Below, one piece after another: positions 1 through 49,537 of a stretch of 49,537 nucleotides of DNA. Each line of letters begins with the position of its first letter. Positions within the stretch are counted from its first letter, which is position 1. The stretch comes from Succinivibrio dextrinosolvens DSM 3072. GTDB taxonomy: Bacteria > Pseudomonadota > Gammaproteobacteria > Enterobacterales > Succinivibrionaceae. The position numbers and the translations under genes are program-made. The stretch spans positions 1-49,537 of the forward strand of contig NZ_FUXX01000015.1 in assembly GCF_900167015.1 (NCBI RefSeq), given 5' to 3'. Under the pieces are notes generated by a model. The model was not told the DNA's origin. It ran no database searches and worked only from the letters and a program-made list of their open reading frames with translations.

Positions 1-85
1 TTCCCAAAAATAAATCAATACAAGTTTTTAAAGAGCATCAAACCTAGAGTGAATCTAGTTTTGTTTTAAATTTCCATGTGGGAAA

Positions 86-976
86 CTAGAGTAAAGTAAT
101 TAATGCTTCTTCGACGCTAAATTTTTTGTTTTTAATTAAGTTAGTTAGATGCCTTACGGTCGTTTCCTCTCTTCCTTCATTTCGGCCCTTTACTTCGCCT
201 TCTTCGAATTTCTGCTGCATCATGCTTTTGTAATCGAGGATTTCCATTTCTCGGTTCAGATAAGCCGCATAATTATCTGGATCTTTCATAAATTCATTCC
301 TTATATTTATTGCCTTGCCCAAAATCTGGTCATGCAACATCGCATCTTCGTCCATTTTTGTAAGTTTTCCAGAGAAGTATGCAAGCCATTTTTCTGCACG
401 ACTCATTTCGGAAAGTTTTTTCTTTTTAAACTTCTGAAGCTCCAGAAAGTGAAGTTCCAGCAGTTTTGTTATAGGTTCTCTGTCATCCATATTACAGATT
501 TTCGCAATACTGTGAGGCTTCTGTTTACTCTTATCTGTAAAAATATTGAACTTAAGAAGGTTAATACAAATGACAGGATTCAGCTTACTGTAGCTTTCTC
601 CTTTTACCAGTGAACCTGTAAAAAGTTTTGACCAGTAGAAAAGAGTTCTGCCGATCCAGGCAACATCGTTTGCAACCTGTACCTCAAGATCGATTTGTTC
701 TCCTGATGCTAGTGTACAGCAAATATCGAGTCTTGAGATTTTTTCGTAGGAGTTTTCTGCATGCTGCTCTGTATCAGTATAGGCCAAATCGGTTATTAAA
801 TTCTTGCCTTTTCTCTCCAAAATTGAGTTTAAGAAGTCCAGAAAGATATCTTTGTGCGAAAAAAGCTTTTTGGCAAATGCATCGTTTGTAGTGCTGATAT
901 GACCGACTGTTTCAATTTCAGAGAGTATAGTCTGGGCTCTTATGTCATCTTTTAGATCATTTTGAAAAATAGCCAT
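86..976 (-). CDS. Rpn-family PD-(D/E)XK nuclease / transposase-like protein
   Basis: A 296-aa protein of the Rpn/PDDEXK_2 (Transposase_31-like) type. Proteins of this family are recombination-promoting DNases, often annotated as transposases. The N-terminal third has the family sequence TNDAFAKKLFSHKDIFLDFLNSIL, here split by position: the block starts near residue 31. The nuclease core follows as RLDICCTLASGEQIDLEVQV (about residues 82-101), giving the D...E-x-Q variant of the PD-(D/E)XK site. The charged tail GRNEGREE near the C-terminus is also typical. An AAGGA ribosome site lies about 9 nt before the ATG. It stands alone, with no flanking inverted repeats that I could find, so it is probably a stand-alone accessory gene rather than part of an IS. 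Confidence 0.85.
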   Translation of the reverse strand: MAIFQNDLKDDIRAQTILSEIETVGHISTTNDAFAKKLFSHKDIFLDFLNSILERKGKNLITDLAYTDTEQHAENSYEKISRLDICCTLASGEQIDLEVQVANDVAWIGRTLFYWSKLFTGSLVKGESYSKLNPVICINLLKFNIFTDKSKQKPHSIAKICNMDDREPITKLLELHFLELQKFKKKKLSEMSRAEKWLAYFSGKLTKMDEDAMLHDQILGKAINIRNEFMKDPDNYAAYLNREMEILDYKSMMQQKFEEGEVKGRNEGREETTVRHLTNLIKNKKFSVEEALITLL

Positions 977-1292
977 TGAATAATGTTCCTTGTGTAATTA
1001 GAAATAAAAGTGCAGTGATCATAGATGACTATTTTTTGAGCCTTTTTCTAAGGGGATCCTTTTTTGTGAAAGAATTAAATAACAAATTGATTTATAAGAA
1101 ATTAGGTGGTTTTTCTGCTATAAGATAAATCTTGTTTTTTTTACAGGTTTCTGCTATGTAAAACTTGCCTGATTTTGTAATTCTTAAATACTGGATTTTT
1201 ATCTTTTATTTTGGACAAAAATTATTATCAGTTATGTTCGATTTTGTTAAACATAAGTTAATATATTCCCTGAATTTAAAGGAATTTTATTT
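977..1292. other. intergenic region upstream of copA
   Basis: AT-rich spacer of 316 bases between two divergently transcribed genes, so it must hold both promoters. It contains the short palindrome AAGGGGATCCTT followed by T-rich sequence (about 1049-1066). I see no clear CueR/MerR-type long dyad and no RNA gene. A reading frame across 1165-1350 has no ribosome site and overlaps copA out of frame, so I do not call it. Confidence 0.5.
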
Positions 1293-3743
1293 ATGGAAAA
1301 GAGCTATCAGATTAAAGGAATGTCATGTGCAGCCTGTGCCTCAAAAGTAGAGAAGGCGGTAGGGAGTATTCATGGTGTTTCAAAGGCAAGTGTAAATCTT
1401 ATGAAAAACACCTGTCTGGTTGAATTTGATGATGCTCTGGTTACAGATGAGAATGTAATAGCAGCTGTTGATGCTGCTGGATATGAAGCTCTGATTTCAA
1501 AGCAGGGTAATCTGTTTTTAGATGATGAAACTGAACTAAAACAGACACGCATAAGACTTTATATTTCACTTGCCTTAACCTTTTTTATTATGCTTCTTTC
1601 CATGGGGCATATGTTTTCTCTCAACCTGATACATAATGCCTTTTTCAACGGCTCTCTTCAGGGGGCAATGGCTTTAATTGTTGCCATTCTGCAAAAACAG
1701 TATTTTATAAGTGCACTAAAGGCATTAAAGCATGGCGGTTTCAATATGGATTCCTTAGTATCCACAGGTGCTGCCGCCTCATTTATCTATTCAGTATTCT
1801 CTCTTTTAAATGTTGACCTGTCTGCCACCCATGAGGTCCTGGGGTCTACCCATCCGGTGTTCTTTGAAGGTGCTGCAGGAATTCTTACCTTTGTTGCTAT
1901 CGGCAAGTATATTGAAAATCGAGCCAAGCACAGAACCTCATCTGCTGTGAGTGCTCTGTACGATCTTGCCCCTAAATCTGTCAGTGTTAAACGTGAAGGC
2001 GGTGTTGTACAGATTCTGCTTGATTCAGTAGCCATTGGCGATACAGTGGTTCTTAAGGCCGGCGACAAGATCGGAATTGACGGAATTGTAATAAGCGGTT
2101 CAGCTCATGTTGATGAGAGTGCCTTAAGCGGAGAGAGCCGTCCTGTAAAAAAAGAGACAGGAAGCGAAGTTAAATCTGCAACCTTTGTTCTTGATGGCTA
2201 CATAGAGGTTGAGGTTTTGAAGGTCGGCGAGGAAACCACCTTATCTAAGATTATAAAAATGGTGGAGAATACTGCGCAGACCAAGGTACCGATTGCAAGA
2301 ATCGCTGATGTTGCCGCTTCATATTTTGTACCAGCCATTTTTGCCTTATCTGCTCTGACATTTATAGTCTGGTACTTTATTATAGGTTCTGAATTCTCAT
2401 TATCCTTAACCTTTGCCATCAGTGTGCTGGTAGTATCCTGTCCATGTGCCTTGGGTCTGGCAACTCCTGTTGCAATTATGGCTGGTACCGGCAGAGCAGC
2501 ACGTGAGGGCATTATCTTCAAATCACCTGAGGCGCTGGAGATTCTAGGTCGGGCTGATGTGATTGCCTTTGACAAGACCGGAACCTTAACCACTGGAAGT
2601 GTAAGTGTGGTGGCAAAGGAGAGTCTAGATGAAAATGTACCTCTGAATATTGCTTACCTGTACGCCGCATCAATTGAAGGTAAAAGCTCACATCCTATAG
2701 CCAGAGCTTTCTATTCACCATCTGCAGCTCTTATCGAGGTTGAGGATTACTGTTTTGAGAAAGGACTTGGGGTATCAGGCTCAATAGGCGGTAAAAAATA
2801 CTATGTCGGCAACGAAAAGCTTCTTTCTAAACTTGGAATCAGTCTGACTGCTGATGTTGTCTATCAGATTGAATCCTATGTAAATGGAGGCTCAAGTGTT
2901 GTCTATCTGGCAGATGAGTCACACGCAGTTGCCTATTTTGTACTATCAGATCCATTAAAGAAAGACAGCTATAGTCTAATCTCAGACTTTAAGAAATCTC
3001 AGATAAAAACTATGATGCTGACAGGTGATGCTGAGAATACCGCAGAGCAGATTGCAACAAAGCTTGGTATTTCAGATTACTCCTCTCGTCTTTTGCCTGA
3101 GGATAAGCTTAATATTATAAAAGAGCTTCAAAATCAGGGTAAAAAGGTAATTATGGTGGGAGATGGTATCAATGATTCTGCCTCTCTCTCTCAGGCTGAC
3201 GTGGGGGTGGGTCTTAAAGGCTCAATGGATATTGCCTTATCCTCATGTGATGTCATCCTTTTAAAGGAAAGACTTACTGATATCTACAATGCTTTTCTGA
3301 TTTCTCGTGCAACAATGAGAAACATCAGGCAGAATTTATTCTGGGCGATTATATATAATGTTCTGACTATTCCTGTAGCCTGCGGTGTGTTTTATCCAGC
3401 GTTTAAGATAACACTGCCTCCTATGCTGTGCTCTATACTCATGGGAATAAGTTCAGTCTGTGTTGTAACCAATGCCTTAAGACTGACTGTTTTAAAAATC
3501 GACAGTCAGAAGATTCAAAAGGAGAGTATTTTAATGAAAAAGACCATCTGTATTGAGGGTATGATGTGCAATCACTGCACCTCCTCTGTTAAGAAAAGCC
3601 TCGAAGCTCTGCCTAATGTAAGTGATGTTGAGGTAAGTTTAGAGGATAAATGTGCTACCCTTAATACCAACGATGAGACTTCAGATGCTTTACTGAAGGC
3701 TGCTGTTGAAAGTGCTGGCTTTAAGGTTACCGATATAAAATGA
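1293..3743 (+). CDS. copA: Cu(+)-exporting P1B-type ATPase with N- and C-terminal metal-binding domains
   Basis: An 816-aa inner-membrane ATPase that exports cuprous ion from the cytoplasm. In order: an N-terminal heavy-metal-associated domain with GMSCAAC (C12, C15), membrane helices, the actuator loop with SGES, the transmembrane CPC ion site (C383-P-C385), the phosphorylation motif DKTGT starting at D427, the hinge GDGINDS, and late helices with YN and M-SS, which are the Cu(+)-specific residues. Unusually, a second metal-binding domain with GMMCNHC (C759, C762) is fused at the C-terminus. That part begins at Met748 and has its own ribosome site, so it may also be made as a free chaperone. 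The start has AAAGGA about 9 nt upstream. The downstream regulator gene overlaps by 4 nt, indicating cotranscription. Confidence 0.95.
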   Translation: MEKSYQIKGMSCAACASKVEKAVGSIHGVSKASVNLMKNTCLVEFDDALVTDENVIAAVDAAGYEALISKQGNLFLDDETELKQTRIRLYISLALTFFIMLLSMGHMFSLNLIHNAFFNGSLQGAMALIVAILQKQYFISALKALKHGGFNMDSLVSTGAAASFIYSVFSLLNVDLSATHEVLGSTHPVFFEGAAGILTFVAIGKYIENRAKHRTSSAVSALYDLAPKSVSVKREGGVVQILLDSVAIGDTVVLKAGDKIGIDGIVISGSAHVDESALSGESRPVKKETGSEVKSATFVLDGYIEVEVLKVGEETTLSKIIKMVENTAQTKVPIARIADVAASYFVPAIFALSALTFIVWYFIIGSEFSLSLTFAISVLVVSCPCALGLATPVAIMAGTGRAAREGIIFKSPEALEILGRADVIAFDKTGTLTTGSVSVVAKESLDENVPLNIAYLYAASIEGKSSHPIARAFYSPSAALIEVEDYCFEKGLGVSGSIGGKKYYVGNEKLLSKLGISLTADVVYQIESYVNGGSSVVYLADESHAVAYFVLSDPLKKDSYSLISDFKKSQIKTMMLTGDAENTAEQIATKLGISDYSSRLLPEDKLNIIKELQNQGKKVIMVGDGINDSASLSQADVGVGLKGSMDIALSSCDVILLKERLTDIYNAFLISRATMRNIRQNLFWAIIYNVLTIPVACGVFYPAFKITLPPMLCSILMGISSVCVVTNALRLTVLKIDSQKIQKESILMKKTICIEGMMCNHCTSSVKKSLEALPNVSDVEVSLEDKCATLNTNDETSDALLKAAVESAGFKVTDIK
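3534..3743 (+). CDS. possible internally initiated CopZ-like copper chaperone (C-terminal part of CopA)
   Basis: An in-frame ATG at codon 748 of copA is preceded by AAAAGGAG ending 9 nt upstream, as strong a ribosome site as most gene starts here. Translation from it would give a 69-aa protein beginning MKKTICIEGMMCNHCTSS, a complete heavy-metal-associated domain with the CxxC copper site. Free CopZ-type chaperones have this size and fold, and E. coli copA is known to yield a separate chaperone fragment, though by frameshifting at the N-terminal domain. Internal initiation here is inference. The alternative is that the ribosome site is a relic of an ancestral separate copZ gene that became fused. 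Confidence 0.5.
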   Translation: MKKTICIEGMMCNHCTSSVKKSLEALPNVSDVEVSLEDKCATLNTNDETSDALLKAAVESAGFKVTDIK

Positions 3744-4201
3744 TTGATTTAGATACTTCTGATTTACAGCTTTTATGTGCGCTAAGAGATGACTGCCGTC
3801 TTTCCCTGAGAGATCTGGGCGAGAAATGTTCACTCTCAGCTCCAGCTGTATCTGCCAGAATCAGAAGACTTGAACAGGCTGGTGTCATAAGAGGCTATAC
3901 TGTTACATTAAGTGACAGTGCCTTTGCTCTTGAGGTCGAAGCTCTGATATATACCAAGGTAAGATTCAACAGTATTCCTGACTATCTTGAGTATATGAGA
4001 AGCTCCCTTGCCGTAAGCTCCTGTCTTAAGATTGCGGATGAATACTCATATATGGCGATAGCCTCATTCAAGAGTATCTCCCAGCTTAATAATTTTGCCA
4101 TGTATCTTGAGCAGAATTTCGGTCAGAGCAGAATCAGTATTATTCTGAAAAAAGAATTTATAAACAGAGTTCCATTGAACTTTGAAAATAATTGTAATTA
4201 A
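3740..4201 (+). CDS. Lrp/AsnC-family transcriptional regulator
   Basis: A 153-aa Lrp/AsnC-type regulator. The winged helix-turn-helix occupies about residues 4-50 (DLQLLCALRDDCRLSLRDLG, then SAPAVSARIRRLEQAGVIRGY). A ligand-sensing RAM-type domain with predicted beta-alpha-beta-beta-alpha-beta order follows from about residue 65. Its ATG overlaps the copA stop as ATGA, so translation is probably coupled. The classical copper sensors are CueR, CsoR and CopY; an AsnC-type protein in this place is unusual, and whether it responds to metal or to an amino acid such as cysteine cannot be told. The nifU gene follows after 38 nt, so it might instead link to sulfur or Fe-S supply. Confidence 0.85.
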   Translation: MIDLDTSDLQLLCALRDDCRLSLRDLGEKCSLSAPAVSARIRRLEQAGVIRGYTVTLSDSAFALEVEALIYTKVRFNSIPDYLEYMRSSLAVSSCLKIADEYSYMAIASFKSISQLNNFAMYLEQNFGQSRISIILKKEFINRVPLNFENNCN

Positions 4202-4239
4202 TAATTTTTATGTACGTCTTATATTAGAAGGAAAGTCCT

Positions 4240-5196
4240 ATGTGGGATTATACAGATAAAGTTAAAGATCACTTCCTGCATCCACGCAATGCACGTGTTA
4301 TTGAAGATGCCAATGCAGTTGGAGATGTAGGTTCTATCATCTGCGGTGATGCATTAAGACTTATGCTTAAGATCGATCCTGTAACCGAGGTTATTGAGGA
4401 CGCATCATTCCAGACCTACGGCTGCGGAAGTGCCATTGCATCATCATCAGCTTTAACTGAGATGCTAAAGGGCAAGACCCTAAAGGAAGCAGAAAAGATC
4501 ACCAATCAGGAGATCGTTGATTATCTTGGCGGTCTTCCTCCAGAGAAGATGCACTGCTCTGTAATGGGCCGTGAGGCTTTAGATGCTGCTATTGCCAACT
4601 ATCACGGTCAGTCATATGAAAACTCTCATGATGACGGAGAGCTTGTATGTCACTGTTTCGGTGTCGGTATCAACAAGATTAAGAAGGCAGTATGGGAAAA
4701 CCATCTGACTACCGTTGAGGAAGTTACCAACTATACCAAGGCTGGCGGTGGCTGCGGCAGCTGCAAGATGAGAATCGAAGAGATTATCGATGAGGTCTGG
4801 GTTGATCTTGAGAAGTGCGGCGTACCTCGTCCAGGTCATGCTCCAACCCCAATTCCATCAATTACTGTTTCAACCTCAACAACTTCATCACCTGCATTCA
4901 GCTCAATCGGTACTGTTACCTCTGCCAAGGGGGCAACTGCAGCTGTAGAGGCTCAGATTGACGAGAAGACCAAGTCATCACCAATCTATGATGATGTAGT
5001 CAAGATCATAAAGGAAGTAAGTGACGGTTTAACAGACGGCTCAAAGGTTGAGCTTGATGCAATCTCAGGCGCAGATGTTATTGTTAAGCTTGAAGGTCCT
5101 GTTTCATCAGGCATGATGAAGGATATGACCTTAGGTTTCCTAAAGCAGAAGCTTACAGATGGTACCGGTCGTCAGATCAACGTTGCAACCAGATAA
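4240..5196 (+). CDS. nifU: NifU-type Fe-S cluster assembly scaffold
   Basis: A 318-aa three-part scaffold that assembles Fe-S clusters from sulfur delivered by NifS. Residues 1-125 form the IscU-like domain with C35, C62 and C106 and the conserved D37. Residues about 133-180 form the BFD-like domain holding a permanent [2Fe-2S] cluster, with C137, C139, C172 and C175. These seven numbers match the classical Azotobacter NifU cysteines as I recall them. A Pro/Thr/Ser-rich linker follows, then an Nfu-like C-terminal domain from about residue 245. In that last domain the usual CxxC is replaced by VSSG (EGPVSSGMMKDMTLG), so it should not bind a cluster the normal way. AAGGA precedes the ATG. nifS follows 15 nt downstream. 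Confidence 0.93.
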   Translation: MWDYTDKVKDHFLHPRNARVIEDANAVGDVGSIICGDALRLMLKIDPVTEVIEDASFQTYGCGSAIASSSALTEMLKGKTLKEAEKITNQEIVDYLGGLPPEKMHCSVMGREALDAAIANYHGQSYENSHDDGELVCHCFGVGINKIKKAVWENHLTTVEEVTNYTKAGGGCGSCKMRIEEIIDEVWVDLEKCGVPRPGHAPTPIPSITVSTSTTSSPAFSSIGTVTSAKGATAAVEAQIDEKTKSSPIYDDVVKIIKEVSDGLTDGSKVELDAISGADVIVKLEGPVSSGMMKDMTLGFLKQKLTDGTGRQINVATR

Positions 5197-5211
5197 GAGA
5201 ATTTTAAGACA

Positions 5212-6462
5212 ATGAATACAATGGATTTAGGCGCTGGTCTGGGCGGAATCTACCTGGATAACAACGCTACTACTCAGATTGACCCTAAGGTTGTAGAAGC
5301 AATGCTTCCATACCTTAATGTTTACTTTGGTAATGCCTCATCTCAGCATGGCTACGGTGTTCCTGTAGAAAAAGCAATTCAAAGAGCCCGTGAGCAGGTT
5401 GCTGATTTCTTAGGTGCAGAGCATCCTGATGAGATTATCTTTACCTCATGTGCTACCGAGTCTGACAATACCGCTTTATGGTCAGCCCTATGGTCACAGA
5501 AGGGTAAGACAGAAATCGTTACCACTCCTGTAGAGCATCCTGCAATTATGCAGACCTGTGATTTCCTTGCATCTCACGGTGCTACCATCAAGTATCTGAA
5601 GGTTTCAGGAAAGGGTGATATCGATCTGGATGAGTTTGAAAGTCTTCTGACTCCTCAGACTGCTCTGGCCTCTGTAATGTGGGCTAATAATGAGACTGGT
5701 AATATCTATCCTGTACCAGAGCTTGCCGAGATTGCCTACAGACATGGTGTAATGTTCCACACCGATGCAGTTCAGGCAGTATCAAAGATTCCTGTTGATC
5801 TTAAGAGTACCAAGATCAATATGCTTTCATTCTCTGGCCATAAGATTCACGCTCCAAAGGGAATCGGTGTTCTGTATGTACGCAGAGGAACCCGTTTCAT
5901 TCCATTTATGAAGGGCGGTCATCAGGAGCGCGGTCGTCGTGCCGGTACAGAGAATGTTCCTTATATTGTTGGCTTAGGTGTAGCCTGTGAGCTTGCCAAG
6001 AAACATCTTGAGGAAGTAAGTTCAAGAGTAAAAGCCCTGCGTGACAAGCTGCAGCAGGGAATTCTGTCATCTATTCCTGAGTGCTTTGTTACCGGTGATG
6101 AGTCAAAACGTACTGACAACACTCTGAATGTAGCCTTCAAGTTCGTTGAAGGTGAGGCAATTCTTCTGATGCTGAACGAGTACGGTATTGCCGCATCCTC
6201 AGGTTCAGCCTGCTCATCAGACTCACTTGAGCCATCTCATGTGATGAGAGCAATGAATGTTCCTTTCTCAGCAGCTCACGGAACCATTCGCTTCTCACTG
6301 TCAAGATTCACAACTGAAGAGGAAATCAACAAGACTCTAGAGGTTCTTCCTCAGATTATCTCTACACTTCGCAGCATGTCTCCATACTGGAAGGAGGGCA
6401 AGCCTCAGATTCAGGGGCTTGACCATGAGTTCGATGCTGACAGCAAGGAAGTAAGAGCTTAA
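5212..6462 (+). CDS. nifS: NifS-type cysteine desulfurase
   Basis: A 416-aa pyridoxal-phosphate enzyme that takes sulfur from L-cysteine as an enzyme persulfide and passes it to NifU. The N-terminal signature YLDNNATTQ starts near residue 14. The PLP lysine is K211 in SFSGHKIHAPKG, and the catalytic persulfide cysteine is C334 in SSGSACSSDSLEPSHV, a short-loop arrangement typical of group I NifS/IscS. No strong ribosome site is visible; ATGs at codons 1 and 4 are both possible starts. It lies 15 nt after nifU. With no isc genes in the window, this pair may serve as the general Fe-S assembly system, as it does in Helicobacter and Campylobacter; that part is inference. Confidence 0.94.
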   Translation: MNTMDLGAGLGGIYLDNNATTQIDPKVVEAMLPYLNVYFGNASSQHGYGVPVEKAIQRAREQVADFLGAEHPDEIIFTSCATESDNTALWSALWSQKGKTEIVTTPVEHPAIMQTCDFLASHGATIKYLKVSGKGDIDLDEFESLLTPQTALASVMWANNETGNIYPVPELAEIAYRHGVMFHTDAVQAVSKIPVDLKSTKINMLSFSGHKIHAPKGIGVLYVRRGTRFIPFMKGGHQERGRRAGTENVPYIVGLGVACELAKKHLEEVSSRVKALRDKLQQGILSSIPECFVTGDESKRTDNTLNVAFKFVEGEAILLMLNEYGIAASSGSACSSDSLEPSHVMRAMNVPFSAAHGTIRFSLSRFTTEEEINKTLEVLPQIISTLRSMSPYWKEGKPQIQGLDHEFDADSKEVRA

Positions 6463-6472
6463 TTTCTGTTAT

Positions 6473-6508
6473 AAGTATGCGATCTGAACTGACTCAGATC
6501 ACATACTT
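6473..6508 (+). terminator. terminator-like hairpin after nifS
   Basis: Arms AAGTATG-c-GATCTGA and TCAGATC-a-CATACTT pair over 14 bp with one mismatch, with loop ACTGAC. A moderately T-rich stretch (TTCATCCTTTCTTTG) follows. This marks the probable end of the copA-nifS transcript. Confidence 0.65.
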
Positions 6509-6798
6509 TCATCCTTTCTTTGTTTCCTATATATTGTTTTTCTTGCATTTTTTTACATTCATAATTGTAATTTCTGTCAATTTAGAATGCATAAGAACAT
6601 CCTTACTTAGCCTTTTTACACAATTTTTTTTAATCTATTCCAATGAGTTTCAATAAGTTAGACCTATATTTTCATTTTTGAAATATAGTGATATGAGTTA
6701 GATATTAAATTTCTGGCAATTGTATTTATATATCAATCGCCTTAAAATTGTGGCGTAGAGCCGAAAAAGGGGATTTTCGGCCTTAACAGGATATTATT
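6509..6798. other. intergenic leader region of the GGDEF cluster
   Basis: AT-rich spacer ahead of the GGDEF genes. It holds two inverted repeats: CTATATTT/AAATATAG (6664-6688) and GCCGAAAA/TTTTCGGC (6760-6781), the second only 17 nt before the GTG start and just upstream of the ribosome site ACAGGA. The second hairpin could influence translation of the first gene. I see no confident riboswitch consensus. Confidence 0.5.
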
Positions 6799-7944
6799 GT
6801 GGGAATTTTAGCTGGAAAACTTTGGCTTCTGCTGTTTTCGACACTGATGCTGATGCCAATGTTATATAACAACATAAAAACTGAAGGCAGAACTCTCGGT
6901 GTTCATGCAATTGCGATTATTTCTGTATTTTTTACAATGCTCATGCGAGTCATTGTAGTATCAGTGTCCTGTTTCAATTTCGATTACTTAAATCCGTATA
7001 TTTTCGTTCTGATCTGGCAGCTGAGCATTCTTGTTGCCATGGTGGCCGTTTTCTATCTGGTTTTAAACGAGCTCAAAGAGAAGTTTTTAAGATACTCCAA
7101 TACCAATGACTGGCGCTATATTGTTCCTGGGCTTTTTGAAGCAGCACTTCTGGTTCTGTTTAATTTCCACTCCATGCTCATGGATGACAAACGCGAAGTC
7201 ATTGATGCGGCAACCTCTGTAAGTCTTTATTTTATTGTTAACTTCTATGTAATTGTCGGTGCCTGGCTGTGCTACAAGTCCTATCTTTACAATCTTGATT
7301 TTGACATCAAGTATATTGCCAGAAAACACTTTTTCTATTATCTGGTTTTAGGTATTGCTCTGTTTGTACAGCAGATTGTATTTGATGACGTAGAGGTTGG
7401 CTTTTCTCTTGCAGCCTTCCTGTTCTTCAACTATATGACCAGATCACGTACTCTGATTTCACAGGATCCTCTTTCAGGGGTTAACAACCGTGTAAGCTTC
7501 AGCAAATACATCAATAATGTATTCATTAACAGAGATCATTCCGGTGCATATATTGTTTTCATTGATATTGACCATTTCAAGCAGATCAATGATACCTACG
7601 GCCATATTGAGGGTGATGAGGCTATCTCCCTTGTTGGCAAGACCTTAAAGAGTATCGCCGGTGAGCATAATGCCTTTGTGGCCAGAATGGGCGGTGATGA
7701 GTTTGTGCTGATTACTCAGACTCAGAATGAGGAGGATGTTCAGAGAATCATTCAGAGCATCTCCTTTGAGCTTGAGGAGCGACTCATTTTCTCTGATAAG
7801 AAGTATGATGTTTCTGTAAGCTGCGGCTATGTCTATGCCAAACCAAACTCAAAGAATATCAAGGAGCTGGTTTCAAAGGCAGACAAGCAGATGTACAAGG
7901 AAAAACTGAAGAAAAAGGGGAACCCGTCAGATGCTGTCGTTTAG
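6799..7944 (+). CDS. membrane diguanylate cyclase (GGDEF), first of three
   Basis: A 381-aa protein predicted to make cyclic di-GMP from GTP. About 210 residues of hydrophobic membrane helices precede a C-terminal GGDEF domain beginning at SQDPLSGVNNR. The active-site loop RMGGDEF (GGDEF at residues 298-302) and the metal-binding FIDIDHFKQINDTYGH segment are intact. The inhibitory I-site RxxD is absent: the position before the loop reads GEHN. The start is GTG with ACAGGA 7 nt upstream. The next gene overlaps by 14 nt. The N-terminal membrane region matches no sensor family I can name. Confidence 0.9.
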   Translation: MGILAGKLWLLLFSTLMLMPMLYNNIKTEGRTLGVHAIAIISVFFTMLMRVIVVSVSCFNFDYLNPYIFVLIWQLSILVAMVAVFYLVLNELKEKFLRYSNTNDWRYIVPGLFEAALLVLFNFHSMLMDDKREVIDAATSVSLYFIVNFYVIVGAWLCYKSYLYNLDFDIKYIARKHFFYYLVLGIALFVQQIVFDDVEVGFSLAAFLFFNYMTRSRTLISQDPLSGVNNRVSFSKYINNVFINRDHSGAYIVFIDIDHFKQINDTYGHIEGDEAISLVGKTLKSIAGEHNAFVARMGGDEFVLITQTQNEEDVQRIIQSISFELEERLIFSDKKYDVSVSCGYVYAKPNSKNIKELVSKADKQMYKEKLKKKGNPSDAVV

Positions 7945-9148
7945 CTTCGTGACCGATAATTCACTCCTGTACTTCGTAGTGATCTGTATGCTGATTCTTT
8001 TCAGCGTAATTCATCATGACAAGGATCAGCTTAATTCCTCTACAAAAATCAGTATTAACGTTTCTTATCTGCTGTTGCTGCACTCGATTGCCTATGCCGC
8101 TTTCTGTGTGCTTTTCTATGTGAATGAAAGATACTCTTTAGGAAACATCAAGGCTATTCGTTTTGCTCTGGTGCTGCTTGGTCTTTTAACCAACTACATC
8201 TCCTTTGTATATCCGTATCTGTTTCTGTTTTTAATCAGACAGTTCCATAACCGCTGTACCTTTGTCCGCGGCAGAAATTTTGTAATCTTCACCGGATTCT
8301 TTGTGCTGTGTACTCTGATGTTCTTTGCTGCAATAGGCTATACAACCTGTCTTGTATACCTGGAGGCTCCGCTGAGTACCTTATTCCTTCACAATCTGGA
8401 TGATGCGATTGTATTTGCAGGTATCATTTCCTTTGTTGTGGCTCTGCCGGATTTCAACAGATTCATCTACAATCTTCTGCAGGGAACCTTCTATTCAAAG
8501 AAGGCCATCATAGTTGCACTGTTTGCAATTTTATACCTGCAGCTCATTCTGCTGCCTTTAAACTTCATGTTTTACGCTCCTGTAATGTACATGTTCTCAA
8601 TGATTCTGGTGTATGTAATTCATGTGACCTCTCAGCAGAAACAGATTTCAGTGGATTTTCTGACCGGTATGAATAACCGCAATTCTCTGATGAAATATCT
8701 TGAGAGACTGTTCGTAAAACGTTCAGAACTAGACGGAAGTTTCAAACTTCTGGTTATTACCATTGATAATTTCAAGAATCTAAACAATAATTATGGACAT
8801 GACGAAGGCGATAAAATGCTGATAAAGGTGGCTGATATTTTAAAACAGTCAGCACCTACAACCGGACTGTTCCTCTGCAGATTCATGAGGGATCAGTTTG
8901 TAGCAGTAATGCATGAAACTCCTGAATTTGGAGTTACAGATTATATTGACAGACTGAATAAGAACGCTGAAGGCTTTAATAACGTTCGTGATGTTAATTT
9001 TGAACTGTCTCTGTCTGTCGGGTATGTGGCATATAGCCATGATTTAAAGGATATTGATTCTTTTATCAGTGAGGCTGAGGAAAATCTGTACAGACAGCAG
9101 GAACTGAAGAGAATCAACAGACTCAAAGAACAGACTTTGAGTTTCTGA
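7931..9148 (+). CDS. membrane protein with degenerate GGDEF domain, second of three
   Basis: A 405-aa protein with about seven hydrophobic segments followed by a GGDEF-fold domain starting at SVDFLTGMNNRNSLMKYLER. The signature loop reads FMRDQF, with M319-R-D-Q-F323 in place of GGDEF. The loss of both glycines and of the catalytic Glu makes cyclase activity unlikely. The usual metal Asp region reads TIDNFKNLNNNYGHDEGD, also altered. Such domains often bind nucleotide or regulate a partner. The start codon lies inside the end of the first GGDEF gene, with AAGGGG about 9 nt upstream, so the two are translationally coupled. Confidence 0.88.
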   Translation: MLSFSFVTDNSLLYFVVICMLILFSVIHHDKDQLNSSTKISINVSYLLLLHSIAYAAFCVLFYVNERYSLGNIKAIRFALVLLGLLTNYISFVYPYLFLFLIRQFHNRCTFVRGRNFVIFTGFFVLCTLMFFAAIGYTTCLVYLEAPLSTLFLHNLDDAIVFAGIISFVVALPDFNRFIYNLLQGTFYSKKAIIVALFAILYLQLILLPLNFMFYAPVMYMFSMILVYVIHVTSQQKQISVDFLTGMNNRNSLMKYLERLFVKRSELDGSFKLLVITIDNFKNLNNNYGHDEGDKMLIKVADILKQSAPTTGLFLCRFMRDQFVAVMHETPEFGVTDYIDRLNKNAEGFNNVRDVNFELSLSVGYVAYSHDLKDIDSFISEAEENLYRQQELKRINRLKEQTLSF

Positions 9149-9161
9149 AGAAGAGCTTAAT

Positions 9162-10400
9162 ATGCAGTTTGGATTGGATTTTCTGTCTTTAGACAGGTCG
9201 TATCATTTTTTCTATGGTCACTCGATCATATACCTTGTGCTGGCTGCTTTCTTTGTTATCAGCAGAATCAAGTACAACGAGAGATCCAACCGTACCTCAA
9301 ATACCTACGTTATATCAAAAGTCTCAAATCTCCTGCTTTTGCAGTGTCTGGCATTAGGTCTGTACTCTGTTCTTAATGTCCTTATCTATGATTTCGGTTT
9401 TCTGTCCTATTCCATATTAGATAGAATCTATCTGATTCTCACTTTCTGTATTCTGTTTATAAACAGTATCTGTCCGTACTATCTGTTTATTGTAATTCGT
9501 AAGCAGATACGCAGTATCGGTACCTTTCAGGGAATAATGAACAGAGCGGCCTTTATGCTTGTTAGTCTGTTCTGTATTGTATATCTTGTATTTGTCCTAA
9601 AATTTATCTTTAATTCAGATGAAATAATGACAAACTCAACTGGCAGTGTTTTATTTAAGATTGTCATCTTCCTGTCTCTATCTCAGTTTCTGTGTTTCCT
9701 TCTGACTATAAAGGATGTTCATCTCTTTGTATCTGAGCTTCTGCACGGTGCTTTCCTATCAAAGAGAGCTGCTCTGTTCGGTCTTGTTCTTTTTGTATAC
9801 GGTCCAATGCTGCTTTGGCCTCTGTCCATCATATATCTTCTTCCGATCTTCTTTATTTCATTGGTATCCTTTTTATTTGTAGTTCATATGGTGTCACAGT
9901 CACGTGCTGTTTCAAGAGATTTTCTAACCGGCATGAACAACCGAAATGAGCTTTATCGATACCTATCAAGACTATTTGAGAAGGATGACGATTTAACTCC
10001 GGCACTTAATATCATTTTCATCGATATCAACAAGTTTAAGAGTATCAATGATACCTTTGGTCATTCACAGGGCGATAAGGCTTTAATCTGCATGGCAAAC
10101 TGTCTGCGTCAGTCAGCCTTCTCCAAAGACTGTTTCTTAAGCCGCTATGCCGGTGATGAATTCATTATTGTCCTAAGAGAGAGTGGCGAGAATACTGTTC
10201 AGAAGTTTATCGATACTTTAAATCAGAAGATTAAGCAGGCCAATGATACCAATACAGATCCTTACCGTCTGTCCGTTGCAATCGGTTCTGTAAGCTACTC
10301 TGAGGAATACGATTCTGTTGAAAAGTTTATTGAAGCTGCCGACAGAAAGATGTATGACAGAAAGGCAGATTCCTCAAGATCTGCTCCATCTGTCATGTAG
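9162..10400 (+). CDS. membrane diguanylate cyclase (AGDEF variant), third of three
   Basis: A 412-aa protein with the same layout as its two upstream neighbours: a multi-helix membrane N-terminus, then a GGDEF domain from SRDFLTGMNNRNELYRYLSR. The active loop is RYAGDEF (residues 330-334 AGDEF); A/SGDEF variants are commonly active. The metal site FIDINKFKSINDTFGHSQGD is present. No RxxD I-site is seen (FSKD occupies the position). It starts 13 nt after the previous gene behind a GAAGAG ribosome site. The closeness of domain start sequences in genes two and three suggests local duplication. Confidence 0.9.
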   Translation: MQFGLDFLSLDRSYHFFYGHSIIYLVLAAFFVISRIKYNERSNRTSNTYVISKVSNLLLLQCLALGLYSVLNVLIYDFGFLSYSILDRIYLILTFCILFINSICPYYLFIVIRKQIRSIGTFQGIMNRAAFMLVSLFCIVYLVFVLKFIFNSDEIMTNSTGSVLFKIVIFLSLSQFLCFLLTIKDVHLFVSELLHGAFLSKRAALFGLVLFVYGPMLLWPLSIIYLLPIFFISLVSFLFVVHMVSQSRAVSRDFLTGMNNRNELYRYLSRLFEKDDDLTPALNIIFIDINKFKSINDTFGHSQGDKALICMANCLRQSAFSKDCFLSRYAGDEFIIVLRESGENTVQKFIDTLNQKIKQANDTNTDPYRLSVAIGSVSYSEEYDSVEKFIEAADRKMYDRKADSSRSAPSVM

Positions 10401-10413
10401 TAAGTTTTTCTTT

Positions 10414-10441
10414 GCAAAGCATACTCTGTGACTGGCTTTGC
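10414..10441 (+). terminator. possible terminator after the GGDEF cluster
   Basis: A perfect 7-bp stem GCAAAGC/GCTTTGC with a 14-nt loop lies 13 nt after the last GGDEF stop. The following sequence is T-rich but without an immediate T-run, so the call is tentative. The rest of the spacer to 10665 is very T-rich and must contain the hisC promoter; no gene is seen there. Confidence 0.4.
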
Positions 10442-10665
10442 TCTGATTTATAACTCTATTTATTTTCATTTTTTTTCCTCATTAACTCTCTTGTTTTTCT
10501 CATTTTTTGATAAAAACAAGAGGAAAGACATCTTTTTTCTTACAAATCTGGGCTTCCGAAAGTTTTTTTGCACACAAACGGACACCTTTTTTATTTGTGA
10601 TACCGGTATTTGAGCTTTACAGTGTTTGTCTTTACAATGGTTCTAATAAAATAAGGATGTAAAAA

Positions 10666-11781
10666 ATGACACAGTACAGTTCATTTGCTAATGGTGGCAT
10701 AACTCTAATAAAACCATATCAGGCCGGAAAGCCAATTGAAGAAGTTCAGCGTGAGCTGGGGCTTTCTGATGTAATCAAACTAGCTTCAAACGAGAATCCA
10801 TTTGGCATGAGTCAGATGGCTAAAAAGGCTGCTTTTGAGGCGATTGAGCAGGGCAATCTTTATCCTGATTCAAACGGTTATTATTTAAAGCAGAAACTGA
10901 AGTCAAAATTTGGCTACGATCCTGAGCGCATAACTCTGGGCGCAGGTTCAAATGAACTAATCAATCTTCTGTTTGAGGCATTTGTAAACAGAGATGTTAA
11001 TGTAATCTTCCCTGAATACTCATTTGTTGTATATCCAATGGAGACAACAGTGAACGGAGCAGAGGCCAGAGCAATTCCTCTGAAGAATTACTGTGCCGAC
11101 CTTGATGCTATTTTAGCTGCTGTAGACAGTAAAACCAGAATCATTGCCTTTGCAAATCCATCCAACCCAATCGGTACAGCTATCTCCTCAAAGGATATGT
11201 ACAATTTCCTAAAGAAGGTTCCAAAGGAGACCCTTGTTGTAATCGATGAGGCCTACAATGAGTTCAACAGTGGTGATGATTCATTTGAGGATACAGCAAA
11301 GTGGCTTGATGAGTTTGAGAATCTGATTGTTTCACGTACCTTCTCAAAGGCCTATGGTCTTGCTGGCTTAAGAGTCGGCTATATGCTGGCAAATCCTGAG
11401 ATTACCTCAATCCTTAACCGTCTGAGAGCTCCATTCAATGTTAATATTGCTGCTTTAGCCGCAGCCTGTGCAGCTTTGGATGATAAGGAATTCCTGGATA
11501 AGACTGTAAAGAACAATACCGCTGAGCGCGTAAGATACGCAGAGTTCTGCAAAAAGAATAATCTTTTCATGATCCCATCCTTTGCAAACTTCGTGGCAAT
11601 TGATTTTAAGGATTATGATGCCCAGCAAATTGCAGACAGACTACTGCACATGGGCGTTATCGTAAGACCTTTATTAGGTTACAAGCTTAAGACAATCCTC
11701 AGAATCTCAATCGGCACTCCAAAAGAGAATGACAGATTCTTTGAGTGCGTTGAAACAATACTTAAGGACATGAAGAATTGA
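10666..11781 (+). CDS. hisC: histidinol-phosphate / aromatic aminotransferase
   Basis: A 371-aa class I/II PLP aminotransferase of the HisC family. Seen: substrate-binding KLASNENPFG near residue 40, the cofactor Asp/Tyr motif VVIDEAYNEF, and the PLP lysine in SRTFSKAYGLAGLRVGY. Full length for the family. It transfers an amino group from glutamate to imidazole-acetol phosphate in histidine synthesis. However, it is coupled to aroA rather than to his genes, an arrangement in which HisC paralogues (often called hisC2) act on phenylpyruvate or hydroxyphenylpyruvate. I favour an aromatic role, or dual function. The ribosome site AAGGA is 8 nt before the ATG. Confidence 0.88.
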   Translation: MTQYSSFANGGITLIKPYQAGKPIEEVQRELGLSDVIKLASNENPFGMSQMAKKAAFEAIEQGNLYPDSNGYYLKQKLKSKFGYDPERITLGAGSNELINLLFEAFVNRDVNVIFPEYSFVVYPMETTVNGAEARAIPLKNYCADLDAILAAVDSKTRIIAFANPSNPIGTAISSKDMYNFLKKVPKETLVVIDEAYNEFNSGDDSFEDTAKWLDEFENLIVSRTFSKAYGLAGLRVGYMLANPEITSILNRLRAPFNVNIAALAAACAALDDKEFLDKTVKNNTAERVRYAEFCKKNNLFMIPSFANFVAIDFKDYDAQQIADRLLHMGVIVRPLLGYKLKTILRISIGTPKENDRFFECVETILKDMKN

Positions 11782-13055
11782 AAACAGCTTCACTAAAACT
11801 AAAAAAGATTCAGTCTGTAAGCGGACTGGTGATTATGCCAGGCTCAAAGAGCCTGTCTAACCGCGCGCTTCTGGTTTCTGCCTTAGCCAGGGGCAAAACC
11901 AAGCTTTTAAATGTTTTAAAGTCAGATGATACCTCCCGTATGATTGAAGCCTTAAAGCAGCTTGGGGTAAATCTTAATGCTGTAACCGGCTCAATTGATG
12001 TTACCGGAATTGACGGTGTCTTTGACAAGGGCTTAAACAATCTGACACTTGATCTTGGAAATGCAGGTACTGCCATGAGACCGTTATGTGCAGCTCTGTC
12101 TGTATCCTCAGGTGTATTCACTCTGACCGGTGAGCCTCGTATGATGGAGCGTCCTATAGGACCTCTGACCGAAGCTCTAAAGGAGATAGGCTGTAATATT
12201 GAGTATCTGAACAATGACGGTTTTCCTCCACTTCAGATCCGCGGTACTACTCCAAAGAAACATTCAATCAGAGTAAGCGGTGATACCTCAAGCCAGTTTA
12301 TTTCAGCTCTGTTAATGACTGCTCCTGTTTGCGGCGGTCTTGATATTTCTGTAAGCGGTGATCTGATTTCAAAGCCATACGTTGATTTAACTGTTAAGCT
12401 GATTGAAAAGTTTGGCGCCAAGGTACACCGTAACGGCTATTCATCTTTTAAGGTTGAAGGCAGCGGTTATACCTCACCAGGCTCATACCTGATTGAAGGT
12501 GATGCAACCGGTGCAACCTATTTTGCAGCAGCTGCCGCCATCAAAGGTCAGCTTGAGATCTACGGCCTTCCAGATGACAGTGTTCAAGGCGATATCAGAT
12601 TCTTTGATGTTCTAAAGAAGATGGGCGCCAAGGTTACCCGTCAGGAAAACTCCATTCTGGTTAAATCAGGTAAGCTTCACGGTATTGAGATTGATATGAA
12701 TGCAATGCCTGATGCTGCCATGACCTTAGTTCCTCTTGCCATGTACACTGATTCTCCTGTTGTCATCAAGAACATCGCAAGCTGGAGAGTAAAGGAGACT
12801 GACCGTATCGATGCTATGGTCAAGGAGATGACTAAGCTTGGGGTTAAGGTTGAATCTGGCGATGACTGGATCAGTATCGATGCTTCAAAGCGAAATGATG
12901 CAACTCCTGTCTTTGATACCTATAACGATCATCGAATGGCAATGTGCATGTCACTGATTGCCTTTGACAGAGAAGTTGTTATCAATGATCCAGATTGCAT
13001 CAGAAAAACTTTCCCAACCTACTTTACTCTTCTAAACTCAGTAGCAAAGAACTAA
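11778..13055 (+). CDS. aroA: 3-phosphoshikimate 1-carboxyvinyltransferase (EPSP synthase)
   Basis: A 425-aa enzyme joining shikimate 3-phosphate and phosphoenolpyruvate in the sixth step of the shikimate pathway. The motifs PGSKSLSNRALL (residues about 16-27), LDLGNAGTAMRPL, PDAAMTLVPLAMY, WRVKETDRI and NDHRMAM are all present and in order, with full family length. The start codon is TTG and overlaps the hisC stop as TTGA, so translation depends on coupling to the upstream gene. With hisC and the distant trp genes this feeds aromatic amino-acid synthesis. Confidence 0.95.
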   Translation: MKTASLKLKKIQSVSGLVIMPGSKSLSNRALLVSALARGKTKLLNVLKSDDTSRMIEALKQLGVNLNAVTGSIDVTGIDGVFDKGLNNLTLDLGNAGTAMRPLCAALSVSSGVFTLTGEPRMMERPIGPLTEALKEIGCNIEYLNNDGFPPLQIRGTTPKKHSIRVSGDTSSQFISALLMTAPVCGGLDISVSGDLISKPYVDLTVKLIEKFGAKVHRNGYSSFKVEGSGYTSPGSYLIEGDATGATYFAAAAAIKGQLEIYGLPDDSVQGDIRFFDVLKKMGAKVTRQENSILVKSGKLHGIEIDMNAMPDAAMTLVPLAMYTDSPVVIKNIASWRVKETDRIDAMVKEMTKLGVKVESGDDWISIDASKRNDATPVFDTYNDHRMAMCMSLIAFDREVVINDPDCIRKTFPTYFTLLNSVAKN

Positions 13056-13068
13056 TAAAAATCTAACG

Positions 13069-13094
13069 TTAAGGTGAGAAGATTCTCACCTTAA
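13069..13094. repeat. perfect inverted repeat after aroA
   Basis: TTAAGGTGAG-AAGATT-CTCACCTTAA, a perfect 26-bp dyad between the aroA stop and the next ribosome site. There is no T-run on the plus side, so it may be an mRNA-stabilising or partial-termination hairpin between two genes of one transcript, or a protein-binding dyad. Confidence 0.6.
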
Positions 13095-13111
13095 TAAGTT
13101 ATGAGGTTTTT

Positions 13112-13762
13112 ATGAGAAAATTTCTATCAGTACTGCTTGGTATCTTTTTACTCTCATCATTTTCCTGTGCATATGCTCAGACAGAAACTGTTGCTTTTAT
13201 GCACAAGACTTTTGATGTAAAACTTCCTGACAACTACTGTAGAGTACCAGCAGATGACCGCCTGTTCAGACTTCATCAGCGTGCGTACGGAAAAAGCGTC
13301 AAGCTAGGATTTATTGCTGCAAAGTGTGATGCGGTAAGAGATCTTGTGGAAGGTCGCAGTAAATCTCTTTCTCATTTCATTGCTGTAGAGCAGATTGGAA
13401 TTGACAGAAAATTTGTGAAATTCGGTTTTGGCAGCTGGGCTTATGTAACCTTAATCACCGCCTTTAAACCAAATTTTGCCAAGCTTGAAAAACGTCTTAA
13501 GGATAAACTTGAAGACGAGTATCAGACCACCATAACCAACATCAATTATGCTCCTGTATCAAAGAACAACAAGAGTGTTCTTTTTGAGGCAACAGGAACC
13601 ATCAATGATTCTGAACGTTCAGTGAATGTACACGTATTTGCATTTACCAAGCTTGCCTATTCAATTCCTCTGGCAATTCACGTATATGATGAGAACCTCT
13701 CAGAGGGACAGCTTAGAGACTCTCTAAAGGAGCTCGCAGAGGCAATCAAAGCCATAATGTAA
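13112..13762 (+). CDS. exported protein of unknown function
   Basis: A 216-aa protein with a clear Sec signal peptide: MRK, a hydrophobic stretch, and a likely signal-peptidase I site after AYA (residue about 22). The mature part is mixed alpha/beta with many charged residues and no family I recognise. The late segment LREL-like helix (QLRDSLKELAEAIKAIM) ends the protein. A GAGG ribosome site lies 5 nt before the ATG. It ends only 6 nt from the stop of the convergent heptosyltransferase gene. It probably acts in the periplasm. Confidence 0.75.
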   Translation: MRKFLSVLLGIFLLSSFSCAYAQTETVAFMHKTFDVKLPDNYCRVPADDRLFRLHQRAYGKSVKLGFIAAKCDAVRDLVEGRSKSLSHFIAVEQIGIDRKFVKFGFGSWAYVTLITAFKPNFAKLEKRLKDKLEDEYQTTITNINYAPVSKNNKSVLFEATGTINDSERSVNVHVFAFTKLAYSIPLAIHVYDENLSEGQLRDSLKELAEAIKAIM

Positions 13763-13768
13763 TGGACT

Positions 13769-15223
13769 TTAGGAAAGTCTGTCCTTTGGAGCTTTAAGAT
13801 TATAATCCCGGCGCAGTCTTTCGATGGTGTTTATCACCTGTTTGCCTGTGATTGCTCTTGAGCATTCAAACTGCCGGTCTGTTCCCTTGTGTCGAGGACA
13901 CCAGAAATAGTCGTGATGATCAAAATTCACATCGGTGGCATCCCAGCAGCCATGACATACATGTGTATTGTGGACACGGTAGGGAGTTTTAAATTCACAG
14001 ATAGGCAGACTGAATCCACTGATAAGAACAACCGGAATTCCTGATGCCCAGGCAAGCCATGAAAGACCACTGCTAAGACCTATGAAAAATTCAGCATGAT
14101 GCAGAAGAGCAGCTCTTTCCTTTAATGGTCTATCACCTGTGAAATCCTCACAGCCATGAGGAAGCTGATTCCACACATAGCCGTAGCCTACAGTCTTTTC
14201 CTTATCAATACATAAGACTCTGTACCCCAGCTCCTTTAGATAATCTATAACCATATCCCAGCCGTAGCCGTTATTCCACATCTTAGCTATATTTGTGGAT
14301 TTAACCGCTATACAGACATAAGGCTCGCTGATTGTTCGTGGAGGATTCTCAGGTAGGCGGGGAGGTGTTTCCTCAGGATCAACTCCCAGAATATAACCCA
14401 CGGTTCTGGCAAGTCCGACCTGTCTGAAATCATAAGGCTGATAGTCTTCATTTCCGCAGAAGAATAAGCCAAGACAGTAGGATGCATAAGGCTCTTTCTG
14501 TTTTACGTTCTCAGGTGTGCTTAAGGTTAAATCTGGATACTGATCTTTTAGAAGCTCAATAATATTCTCTGCTAAAGTACATTCAACCTTGCATTGGTGT
14601 TTTTTCTGGAATTTTTCAGCATAGGAGAACCATCCAAGAATGTCTCCCAGAGTCCCTACCGGAAATTTTAAAAGTACCTCTCTGTCTTTAAGCTCAAGAA
14701 TATGATCAAGTAAAGGTTCATTAAGGTTATTTCTATCCCAGATTCGAATTCTGAATGGAACATAATACTTTTTGGTTGATACTACCCAGCCTTCATCTGC
14801 ATCGCAGGCAAAAAGAATATTTCCTGACTCCTCATCCTCAAGCTGAACATGCCAGGTTCCCTTTGGTAGCAGTACACGAGCCCCATCGTTAAAGTCGTAG
14901 CGGATACCCTTTGGCCCCATCTGAGTTGGGATGGAAGGAGCCTGAATAAAAGAGCCTTTTGACTTTGATTTTGCTCCTGCAGCCTGACCGGCATCCTTCG
15001 GTGTTTTATTCTCGTATTCTCTCTGTGCAAGTGATAATGAAAGATTCTCATCATCTAATGATTGGTCTTTGTGATTCTTTTTAGCCTCACTCTTATCTTT
15101 TGAGCTGTTTTCTGTAATATAGGATGTGGCGAAACCATAGGCATCTGGCTGTAGAGTTACATTGTATTTCTCTACCTTATTTCGTCTTTCTTCGCTGGTA
15201 TTACTGTTATTAGAACTATCCAT
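13769..15223 (-). CDS. autotransporter strand-loop-strand O-heptosyltransferase (TibC/Aah type)
   Basis: A 484-aa cytoplasmic glycosyltransferase of the BAHT family (Aah, TibC), which adds heptose from ADP-heptose to serines of AIDA-type autotransporters before export. After a variable, charged 110-residue N-terminus come a small beta domain and a GT-B fold. The sequence KFPVGTLGDILGWFSYAEKF sits where TibC has its catalytic Asp. The C-terminal region has GLSSGLSWLAWASGIPVVLI, the nucleotide-sugar site, and four cysteines C423, C426, C442 and C454 that fit the family's iron-binding finger. It starts 13 nt after the autotransporter gene, its obvious substrate, with AAGGAAG ahead of the ATG. 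Confidence 0.92.
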   Translation of the reverse strand: MDSSNNSNTSEERRNKVEKYNVTLQPDAYGFATSYITENSSKDKSEAKKNHKDQSLDDENLSLSLAQREYENKTPKDAGQAAGAKSKSKGSFIQAPSIPTQMGPKGIRYDFNDGARVLLPKGTWHVQLEDEESGNILFACDADEGWVVSTKKYYVPFRIRIWDRNNLNEPLLDHILELKDREVLLKFPVGTLGDILGWFSYAEKFQKKHQCKVECTLAENIIELLKDQYPDLTLSTPENVKQKEPYASYCLGLFFCGNEDYQPYDFRQVGLARTVGYILGVDPEETPPRLPENPPRTISEPYVCIAVKSTNIAKMWNNGYGWDMVIDYLKELGYRVLCIDKEKTVGYGYVWNQLPHGCEDFTGDRPLKERAALLHHAEFFIGLSSGLSWLAWASGIPVVLISGFSLPICEFKTPYRVHNTHVCHGCWDATDVNFDHHDYFWCPRHKGTDRQFECSRAITGKQVINTIERLRRDYNLKAPKDRLS

Positions 15224-15236
15224 TTATCTTCCTTAA

Positions 15237-18200
15237 CTAGAACTTATAGTTCAGGTAGCCAATAACTGTGTGCTGATAAGTGTGAGTGCTCTTATCAAAG
15301 TTGTAATTAAAGTTGAGCTTAAGTCTGTCTTTTCCAAGCTCTATACCTGTACCAAAGCCGTAATACACTCTATCCACCGTCTTTGATGAGACTGAGCCAT
15401 AACCATCAGTTCCTGTGAAGCGTATGTTGTTCTGGTAGCTTAAATCTCCAGCATTATAGGTTAGGTGGGCATCGAAGAAAGGTTTATAGTACCAGCTGCT
15501 TTTAGACTGATATTTCTTGGATAAGGTTGTTCCCAGAGGGAAAGACCAGATATTCTGATGTCCTTTCTGTCCTTCTAATACAGAGTAGCTTCCACTCTTG
15601 ATGGTGTAGTTATTCACATTTACATGGGTGAATCTGAATCCTGCATGAGGGGTGATATCAAATTCTCTCTGATGGAATGTATATGCGGCATTTGCTCCGT
15701 AGGATAAAGACCATGAGCTTATTTTACCTGTAAGCTTTTCCATCATCATTGAGGCCGGCATATCCTGTTTAATGTCGTTTAATGTATGGGCATAGCTAAG
15801 ATCTGTAGTAAGATTCAGCTCGTCCGCCATCCAGCCTCCGTATAAGGTTATTCCCCAGAAATCCATGTCATTGGAGGTTCTGTTCAGATCTCCCTTACTT
15901 TTTGATTCACCAAGACCAATATTAAAGGAAATACCGGTTCTGATGGCATTTTCAAAGGTTTTATCTATGCCAAGTGCAAGTCCAGTGATTGTGCTGTGCT
16001 GCTTTAATTCCTGTCCTCCACAGTCAAGCCCCTTTGCACTGTATCGTTGAAACAGCGGCATTGCCCAGATGGCATAACCAAGCTCCTTATCCGGTATTGC
16101 CTTATAGTCATTATCGCTGACAGTGTAATTTAGCGCAGCATAGAGCTGTCCGTTGCCGGTGCTGGTACTGCCAAGTCTCTGTGCGACTGCATTGGTACTT
16201 GCATTGACAGTTGAGATTGTCATTGAAGGAACGGCTGCAGCAGCAGGAGCTCTTGCGACACTTTCTATAGTTCTTGCTGCCTCTGCCGGATCTGCTCCTC
16301 CGTAACTGGTACTTAATATTCTTGACAGGAATCGAATGCCTCCGCTTTCTGAATTAATCTGATATTTACCTGTTCCTATCTGAGCGTTTGCCACAGAATT
16401 ATTTAGAAGACGAACAAGGGAAGGGGACAGTCCTGGTAAGTATTCTGAAGCACTTCTCCACTCAAGATCGACAGAACCATCTGTATTTAAGCTGCCACTG
16501 AATGCAATATTATCGGTGCTGACTTTTGAGAATGAACCAGAGATATTAGCCGTTTCAAATACATTTATTGTTTGGGATTTTGAAATACCATTTAAGGATA
16601 GGATTGAGCCAGTAGAAAGTTTCAGACTATTTGTCTTTACAGCAGGTGTATTTAAAGCAGAGAGGTCCTCAAGATTTATATTAAGAGCTGCTTTTGTGCC
16701 AATTGATAATCCGCCATCATCAGGAGCATCAGCATTTGCTCCAATCTTTATACCTGTTCCGCCTGTAATTTCAATTGGTTTTGCAAGATTAAGTACAGCA
16801 GATGCTCCAGTTGCCTTCATGGCATCTTGGGCTGCTGATGCGTCAGTTGAGCCTACTGTAAGAGTTCCTGAGTTGATGCTAAAGGTTCCGCCACTGATAT
16901 TATTACCAACTGTGACATGACCATTTTGATTTATGGAAAGGCCTCCGCTTATAAGGTCACTTACACTAAGCTTTGAAGCGTTTATGGTTGCTCCGTTTGA
17001 TGTTGAAATACTTCCTGCACTGATGATACTTCCTGTAAGTTTTGCTTCTTTTCCTGTTAGCTTGCCGATAAAACCTGAGACATTATTGGTGGTAAAAACT
17101 CCTTCTGATGGAGCCGAGTTGCCTAATAAAGTTGCCTGGTCTCCGATATATATAGAGCCATTATCAACTTTGATGGATCTTGCTTCTACAGAACTCCCTG
17201 CATATAGATTTTTTGCAATAATGCCTTGGTTACCTGCACTTATATTACCCCGTGCCCGTACGTTTGTTGCAGAAATCTCACCAGTAGTTGTAATATCTTG
17301 ACCTGCTGATAGATTAATTGGTTGAGAGGCTTCTGTTGCTCCTGTAAGGCTTAAATTTCCACCGGCAATAACATTTCCGTAAGCTCCTGTAAGTGAATGT
17401 CCTATGGATATATCTTCTGTTGCAGAAAGAGTTCCTCCGCTTAAAGAAACACTTCCGTTTGTTGTTGAACTTATATTCTTTGCTACTAATAATCCTCCGC
17501 TAAGAACTAATGTTCCTCCGTTATCAATATTGATATTTCCATCTGTATATAAGGCACCTCCTTTGTTAACTGTGAGGCCTCCACTTATATTACTTGCTTG
17601 TGAAATATTGATTCCGTTATAGAATCTTAGAGCCCCGCTTGAGACGATAATTGAATTAAACATCGTCCCCGCTCCAATCTGTATGTAACCACTTATGAGA
17701 TTGGTAAAAGTATCGTCGTATATTCCAACTTCACCATGTCCAAGTAGGTCTCCACTGTAATGACCTCCACTAGTAAATTTTAAACTTCCGCCTTCAAGTC
17801 TAACGTAATTGGCTAGACCTCCATTTTTTACTAATTGAGTTCCTCCTGAATATACTGTTGTTCTTGTTGCTGTACCTCCGTTCTCTATGTAGATATTTCC
17901 TCCTCTCAGGACGGTTGTATTACTTGTTGTTCCTCCTGTAAATACGTAAGCCTTTCCTCCGTTAAAAATGGTAGAACTAATCGCAATACCACCAGATATA
18001 TCCTGAGTTCCTCCCTGTTTTATAGAAGTGCTTGTTGCTGTATATCCTCCACTTGATACAGGACATGATGTACAGTGATTGACGACCATCCTTTGATATT
18101 GATAATCCCTTCCAAGTGTTACATTTGCTGATATAGACTGATGGCCTTCATCAATAATGAGCACATTCTCCTGTGCTACGGCTGTCTCTGGAATGGTCTG

Positions 18201-18539
18201 TAGAGCACATGCAACCATCATGGTTGATGCCAGATAACCACCATTCTGGAGAATGACTCCTCCACGGGAAATGACATTAGAGAGGAGATGCCATTTATCA
18301 GGACTTACACCTGATGAGACCAGAAGTACCGTATCTAGGCCATAGCCACTTGAAAGATTGACTGATTTTGGATCGTAAAAAGAAGGTATGTGTCTGCTAT
18401 TAGAATAAATGGAGTATCCGGAATTATTTATATCACAAGCACAGGATAGGTTGTCATATGCAGAAGTTTCAGATACGCATTCTGAATTGTAAATGCAGTT
18501 AATTTTGTTTAACTGTGTTTGTCTGTCTTCTGTTTTCAT
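15237..18539 (-). CDS. AIDA/TibA-like autotransporter adhesin, probably heptosylated
   Basis: A 1100-aa type Va autotransporter. I place the start at the ATG with AAGGAT 6 nt upstream; a TTG 18 nt further up is the only longer option. Residues about 70-240 carry strand-loop-strand repeats of the G-G-x-x-V-x-x-G-G-T-A form (such as SGGTQLVKNGGLANYVRLEGG, split here by position), the sites glycosylated in AIDA and TibA. A long low-complexity beta-helix passenger follows to about residue 750. An Ala-rich linker near 760-800 and a 12-strand barrel end in GYLNYKF, with terminal Phe as the Bam signal. No Sec signal peptide is evident: the first 60 residues are polar and hold several cysteines (NCIYNSEC, SCACD). 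See findings. Confidence 0.88.
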   Translation of the reverse strand: MKTEDRQTQLNKINCIYNSECVSETSAYDNLSCACDINNSGYSIYSNSRHIPSFYDPKSVNLSSGYGLDTVLLVSSGVSPDKWHLLSNVISRGGVILQNGGYLASTMMVACALQTIPETAVAQENVLIIDEGHQSISANVTLGRDYQYQRMVVNHCTSCPVSSGGYTATSTSIKQGGTQDISGGIAISSTIFNGGKAYVFTGGTTSNTTVLRGGNIYIENGGTATRTTVYSGGTQLVKNGGLANYVRLEGGSLKFTSGGHYSGDLLGHGEVGIYDDTFTNLISGYIQIGAGTMFNSIIVSSGALRFYNGINISQASNISGGLTVNKGGALYTDGNINIDNGGTLVLSGGLLVAKNISSTTNGSVSLSGGTLSATEDISIGHSLTGAYGNVIAGGNLSLTGATEASQPINLSAGQDITTTGEISATNVRARGNISAGNQGIIAKNLYAGSSVEARSIKVDNGSIYIGDQATLLGNSAPSEGVFTTNNVSGFIGKLTGKEAKLTGSIISAGSISTSNGATINASKLSVSDLISGGLSINQNGHVTVGNNISGGTFSINSGTLTVGSTDASAAQDAMKATGASAVLNLAKPIEITGGTGIKIGANADAPDDGGLSIGTKAALNINLEDLSALNTPAVKTNSLKLSTGSILSLNGISKSQTINVFETANISGSFSKVSTDNIAFSGSLNTDGSVDLEWRSASEYLPGLSPSLVRLLNNSVANAQIGTGKYQINSESGGIRFLSRILSTSYGGADPAEAARTIESVARAPAAAAVPSMTISTVNASTNAVAQRLGSTSTGNGQLYAALNYTVSDNDYKAIPDKELGYAIWAMPLFQRYSAKGLDCGGQELKQHSTITGLALGIDKTFENAIRTGISFNIGLGESKSKGDLNRTSNDMDFWGITLYGGWMADELNLTTDLSYAHTLNDIKQDMPASMMMEKLTGKISSWSLSYGANAAYTFHQREFDITPHAGFRFTHVNVNNYTIKSGSYSVLEGQKGHQNIWSFPLGTTLSKKYQSKSSWYYKPFFDAHLTYNAGDLSYQNNIRFTGTDGYGSVSSKTVDRVYYGFGTGIELGKDRLKLNFNYNFDKSTHTYQHTVIGYLNYKF

Positions 18540-18896
18540 TTCTCTATCCTTGTCCAAAATCTGGACTGTGTTGTATAGAGGAACCTTTGTTTAAAATTTT
18601 TACATTTGTATTTTTTTTGATGACAAAATTCGTATTAAAACTGGACCTATATGAAGTATAGTACTTGGATTTATACCAGTTGTAATGATGCTTGATATTA
18701 TTTTGAGAGGTTTGCTGATAAAAATGGTCAATGTTATATAAAAGGCTTATAAAACACTTTTGTTTGAATAAAACTATTCAGTTTTTTATTGCCTAATATT
18801 TCTTTTTTATAGAGTTAAAGAACTTTATCAGAATTAAGAAAAAATAAAGAAAAAACTCTTAATAGAGAGTGCGTTTCAGAATAATATTCTGCTATT

Positions 18897-19110
18897 CAAA
18901 AAAAATCCAGTGTCGAAAATAACACTGGATAAAAGGTAAGATAAAACTTAACAAATTTTAAGCACCAAAAGATTTTGGTAAAAGACAGTTAACTGCTTAT
19001 GCCAGAATAGCTATTTAACTGCCACTATTGCAGTATATAAGAATAAGAAAAGCAGGGGAAATACTTATTTTCAATAGCTGGTTATAGAGTCTGACTATAT
19101 GTGAAGTCCT
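18897..19110 (-). ncRNA. candidate small RNA or attenuated leader
   Basis: The minus-strand sequence between two terminators has no ribosome site or open frame of note, yet ends in the strong terminator above and contains a second stem ACCAAAA-TC-TTTTGGT and an AGTTAA...TTAACT pairing. This is compatible with a 150-200 nt sRNA or the 5' leader of the autotransporter mRNA. The 5' end is a guess. Confidence 0.3.
18899..18930 (-). terminator. orphan intrinsic terminator on the minus strand
   Basis: Read on the minus strand: ATCCAGTGT, loop, ACACTGGAT, then seven T. The 9-bp perfect stem plus T-run is a textbook intrinsic terminator. The nearest upstream gene (19186-19404) already has its own terminator at 19143-19167, so this one ends some other short transcript or attenuates the autotransporter leader. 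Confidence 0.7.
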
Positions 19111-19142
19111 GAAAATCCAGCATGATGAGAGTTTATTAGGGG

Positions 19143-19167
19143 AAAAAAAGAGTGCCTCTGCACTCTT
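19143..19167 (-). terminator. intrinsic terminator of the small membrane protein gene
   Basis: On the minus strand AAGAGTGC-AGAG-GCACTCTT followed by T-rich TTTTTCCCC, 19 nt after the stop codon of the gene at 19186-19404. Confidence 0.85.
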
Positions 19168-19185
19168 CCTAAATTAAATCTGTAG

Positions 19186-19404
19186 CTAGCCAATCCAGCG
19201 TTTTTTTAGATTGTGTCCCAAGAAGATTAAGCTCATAACCATCAAAATTGTAAATACAACTGCGGTTACATCACTCCATGATTCAAAACTGTTGGTATTG
19301 ATTAAAGAGAAGACCATAACAGCACAGAAACCAAAAGCAAAAACCTTTAGAAGTCTGCAAACAATATCTATAAAATCTCTCCCAAAAATATCATCACTTC
19401 TCAT
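19186..19404 (-). CDS. small two-helix membrane protein, unknown function
   Basis: A 72-aa protein with two hydrophobic helices (about residues 18-36 and 46-65) and a basic C-terminus (KKRW). It is supported as real by a near-perfect ribosome site, GGAGGT, 6 nt before the ATG, and by an intrinsic terminator just after the stop. No family recognised. It is monocistronic. Confidence 0.75.
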   Translation of the reverse strand: MRSDDIFGRDFIDIVCRLLKVFAFGFCAVMVFSLINTNSFESWSDVTAVVFTILMVMSLIFLGHNLKKRWIG

Positions 19405-19848
19405 TTGTACACCTCCAAAAAAATTCGGGTAGCGTCAAACTACAATTTCATTCTATCATTTTTGAGATTGAATAAAATGTATAAAATATTAACTTTGAGA
19501 GTAATCCCAAAAACTTTAATATTATTTGTTAACTAACTGAATATTCAATGAATTATATTATCTAAGCAATGCCTTATTATGGTGAAAAACTTGCTTAATC
19601 CTAGTGCAATGCACTTTTATAAGGATGAAGTTAAATTGGAAAAATTTCAGAATTTATAATGATTTTTTTTATTCTAAAATGTCTGTTTCCTGTTTCTTGA
19701 AAATGTATTTTTTAACAATAAAACACGAAAATTATATTTAAATGAGGATACCTTGAGACAAGGTGGCTTTGTCGGGAGATTTGTGTTTTGTGAAATATGG
19801 CAGAGAATTAGAAGTTCAGGAAAAGTGATATTCCTGAACTGTTTGTGC
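19405..19848. other. intergenic region between small membrane gene and MFS gene
   Basis: 444 bases, strongly AT-rich. The left part must hold the promoter of the 72-aa gene. Short dyads occur (AGTGCA-A-TGCACT near 19620; CCTTG-AGA-CAAGG near 19751). No open frame with a ribosome site was recognised. Confidence 0.4.
19813..19840 (-). terminator. terminator-like hairpin after the MFS gene
   Basis: AGTTCAGGA/TCCTGAACT, a 9-bp stem 9 nt after the MFS stop; on the minus strand it is followed by a moderately T-rich TTCTAATTCTCT. Confidence 0.6.
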
Positions 19849-21033
19849 TTAATGATTCTCTGAGGCTGAAGCAGGAATCTTTGGAATAATAAGAGTTGTT
19901 ATTGCAGCGGTACTTATAAATGCAGCCACAGCGTACATAACGTACTCGATTCCAAAGGCATCGCCAAGCTTACCTACAAGTGGAGCAACCAGACCGCCAA
20001 AGCTCATGGATAAGCCGATGGTAAAGCCTGTTGCCATTCCCACATGGTGACACAGGAATTTCTGACCGATTACCACTGTTGGAGACATACCGGTAAAGAA
20101 CAGCACTGAGAATGGAACTAAAAGCAGTGTTGCCAGCATTGGACTTGTGGTAAAGGTAAAGCTTACGATAAATGGTACAGACAGCAGTGAACTTACAGTT
20201 ACCATCTTATTAAAGCCGATGCGATCGGAGATGGTTCCTCCAAAGTAGGTTGCGATGGCTCCGCAAAGACATACCATGCCGTTTAAAAGAGTTGCAAGCT
20301 CATCTGAGATATTCAGATTGTGCATGTAGTAAAGAGACAGGAATGCCATAAAGGAGAACCAGCCTGCTGATCTTAAAAAGAGCACACATACAAGAATGAT
20401 AAAGCCTTTAATGTTCTCCTTTTCATTGGATTCTGCCTTGGCTTTGGCTACCTTTTTCTGCTCCTGTCTGCAGGCTACAACATAGTAGCGGTTTTTCAGT
20501 GTGTAGATAATGATCATGATAAGACCAGGTACACACATTGCCAGGGTAGCATTCAGTCCAAAGAGGATATAAAGACCTGTAAAGTAGAAAGGCCCTGCAG
20601 CCATACCTGCATTTCCTCCTACTGAGAAGATAGACATGCTCTTGCCTAGCTTAGCCTTACCAAAGGTATTTGCCATTTTTCCTCCTGCAGGATGGAAGAT
20701 GGCACTGCCAAGACCGTTCAGACAGACTAAAGAGTAGAGCAGGATCTGATTCTCAACAAGACCGATGAACATAACTCCGCTGAAGGACAGGGCAATACCA
20801 AGACTCATCAGATATGGTCTTGGTTTGGAATCGGCAAGGTTGCCTGCAAAAGGCTGAACCACTGCATTTAGTATGGTGTTTGCCATCATCAGCATGGCTA
20901 CAGCGGAATAGGAGTCAAGCTTTCCTGCCTGATACATGTATGCAAGGATAATTGGCAGCGAACCGTGGGAAATGTCGGTTGCAAAATGTCCCAGCATGAA
21001 AAGAAAATTTTCTTTTGGTGAATTCAGATTCAA
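19849..21033 (-). CDS. MFS efflux transporter, fosmidomycin-resistance (Fsr) type
   Basis: A 394-aa major-facilitator protein with twelve predicted helices. The N-terminal HFATDISHGSLPIILAYMY and the later FHPAGGKMA match the Fsr group of the drug/H+ antiporter families. Family members export fosmidomycin and possibly natural metabolites; the native substrate here is unknown. The best start is a TTG four codons after an in-frame TAG, with only a weak GCAGAAAG ribosome site. The next Met (residue 13) lies inside the conserved first helix and would be too late. Single-gene unit. Confidence 0.87.
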   Translation of the reverse strand: MNLNSPKENFLFMLGHFATDISHGSLPIILAYMYQAGKLDSYSAVAMLMMANTILNAVVQPFAGNLADSKPRPYLMSLGIALSFSGVMFIGLVENQILLYSLVCLNGLGSAIFHPAGGKMANTFGKAKLGKSMSIFSVGGNAGMAAGPFYFTGLYILFGLNATLAMCVPGLIMIIIYTLKNRYYVVACRQEQKKVAKAKAESNEKENIKGFIILVCVLFLRSAGWFSFMAFLSLYYMHNLNISDELATLLNGMVCLCGAIATYFGGTISDRIGFNKMVTVSSLLSVPFIVSFTFTTSPMLATLLLVPFSVLFFTGMSPTVVIGQKFLCHHVGMATGFTIGLSMSFGGLVAPLVGKLGDAFGIEYVMYAVAAFISTAAITTLIIPKIPASASENH

Positions 21034-21241
21034 AATACTTTCTGCCTAGGGCAGACCTCAGATTATGGATATTTAAAAATGAGGTTAATTATAGTCTTAT
21101 TAGTGGTAATTAGGTGCAGGAATGAGAAAAAACATCATGAATCTTTCTGTTATTTTTCATTCATCCAGAAAGATTTCTGAAGTGTTTTAGAATTACTGAA
21201 TATGATGGAAATGAGATTGTATTCTAAAGGAGGATACACAC

Positions 21242-21293
21242 GAATATCTATCCAAAGCTCGGAGGATAATCATGAGCTTTGGCGATGATATTC
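21242..21293. repeat. large two-part inverted repeat (hairpin)
   Basis: GAATATC (21242-21248) pairs with GATATTC (21287-21293), and CCAAAGCTC (21252-21260) pairs with GAGCTTTGG (21274-21282). Both arms are perfect, separated by a small internal loop (TAT / CGAT). The 13-nt apical loop GGAGGATAATCAT displays a perfect ribosome-site-like GGAGG on the plus strand. No T-run follows on either strand, so it is not an ordinary terminator. Confidence 0.7.
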
Positions 21294-21314
21294 ACTTAGA
21301 CACTAAGATTTGTA

Positions 21315-21479
21315 TTAGATCTTCTGTTTCTTACTCTCTGAGTTCTTTGCTGAAAGAATTGTCTCTGAGCCTTTTGCAAGAATAGTCTTCTCAGGTGATT
21401 TCTTGGCAAGAATTGCATCACATGCTGACAGAAAAAAGTTTGGTCCTAAACCGCATGCTGTTGTAACTAATTTATCCAT
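21315..21479 (-). CDS. small hypothetical protein (54 aa)
   Basis: An ORF of 54 codons starting MDKLVTTACGLGPNFF and ending in the basic tail SESKKQKI; an alternative ATG lies two codons upstream (21485). Codon use resembles neighbouring genes and AAGAAGAG precedes the upstream ATG, a moderate ribosome site. It has one short hydrophobic patch with two Cys near the N-terminus and a lysine-rich rest. No homologue is known to me. The large hairpin follows its stop on the same strand. Confidence 0.45.
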   Translation of the reverse strand: MDKLVTTACGLGPNFFLSACDAILAKKSPEKTILAKGSETILSAKNSESKKQKI

Positions 21480-21761
21480 ATTCATTCTCTTCTTATTGTT
21501 ATTATTTTTACTTGTTATTTAGTGTATTACTTAGCATATACAGCTCTTTGTCATATTCATATCTTTTACTATTAACAATGTGGTTTAAATCTCATTTTTT
21601 GGCTGTTTCAATGGTAATTTTGGGCTTTGAAAGAGGTAGAACTGCACTAAATTACGGTTTCAAACCTGGTAAAACAGCATTTTGTTCAGGAGGATCTTAA
21701 ATAGACAATGTAGAAATTAAGATCAGATATCTTATCAAAATGATAAAATAACCCTCACATT

Positions 21762-21785
21762 TGCGGTCTGCTCTGACCGCATTTT
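21762..21785 (+). terminator. hairpin upstream of the EIIC-like gene
   Basis: TGCGGTC-TGCTCT-GACCGCA followed by TTTT, the form of a weak intrinsic terminator on the plus strand, 35 nt before the EIIC start. It could end an upstream plus-strand leader, i.e. act as an attenuator. Confidence 0.5.
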
Positions 21786-21819
21786 CACAAAAAAATAAAA
21801 AAATGTTAGGAAATATACG

Positions 21820-22884
21820 ATGAGTTCGTTATCAGCTTTCTTAGAGAGAAAGAATATTGAAATCTCTCTGCATCGTTACGGTATCGATGCCTTAGGCGCT
21901 ATGGCTCAGGGCCTTTTCTGTTCACTTCTTATTGGTACCATCATGTCTACTCTTGGTAGACAGCTTGGTATTGAAATTCTTGTAACCATTGGCGGCTATG
22001 CCTTTTCAATGTCTGGTCCGGCTATGGCGATTGCTATCGGTTACGCTATTAAATGTCCAAGAATGGTTCTGTTCTCACTTACTGTTGTCGGTGCTGCTGC
22101 CAATGGTTTAGGCGGAGCAGGCGGTCCTCTTGCAGTTTTAATAATTGCAATTGTTGCTGCTGAATGCGGTAAGGCTGTATCCAAAGAGACTAAGGTTGAT
22201 CTGCTGGTTACTCCATTTGTGACTATTTTTGTCGGTGTTGCTCTGGCAATTGCTATTGCTCCTCCAATTGGTAAAGCTGCAATCTCATTAGGTCAGCTGA
22301 TTATGATGTCTACAGAACTTCAGCCATTCCTAATGGGTATTCTGGTAAGTGTGCTGGTGGGTATCGCTTTAACTCTTCCTATTTCCTCAGCTGCTATCTG
22401 TGCCGCATTAGGTCTGACAGGCCTCGCCGGAGGTGCTGCAGTTGCAGGCTGCTGTGCTCAGATGGTTGGCTTTGCAGTGATTTCATACAGGGAGAATGGA
22501 GTAGGCGGTCTGGTTTCCCAGGGTATCGGTACCTCAATGCTTCAGCTTAGCAACATTGTAAAGAATCCAAAGATCTGGATTGCTCCTATTCTGACCTCTG
22601 CTATTACAGGTCCTATTGCTACCTGCTTCTTTGGTCTGCAGATGAATGGAACAGCGGTTTCCTCAGGTATGGGAACCTGTGGCTTTGTAGGTCAGCTTGG
22701 CGTATACAGCGGCTGGGTAAATGATGTTGCTTCAGGCTCAAAGGAAGCCATTACTTCCTTTGACTGGCTGGGACTAATCATGGTTTCTTTTGTAATGCCA
22801 GCTGTTATCTGTCCACTAATCAATATGGTCTTAAAGAAGATAGGCTGGGTTCGTGATGGCGATATGAAGCTATCAAGAGCTTAA
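21820..22884 (+). CDS. PTS EIIC-like (EIIC_2 family) membrane protein
   Basis: A 354-aa, very hydrophobic protein with about nine or ten membrane segments, resembling the stand-alone PTS_EIIC_2 family. Segments rich in small residues, such as GAAANGLGGAGGPLAV and GLTGLAGGAAVAGCCAQM, are typical. No IIA or IIB domain is present here or next to it, so phosphotransfer coupling is not shown; it may be a transporter of unknown substrate. The ribosome site TAGGAAA precedes the ATG and a bidirectional terminator follows the stop. Confidence 0.75.
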   Translation: MSSLSAFLERKNIEISLHRYGIDALGAMAQGLFCSLLIGTIMSTLGRQLGIEILVTIGGYAFSMSGPAMAIAIGYAIKCPRMVLFSLTVVGAAANGLGGAGGPLAVLIIAIVAAECGKAVSKETKVDLLVTPFVTIFVGVALAIAIAPPIGKAAISLGQLIMMSTELQPFLMGILVSVLVGIALTLPISSAAICAALGLTGLAGGAAVAGCCAQMVGFAVISYRENGVGGLVSQGIGTSMLQLSNIVKNPKIWIAPILTSAITGPIATCFFGLQMNGTAVSSGMGTCGFVGQLGVYSGWVNDVASGSKEAITSFDWLGLIMVSFVMPAVICPLINMVLKKIGWVRDGDMKLSRA

Positions 22885-22895
22885 GCACAGAAAAA

Positions 22896-22923
22896 AAGCA
22901 GTAGTCACATCAGGCTACTGCTT
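22896..22923. terminator. bidirectional terminator
   Basis: AAGCAGTAG/CTACTGCTT with a 10-nt loop between convergent genes. On the minus strand it is followed by seven T, serving the HAD gene; on the plus side it ends the EIIC-like transcript. Confidence 0.85.
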
Positions 22924-22949
22924 GTTCAAATCTGATATTCTGTCTGATT

Positions 22950-23993
22950 CTACTTCTGAAGAGTTACATCCTCTCCGTATACTGTAGCAAAATCATTCTT
23001 CATGGAAATTGTATAGAAGCCGTGGTCTTCACAGTATTTCTTCAGCTTCTGAACCTTGTCTTCGCTGCCGTGCTCTCTTAGTGAATCATCACCTAAAAGA
23101 ATATAGGCACGTGATTCGTACTTCTTGTTGTTGGTGATGTACTGAGACATAGACAGATCACCTGAACTGTTACCAAAGGATAGAACAGGAACCTTGCCGA
23201 TTTCTCTTGCAATAATAGGTACCTTGTTCATCTTTACGTTCTTGGTGATTAACTCTCCAGTGTAAATAAGCTTGTCATCTGGCTGATATACATAATCAAG
23301 TCCATCCTTGTTTCCCTGACCTGTAGCTTTGATTACACCATCAGAGCCGATAATTCTGTCTGAAGGAACATCAAGTACATTCTCCAGAAGAACTCTTACA
23401 ATATTTCTTTCAGTACCGCTGACGATATATACGGTGAAGTCCTTCTTCTCAAGGAATTTAACCAGTGAAATCATTGGACGGAAATAAGCATCGCCGCGCT
23501 TGAGGTTGTTAAAGCCCTGGGCATCTGTCTTCATGAATTAACGTGCATATGCCTGTACTTCATCAATAGTCATACCCTTAAAGGACTCAAAGGAGTATTT
23601 AGCATGAATCTTCTCGGCATCCTTTGGAAGCTTTCCGCTCTTCCAGCCTTCCTCCAGCTGATTTGCAAATTTCTTCATATAGGCTGGAGCCTTGTAGTTA
23701 GGATCACGCAGAACCTTATGTGTAAACATCACCCAGTCAAAGTAGGATGGGTAGGTTTCTCCAACCAGAGTTCCATCCATATCGAAGACTGCGATACGAT
23801 CTTCCTTTGGAATGAATTTTTCTGATTTAGGATCGGTTACTTCATTTACATAGCTGACAAAGTCCTTTGCTACCTGTGACTGAGGTGTCCAGTAGCTAAG
23901 ATTCTGATCCGGTGTGGTACTTTGACATCCTGCTAAGGCCAGAGAAAGAGAAACTCCAACTATACAGGTTACCTGTTTTAAAGAGCCAAACAT
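22950..23993 (-). pseudogene. HAD-family phosphatase lipoprotein interrupted by an in-frame stop
   Basis: Two adjacent open frames in the same reading frame (23993-23538 and 23534-22950) together make one HAD-superfamily phosphatase of about 347 residues. The first half has a lipoprotein signal (LALAGC lipobox, Cys about 23) and HAD motif I FDMDGTLVGE. The second half has motif II YIVSGTER and motif IV FGNSSGDLSM. They are separated by a TAA at 23538-23540, reading AYAR-stop-FMKTD. A single A-to-T change of a Lys codon (AAA to TAA) would explain it. The gene has a GGAG ribosome site and terminator, so it looks recently inactivated, unless the stop is a sequencing error. The second half starts at ATG but lacks motif I and an export signal, so could not work alone. 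Confidence 0.8.
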
Positions 23994-24131
23994 ATAAAAT
24001 CTCCAATCAAATAAAATGACAGTCCGATTTGATTGTAGATTCTGAGATTGAAACAGCTAGCAGAAAATTACTAACTTAAAATAAAGGTCACAAAGAAATT
24101 GTCAAAGGAGTGAGTTAACACAGAATAAAAG

Positions 24132-24164
24132 AGGTCAGAGCTATAGGAAAGTTCGCTCTGACCT
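24132..24164. terminator. bidirectional terminator after trpA
   Basis: AGGTCAGAGC/GCTCTGACCT, a perfect 10-bp stem with a 13-nt loop. On the minus strand CTTTTATTC follows, ending the trp transcript 10 nt after trpA; the plus side has GTTTTTTT. Confidence 0.88.
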
Positions 24165-24173
24165 GTTTTTTTC

Positions 24174-24992
24174 TTAACTTCTCAGAGTTGCAGCCTTCAT
24201 GCTTCTTACATACTCTTCAAGCTTTGAGAACATAAGTGGCAGACCATGAAGATTCTCCTCAATGATCTTCACACAGGCAGAACCCGCAATCGCGCCTTCA
24301 GCTCCGATTTCAATTGCCTTTTTAACATGCTCAGGTGTGGAGATTCCAAAGCCCAGTACAGGAGCAGCACCGCCAAGTTCCTTAATCTTCTCAATCACTC
24401 TTACAGGTTTTCCGAAGGTGTTCTCTGTACCGGTAATACCATAACGTGATAATACATAGGTATAGCCCTTAGAATGTCTTGAGATGGTCTCAAGAATTTC
24501 ATCTGATGCATTTGGAGGGGCAATCAGGACTGTATTGATACCAGCATCCTTTGCTGCCTGTTCAAAGTCACCTGAGGTATGAAGCATGTTGCTTGGAATA
24601 TCCGGAATCAGTACGGCATCAATACCTGCTGCGGCAGCATCCTCAAAGAACTTTCTGATACCGCGGGCAACTACAACATTTGCGTAGACAAGAATGCTGA
24701 TAGGAATTTCATCATCCACACGGCGGAAGTCTTTTATAACTTCAAAGAAATCGTCTGTGGTTGCTCCTGAGTTTAAGGCACGCTTGTCAGCATTCTGGAT
24801 AATAGGACCATCAGCACAAGGGTCAGAGAAAGGAAAACCAAGCTCCAGTGCATCTGCACCGCCTTTTAAAAGGCTCTTTAAAATCTCAAGTGAGGTTGCC
24901 TTGTCAGGATCACACAGGGTAACAAAAGGCATGAAGGCGCCTTCATTACGTTCCTTAAGCTTTGCAAATCTCTTTTCAAAACGGTTGTTCAT
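24174..24992 (-). CDS. trpA: tryptophan synthase alpha subunit
   Basis: A 272-aa TIM-barrel subunit that cleaves indole-3-glycerol phosphate to indole and glyceraldehyde 3-phosphate. The active-site Glu is in FMPFVTLCDP-to-ALELGFPFSDPCADGP, with the catalytic Asp in GIDAVLIPDIP. The phosphate-binding GFGIST and SACVKII segments are present. It starts 9 nt after trpB and is the last gene of the trpD-CF-B-A unit. Confidence 0.96.
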   Translation of the reverse strand: MNNRFEKRFAKLKERNEGAFMPFVTLCDPDKATSLEILKSLLKGGADALELGFPFSDPCADGPIIQNADKRALNSGATTDDFFEVIKDFRRVDDEIPISILVYANVVVARGIRKFFEDAAAAGIDAVLIPDIPSNMLHTSGDFEQAAKDAGINTVLIAPPNASDEILETISRHSKGYTYVLSRYGITGTENTFGKPVRVIEKIKELGGAAPVLGFGISTPEHVKKAIEIGAEGAIAGSACVKIIEENLHGLPLMFSKLEEYVRSMKAATLRS

Positions 24993-25001
24993 AGTTTCTC
25001 C

Positions 25002-26231
25002 TTATTTTGTAACCTTCAGTGGGGCAGTAGAGATTCCGCTTGAGGATATACAGCCTTTCTGTTCCAGAATGTTTGATACGTTGAAGATGTCCTTATCACC
25101 GCGACCTGAGATATTAACCACCAGAGTCTGCTCCTTATCAGGATTCTGTCTCATAAGTCTTAAGGCAAAAGCCAGTGCATGAGATGACTCTAAGGCAGGA
25201 ATAATACCTTCCTTCTGTGAAAGCTCTACGAATGCATCCAGTGCGTCATCGTCGGTGGCACCAACGTAGGTAACACGACCGGTTTCACTGAGATATGCAT
25301 GCTGAGGTCCTACAGATGGGAAATCAAGACCGGCTGAGATTGAATAGGACTCGTTAATCTGACCATCCTTTGTCTGAAGATTCTTTGAGTAGGCTCCAAA
25401 GAAGATTCCATCATCACCGCGGGCCAGGGTACCGCCGTGCTTTGGTGTTTCAATACCAAGACCATAAGGCTCAACACCGTATAGAGGAACATCGGTATCT
25501 AAAAAGTCGGTAAAGACACCGATAGCGTTTGAGCCGCCGCCTACACAGGCAATACAGGCATCAGGAAGTTTGCCGGTTTCCTCGATAATCTGCTTGTGGA
25601 TCTCCTCGCCGATAATCTTCTGGAACTCACGGACGATGGTTGGGAATGGATGTGGACCTGCTGCTGTACCAATCATATAGTGGGTGTTTTCAAAGTTTGC
25701 CGCATAGTCTCGAAGAGCCTCGTTGCAGGCCTCCTTCAAAGTTGCAGCTCCTACAGATACAGGTACAACCTCAGCTCCCATAAGCTTCATACGAAATACG
25801 TTAGGCTTCTGTCTTTCTGTATCTACAGCGCCCATATAGATTCGGCACTTGAAACCTAAAAGAGCACAGATAAGAGCGGTTGCCACACCGTGCTGTCCCG
25901 CACCGGTCTCAGCGATGATTCTTGTTTTGCCCATACGCTTTGCTAAAAGAGCCTGTCCTAATACCTGATTGGTCTTATGGGCACCGCCGTGAAGCAGATC
26001 CTCACGCTTTAGAAAGATTTTTGTCTTGGTGCCTTTGGTAAGGTTTCTGCACAGAGTAAGTGGGGTAGGACGACCTGCATATTTTTTCAGAAGATCAGAT
26101 AATTCCTGACGAAACTCAGGATCCTCTCTGCATTCTACAAAGGTCTTCTCAAGCTCGTCTAAAGCTGGGATTAAAACCTCTGGAACATACTGTCCACCGT
26201 ATTTTCCAAAAAATGGATTTAAAATAGTCAT
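25002..26231 (-). CDS. trpB: tryptophan synthase beta subunit
   Basis: A 409-aa PLP enzyme that joins indole and serine to make tryptophan. The PLP lysine lies in [19 protein letters not shown], the phosphate-binding loop is [10 protein letters not shown], and the N-terminus [20 protein letters not shown] is the family signature. Full length for TrpB. It forms the alpha2-beta2 complex with the trpA product encoded next to it. About 30 nt separate it from trpCF. Confidence 0.97.
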
Positions 26232-26261
26232 TTATTACTCCGTATTTATTCTTCTATATTT

Positions 26262-27680
26262 TTAGTATTCGTTGATGGTCTTAAAGATTTCGTTAATAAG
26301 CTCTGTATCCTTAATACCTTTAACCTTTTCCAGCTTAGAATTCAAATCCAGACCTAAAAAGCCTTGTTTTAGGGCAATCTCTACATTGTCAGGACCAATA
26401 CCGCCGGATAAGAGAATCTTTTCATGATTTACTGATTTTGGAATTGAGTTCCAGTCAAAGCTTGAACCAGAACCAGGGGAGGCTGAATCAAGAATGAAGA
26501 GATCGCTTAGTTCATCGTACTTCTCAATATTGGCAAAATCCTCTGCACTCTTTACATTGATGGCTTTGATAATCTTGATATCAGGAAGTGCCTTATGCAG
26601 CTTTTCAATTAACTCTGTGCTTTCATGTCCGTGCAGCTGAATGTAGGAGAGGCCGACCTCCTTTGCTGTCTTTACCATTACCTCAAGCTCTTCATCCACA
26701 AAGACACCTGCAAACTTTAAGGCGCCTTTATAGTCGGCTGTTATCTCCTTTGCCTTATCAAGGGTTACATAGCGAGGAGATTTTTTAGCAAAGATAAGAC
26801 CGCCGATGCTTACATTGTTCTTTGCACAGCTCTCAACCGCTTCCTTTGTGGTAAGACCGCAGACCTTGTTTAAACCGTAGAGCATGGATTTTGCCTTGAA
26901 CTCTACATCTGAATCTCCTGTTAGAGCTGAGCCGATAAGAAAATTGCTGATTGGCTTTAGGGAGGTTAAATCACTGTGCTTATTGATCCCTGACTCAGAT
27001 ACCACTCTTACATCCTTATCAAACAGGGTAGAAAGCTCTCTTGCGTTGCTGAGATCGATTTTTAGTGTTCTTAAATCGCGGTTATTGATACCTACAATCT
27101 CAATTTTATGTTCTCTGCAGTAAAGTGCATCTGCTCTGCTGTCAACCTCGGTTAAAACATCAAGTCCAAGCTTATGGGCATACTCGTATAGGTCCTCATA
27201 GGTCTCCTTTGAAAGCACACTCAGCATTAAAAGTACTGCATCGGCGCCTGCAATGTAGGCCTCATCAAGCTGTTCACGGCAGATGATAAAGTCTTTGCAC
27301 AGAACAGGAAGAGAAGTTCTCTCCTTTACAAACTTAAGATATTCTAAAGAGCCTTTGAAGAAATGCTTTTCACACAGAACAGAAATCGCACTGGCATGTT
27401 TCTCATAGCAGTTTATAAGCTTATCAAGATCAAAATCCCTGCAGAAATCACCTAAGGTAGGGGATGACTGCTTGCATTCTAGGATAAAGTTTCTGCCATC
27501 AGCGCTTAAGGCTTCCTTAAATGATACCCGTGGTAGAGTACGCTCTCCTGTAACTTTTATCTCCTTGACATCCTCAACCTTGCGGTTAATGATGGTTGCA
27601 AGTACGGTACCCTCAATTTCACTGTAGTTAAGACCAGGATATGCTTTAGCCTGACTTGTCAGTGGTTCTGTGTGTAGCAT
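26262..27680 (-). CDS. trpCF: bifunctional indole-3-glycerol phosphate synthase / phosphoribosylanthranilate isomerase
   Basis: A 472-aa fusion of two TIM barrels, the arrangement typical of enteric-type gammaproteobacteria. The TrpC half (to about residue 260) has FILECKQSSPTLGDFC, VLCKDFIICREQLDEAYIAG and EVVGINNRDL-like IVGINNRDLRTLKID. The TrpF half starts near VCGLTTKEAVESC and has FAGVFVDEE, YIQLHGHES and LDSASPGSG. It carries out the PRA isomerisation and the ring-closing step, between trpD and trpB in the pathway and in the operon. AAGGAT precedes the ATG. Confidence 0.96.
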   Translation of the reverse strand: MLHTEPLTSQAKAYPGLNYSEIEGTVLATIINRKVEDVKEIKVTGERTLPRVSFKEALSADGRNFILECKQSSPTLGDFCRDFDLDKLINCYEKHASAISVLCEKHFFKGSLEYLKFVKERTSLPVLCKDFIICREQLDEAYIAGADAVLLMLSVLSKETYEDLYEYAHKLGLDVLTEVDSRADALYCREHKIEIVGINNRDLRTLKIDLSNARELSTLFDKDVRVVSESGINKHSDLTSLKPISNFLIGSALTGDSDVEFKAKSMLYGLNKVCGLTTKEAVESCAKNNVSIGGLIFAKKSPRYVTLDKAKEITADYKGALKFAGVFVDEELEVMVKTAKEVGLSYIQLHGHESTELIEKLHKALPDIKIIKAINVKSAEDFANIEKYDELSDLFILDSASPGSGSSFDWNSIPKSVNHEKILLSGGIGPDNVEIALKQGFLGLDLNSKLEKVKGIKDTELINEIFKTINEY

Positions 27681-27693
27681 CTTTTATCCTTAA

Positions 27694-28710
27694 TTATGAG
27701 TTTGACAGTCTGGTGATGGTATTTAGTTTCTCAATGGCACGACCTGAACGGATTGTGTCATATGCCATTTCATAGCCGTCTTTGAAGTTGTTTACCTTCT
27801 CGGCAAGATAAAGCATTGCTGATACGTTGGCTGCAACTACTGCGTTGTGAGCATCAGTGCCTTTGCCTTCTAGAACTGCACGGGCTGAGCGCGCATTTTC
27901 CTCTGGTGTGCCACCTACAAGGTCTTCCTGTCTGAAGTTACCCTTGATACCGAAATCGTCATTGGTCAGAACATAGTTCTTAATAGAGCCGTCCTTTTTA
28001 AGCTCTGATACATGAGTCTCACCGAAGATTGAAATCTCATCCATGCCGTTGCCGTTGATTACCATAGCTCTCTGCACACCGGTAAGCTTCAGACTTCTGG
28101 CAAGAGTTTCCAGAAGATTTACGTCATAGCAGCCTAAAAGCTCATAGTTGACACGTGCAGGATTGGTCAGAGGTCCTAGGATATTGAAGATGGTTGAGGT
28201 GCCTAATGCCTTGCGGACTGGAGCTGCATACTTCATTCCAGTGTGGTATTTCTGTGCAAAGAAGAATGCAAAGCCTTCCTCTTCAAGACATTTTCTGGTG
28301 ATATCTGCTTCGGCACGGATGTTATAGCCAAGCTCAGTTAGAACATCTGAAGCACCTGATTTTGATGAAACTGCTGTATTACCATGCTTTGCCACATGCA
28401 GTCCTAAGGTTGCACATACAAAGGCGGAAATGGTTGAAATGTTGATTGTCTTTAAGCGGTCTCCACCGGTTCCGACGATTTCGCCGGTATCAATACTGCG
28501 TTCACGCTCGAATGGAAGAGCAGAATCAATCATTGCAGTTGCAGCACCGCCGATTTCGTCTGCTGTATAGCCGTTCATCTTCAGAGAGGTTAGTAGAGAA
28601 CCGAATACAATCGGATCAAGCTTACCTGCAAAGATATCTTTAAAGATTAAGTTAGTCTCAGTAAAAGAAAGATCTTCTTTTGCATATAACTTTTCTAGTA
28701 ATGAGTTCAT
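27694..28710 (-). CDS. trpD: anthranilate phosphoribosyltransferase
   Basis: A 338-aa enzyme transferring phosphoribose to anthranilate. The PRPP site GTGGDRLKTINIST, KHGNTAVSSKSGASDVL and the DE motif GNGMDEISI are present. I place the start at the ATG with AGGAG 7 nt upstream; a longer frame back to 28782 would begin inside the attenuator hairpin and is rejected. TrpD stands alone, not fused to TrpG as in E. coli. It is the first gene after the second leader peptide, and trpCF follows 13 nt downstream. Confidence 0.96.
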   Translation of the reverse strand: MNSLLEKLYAKEDLSFTETNLIFKDIFAGKLDPIVFGSLLTSLKMNGYTADEIGGAATAMIDSALPFERERSIDTGEIVGTGGDRLKTINISTISAFVCATLGLHVAKHGNTAVSSKSGASDVLTELGYNIRAEADITRKCLEEEGFAFFFAQKYHTGMKYAAPVRKALGTSTIFNILGPLTNPARVNYELLGCYDVNLLETLARSLKLTGVQRAMVINGNGMDEISIFGETHVSELKKDGSIKNYVLTNDDFGIKGNFRQEDLVGGTPEENARSARAVLEGKGTDAHNAVVAANVSAMLYLAEKVNNFKDGYEMAYDTIRSGRAIEKLNTITRLSNS

Positions 28711-28748
28711 AATCAGACTCCTAATGTGAATTTCAAACTGTATATACG

Positions 28749-28778
28749 AAAAAACCCGCAATTTTACTTGCGGGTTTT
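28749..28778 (-). terminator. trpD attenuator terminator
   Basis: AAAACCCGCAA/TTGCGGGTTTT, an 11-bp perfect stem with loop TTTTAC, followed by T's on the minus strand. It lies between the second leader peptide and trpD. Upstream GCGGGG can pair either with CCTCGC at the leader-peptide end or with the CCCGC arm, giving the 1:2 pause and 2:3 antiterminator options of a classical trp attenuator. Confidence 0.88.
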
Positions 28779-28817
28779 TCATCTAAATCTTTTGTAAGTA
28801 CAAACACAAAATCCCCG

Positions 28818-28874
28818 CTATGTTGCGAGGTGCCACCATGATGCCTTAAATGTAATCTGTACTGAATGTGTCAT
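28818..28874 (-). CDS. trpL: second trp leader peptide (in front of trpD)
   Basis: An 18-aa ORF, MTHSVQITFKASWWHLAT, with tandem Trp codons at residues 13-14. GGAAGAG precedes the ATG by about 7 nt. The reading frame ends just before the GCGGGG arm of the attenuator, so a ribosome stalled at Trp-Trp would cover arm 1 and free arm 2 to block termination, the known TrpL mechanism. Possible promoter elements TTTACT and TAATAT lie upstream on the minus strand around 28915-28940. Confidence 0.88.
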   Translation of the reverse strand: MTHSVQITFKASWWHLAT

Positions 28875-29102
28875 TTTTATCTCTTCCAAAAAAACTCTAT
28901 GTTTTTATATTAAACAATTTTCTGTAAAAGTAAATGTGAATTTTATAATAACCATAAAATTTTTTGATTTGCACTAAAAAATTGCAGATATTCTCTTTTT
29001 TAGTGCGAAGAAATTGAAAAGGTCTGTATGTTTTATATCTGTGAAGGATTATCTTTTGAAAGAATTATAATGGGTTAAAGCTTATGAATAGGGAGATACG
29101 GA

Positions 29103-29909
29103 ATGAAACTGACGGTTCTTTGTGACAACAATACCTACATCGATCAGTACTATCTGGGAGAGCCGGCTCTTTGTTTTTACATTGAGGATGATAACAGAAG
29201 AATTCTGCTTGATACCGGTTATTCGGATGTATTTATGAATAATGCCTCTCTGATGAATATCGATCTCAATCAGTTAACCGATATTGTCATATCCCATGGT
29301 CATAATGATCATACAAGAGGACTTAAGTTTCTTTTACCAGTCTTAAAAAAGGAAATGCTCTTTACATGCCATCCTCAATGCTTTAATCAAAAATATGATG
29401 GCAATGAATATATCGGAGCTCCATTTTCAAAAGAACAGCTCTCATCCTTTGTAAATTACAGAGAAACTGCAAATCCTGTTTGTATAACCTCAAGACTTGT
29501 ATATCTTGGTCAGATCCCAAGAAAGACCGATTTTGAGGCAAAAAATCCTATAGGCTGTGAAGTTGTTGATGGGGAGCTCCAACCAGATTATCTTCTGGAT
29601 GACTCTGCTCTGGTTTATAAATCAGAGAAAGGTTTATTTGTTATTACTGGCTGCTCTCACAGTGGTATCTGCAACATCATAGAATATGCCAAAAGCGTCT
29701 GTGATGACGACAGAATTATAGGCTGTATAGGCGGTTTTCATATCTTTGATGATGAGGTGCAGATTCAGAAGACTCTTGATTATTTCTGCCGCAATAACAT
29801 TCAGAAGCTGTATCCATGTCATTGTGTATCACTCAAAGCAAAATGTGAGTTTATGAAGAGTCTGAATGTTGAAGAGGTTGGTGTAGGCTTGAAGATAGAG
29901 GTTCTTTAG
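29103..29909 (+). CDS. metallo-beta-lactamase-fold hydrolase
   Basis: A 268-aa protein of the COG1237 group (dihydropterin-RFA-P synthase-like / Tm0207-like MBL proteins). Seen: HGHNDHTRG (metal site HxHxDH) at about residues 60-68, GCSHSGICNI at about 185, GGFH at about 207 and the late CHC. It should bind two metal ions and hydrolyse an ester or similar substrate; the substrate is unknown. Its ribosome site AGGGAG is good. It is transcribed opposite to the trp genes around it and sits between the two halves of the trp pathway. Confidence 0.85.
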   Translation: MKLTVLCDNNTYIDQYYLGEPALCFYIEDDNRRILLDTGYSDVFMNNASLMNIDLNQLTDIVISHGHNDHTRGLKFLLPVLKKEMLFTCHPQCFNQKYDGNEYIGAPFSKEQLSSFVNYRETANPVCITSRLVYLGQIPRKTDFEAKNPIGCEVVDGELQPDYLLDDSALVYKSEKGLFVITGCSHSGICNIIEYAKSVCDDDRIIGCIGGFHIFDDEVQIQKTLDYFCRNNIQKLYPCHCVSLKAKCEFMKSLNVEEVGVGLKIEVL

Positions 29910-29926
29910 CTGTGTTCATCTAATAT

Positions 29927-29953
29927 GGTAGTGAACTAGCGCAGCTCACTACC
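29927..29953. terminator. hairpin between convergent genes
   Basis: GGTAGTGA/TCACTACC with an 11-nt loop lies between the MBL gene and the convergent AAA-ATPase gene. The T-runs are weak on both sides, so termination strength is uncertain. Confidence 0.55.
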
Positions 29954-29967
29954 TTGTAGCTTAAGTC

Positions 29968-31587
29968 TTAATCTACTATTCTCCATTGTGCAACAGCTTT
30001 GTCTTCGGCATTGATAACTACAGCCATTCTGTTAAGTTCTTTTAGAGGAAGAATTTCTCCGTAGCGTTTATCTTTTGCCTGTTCGATTGCTTTATCAAGA
30101 AGCTCTTTTTCCGTATCTCTTGATTTTGCAAGCTTGAATTCAAAGACAAATCTTTTTGCAGAAAGTTCTACAACAATGTCTGCTCTGCCGTCAGAACTTA
30201 TAGCTTCTCTTTGCGCGTTGATACCTGATAGGCTTAGTGTGTAGTAAATAATGTCTCTGCAGTAATGCTCTGTTTTAAATGCTTCCTTGTCATCATAACC
30301 AAAAGTGTTTAATGCTGCACTGAAGGTTTTGATTAAAGACTCAAAGTCTGATTTCTTAAAATTAGTTATTAAAGCTGATGAGAAGTCATGGAAGATATCA
30401 TCATCCAAAGGATTGTCTCTAACTTCTCTGTAATATAGCTGTATTAGAGAAGACTGTACTTCCAGATTAGGAGGAACCAGAAAGAGACTCTCTCCTCCTA
30501 ATTCATTCTTCTCAGATCTTACTGATAGATATCCAGTCTGATAAAGAAGACTTATTGGTGTGACATCAAAGTAATCATAGAATTCACTCAGTGTTTGAGG
30601 CCCACATTTTGTCTTCTGAAGTGTTTGTAATGGGGTATTCTGAATATTCTTTACGTATTTTGCTATCAGTGTAGGATAGGAACCGCCTGTTTCATACCAG
30701 AAGTTTTTGAATCCCTGTTCTGGGGTGTAAAGAAAGTTCAGAACTGACCATGGATTATGCAGCATAGTGTCATTATCAACATGGAATCTGTATCCGTCAT
30801 AATGAGCCTTAATCTGGGCATAACACTCATCTTTATCGATATTAAGTGTATTGGCTGCATTCTCAACATATTCATCAAAGTACTGGTGCATGTCATCGTC
30901 TGTATAGCCAAGTAATGGGGCAAACTTGCTTTCAAGACTTAGGTCTCTTAGGTTATTCATCTGTGAAAATACAGAGGTCTTTGCAAATCGGCCAACTCCG
31001 GTAATAAAGATAAATCTCATATCACCGGTCAGACCTTTGATGGCTCCAAATAAGCCCTGTAGATACAGTCTGTATGATTCAAATAATTCCTTGTTACCCA
31101 AAGAGTGTGTTAGTGGGTAGTCATATTCGTCAATTAAAAGAACATATTCTGATGGAGCTGATTCAACTAGAGTCTTTAAATTTAAACCTGCACTACGTTC
31201 TTTATAATCATCTGGCAGATTAACCCCATCACGTTTTGCACTGTCTGCAAGGACGTAAGTAATCTGGTTATTTAGTTCATTTTTATTCTCAAAAGAAAGT
31301 GCGGAAAAATCCAGGTGAATAACTTTATATGTTTTTCCTTGTTCTGCTTCATCCCATAGTTTTTCAATCTTTAGACCTTTGAAAAACTCGGTACCGTGAG
31401 AAAAAAGTGATTCTAGCGTAGATACAAGCAGAGATTTACCGAAGCGACGTGGTCTTGATAGAAAATTAGGTCCATCCAGATAAGCAAACTCAAAAATCAG
31501 ATCAGTGTGGTCAACGTAAATCTGATTCTTTCTTCGAATATCTTCAAAACTGTTTTTAGCTCGAGGAAGTCTTCTAATATCTACCAT
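29968..31587 (-). CDS. AAA-ATPase-like protein with C-terminal PD-(D/E)XK nuclease domain
   Basis: A 539-aa protein of the AAA-ATPase_like / DUF1703 family, abundant as accessory genes in gut anaerobes. The N-terminal domain has a Walker A SRPRRFGKSLLVSTL near residue 42 and Walker B YVLLIDEYDYPL near 147. The C-terminal 120 residues have DGRADIVVELSAKRFVFEFKLAK, the D...E-x-K nuclease site. The function is not established; mobile-element-like spread is suspected. It sits between trpG and trpD on the same strand as both, splitting the pathway genes. Confidence 0.87.
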   Translation of the reverse strand: MVDIRRLPRAKNSFEDIRRKNQIYVDHTDLIFEFAYLDGPNFLSRPRRFGKSLLVSTLESLFSHGTEFFKGLKIEKLWDEAEQGKTYKVIHLDFSALSFENKNELNNQITYVLADSAKRDGVNLPDDYKERSAGLNLKTLVESAPSEYVLLIDEYDYPLTHSLGNKELFESYRLYLQGLFGAIKGLTGDMRFIFITGVGRFAKTSVFSQMNNLRDLSLESKFAPLLGYTDDDMHQYFDEYVENAANTLNIDKDECYAQIKAHYDGYRFHVDNDTMLHNPWSVLNFLYTPEQGFKNFWYETGGSYPTLIAKYVKNIQNTPLQTLQKTKCGPQTLSEFYDYFDVTPISLLYQTGYLSVRSEKNELGGESLFLVPPNLEVQSSLIQLYYREVRDNPLDDDIFHDFSSALITNFKKSDFESLIKTFSAALNTFGYDDKEAFKTEHYCRDIIYYTLSLSGINAQREAISSDGRADIVVELSAKRFVFEFKLAKSRDTEKELLDKAIEQAKDKRYGEILPLKELNRMAVVINAEDKAVAQWRIVD

Positions 31588-31947
31588 TTCTATATTCTCT
31601 TTGAGATTCTATATGCTTACCTTACATTCTACTATATATGTTCAGTCTTGTTGTACTGTGTTTGTCAATTATGTAGGTAAGATTGTTTATTCTTCAACGA
31701 GCGATGGAAAATACCGAGTTTTGTTTCCTGCTTTTTTAACTGTCAGCATTCCTTTATGACACATTTCAGTTAATAAGCCATACGCTTTATTAAGGCTTAG
31801 AGAGGTTTCATATTTTTCTTTATTGGACATTGGGAGGATACCTTATTTGTTTATTCTTTTATTATTATAAAGAGAAAGAGAGAGAAAGAAATAAAGGAAA
31901 CCACCAGCACCACAGAGAAACTGTAGCAACTGGTGTTTTGTGATAAT
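31588..31947. other. spacer between AAA-ATPase gene and trpG
   Basis: 360 bases. It carries a 47-codon minus-strand frame that looks like a winged-helix remnant (31687-31830) and the trpG terminator-like repeat CACCAG/CTGGTG (about 31900-31935). The rest is AT-rich with a purine-rich tract (GAGAAAGAGAGAGAAAG). Confidence 0.5.
31687..31830 (-). pseudogene. short winged-helix-like ORF, possible gene remnant
   Basis: A 47-codon frame, MSNKEKYETSLSLNKAYG to FPSLVEE. The part LTEMCHKGMLTVKKAGNKTR looks like the recognition-helix-plus-wing end of a winged-helix domain. There is no good ribosome site (CCTCCCA precedes the ATG). It may be the broken end of a larger DNA-binding gene left when the AAA-ATPase gene was acquired, or chance. 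Confidence 0.3.
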
Positions 31948-32535
31948 TTACTCTGTTAGCGTTGAAATCGCATTCCTCAGAAGATTTCTTCCAAAGGTTG
32001 TCATGATGGATTCAGGATGGAACTGGAATCCAAGCACGTTGTACTTCTCTGAGTACAGTGACATGCACATGCCGTCATATTGAGCGAGTATCTCAACATC
32101 AGTAGGCAAATCCTCAACCACTAAAGAGTGGTATCTTGCAATTTTCAGTGGATTTGGTAGATCTTTAAAGCACAGCTTATCAGTATGCTGCATCATTGAG
32201 CTCTTGCCATGTACAATCACAGGTGCCTTAACAACCTTTCCGCCAAGAACCTCTCCTAGTGCCTGATGACCAAGACAGATTCCAAGCATAGGGTATTTAC
32301 CCAGACTTTCTTTAATAATAGGCAGAAGATTATTTGCATCCTTTGGTGCTGAAGGACCAGGGGAAAGCATAATGATGACCTTGCCGGTCTCGCTCTGTTT
32401 CTTTGCCTGTTCCATAATGGTTGCAACACTTACATCATTACGGAATACCATGACATTGTTACCAAGAACCTTTAGCTCATCTACTAGGTTGTATGAAAAG
32501 GAATCAAAATTATCGATGAATATAATGTTTGCCAT
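31948..32535 (-). CDS. trpG: anthranilate synthase glutamine amidotransferase component
   Basis: A 195-aa class I glutamine amidotransferase supplying ammonia to TrpE. The nucleophile is in GICLGHQALGEVLGGK and the His/Glu pair in FQFHPES; the N-terminus FIDNFDSFSYNLVDEL is the family signature. The start is the ATG with AAGGAG 7 nt upstream, 4 nt after the trpE stop; the ribosome site overlaps that stop, indicating coupling. Unlike E. coli it is not fused to TrpD. It is the last gene of the first trp unit. Confidence 0.95.
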   Translation of the reverse strand: MANIIFIDNFDSFSYNLVDELKVLGNNVMVFRNDVSVATIMEQAKKQSETGKVIIMLSPGPSAPKDANNLLPIIKESLGKYPMLGICLGHQALGEVLGGKVVKAPVIVHGKSSMMQHTDKLCFKDLPNPLKIARYHSLVVEDLPTDVEILAQYDGMCMSLYSEKYNVLGFQFHPESIMTTFGRNLLRNAISTLTE

Positions 32536-32539
32536 GATG

Positions 32540-34042
32540 CTACTCCTTATCAGCAAGAGCTAAGGCACATAAAACTGATTTAGCCTTGTTTACTGTTTCC
32601 TGGCATTCTGCTTTGATGTCTGAATCGAATACTACACCGCAGCCGGCCTGTACATATGCGGTATTCCCCTTAACAAAGGCACTTCTGATTGCAATACAGG
32701 TATCCATAGAGCCATCCTCTGAGAGAATACCTATAACACCGCCGTATGAACCTCGTTTCTTTCCCTCGTATTTATAGATAAGCTCATGTGCCTTGATTTT
32801 AGGTGCACCAGAAAGTGTTCCCATATTCATACAGGCACAGTAGGCGTGAAGAGCATCTAGATCGTCTCTTAACACCGCATGAACATCTGAAACAAGGTGC
32901 ATTACAGACTGATATTTATCAATATGCAGCATGTTATCAACATAACGTGAGCCGCATTTGCTGATTCTAGCAAGATCGTTTCGTGCTAAATCAACCAGCA
33001 TCAGATGCTCTGCAACCTCTTTGGTATCGGTTCTAAGCTCAAGTTCAATACGGCTGTCCAGTTCCTTGTTGATAGTACCGTCTTCGTTAAGACCGCGAGC
33101 GCGGGTTCCTGCGATAGGACTTATTGAAACTCGTCTTTGTTCAGCCTCAAATCTTACGGCATACTCAGGACTTGCTCCGAAGATTATGTATTCAGGATCT
33201 TTGATGTAGTACATGTAAGGGGATGGGTTGAGTTTCTTTAAATAAGAGTAGGCAAGTAGAGGATCGTTACATCTGTGTTTAAATGTTCTGGATGGAACCA
33301 CCTGGAAGGCATCACCATCGATAATATGCTGTTTTACCTTGGCAACAATCTCACCGAATTTCTCATCATCAAGATCAGGTTCAATCTTAGGTGTTACTTT
33401 TTTGATTACCAGAGCATCTTCCTGATTGAAGTCGTCGATTTTATCTCTCAGATCAAGTGTCTCAAAAGCGATTTCCTTGTATGAATCCTCATCAAATACA
33501 TAGGCATCAATCTGAGTCTGCTGCTTTTGGTGATTTGATCTGATAGCGATATCAAATACGTAGAATCCGTAATCTGGGCAAGGATTTTCTCCTTTCTTAA
33601 GATCACCTATGTATTCAAAGTTGTTGATATAGTCAAAGGAAATCAGACCGCCTATAAAGATATTCTTGCAGCCTTTGATACTTACAATTGTCTTTCTTAA
33701 GACTTCGAAGGGATTTGGTGCTTTTAAACGGCTCTCCTCGTCCATCTCGTGATCTGGTCTTGAGTAGGCAACTGTTAAAGAATCCTCTGAAGCGGTAAGA
33801 TTAAGCTCATTTGCAATTAGCTTTAAAAGAGCCTTGCCATTCCTGTTTAAGGCCTGAGCCTTGACCTTGAGATCCTCACAGGTAATCTTAAGCGCAGCTG
33901 AAACACCAATCAGAGACTGTACTCCGCTTTTATCAATAATCTCAGCACTTTCATAAAGAATGGTGTTGTCCCTGTGACAGTATTCCTTATAAAACAGGTG
34001 AGCTTCCTTAAGATATTTTGTATCAAACGCTATCGACTTCAT
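32540..34042 (-). CDS. trpE: anthranilate synthase component I
   Basis: A 500-aa enzyme converting chorismate to anthranilate with ammonia from TrpG. The N-terminal half has the allosteric LYESAE-type motif where tryptophan binds (E. coli LLESA). The C-terminal catalytic half has FQVVPSRTF, SPYMYYIKDPEYIIFGASPE, PIAGTRARG, LVDLARNDLARI and TLSGAPKIKA. I choose the ATG (34042) with AAGG 7 nt upstream; a GTG two codons earlier is the alternative. It is the first enzyme gene after the first leader peptide and attenuator. Confidence 0.96.
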   Translation of the reverse strand: MKSIAFDTKYLKEAHLFYKEYCHRDNTILYESAEIIDKSGVQSLIGVSAALKITCEDLKVKAQALNRNGKALLKLIANELNLTASEDSLTVAYSRPDHEMDEESRLKAPNPFEVLRKTIVSIKGCKNIFIGGLISFDYINNFEYIGDLKKGENPCPDYGFYVFDIAIRSNHQKQQTQIDAYVFDEDSYKEIAFETLDLRDKIDDFNQEDALVIKKVTPKIEPDLDDEKFGEIVAKVKQHIIDGDAFQVVPSRTFKHRCNDPLLAYSYLKKLNPSPYMYYIKDPEYIIFGASPEYAVRFEAEQRRVSISPIAGTRARGLNEDGTINKELDSRIELELRTDTKEVAEHLMLVDLARNDLARISKCGSRYVDNMLHIDKYQSVMHLVSDVHAVLRDDLDALHAYCACMNMGTLSGAPKIKAHELIYKYEGKKRGSYGGVIGILSEDGSMDTCIAIRSAFVKGNTAYVQAGCGVVFDSDIKAECQETVNKAKSVLCALALADKE

Positions 34043-34096
34043 TTTCACACCTTATATTTTGAAAATTCGCTCTGAAATTTATGACCCTTATATACG

Positions 34097-34119
34097 AAAA
34101 AACCCGCTATTACGCGGGT
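34097..34119 (-). terminator. trpE attenuator terminator
   Basis: On the minus strand ACCCGC-GTAATA-GCGGGT followed by six T. It lies between the first leader peptide and trpE. The upstream GCGGGT (34142-34147) can pair with the ACCCGC arm as antiterminator or with CCTGC at the end of the leader ORF. Confidence 0.88.
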
Positions 34120-34149
34120 CCTCTATAAGCACAACAGTTCTACCCGCAT

Positions 34150-34194
34150 TTAAGCAGGGCACCACCATGAACCGTTGAAACTTCTAATCATCAT
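34150..34194 (-). CDS. trpL: trp leader peptide (in front of trpE)
   Basis: A 14-aa ORF, MMIRSFNGSWWCPA, with tandem Trp codons at residues 10-11 and GAGGA 5-6 nt before the ATG. It directly precedes the attenuator hairpins ahead of trpE and so is the classical regulatory leader peptide. The sequence TCATGGTGG covering Ser-Trp-Trp is identical to that in the second leader. A possible minus-strand promoter is TTTACA (34262-34267) with TAATAG (34239-34244) at 17-nt spacing. Confidence 0.92.
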   Translation of the reverse strand: MMIRSFNGSWWCPA

Positions 34195-34411
34195 AAAATC
34201 CTCAGATATCTTGTAACTTTTCTTTATCATATCCTAATCTATTAGAAAAAATAGTGTTTTGTGTAAAATAAATTAAATTGCACCATAAAGGAAAGAATCC
34301 TGAACTTTGAATAAGAGAACAGTGCTACTTCCTGTATAGTGCTAGAATTTCTCTTACGCGTTTGGTACCTGGTGCGGATTCAGGCCGATTTTTCTTACTA
34401 AGGAGTTTTCT

Positions 34412-34840
34412 ATGGTTGCTTATATCTGGCCGATTGCACTGATTGTTTTGTCCAACCTCTTTTATAACATCTGCGCTAAGTCTTTTCCTTCTGCATTAAA
34501 TCCTTTTGCTGCTCTGACAATAACTTATGTTGTTGCAGCTCTGGCTGCTCTGATTATGTATTTTCTGACCAAAGATGAGAAGTCAGGTTTATTGCTTGAG
34601 TATGCTAAAGCCAACTGGGTACCTTTTGTTTTCGGCCTGTGTCTTTTAGGTCTTGAGGCTGGATTTATCTATACCTATAAGTCAGGCTGGCCTATAAGTT
34701 CTGCTTATATTGTTACGAGCGCGTTCTTATCGATTCTGCTGATTGTAGTTGGTTTTCTTTTATATAAGGAGCCAATAAGCTGGAATAAGATAGTAGGTGT
34801 TGCCGTCTGTCTGCTGGGGCTGTGGATAATCAATAAGTAG
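34412..34840 (+). CDS. half-size EamA/DMT-family transporter
   Basis: A 142-aa membrane protein with five hydrophobic segments, equivalent to one EamA repeat (five helices) of the drug/metabolite transporter superfamily. It would act as a dimer. The substrate is unknown. AAGGAG lies 7-8 nt before the ATG. A short hairpin CCTG/CAGG (about 34369-34386), then TTTTTCTT, precedes the ribosome site and may be a leader element. The gene stands alone downstream of the divergently oriented trpE leader. Confidence 0.8.
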   Translation: MVAYIWPIALIVLSNLFYNICAKSFPSALNPFAALTITYVVAALAALIMYFLTKDEKSGLLLEYAKANWVPFVFGLCLLGLEAGFIYTYKSGWPISSAYIVTSAFLSILLIVVGFLLYKEPISWNKIVGVAVCLLGLWIINK

Positions 34841-34923
34841 AATGGTTATCTAATTCTCTGTTTTCTTAACAGGAATAAGTCACAAAGTCTGCTAAAATAC
34901 TCAGACTAGCTGAGGAGTAAAGC

Positions 34924-36105
34924 ATGGGCTCATATTTGAATACAGGATTTAGAGCCTTCGAATTCTCGTTGAATTCTGAAATCTATATTGATAAAAGTGA
35001 AATCATTTCATTACTGAATAGATTTCTAAATACAAGACAACGATATATATGTATCAGTCGACCTAGACGTTTTGGTAAATCTTTTACTGCTGAGATGCTT
35101 AGTGCTTATTACTCCAAAGGTGTGGACAGTTCTTTTCTGTTTGATAATCTGAGAATTTCAAAATCTGATTCCTATAAAAAACATCTAAACAAATACAATA
35201 CTATCTTTATTGATATGCAGCAGTTTTTGACCAATGCTGATAAAGATGTTTCTAAGATGCTGTCTAATCTGGAGTCTGAAATAAAAAATGAATTAAAGAC
35301 TCTTTACCCTGAACAGGATATTTCTGAGGAAAGAAAGCTTAATCAGATCTTATCTGATATATATAGCAAGGAAACAGAAAAACTTGGTAAAAGTAACGGT
35401 TTTGTCTTCATCATAGATGAATGGGACTGCATCATGAGAGAAAAGCAGACTGATGCAGACGGAATAAAGCTATATCTTGATTATTTACGAGCTTTATTTA
35501 AAGACCGCTCCTATGTATCTCTTGCCTATATGACAGGTATTCTTCCTATCAAGAAATACGGAACTCACAGTGCTCTTAATATGTTTAGAGAATTCTCTAT
35601 GACAGAGCCTGGTGAATATGCTCCTTTTGTTGGATTTACAGAGGAGGATGTTAAGGAGTTATGCAGTCAATTCAAAGCAGACTTTTCTTCAATGAAAAAA
35701 TGGTATGACGGTTATATTTTTGATAACGATCTGCACCTTTACAATCCTAATTCCGTAGTCGAGTCTCTTTTAAGAAAGAAGTTTTTAAGTTACTGGTCTC
35801 AGACTGAAACCTTTGAGAGCCTAAGCCGATATATGGATCTGAACGTGGAAGGTTTGCGTGACGGTATAGTTTCTCTTATTGCGGGTAATGAAATATTAGT
35901 AAATTCAGAAACATTTCAAAATGATATGACAACCTTTAACAATAGGGATGATGTTTTTACACTTCTGATTCATTTAGGTTATCTGGCCATAAATCCTGAT
36001 TCTAAGATTAGGGCTTTTGATAATGACAAATCATTATTAGTAGTCCATATTCCGAATAATGAAATAAGAAAGGAATTTAATAACATCATGAAGAACTGGA
36101 GTTAA
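34924..36105 (+). CDS. AAA-ATPase-like protein lacking the nuclease domain
   Basis: A 393-aa member of the same broad family as the gene at 29968-31587. Walker A is SRPRRFGKSFTAEML (near residue 43) and Walker B FVFIIDEWDCIM (near 160). The typical middle region with KWYDGYIFDNDLHLYNPNSV is present. It stops after NEIRKEFNNIMKNWS, where family members usually continue for another 130-150 residues with a PD-(D/E)XK nuclease. So this copy is truncated, or it is a natural ATPase-only form. GAGGAG precedes the ATG. The ISL3 element begins 47 nt after the stop and did not cause the truncation. Confidence 0.8.
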   Translation: MGSYLNTGFRAFEFSLNSEIYIDKSEIISLLNRFLNTRQRYICISRPRRFGKSFTAEMLSAYYSKGVDSSFLFDNLRISKSDSYKKHLNKYNTIFIDMQQFLTNADKDVSKMLSNLESEIKNELKTLYPEQDISEERKLNQILSDIYSKETEKLGKSNGFVFIIDEWDCIMREKQTDADGIKLYLDYLRALFKDRSYVSLAYMTGILPIKKYGTHSALNMFREFSMTEPGEYAPFVGFTEEDVKELCSQFKADFSSMKKWYDGYIFDNDLHLYNPNSVVESLLRKKFLSYWSQTETFESLSRYMDLNVEGLRDGIVSLIAGNEILVNSETFQNDMTTFNNRDDVFTLLIHLGYLAINPDSKIRAFDNDKSLLVVHIPNNEIRKEFNNIMKNWS

Positions 36106-36143
36106 TTAGCAGATATGTTTTTTTGATTATTTGCTTTATCAGA

Positions 36144-36151
36144 ATTAAATT
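36144..36151. repeat. target site duplication, left copy (ATTAAATT)
   Basis: The eight bases ATTAAATT abut the left inverted repeat of the ISL3 element; an identical copy follows the right repeat at 37590-37597. ISL3 elements are known to make 8-bp duplications. Confidence 0.9.
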
Positions 36152-36220
36152 GGTTCTTCAGTAAAACTGTGGCTTATGAAAAACTTCTAGTGAATATTAT
36201 CAAATAAATTAAACAAAAAA

Positions 36221-36274
36221 GGGCGTTTTCTCTTAAGATAAAAAAGCACAACAACACTTAAGAAGGAAACGCCC
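36221..36274 (+). promoter_or_regulatory. hairpin burying the transposase ribosome site
   Basis: GGGCGTTTTCTCTTAAG (36221-36237) pairs with CTTAAGAAGGAAACGCCC (36257-36274). The right arm contains the transposase ribosome site AAGGA and ends directly at the ATG. Transcripts entering from outside would fold and hide the start, a safeguard known in IS10 and IS200. On the minus strand the same stem is followed by six T and would act as a terminator. Confidence 0.7.
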
Positions 36275-37525
36275 ATGTCTTGTATTGTATCTGATTTTTT
36301 ATCTAAAAACTTCTTTCCTGGCTTCATGATTACAAATATTTCTTTTTCTGAAGTGTCTGACAGGGATATTACCATCCAGCTGGAACCTAAAGAACCTCCA
36401 GTATGTCCACACTGTGGGAGCCATAACGTGGTTGTCCATGAATATAGACAGAGAGTCATCAAAGAAGAAAAGCTGCTAGGCTGCTTCGTTACTCTTGTGA
36501 TCACCTACCGTACAATCAAATGCAATTACTGTGAGTGTAAATACGCTACAGAAGACATACCGTTCCTTTCCGATTCATTTAGAGTAACCAAAAGAGCAGA
36601 AGAATCTGTCATAGAGGATTTAGAGATGGCTGGCTCAATCAAGGATACCTCCAGGAGAACAGGATTGTCTTGGGATGTATGCAAGAATATTCATAAGAGA
36701 TATCTACAGAGTACCATTTCATTCTCTCTGGGAAGTTCTGAGTTTTTAGCCATTGACGAGTTTTCAATCAAGAAAGGACACAAGTACGGTACGGTTGTCG
36801 CAGACATAGTAACCAAACGTGTTATCTGGGTCTGTGAAGGCAAATCAAATACAGATGTCAGCCGATTCTTTGAACTGTGTGGAAAGATAGGCTGCCAGCA
36901 GATAAAGGCTGTAGCTATGGACCAGAACGCTGGCTTTGCATCGCTTGTAAGCAGATACTGCTCTAAGGCTCTTGTTGTATATGACTTGTTCCATATGGTC
37001 TACAACTTCGGCAGACTTGTCATCAGTGCCATAAGAATAAGACTTGCCAACTACTACAGAGACCATGGCGATGAGGCAGGATATCAGCTGCTTAAAGGTT
37101 CAAGATTCCTTCTGCTTACACGTAATTCTCGATTATCTGAAGAAAAGAAACTAAGACTTGATTCTATCCTCAGCTATTACAGTGAACTGAACAAGGCAAA
37201 TGAACTAAAGGAACTGTTACCAGAAGTATATGAAGCTAACTCTAAGGATGAAGCAGAACGATTATGGACTGAATGGGTAAGGCTGGCAATGTCCTCTGGT
37301 GTTGACGAGATTATGAAATTTGCTAAGAGTCAGAATGACCACTACAGAGATGGCATTACCAATGCGGGTATCTACCATATTAGGACAAGTGTACTGGAAG
37401 GTATAAACAATAAGATAAAGGTTCTAAAGCGTGTAGCCTATGGGTACAGAGATTTAGATTATTTCTTTTTAAGAATAAGAAGTGCATTCAGAGGAAAGTT
37501 TACTCCAATCGCGACGATTGGATAG
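36275..37525 (+). CDS. ISL3-family transposase
   Basis: A 416-aa DDE transposase. The N-terminal zinc-binding region has CPHCGSHNVVVHEYRQR and CNYCECKYA; an HTH-like segment follows (SIKDTSRRTGLSWDVCKNIH). The catalytic residues lie in LAIDEFSIKKGHKYGTVV, AMDQNAGFASLV and LEGINNKIKVLKRVAYGYRD. Length and motifs are complete, so the enzyme is probably active. Its expression should be limited by the hairpin just before the ATG. A strong hairpin terminator follows. Confidence 0.95.
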   Translation: MSCIVSDFLSKNFFPGFMITNISFSEVSDRDITIQLEPKEPPVCPHCGSHNVVVHEYRQRVIKEEKLLGCFVTLVITYRTIKCNYCECKYATEDIPFLSDSFRVTKRAEESVIEDLEMAGSIKDTSRRTGLSWDVCKNIHKRYLQSTISFSLGSSEFLAIDEFSIKKGHKYGTVVADIVTKRVIWVCEGKSNTDVSRFFELCGKIGCQQIKAVAMDQNAGFASLVSRYCSKALVVYDLFHMVYNFGRLVISAIRIRLANYYRDHGDEAGYQLLKGSRFLLLTRNSRLSEEKKLRLDSILSYYSELNKANELKELLPEVYEANSKDEAERLWTEWVRLAMSSGVDEIMKFAKSQNDHYRDGITNAGIYHIRTSVLEGINNKIKVLKRVAYGYRDLDYFFLRIRSAFRGKFTPIATIG

Positions 37526-37528
37526 AAG

Positions 37529-37568
37529 AAAGCCCTGATGAATTTTATTATATTCAAATCAGGGCTTT
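37529..37568 (+). terminator. hairpin terminator at the end of the ISL3 element
   Basis: AAAGCCCTGAT/ATCAGGGCTTT, 11 bp perfect, with an 18-nt AT-rich loop, ending directly at the right inverted repeat. It can stop transcripts in both directions at the IS border. Confidence 0.75.
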
Positions 37569-37589
37569 CCACAGATTCACGGATGAACC

Positions 37590-37597
37590 ATTAAATT
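37590..37597. repeat. target site duplication, right copy (ATTAAATT)
   Basis: Second copy of the 8-bp sequence flanking the ISL3 element, identical to 36144-36151. Confidence 0.9.
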
Positions 37598-37612
37598 TAC
37601 TAAGAAATTAAA

Positions 37613-37631
37613 GGGGGAGCAAAGCTCCCCC
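37613..37631 (-). terminator. asnS terminator
   Basis: GGGGGAGC-TTT-GCTCCCCC on the minus strand, followed by TTTAATTTC, 28 nt after the asnS stop. Confidence 0.88.
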
Positions 37632-37658
37632 GAATCTTGATTCAATCTGATGATTGAA

Positions 37659-39059
37659 TTAGAACTCAGCTGAACGTGGAGTACGTGGGAAAGGAATTAC
37701 GTCACGTACGTTACCAACACCAGTGATGTACACAATCAGACGCTCGAAGCCTAAGCCGAAGCCTGAGTGTGGAGCTGAACCGTAGCGGCGCAGATCTCTG
37801 TACCACCAGTAGTCTTTCTTGTTTAGACCAAGCTCATCCATACGTCTGTCCAGCTTCTCAAGATTGTCCTCACGCTGAGAACCACCGATGATCTCACCGA
37901 TACCTGGAGCTAAAACGTCCATAGCTGCAACAGTCTTGCCGTCGTCATTCTGCTTCATGTAGAAAGCCTTGATATCCTTTGGATAGTTCTTAACAACTAC
38001 AGGAGCCTTGAAGTGCTCTTCAGCAAGGTATCTCTCGTGCTCTGACTGAAGATCGATACCCCACTCAACAGGGTACTCAAACTTCTTGGTAGCCTTCTTT
38101 AGAATCTCGATTGCGTCAGTGTAATCAACCTGAGCAAAGTCTGATTTTACGAAGTTCTCAAGACGGGTAATTGCATCCTTATCAACACGCTGAGCGATAA
38201 AGTTCATGTCATCTGAACGAAGCTCTAGAACTGTCTTGAATACATGCTTTAGAAGGCCTTCTGCGGTCTTTGCACAGCCATTTAAATCTGTAAATGCCAT
38301 CTCTGGCTCAACCATCCAGAACTCAGCTAAGTGACGGGTGGTGTTTGAGTTTTCAGCTCTGAAGGTAGGACCGAAGGTGTATACCTTTGAGAAGGCACTT
38401 GCATAGGTCTCAACATTCAGCTGACCTGATACAGTCATGTAAGCGTGCTTGCCAAAGAAGTCCTTTGAGAAGTCAGCCTCGCCCTTGTCGTTCTTTGGAA
38501 CGTTGTTTAAATCGAAGTTGGTAACAGTGAACATCTCACCAGCACCTTCACAGTCTGATGCAGTGATAAGAGGTGTTGCTACCCACATGAAACCGTTCTG
38601 CTGGAAGTAGCTGTGAATTGCATAGGCAACGGTGTTGCGGATACGCATTACAGCACCCATCAGATTTGTACGAGGACGCAGGTGAGCATACTCACGCAGG
38701 TACTCTACAGTGTGACGCTTTGCTGACATAGGATAGGTATCAGGATCTTCAACGAAACCTGTTACGATAATCTTGTCGGCTAATACCTCGTAAGCCTGAC
38801 CTTTACCTTCAGAAGCCTTTAAGGTACCTTCAACAACAACGGCACAGCCGGTGGTCAGTCTTAAAATATCTGACTCATAATTATCTAAAGTATTCTGAGC
38901 AATAACCTGAACGTTATCAAAACCAGAACCATCGTTAACAGCAAGGAATGAAAAACCTGCCTTTGAATCACGACGGGTACGAATCCAGCCTGCAAGAGTT
39001 ACTTTTTCTCCGATAGCAACTTTTCCTGCAAGGATTTCTTTTGTACTTAAAAGACTCAT
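37659..39059 (-). CDS. asnS: asparaginyl-tRNA synthetase
   Basis: A 466-aa class IIb synthetase that charges tRNA-Asn. The N-terminal OB-fold anticodon domain ([20 protein letters not shown]) is followed by the catalytic core, with class II motif 2 in [21 protein letters not shown] and motif 3 in [15 protein letters not shown]. The length equals the E. coli enzyme. AGGA lies about 11 nt before the ATG. The next upstream gene on this strand ends 19 nt away, so it may share a transcript with the envelope-protein genes, although it also has a strong terminator of its own. Confidence 0.97.
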
Positions 39060-39078
39060 AATATGAAAATCCTAATTA

Positions 39079-39612
39079 TTATTTACTTGTTTTTAATGAA
39101 TTCATGTATTCAGGATCTAAGTGTCCTGCACGTGTCTTAACCAGGAACTGACCTCTTGGATGTTTGGTATCCTTGTTAACCAGTAAAGCAGGAAGCTTCT
39201 TGGTTTTGTTCTCATCCAGGAATCTCTTCAGTTCGTGAGCAACAGTTTCACCTGCAAAGCGGCTCTCGATTGGAAGAGTGGTCTCATCTGGCATAATCAG
39301 CATACCTTCAACGATGGTGATACCGTGTGTAGGAACAATATTGTCAACCTTTGCTACCACCTGTATACCTGTATTCTGTGCAATACGTGTTTTTGCATAG
39401 ATATAGAAGCTCTTGCCGGCAAGAATACCAAACAGCACAACAAAGAAATACTGAAGCCAAGGCTGCTGACCTGTAGCCTCCAGCACTCTGAAAGCAAGAA
39501 TGATACCGATACCGGTTACGAATCCATAGATGATACCGAAGATTAACTGTACAACAGCAATTCTTGGTTCGAAAGAATTCTTTCTGTAGTCTGCGTTAGT
39601 TAGCTGTGCCAT
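39079..39612 (-). CDS. membrane protein of unknown function
   Basis: A 177-aa protein with two membrane helices (about residues 18-42 and 52-68) and a soluble C-terminal part containing VPTHGITIVEGMLIMPDET. No family recognised. It overlaps the end of the upstream lipoprotein gene by 17 nt, which implies coupled translation and probably a shared role at the inner membrane/periplasm. AAGGTA precedes the ATG. Confidence 0.75.
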   Translation of the reverse strand: MAQLTNADYRKNSFEPRIAVVQLIFGIIYGFVTGIGIILAFRVLEATGQQPWLQYFFVVLFGILAGKSFYIYAKTRIAQNTGIQVVAKVDNIVPTHGITIVEGMLIMPDETTLPIESRFAGETVAHELKRFLDENKTKKLPALLVNKDTKHPRGQFLVKTRAGHLDPEYMNSLKTSK

Positions 39613-40069
39613 GGATTATACCTTTATAGTTTTTCTTGACGTTGAAAGCTGACTCAGCATGCTTGCTGTTCTCATCAACGATAATTTCAACAGTTGCATC
39701 AACCTGCAGCTGAAGCATTGGATTTGAAATCAGACTCTTCTTTGCAACAGCATAGGTCTTGTTTGCTGGAACAAAGGTCTGAAACTGCTTATCCTCAAGA
39801 TGCTGAATGAGGAACTCATTGTCATTTACATAATTAGCAGCTTCTCTGCCATTTAGTTTGATATTGATTTTTACCTTGTCAATTGGCATTGGTTCGGCAG
39901 ATGAGTGATGAACAGTGTAATCAACTAAAAAGCCTTCAACATTGTTTTTATTCTGAAACTCAACTGAGTTGATATTCAGAGTCATCTTACGAGCGCCCTC
40001 TGGAAGTGATGTACAGCCAGCTGCAAGCAGGGCAAGTGAACCTGCAACTGCGATAAGCATTTTTTTCAT
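39596..40069 (-). CDS. lipoprotein, possibly LEA14/WHy-like
   Basis: A 157-aa lipoprotein with signal MKKMLIAVAGSLALLAAGC and lipobox LAAGC. The mature part (LNINSVEFQNKNNVEGFLVDY, then VKINIKLNGREA) has the alternating pattern of the LEA14/WHy immunoglobulin-like fold; this is a tentative fold guess. The start is set at the ATG that begins the signal peptide; no good ribosome site is visible. It overlaps the following membrane protein gene by 17 nt. Confidence 0.72.
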   Translation of the reverse strand: MKKMLIAVAGSLALLAAGCTSLPEGARKMTLNINSVEFQNKNNVEGFLVDYTVHHSSAEPMPIDKVKINIKLNGREAANYVNDNEFLIQHLEDKQFQTFVPANKTYAVAKKSLISNPMLQLQVDATVEIIVDENSKHAESAFNVKKNYKGIIHGTAN

Positions 40070-40255
40070 AATCAATAATCAAAATAAACAAAAACTGATT
40101 GAACATTATACGCTTTGAGATGGGATTTTTTCAATTTTATTGAGGCTGGATATGATAAAAAAAGTTACAAATTTTCGTTTAATTATTAAGAGGATGAAGA
40201 AAAAAGACTGTTTTTAGAGCACTCAGCAGAGTAGAGAATTGAAGAAGGTAATTAA

Positions 40256-40284
40256 AAGCCTCAGGTAATTAGAGCCCGAGGCTT
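40256..40284 (-). terminator. terminator after the YajG-like gene
   Basis: AAGCCTC/GAGGCTT with a 15-nt loop, followed on the minus strand by TTTTAAT, 15 nt after the gene at 40299-40940. Confidence 0.75.
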
Positions 40285-40298
40285 AATTGAAAAGATGA

Positions 40299-40940
40299 TT
40301 ACTGAAGGTTTCTGAACTTTTCTAAAGCAAGATTGTAGATGTTTGCCAAAGACTGTTCAGTTGTTGTCTTGTAAAGAGTTCTGGTATCAGTCAGCACTTT
40401 TCTGGTCTGTCTGTTCTTAAGATTAAAGTGTTTCTGATTTCCCTGATTCTGGGTATATACATCAAGCTCGATATCGCTGTTGATGTTATCGTTGATTTTC
40501 TGAAGTCCGGCCCAGGTCCAGAACTGTTTGATGCTTACCGCCATAATGATGGTGTCGGTATCCTCAGCAGCGCTGTCGTGTACAACGGTATAGCCATCAT
40601 CGCTTAAAGCTCTCTCTAAAACCTCTCTTACAACCATGGTTACGGTCTTGTCACGTGGCAGCAGCATTGCTCCAGTCTGAGAACCAAAGCTGTTCTTTAA
40701 TCTTGCATAGGCACGTGATTTGTAATCAGGACTTAAAATCTCACCTGATGGCAGATTTGGCTGATTCTCATTGCCTACAAACAGACGGTTGTCGGTAACA
40801 TCTGCAATGCATACCTTTGGACCAGTACCATCTGAAACAACTTCAATAGGGGATTTTAAATCAGCAACATGCTCACCGTTAGAGCATGCGGTTACGAACA
40901 TCACAGCAAAAAGCTGCAGAAGAATTACTAGTTTTTTCAT
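40299..40940 (-). CDS. lipoprotein resembling the YajG family
   Basis: A 213-aa lipoprotein with signal MKKLVILLQLFAVMFVTAC and Cys19 as lipid anchor. The layout (a sugar-like DNR motif VCIADVTDNR, a middle VVREVLERALSDDGYTVV, and a late region of alternating strands) recalls E. coli YajG, an outer-membrane lipoprotein of unclear role. The similarity is by eye and weak. AAGGT lies 6 nt before the ATG. slyX ends 15 nt upstream, so the two are probably cotranscribed. Confidence 0.65.
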   Translation of the reverse strand: MKKLVILLQLFAVMFVTACSNGEHVADLKSPIEVVSDGTGPKVCIADVTDNRLFVGNENQPNLPSGEILSPDYKSRAYARLKNSFGSQTGAMLLPRDKTVTMVVREVLERALSDDGYTVVHDSAAEDTDTIIMAVSIKQFWTWAGLQKINDNINSDIELDVYTQNQGNQKHFNLKNRQTRKVLTDTRTLYKTTTEQSLANIYNLALEKFRNLQ

Positions 40941-40955
40941 ATCAATACCTTGAGA

Positions 40956-41165
40956 CTAATAATGAGGTGGCGGAACTTCATCCTTTTGAGAACGGGTCGC
41001 ATAAGGATCTCCAACCTTAGAATAAAGAACCTTAAACTGTCGCTCTAGTTTATCCATCTTGTCATATAAATCACTTAGTTCTTTTGACTGTCTTTCGATG
41101 ATATCCTCAAGCCAGGCAATCTTTTCCTCAAGTGAAATAATGTCGTTTCTGTTTTCTCTTACCAT
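40956..41165 (-). CDS. slyX: SlyX family protein
   Basis: A 69-aa, almost wholly coiled-coil protein (LEEKIAWLEDIIERQSKELS, then a heptad run) ending in the hallmark PPPHY tail. SlyX is widespread in proteobacteria; its function is not established. It is the first gene of a short minus-strand unit with the YajG-like lipoprotein and diverges from the Nudix gene. Confidence 0.9.
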   Translation of the reverse strand: MVRENRNDIISLEEKIAWLEDIIERQSKELSDLYDKMDKLERQFKVLYSKVGDPYATRSQKDEVPPPHY

Positions 41166-41233
41166 AAAAAAAATCCGTCACTTTTTTGATTTTTGAAATT
41201 ATAATCTTTTTAACAATTTTTTGGAGAATAAAA

Positions 41234-41764
41234 ATGTCAGCAACTGAATTAGTAGATATTGTTGATGAGGACAATAACATCATTAAAACTGTTACCCGTA
41301 AGGAAATGAGAAAAGATCAGCTGCCACACAGAGCCTCCTATATTGCGGTAATGGATCACAGTGGCAAGTTCCTGATTGAAATCAGAACTCTCTGCAAGGA
41401 TTATTCTCCTGGTACCTTTGATGCTGTTGTAGGTGGTGTCATGCAGCATGGTGAGGATGAAATTCTAAGTGCTAAAAGAGAACTTTTAGAAGAGATTGGT
41501 GTGGATGCGGATTTACCATCCTGTGAATTCCACAGTTTCGGTCCTCAAAAGATTATCTCTAAAAGCGGTATGCGCTATTTCTACGGTTATCTTTATCTTG
41601 CAATTACTGACAGTATCACTGTAAGACAGAAGAGTGAGGTTTCAGGAATTCTGTATCTGTCTGAAGAAGATGTTCTAAGACTTGCTGACTCAACTGCCTA
41701 TGATTCTGTTGTTGCCTTTAAGGAGATTGTAAAAAGGGCAAAAGAGCAGGGAATTATTAAGTAG
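41234..41764 (+). CDS. Nudix hydrolase (YfcD-like)
   Basis: A 176-aa hydrolase of nucleoside-diphosphate-linked compounds. The Nudix box is complete: GVMQHGEDEILSAKRELLEE followed by IGVD, matching Gx5Ex7REUxEExGU. The N-terminus VDIVDEDNNIIKTVTRKEMR and PHRASYIAVMD resemble E. coli YfcD and related isopentenyl-isomerase-like Nudix proteins. The start is the ATG with GGAG 7 nt upstream; a frame running 48 nt further up lacks a ribosome site. The actual substrate is unknown. Confidence 0.9.
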   Translation: MSATELVDIVDEDNNIIKTVTRKEMRKDQLPHRASYIAVMDHSGKFLIEIRTLCKDYSPGTFDAVVGGVMQHGEDEILSAKRELLEEIGVDADLPSCEFHSFGPQKIISKSGMRYFYGYLYLAITDSITVRQKSEVSGILYLSEEDVLRLADSTAYDSVVAFKEIVKRAKEQGIIK

Positions 41765-41792
41765 AATCTAAAAATTCTTTTATCGGATATGT

Positions 41793-41823
41793 AAAAAGGC
41801 TGAGATTTTATCCCAGCCTTTTT
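41793..41823. terminator. bidirectional terminator
   Basis: AAAAAGGCTG/CAGCCTTTTT with an 11-nt loop between the convergent Nudix and corA genes; T-runs are present on both strands. Confidence 0.9.
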
Positions 41824-41853
41824 CGTAGCTATATTATTAAAAGTACGTAAAAG

Positions 41854-42807
41854 CTACAGCCATCCTTTCTTTCTGAAGAAGAAATAGGTTATAGCAGCAG
41901 ACATGATCATAAGACCGATAGATAGTGGGTAACCCCAGTACCATTCAAGCTCAGGCATGAACTTGAAGTTCATTCCGTACACAGATGCAATCCAGGTAGG
42001 AGGCATGAAAACTACAGCCGCCACTGAGAAGATCTTGATGATGCTGTTCTGTTTCTGATTGGTATAGCCCATGGAAGCTTCCAGCTGGAAGTTAATCTTG
42101 TTAGAAATAAATGAGGTGTGAGGCAAAATAGACTCAATATCGGTTAAAACCTCATCAAGAATTCTAATCTGTCGATCTTCAAGTGAACTTCCGAAGGTCT
42201 TTCTGATGAATCTTAGAGCTCTTCTGGTATCGTGAAGCGCCTGCAGAATCTGGGAGTTCAACTCCTCCTGATTTACAAGCTCCTCCAGGGTTTCATCCAC
42301 GTGGAGTTCATCAGTTATCTGATCAGAAGTTTCTTCCAGAGTGCTGTATGCATCCTCGATCAAATCAGATAACTGATCTACCTTAAGCTCCTGAAGTTTA
42401 ACCAGGATATCTAAAGCAGAACGTATATCAACCTTATTATGTCTTATGTAGTAGCGAAGTAGTCTGACAATGGAAATATCATCTTCACGGAAAGAGATCA
42501 GAAGATTCTTTCTCATTGTGAAAGACATGTTCACACCATGAGTTTCGTTAGAAATTCTCTGTGGGAATAAGGAAAGAATATGTACACCGTCAGGACCGAC
42601 ACGGAAACGTGATGATGACTCAATGTCATCCATCTCGTCCTCTTCAGGGACATCTTCCACGAGTAAGGCTTCAAGCCAGCTACGCTCTTCCTCATCAGGC
42701 TGGTTAACATCCAGCCAGATAACATCTGAAGGCAGAGGCTCGGTTGTTTTAATTGGGACAATAGCTAGGGTATCGTCTTCTTCATTTAAAAGGCATGCTG
42801 AGATCAT
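41854..42807 (-). CDS. corA: CorA-family magnesium/divalent cation channel
   Basis: A 317-aa pentameric Mg(2+) channel. The acidic cytoplasmic funnel domain is rich in helices, and two C-terminal membrane helices flank the selectivity motif YGMN (SVYGMNFKFMPELEW). The start is the ATG with GGAG 7 nt upstream, giving the length of E. coli CorA (316). A frame extending to 42945 begins at TTG without a ribosome site and is rejected. A 217-nt spacer separates it from the upstream GntR gene, long enough for its own promoter and leader. Confidence 0.94.
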   Translation of the reverse strand: MISACLLNEEDDTLAIVPIKTTEPLPSDVIWLDVNQPDEEERSWLEALLVEDVPEEDEMDDIESSSRFRVGPDGVHILSLFPQRISNETHGVNMSFTMRKNLLISFREDDISIVRLLRYYIRHNKVDIRSALDILVKLQELKVDQLSDLIEDAYSTLEETSDQITDELHVDETLEELVNQEELNSQILQALHDTRRALRFIRKTFGSSLEDRQIRILDEVLTDIESILPHTSFISNKINFQLEASMGYTNQKQNSIIKIFSVAAVVFMPPTWIASVYGMNFKFMPELEWYWGYPLSIGLMIMSAAITYFFFRKKGWL

Positions 42808-43024
42808 CTGGATTCTCCGAAAAACAGCAGATGCTGTTTGGTTATTCGCACTAGCAGCATGGCATAAGGCTGTTTCTTTCAGCCCAAAGCTACCAATTGT
42901 TTTCCGTGTGTATTTTTTCACAAAAGAAAAAATTTTGCCACACAAAAAAACATAATATTTGAAATTTCTTTGTGTGGAATGATGACAGGCTTTTAAAGAC
43001 TAAGGATCCAGACTTTAGAAATAA

Positions 43025-43678
43025 TCAGTCTGCATCTGAGAGATTGAAGTTTTTCCAGTAAGCACCAAACTCCGGAAGAATATGTTCGCGCAGAAGTTCT
43101 ACAACACGACCGATGTTCTTTTCACGAATAGCATTTGCAATATTCTGATGTTCAACAATTGATTTCTGCATATGCTCCAGATTGTTGCCCAGAAAGTTTC
43201 TTGCAGTATCCATGATTGCAGAGATTCTTTCAAAAGAGGTAATAAAGTAGTTGTTCTCACACAGAGAAACCAGAGTCTCGTGGAACAGAGAGTCCTGCTG
43301 AAGATAGACATCCCCCTGATTCAGGGCCAGGGCAGATTTCATCTTCATAATAATGTTTTCTGTTCTCTCAATGAGTTTTTCCTGATTCTGTCCAAAGGAG
43401 AGGATCATTCCCTGAGATTCGATGACAAAACGGAAATTTAATAGATTCAGAAGCTCTTTCTGAGATAAAGAGAATACATAGGTTCCGCTTTTTGGCTTAC
43501 GCACGACCAGACCTTCGGCCTGAAGTCTTTTTAAGGCATCTCTGATAGGGGCCTTGTTTGCCTTTAGAGACTGCTCAAGAGTTCTTTCAGAGATTTTTTC
43601 ACCCATGGCAAAAGTGCCGTTGACTATCATTTCTTTGATTCGGGTGTAGATAATGTCTTTTTGTAAGTCGTGTTCCAT
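43025..43678 (-). CDS. GntR-family (FadR/FCD subfamily) transcriptional regulator
   Basis: A 217-aa regulator. The N-terminal winged helix has IYTRIKEMIVNGTFAMGEKI, then APIRDALKRLQAEGLV and PKSGTYVF. The C-terminal FCD domain is all helical, with likely metal ligands D...H...H in LQQDSLFHETLVSLCEN and VEHQNIANAI. Effectors for this group are usually organic acids. It lies between corA (same strand) and the divergent phosphate transporter gene; which of them it controls cannot be told. Confidence 0.9.
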   Translation of the reverse strand: MEHDLQKDIIYTRIKEMIVNGTFAMGEKISERTLEQSLKANKAPIRDALKRLQAEGLVVRKPKSGTYVFSLSQKELLNLLNFRFVIESQGMILSFGQNQEKLIERTENIIMKMKSALALNQGDVYLQQDSLFHETLVSLCENNYFITSFERISAIMDTARNFLGNNLEHMQKSIVEHQNIANAIREKNIGRVVELLREHILPEFGAYWKNFNLSDAD

Positions 43679-43956
43679 ATTTTTTTACGTTTATTTGACG
43701 TTAAAAATTTTTTTTTCATTATATAATCTGCAATCTCAAAATCTCAAATTATCTAAAAAAAATGGTGCTTTGAACCAAAATAACGAGATATTTGTCACAA
43801 TTAGCGAAATGTTAATAATTTTAATTTTTTGCTTTGAAATTTCTTAATTTTTCAGTGTATGAAAGTTGTCTAATACATTGAACAGCAAGGCTACCCAAAA
43901 CCGAGGTAACTTATGCTAAAATTCAAAAAAAATGTTAGAGCACAATTAGGAAAAAT

Positions 43957-46413
43957 ATGTTTGAAGCAATTGTCTTTATATTAGTAGTAATGCTAATGCT
44001 TCTTGCCACCTTGGATCTTTTTGTAGGTGTAAGTAATGACGCGGCCAACTTCCTTAATTCAGCAGTTGGCACAAGAATCGCTCCTTTATTTGTTATTATG
44101 CTGGTTGCATCAGTGGGCGTTCTTTGCGGAGCAACCTTTTCATCAGGAATGATGGAAGTGGCCAGAAAGGGAATGCTGTTCCCGGAGCTGTTCTCCTTTG
44201 AGGAAATAATGCTGATTTTTGCAGCAGTAATGATTTCTGATGTTCTACTTTTAAACCTTTTCAATTCCTTTGGTCTTCCTACCTCTACCACCGTATCAAT
44301 CGTCTTTGAGCTTTTAGGTGCAGCAACATTTGCATCTTTCTATAAGGTGTACGGTACAGACCTTCCGCTTTCAGATATTTTCAGCTATATCAAGCTGGAT
44401 AGAACCGCAACTATCGTCTCTGCGATTCTGCTCTCTGTTGTACTGGCATTTATAACCGGTATGATTGTTCAGTTTATCTGCAGACTGCTCTTTACATTCA
44501 GATTTGACAGAACCGTAAATTATCTTGGCGGTGTATTCTGCGGTCTTTCTCTGACAGCTATTTCATACTTCCTGGTTATCAAGGGTGCCAAGGGCGCATC
44601 CTTTATGAAACCTGAGTATCTTGATTTTATTGATACCCACTTCAATACCATCATGTGGTGTATCTTTATCGGCTTCACCATATTAGGTCAGCTGATAATC
44701 CTTTTAAAGGGCAATGTGTTCAGACTTATTATTCTTGCCGGAACCTTTGCTCTTGCATTCTCATTTGCAGGAAACGACCTTGTAAACTTCGTGGGTGTTC
44801 CTCTGGCTGCTTTAGACAGCTTCGAGTTCTGGTCTGAAAATGCCTTTGGCAACCCAATGTTCCTGATGAATCATTTAAATGAGAACAATGTTACAAGTAC
44901 CATCTGGCTGTTCCTTGCAGGCTCTGTAATGTGCATAACCCTGTGGGTTAGTAAGAAGGCTAGACAGGTAGTTCAGACCTCAATCAATCTGTCATCATCA
45001 ACCTCTGGTTCACGTGAGCAGTTCGGTGCTTCAACCCTAGGACGAATCATTACCAGAATGGGCCTGGGGGTTTCACGCGCTGTTTATAAGACAGTTCCAA
45101 ACAACTCAGCAAGATTCATTCGTCACAGATACAGACAGCCTGCAGTTGTAAAAGGTCAGGAAAGACTTCCTTTTGACTATGTAAGAGCCTCTGTAAATCT
45201 TGTGGTGGCTGCAACCTTAATTTCTGTTGCCACCTCTCTGAAATTACCTTTATCAACAACCTATGTATGTTTCATGGTTGCTATGGGCTCATCCTTTGCT
45301 GATGGTGCCTGGGATAGAGAAAGTGCTGTTTACAGAATTTCAGGTGTAGTTACTGTAATTGCAGGCTGGTTCTTAACCGGTATCTCTGCATTCAGCTTTG
45401 CTGCATTTATCAACTTTATTCTATGTAATCTTGGTTTCTATGCTGCTTTATTCCTGATCCCTTGTGTATTTGCTCTGATTATCTACACTAATTTCATCAG
45501 AAAGACTCAGACTGCAGCAGTAAGCTCAATTCTATCTGCCAAGAGCGACAGAGAGATTCTAAACAGTGTAGCTTCAACTGTTCCTAGCTACTACGAGAAG
45601 GAAATAACCTGTATCAAGACTGCTTTGGATGCTTTCTTTGAGGATAACGAGTTTGGTCTTCGCAAGGTAAGAAACAAAGCCTCAAATATCGCCGATGCTA
45701 TTTCTATTGAAAGAAGTGCATACTACTCACTGGCTGTAGGTTCTGAGCAGAAGCTCTATCCTATAAAGAATCAGTCAACTACCAGCACCAATGATGCAAA
45801 GTTCTTCTTCTACCTGGTATTCTCAAATCTAAGAGAGGCTTCAAAGTCTGTTCATTATGCACTTGATCAGGCTGTAAACCATGTTGCCAACCGTCATACA
45901 ATCTTCGGTGGTGCCATGAAGGAAAGCCTGTTTGACCTTGTTAAGAGAATTGATAGGCTGGTTGAAGATCTGCGTGCGATTGAAGAAAAGCAGTCTGCTG
46001 CCAATGTAGAGTCTGTAGTTAAGCACGCCAAGAAACTTAACCGTGATATTGATAAGTGTCAGATGGAGCTTGTATCAATCATTGGTAGAGAACATGTTTC
46101 AATGCATTCCTCTGAAATGTATCTGACATTCCTGCAATGTATGCGTGATTTAGCAAACCGTTATGTTGCTGTAAGTATGCAGGAACGAGCTCTGGCTGAG
46201 ATTGTTCTTGGCAAGTCTCATTTTGATGAAGCTGACAGTCAGGTTCAGAGTTCATCACTGGCAACCGCCTTCCGTGAGGATCGTGAGGATATCAGTATCT
46301 CATCTTCAGACAAGGTGGATGCTGAGATTGTTGCTCCAGCATATGAGGATGACGGCGAGATGATTATTCTTCCAAAATCACCTGCAGCTATGGAGCAGGA
46401 AAAGAACAGCTAG
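43957..46413 (+). CDS. PiT-family inorganic phosphate transporter with long C-terminal extension
   Basis: An 818-aa inner-membrane phosphate permease. The two PiT signatures are VSNDAANFLNSAVGTR near residue 26 and AGNDLVNFVGVP near 271, each followed by a helical block. After the last helix (about residue 530) comes a 290-residue cytoplasmic region, mostly helical, resembling PhoU-like bundles, ending in an acidic tail. Typical PiT proteins have about 420-530 residues, so the extension is notable; it may replace a separate PhoU/pit accessory protein. AGGA lies 6 nt before the ATG. A 278-nt divergent promoter region separates it from the GntR gene. Confidence 0.9.
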   Translation: MFEAIVFILVVMLMLLATLDLFVGVSNDAANFLNSAVGTRIAPLFVIMLVASVGVLCGATFSSGMMEVARKGMLFPELFSFEEIMLIFAAVMISDVLLLNLFNSFGLPTSTTVSIVFELLGAATFASFYKVYGTDLPLSDIFSYIKLDRTATIVSAILLSVVLAFITGMIVQFICRLLFTFRFDRTVNYLGGVFCGLSLTAISYFLVIKGAKGASFMKPEYLDFIDTHFNTIMWCIFIGFTILGQLIILLKGNVFRLIILAGTFALAFSFAGNDLVNFVGVPLAALDSFEFWSENAFGNPMFLMNHLNENNVTSTIWLFLAGSVMCITLWVSKKARQVVQTSINLSSSTSGSREQFGASTLGRIITRMGLGVSRAVYKTVPNNSARFIRHRYRQPAVVKGQERLPFDYVRASVNLVVAATLISVATSLKLPLSTTYVCFMVAMGSSFADGAWDRESAVYRISGVVTVIAGWFLTGISAFSFAAFINFILCNLGFYAALFLIPCVFALIIYTNFIRKTQTAAVSSILSAKSDREILNSVASTVPSYYEKEITCIKTALDAFFEDNEFGLRKVRNKASNIADAISIERSAYYSLAVGSEQKLYPIKNQSTTSTNDAKFFFYLVFSNLREASKSVHYALDQAVNHVANRHTIFGGAMKESLFDLVKRIDRLVEDLRAIEEKQSAANVESVVKHAKKLNRDIDKCQMELVSIIGREHVSMHSSEMYLTFLQCMRDLANRYVAVSMQERALAEIVLGKSHFDEADSQVQSSSLATAFREDREDISISSSDKVDAEIVAPAYEDDGEMIILPKSPAAMEQEKNS

Positions 46414-46437
46414 ACTGTTCTATAACCAAATACAATT

Positions 46438-46471
46438 AAGGCTCATTGGTTTTACCTCTGAGCCTTTTTTT
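46438..46471 (+). terminator. terminator of the phosphate transporter gene
   Basis: AAGGCTCA/TGAGCCTT with a 13-nt loop followed by a T-run of seven. Confidence 0.92.
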
Positions 46472-46510
46472 GTAACTGAATACTTCTATTTTCTGTCTTA
46501 TCTTTTGGTT

Positions 46511-47080
46511 CTAAAAAACTCCGTGTTCATGAAGAATATTAACACCAATTAAAAACAGGGTAATCGCACCCAAAAGATTTAATACTCTGTCGAGTTTTCT
46601 GAATTTTGAAAGCTGCTGTCCAGCCATAAAGCTTACGAAAGATATGGTAAAGCAGACGAGGCCAATTACTAAGGATGAGTAGAGAATTCTTGGATTTGAG
46701 GTAAGTCCCAGTGAAAATCCAACTGCAAGGGCATCAATTGAAGTTGCAATTCCAAGGCTTAGAAGAATAAAAAAGTTGATGTGGCGTGCTTCCTGAGATT
46801 CTCCCTGAATAGCTTCCTTTATCATATTAAAACTTACGCAGGCTAAAAGAATAAATGCCAGCCAGTGATCGTATTCGTCGATTAGGCCAATGATTGATTC
46901 TCCGCATTTAAATCCAATCATAGGCATCAAAAACTGAAAGAATCCGAAGGTAAAGGCCATACTTAAAGCATGACGCAATCTTGATTCTGAAGAGATCTGT
47001 TTCTTACCATAGATTACAGAACAGACTGATGCATCAATAGAAAGTGCAACAGCGGTAATAAATATTTCTAAAGTTGTCAT
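46511..47080 (-). CDS. mntP: MntP-type manganese efflux pump
   Basis: A 189-aa membrane protein with six helices. The conserved acidic motifs ALSIDASVCS (helix 1) and ATSIDALAVG (helix 4) are those of MntP (YebN), which exports Mn(2+). AAGGT lies 6 nt before the ATG. Only 60 nt separate it from the terminator of the upstream gene, so there is no room for the yybP-ykoY manganese riboswitch often found with mntP. Confidence 0.93.
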   Translation of the reverse strand: MTTLEIFITAVALSIDASVCSVIYGKKQISSESRLRHALSMAFTFGFFQFLMPMIGFKCGESIIGLIDEYDHWLAFILLACVSFNMIKEAIQGESQEARHINFFILLSLGIATSIDALAVGFSLGLTSNPRILYSSLVIGLVCFTISFVSFMAGQQLSKFRKLDRVLNLLGAITLFLIGVNILHEHGVF

Positions 47081-47139
47081 GAAATTACCTTTTTTTTAGG
47101 CAATTATAAAAGATCTTAAGGGAGAGCTTCAAACAATAA

Positions 47140-47176
47140 AAAAGCTAATATTCACTTAAGGTGAATATTAGCTTTT
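47140..47176 (-). terminator. nupC terminator
   Basis: AAAAGCTAATATTCAC/GTGAATATTAGCTTTT, a perfect 16-bp stem with a 5-nt loop, followed by T's on the minus strand, 18 nt after the nupC stop. Confidence 0.92.
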
Positions 47177-47194
47177 ATCTAAAGTAGACTGTAA

Positions 47195-48397
47195 TTAACC
47201 GAATGAAAGAACTAAGCCTACCATGAATGCGTTAAACAGATTCAGGGCAAATGCACCTAATAAAGCTCTTACAATAATCTGAGCTAGAACCTGCTTTTTT
47301 GGAGGGAATAATGAACCGATAGATGCAACGCATACAGCCATACTTCCAATGTTTGAGAAGCCTGAGATTGCAATACATAGAACAGCCTGTGTTCTGTAGT
47401 CCATGCTCTGTAATGCTGGAGCTAATTCGGAGAATGCTACAAACTCGTTTAAAACAAGCTTTGAGCCTAAAAGCTGTGCACCAAAATCAGTATACTCTCC
47501 ACTTAAGCCCATGAAGTATGAAACAGGGTAGAAGATCCATCCAAAGATTTTCTCGATGGTAAGACCGGTAGGTGACAGGATGCCATTAACCAGTGCAACC
47601 ATTGCCACAATTGCAACTAGAGATGCAGCAATAGCAGAAACAATCTTAATACCATCCATTGCTCCATTTCCCAGAGCATCAATTACATTACATCCAGCCT
47701 GCTTTCTGTCAATCTCAAGCTTTGATGTAATTGCAACCTCTTCCTGTTCTGGATAAAGGATTTTTGACATGATGATTGAACCAAAAGGAATCAGAGTACA
47801 TGCAAGGATTAGGAACTGCATTGGAATACCTAATGCGTTGTATCCGCCAAGAATGGATACAGACATACTTCCCATACCGGCAACTACTACAACGAAGATT
47901 TCACTCTTGGTCATGTTGCTCAGGTACTTGGAAATCAGAAGTGGTGATTCGGTCTGACCAAGGAACATATTGGCAACTGAGATGAAGCTTTCAACACGGG
48001 TGGTACCGATTAGCTTACCTACAGCAGATCCGATTACTTTAATAACGAAGCCAAGAATTCCAAGATAAGAAAGAACGTTTACAAGAGCACCGAAGAAAAT
48101 AAGGTTGGTCAGAACCTGGAAGAGGAAGATGAAACCAGACTTTTCAATATCGATTAAAGGTCCGAATACGAAAGCAAGACCGTTTCTTCCATATCCAAGT
48201 ACAAGAAGAAATGCATCTGAAATCTTCTCAATAACCCAGATACCTGTAGGAAGCTTGATAAAGATAAGGCAAAGGACGAACTGGGCAATCAGTGCCTTTA
48301 TGATCATCTTCCATTTGATATGCTTTTTGCCGTTAGAAAATAGGAACATAACTCCCAGGATAAGAGTCATGCCTATAAGGTTAAGTATTGCAGACAT
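47195..48397 (-). CDS. nupC: concentrative nucleoside transporter (NupC/CNT family)
   Basis: A 400-aa cation-coupled nucleoside importer with about ten membrane segments. The family motifs GQTESPLLISKYLSNMTKSE and NEFVAFSELA are present, and SGFSNIGSMAVCVASIGSLF lies near the end. AAAGGT is 7 nt before the ATG. It follows udk after 31 nt, so import and phosphorylation of nucleosides are coexpressed. Confidence 0.95.
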   Translation of the reverse strand: MSAILNLIGMTLILGVMFLFSNGKKHIKWKMIIKALIAQFVLCLIFIKLPTGIWVIEKISDAFLLVLGYGRNGLAFVFGPLIDIEKSGFIFLFQVLTNLIFFGALVNVLSYLGILGFVIKVIGSAVGKLIGTTRVESFISVANMFLGQTESPLLISKYLSNMTKSEIFVVVVAGMGSMSVSILGGYNALGIPMQFLILACTLIPFGSIIMSKILYPEQEEVAITSKLEIDRKQAGCNVIDALGNGAMDGIKIVSAIAASLVAIVAMVALVNGILSPTGLTIEKIFGWIFYPVSYFMGLSGEYTDFGAQLLGSKLVLNEFVAFSELAPALQSMDYRTQAVLCIAISGFSNIGSMAVCVASIGSLFPPKKQVLAQIIVRALLGAFALNLFNAFMVGLVLSFG

Positions 48398-48428
48398 ATG
48401 TATACCTTTAATTTCGGTGAAGTAAAAT

Positions 48429-49049
48429 TTAATCTTGATTTGAAACTATAATGCTTTCGATTTTAGTTTTGACGATGTCAAAAGCAGCCTCGTTCAGTGC
48501 ACTGTTGATAATAATATCTGCAACTGATTTTGTTGGTTCAACAAACAGGTTGTGCATTGGTTTAACAGTGGACAGGTACTGAGCGATGATATCAGGAAGC
48601 TCTCTTCCTCTCATTTTGATATCTCTTGCTGCGCGTCTTAGAATTCTTTCATCAGCGTCAGCGTCAAGGTAGATCTTGTAGTCAAAAAGCTCACTTAGCT
48701 GAGTTTCGTGAAGAACAAGAATGCCTTCAACGATGATGACTTTACATGGTTTGATGAGAACGGTTTTATCTGATCTGTTGTGCTGTGTGAAATCGTATAG
48801 AGGACCTTCAACTTCGTGTCCGTTTTTTAGCTGTTTGATATGTTCAATCAGAAGGGAGGTTTCTAGTGAATCAGGGTGATCATAGTTGATTAGTTTTCTG
48901 TGTTCAAAGTCAATATCATCACGTCTTCTGTAGTAGTTATCATGGTAGATGACTGTCAGGTTGTCGCCGAAATATTCTTTAAGTCTTTTCGTAAAGGTTG
49001 ACTTACCTGAACCGGTACCGCCTGCAATTCCAATAAATACTGTTTTCAC
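48429..49049 (-). CDS. udk: uridine kinase
   Basis: A 206-aa P-loop kinase phosphorylating uridine and cytidine with ATP or GTP. Walker A is GIAGGTGSGKSTF at residues 7-19; the substrate site YHDNYYRRRDDIDFEHR and the later FDYKIYLDADADERILRRAARD are typical. Length matches E. coli Udk (213). The start codon is GTG, with a weak GAGAG ribosome site. First gene of a udk-nupC pyrimidine salvage pair. Confidence 0.95.
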   Translation of the reverse strand: MKTVFIGIAGGTGSGKSTFTKRLKEYFGDNLTVIYHDNYYRRRDDIDFEHRKLINYDHPDSLETSLLIEHIKQLKNGHEVEGPLYDFTQHNRSDKTVLIKPCKVIIVEGILVLHETQLSELFDYKIYLDADADERILRRAARDIKMRGRELPDIIAQYLSTVKPMHNLFVEPTKSVADIIINSALNEAAFDIVKTKIESIIVSNQD

Positions 49050-49404
49050 TATCTTACTCTCTTCAACTTATCTATAGATCTGGCAATCTAACGTAAATTG
49101 TGTTTTTTATAAAGTTATTAGGTATTTCAGTACGTTTTAAAAGATCTGTACACAAACGGTGGCTATTATACATGATTTGAGTCACATTTATAGCCTTTTT
49201 TTGTTGAAGAAATCTGGAATATGAAACTCAGAAAGAACAAAGAGGGTGACTAAAAAGGTCGCCCTCTATTTTTACCTAAATTTTGTGGTTTTATTAACAT
49301 TATTGATAATATTTTTATATTAAAACTTTATCTATTTCCTTGATATACAAAGTTAATATACTATACTTAATAATATAAAGAGTTATATTATTGGTAATAT
49401 CGTT
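49050..49404. other. AT-rich region between udk and the partial transposase gene
   Basis: 355 bases. It holds the udk promoter on the minus strand and a hairpin AGAGGG-t-GAC / GTC-g-CCCTCT (49241-49269) with T-rich sequence on both sides, probably a bidirectional terminator. The last 100 bases are nearly all A/T with repeated ATATTA motifs and should include the end of the IS whose transposase starts at 49405; I could not fix that end. Confidence 0.5.
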
Positions 49405-49537
49405 ATGGATAAAGAAGATCTTTTCAAACCCTATATTCAAGATGATTTAGCCTTACTTCCTCCTTGTATTGGTGATTTTATCTCCCCTTCAGATCCCGTC
49501 AGACTCGTAAGTACAATTGTTGATAAACTTGATATCT
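49405..49537 (+). CDS. IS1182-type transposase, N-terminal part (cut by window edge)
   Basis: Only the first 44 codons are visible, MDKEDLFKPYIQDDLALLPP onward. The pattern of LLPP-x(2)-DFI followed by DPVRLV and VDKLDI is the N-terminal signature of IS1182/IS5-like transposases (compare LFPPSLxDFIPxxHPVR). No clear ribosome site is seen before the ATG. Whether the element is complete cannot be judged. Confidence 0.75.
   Translation, partial: MDKEDLFKPYIQDDLALLPPCIGDFISPSDPVRLVSTIVDKLDI

Follow-up and report, generated by a model that had tools for sequence, protein, structure and literature searches.

The tryptophan biosynthesis genes of Succinivibrio dextrinosolvens DSM 3072 lie in two units, trpEG and trpDCFBA, and each of these very probably (a probability of about 85%) carries its own attenuator of the Escherichia coli trpL type, the one before trpD being a trait of the late genes in one branch of the Succinivibrionaceae that did not originate with the insertion between the units. 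The analysis covered a window of 49,537 nucleotides, which is the whole stretch of DNA examined, and was extended to 56 genomes of the family.

Two tryptophan units, each with a leader

All of the trp genes in the window were on the minus strand. The first unit consisted of trpE, encoding anthranilate synthase component I (32540..34042; Pfam PF00425, PF04715), and trpG, encoding the glutamine amidotransferase component (31948..32535; PF00117). The second consisted of trpD (27694..28710; PF00591, PF02885), a trpCF fusion (26262..27680; PF00218, PF00697), trpB (25002..26231; PF00291, with the name taken from position and relatives), and trpA (24174..24992; PF00290). The units were about 3.2 kb apart with one leader each, and between them were two genes identified by Pfam, an AAA-ATPase_like/PDDEXK_9 gene on the minus strand (29968..31587) and an MBL-fold hydrolase gene on the plus strand (29103..29909), opposite to the trp genes. 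Both were also found between the trp units of two other genomes, G011 and G014. A stable hairpin (31902..31935, minus strand, -18.1 kcal/mol) with a poor T-run (TTTCCTTT) was located directly 3' of trpG.

The trpEG unit has the leader ORF MMIRSFNGSWWCPA (the E leader; 34150..34194, minus strand), which begins with an ATG at 34194, 152 nt upstream of the trpE ATG (34042), has its Trp codons at 34167-34162 and a stop codon ending at 34150, and is preceded by the ribosome site TGAGGA. The trpDCFBA unit has MTHSVQITFKASWWHLAT (the D leader; 28818..28874, minus strand), which begins with an ATG at 28874, 164 nt upstream of the trpD ATG (28710), has its Trp codons at 28838-28833 and a stop codon ending at 28818, and is preceded by GGAAG. 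Within the E attenuator (34097..34167, minus strand), which runs from the Trp codons through four arms to the T-run, the arms were placed by eye at 34159-34154, 34147-34142, 34119-34114, and 34107-34102; in the D attenuator (28749..28838, minus strand) they were placed at 28830-28825, 28818-28813, 28776-28770, and 28759-28753. An attenuator model matched both regions (34096-34167 and 28748-28838), each of these sequences having been among the inputs of the model. The folds were more stable than expected, with z-scores of -3.54 for E (1 of 200 shuffles as stable) and -4.76 for D (0 of 200).

A short leader ORF with tandem Trp codons was rare when the 450 nt upstream of each unit were shuffled by dinucleotides, appearing in 20 (E) and 12 (D) of 3,000 shuffles. 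The combination of this leader with matching arms 2, 3, and 4 and a T-run was never obtained, in 0 of 3,000 shuffles for either site. In other words, the two TrpL leaders with tandem Trp codons and ribosome sites of the original prediction are present on the minus strand beyond what shuffled sequence provides, the mutually exclusive hairpins that it placed at both leaders are borne out by the folds, and the T-run ends that it gave, 34097 and 28749, agree with those found here. At each site the trp genes are thus preceded by a tandem-Trp leader ORF with its ribosome site, by antiterminator and terminator hairpins that exclude each other and end in a T-run, and by a 1:2 hairpin that spans the leader end.

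General-purpose searches weighed against this. No Rfam family reached its gathering score anywhere in the window, and Trp_leader (RF00513) remained below its threshold of 41 bits at both sites, with 26.3 bits (E 0.037) at the D site, where Thr_leader scored as high (26.4 bits), and 18.8 bits (E 3.4, chance level) at the E site. A consensus scan gave 15 promoter-like sites, no more than the 18.4 obtained from shuffles, with no significant signal before the D leader, and the E and D terminators were absent from the list produced by its terminator rule. No third attenuator was detected in the S. dextrinosolvens genome at E ≤ 0.01 among the 82 of 1,245 first-look candidates that were scored.

Conservation of the attenuators and lack of a recognizable TrpR

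Leaders collected from the family by their WW codons shared this architecture: a script found at least five arm 2-arm 3 pairs together with 1:2 and 3:4 hairpins in 42 of the 43. The exception, E_G031, had two arm 2-arm 3 pairs, its arm 3 having been misplaced by the script. The WW feature itself is circular in these counts because the leaders were picked by it. Across 26 of the 43 leaders the named pairs held in 99.1% of cells and the covariation score was above all 500 of 500 shuffles. Only three pairs had changes in both partners, a number that 42 of the 500 shuffles also attained, and five of the seven terminator pairs never varied. The model also recovered leaders outside its building set at the expected trp places, examples being E_G018 (1.5e-7), D_G072 (8.2e-8), and D_G013 (5.5e-5).

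With E. coli and B. subtilis as controls, none of the 56 Succinivibrionaceae genomes contained a TrpR (Pfam PF01371) over the cut-off; three matches below it were found, in G079, G024, and G035. Attenuation may therefore be the main form of Trp control in this family.

Distribution of the trpD leader

TrpD was found in 50 of the 56 genomes, and 48 were examined for trpD leaders. ORFs with WW or W.W were dropped from the count if they started with GTG or TTG, had no terminator, or lay inside or further upstream of trpG; this removed candidates at the trpD sites of G011b, G022, G025, G034, G043, G045, G060, G061, G065, and G076, additional ORFs in G012 and G013, and additional ORFs upstream of trpE in G007, G045, and G046. 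A trpD leader was present in 22 of the 48 genomes, which fall in one clade of four genera (support 100); the support for the TrpB group, read from the unrooted tree, is 100. Related leaders stood before a trpBA of native type in six genomes belonging to other genera. Weaker model matches elsewhere in the relatives led to 14 further regions (L213-L226), one of which, L215 in G026, holds trpBA; in the other 13 the script found neither a trp gene nor a WW leader.

Unsplit clusters in related genomes, a comparison proposed with the original prediction, were found: in 8 of the 22 genomes with a D leader, trpG and trpD remain neighbours, 288-410 nt apart, with the leader in between, while in five g4 genomes the two halves are on different contigs. 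The D leader is an old trait, found in relatives even where the trp genes are side by side, and it is independent of the genes that interrupt the cluster in the window, because it occurs in the eight contiguous genomes and is characteristic of a four-genus clade. Within this clade two trpD loci, in G007 and on the second trpD contig of G011, have no D leader, as might be expected if it were a decayed relic without function, but this is almost certainly not the case, given that the Trp codons and all of the arms have been kept in 22 genomes of four genera and that related leaders also stand before trpBA in the six genomes of other genera.

Likeness of the two leaders

According to the original prediction, a duplication of the leader accompanied the splitting of the operon and left both halves under Trp control, a shared core and similar arms being the trace of this event. 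The window genome's E and D leaders do match at 22 of 23 nt at the terminator and share TCATGGTGG, and their common layout makes a common origin of the two likely. The E and D leaders of G009 share 92% identity over 128 nt, so leader copying does happen. Duplication at the moment of the split is nonetheless unlikely: the D leader is found clade-wide and in the eight genomes with adjacent trpG and trpD, among them G009 itself, and the likeness in the window genome is small. The E and D leaders of the same genome were closer than shuffled pairs across 18 genomes (p = 0.0077), but without G009 they were at background (p = 0.12, 17 genomes), and in most genomes a genome's own two leaders were no more alike than leaders from different genomes. 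The contiguous cluster of G004 may have been re-fused from a split ancestor.

The idea that the E and D leaders of a genome generally evolve in concert was also considered and rejected, as the signal was due to G009 alone and disappeared when this genome was left out. Distinct E and D lineages were rejected as well, since the E and D attenuators did not form separate groups in a tree of 49 attenuators, whether or not E_G009 was included; the G009 pair, the only one looked up in this tree, had a support of 99.

Proposed mechanism of regulation

By analogy with trpL, when charged tRNA-Trp is scarce the ribosome would stall at the tandem UGG codons and cover arm 1, allowing arm 2 to pair with arm 3 and the polymerase to read on. 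When charged tRNA-Trp is plentiful, the 1:2 and 3:4 hairpins would form and transcription would stop at the T-run. Independent tuning of trpEG and the late steps, as originally proposed, is plausible from this arrangement. Where trpG and trpD are adjacent, the D attenuator might mark the start of a second transcript, with a promoter of its own, or serve as a checkpoint within the first. In a lineage that has no recognizable TrpR, it would let Trp regulate the late genes at any distance from trpEG.

If no terminator follows trpG, the E and D attenuators could act in series. It is possible, though doubtful, that the contiguous relatives make one transcript from the trpE promoter with two Trp terminators in series, which would make the response of the late genes steeper than that of trpEG, and that the insertion later separated them in the window. 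Strand and order are alike in the contiguous clusters, and four of the eight (G005, G008, G009, and G012) yielded no terminator in the interval from trpG to the D leader, but strong terminators follow trpG in G004 and G030 and weaker ones in G006 and G013. Nor would one transcript suit the opposite-strand gene in the window or the five genomes with halves on different contigs. A broader version of the preferred reading, in which each unit has its own attenuator, can be put forward tentatively: without TrpR, the Trp attenuator may be a self-contained cassette placed before separate trp blocks, recently copied in one genome and staying with the late genes even if the rest of the pathway is replaced, and in contiguous clusters two such cassettes would act serially, making the late genes respond to Trp more steeply than the branch-point enzyme does.

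Comparison with known systems

In E. coli, trpL is a leader ORF with tandem Trp codons upstream of trpE, followed by arms that form 1:2, 2:3, or 3:4 pairs and by a T-run terminator. S. dextrinosolvens has the same tandem-Trp leader ORF, arm alternatives, and T-run with trpE downstream, but unlike E. coli it has a second copy before trpD, both copies score below the RF00513 gathering threshold, and its family is without TrpR over the cut-off.

Separate trp units with attenuation at each are also reported for Pseudomonas putida, in which trpE and trpGDC are reportedly both under attenuation (Olekhnovich and Gussin 2001, cited in PMC8297930). The cut points differ, E / GDC in P. putida versus EG / DCFBA in S. 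dextrinosolvens; this comparison concerns gene order. In Sinorhizobium meliloti, according to PMC7298713, split trp operons are likewise coordinated through a Trp attenuator, but only trpE(G) has one, and the rnTrpL released from it destabilizes trpDC mRNA in trans, whereas both units of S. dextrinosolvens have attenuators in cis. This precedent raises the question of whether the leader RNA or peptide, once released, affects the other unit in trans, with cis attenuation at trpD being secondary; this is very unlikely here, as the trpDCFBA unit itself carries a full switch. The tandem attenuators of Salmonella mgtCBR are similar in that a single operon is reportedly attenuated through multiple leader ORFs, but they respond to another signal and both ORFs are within one leader region. 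No mention of trp attenuators in the Succinivibrionaceae was found in the literature on trp attenuators and split operons, although most subscription journals were outside the coverage, so absence is unproven.

The Succinivibrionaceae provide a natural series that runs from one leader with contiguous genes, through two leaders whose genes are contiguous, interrupted, or dispersed, to a leader on trpBA alone. All of these are without TrpR over the Pfam cut-off, and therefore the survival of regulation through operon break-up is directly testable in this family. The series indicates that a second attenuator can precede the splitting of an operon rather than follow it.

Two tryptophan attenuators in one pathway

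The tryptophan genes on the minus strand of the window were encoded in two blocks, trpE-trpG and trpD-trpCF-trpB-trpA, and upstream of each lay a hairpin switch and a leader ORF that carried tandem UGG codons: the E leader (ORF 34150-34194, T-run ending at 34097) and the D leader (ORF 28818-28874, T-run ending at 28749). The blocks were separated by an AAA-ATPase_like/PDDEXK_9 gene, co-oriented with the trp genes, and an MBL-fold gene on the opposite strand. Adjoining the cluster, as judged by eye, were an ORF resembling an AAA-ATPase_like protein (34924-36105, plus strand) and a transposase-like ORF (36275-37525, plus strand). The genome (G000), of the genus Succinivibrio (Gammaproteobacteria, Aeromonadales, Succinivibrionaceae), was assembled as 2.67 Mb in 104 contigs.

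The original prediction of two Trp attenuators, one per half-pathway, was borne out. A short ORF with tandem Trp codons (WW leader) appeared by chance in 20 of 3,000 dinucleotide shuffles of the E region and 12 of 3,000 of the D region, and such an ORF together with matching arms 2, 3, and 4 and a T-run appeared in none of the 3,000 shuffles of either region. Fold z-scores were -3.54 (E) and -4.76 (D). With elements folded apart, the 1:2 hairpin, terminator, and antiterminator had energies of -9.1, -13.5, and -13.7 kcal/mol in the E leader and -9.9, -15.7, and -14.7 kcal/mol in the D leader; the arms of both would permit the standard attenuation switch.

Of the 43 collected attenuators, 26 were used to build a covariance model, which had two matches at E ≤ 0.01 in G000, the E and D leaders, both of which were in the model (82 of 1,245 first-look candidates were scored). 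At the expected trp places the model also recovered leaders from outside its training set: the E leaders of genomes G018 (1.5e-7) and G013 (3.4e-7) and the D leaders of G072 (8.2e-8), G006 (4.5e-6), and G013 (5.5e-5), with weak matches to the E leaders of G031 (0.0014) and G072 (0.005). Across the 26 sequences the named arm pairs were kept in 99.1% of 334 cells, and their covariation score exceeded that of all 500 shuffles; three arm pairs were changed on both sides, a value reached by 42 of 500 shuffles, and five of seven terminator pairs showed no variation. By sequence, the two leaders are confirmed as Trp attenuators, real and conserved.

In P. putida, both trpE and trpGDC are reportedly controlled by attenuation. 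Literature searches on trp attenuators and split operons brought up no description of an attenuator in the trpG-trpD interval. Kagan and colleagues describe trp operons that are split, chiefly into EGDC and FBA (PMC2395257). The trpEG/trpDCFBA pair is a variant of an already known kind of system.

Distribution and origin of the second leader

Fifty-six genomes of the family were sampled, including G000; 50 contained TrpD and 50 gave a TrpE match, and trpD loci were examined in 48 of the 50 (all but G064 and G067). Because leaders were selected by their WW ORFs, the presence of a WW ORF is circular in the counts that follow. The D leader was present in 22 genomes from four numbered genera: 14 in g1 (Succinivibrio), five in g4 (including G071, which matches Candidatus Avisuccinivibrio stercorigallinarum), one in g12, and two in g13. 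The distance from trpG to trpD, by BLAST ends, was 288-410 nt in eight of these (G004, G005, G006, G008, G009, G012, G013, and G030) and 1351-6157 nt in five (G000, G010, G014, G029, and G072); the remaining nine had a trpD piece without trpG. Two trpD loci of the clade, in G007 and on a second trpD contig of G011 that is possibly a contaminant, had no D leader; their gaps measured 59 and 75 nt. The G018 contig ended 59 nt upstream of trpD, so its D leader could not be judged.

All 14 genomes of g5, g6, g7, g8, g10, and g11 (the last including G028, which matches Ruminobacter amylophilus) had the E leader and lacked the D leader, with trpG and trpD 12-42 nt apart. Comparison with other families of the order covered five of the 24 genomes sampled there (G041, G043, G045, G046, and G054); four had the E leader and none the D leader. 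In a joined Trp-protein tree (44 taxa, 2,169 columns), the D-leader genomes formed one group of 26 (support 100) with G007, the extra G011 locus, G018, and G031, which had no trpD hit. A single gain and two losses of the D leader would fit this distribution.

The AAA and MBL genes lay between trpG and trpD in G000, G011, and G014; G010 had other genes there and a short stretch in common with the window. The G004 interval contained none of these elements. Because G004 is insert-free yet nested among insert-bearing genomes, clustering with G000 and G011 (support 97) within a group of five with G010 and G014 (support 100), it may have lost an insert. The argument that the D leader preceded the split would then be carried by the other seven genomes in which trpG and trpD are still adjacent, including G030 of another genus. 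The original interpretation was half right: the two attenuators, one per half-pathway, stood, and a leader duplication tied to the splitting of the operon was not shown.

The trpG-trpD interval (window ~28900-31940; also regions L033 and L034) is an insertion hot spot. The G010 and G014 intervals held other ORFs, one TnpB-like by eye, and a short window stretch matched the terminal part of an ORF that is longer in these genomes. G010 also carried two trpE pieces (contigs G010:C147 and G010:C95; identities 97% and 92%) that overlapped in protein, as if from two strains.

A common origin of the E and D leaders is likely from their layout. The two window leaders shared TCATGGTGG and, at the terminator, 22 of 23 nt. 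In the 18 genomes with both leaders, own E-D pairs had a mean identity of 0.51 (p = 0.0077; p = 0.12 without G009), and the attenuator tree did not separate E from D leaders. In G009, which matches S. faecicola AGMB01872, 118 of 128 positions (92%) were identical, over a stretch that begins shortly ahead of the ATG and runs slightly beyond the terminator (cassettes at L041 ~7220-7350 and ~9585-9715), and the pair had a support of 99. By sequence, these two leaders are evidently copies of one another, and the identity stops a little beyond the leader ORF and the terminator, which points to recent copying or to gene conversion.

One transcript or two

trpEG and trpDCFBA may form separate transcripts, or two attenuators may act in series on one. 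Among the eight genomes with adjacent trpG and trpD, a strong hairpin and T-run followed trpG in G004 and G030 and weaker ones in G006 and G013; our script found none after trpG in G005, G008, G009, and G012. The window had a stable hairpin with a poor T-run after trpG, and a promoter scan of the window gave no more promoter-like sites than shuffles did.

Leaders on trpBA in other genera

In the ten g2, g3, and g9 genomes examined, where the trpE start was estimated, the search found no WW leader ahead of either trpE or trpD in the divergent trp operon. Upstream of trpB-trpA in six genomes of these genera (G019, G020, G063, G064, G066, and G068), the covariance model had matches with E-values of 1e-9 to 1e-12, each locus with a WW leader ORF; G026 had a weaker match (2.2e-5) and no WW leader was found there. 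TrpB of the six loci was 70-74% identical to that of the window, and five of the six genomes had a second, divergent trp operon with TrpB at 54-56%. In a TrpB tree (62 taxa), the seven native-type proteins (the six and G026) fell within one group of 31 (support 100) that also contained the D-leader genomes, leaderless loci, and G018; the placement of the seven inside it was poorly supported (38 for the six together). Native-type TrpB groups with the D-leader genomes, and therefore the D-type leader seems to remain with the late trp genes in genomes where the other part of the pathway was replaced.

T-box leaders (RF00230, cut-off 93 bits) were found upstream of the divergent operon in G068 (L174:6660-6905, plus strand, 103.4 bits) and G020 (L065:12797-13059, minus strand, 95.8 bits), both with UGG as the specifier codon by our reading of the alignment; these genomes also have a ribosome-type Trp leader ahead of their native-type trpBA. 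None of four other divergent loci had a T-box at gathering score, and two of these had none at E ≤ 0.1. According to a 2013 survey (PMC3766115), T-boxes are confined to Firmicutes, Actinobacteria, Chloroflexi, Thermus/Deinococcus, and Geobacter.

Possible other control of the trp genes

TrpR (PF01371) was above cut-off in none of the 56 genomes of the family; the E. coli and B. subtilis controls both gave a hit. For this reason attenuation may be the principal means by which Trp controls transcription in the family, though another regulator is possible. TGCACCA-like motifs were repeatedly found before both E and D leaders in relatives. Among 7-mers with three or more G/C, TGCACCA (either strand), chosen after looking, was the most frequent in the 200 nt preceding the leaders (12 of 36, four close genomes left out; shuffled maximum mean 7.3, highest 11 in 100). 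Together with a palindrome in the window, these motifs are a possible operator of a regulator. The palindrome, GCACTAAAAAA-N14-TTTTTTAGTGC (spacing approximate), lies at 28971-29006, in the stretch that separates the D leader from the MBL gene, and is the sole site in G000 that fits GCACYAAAAN{8,20}TTTTRGTGC.
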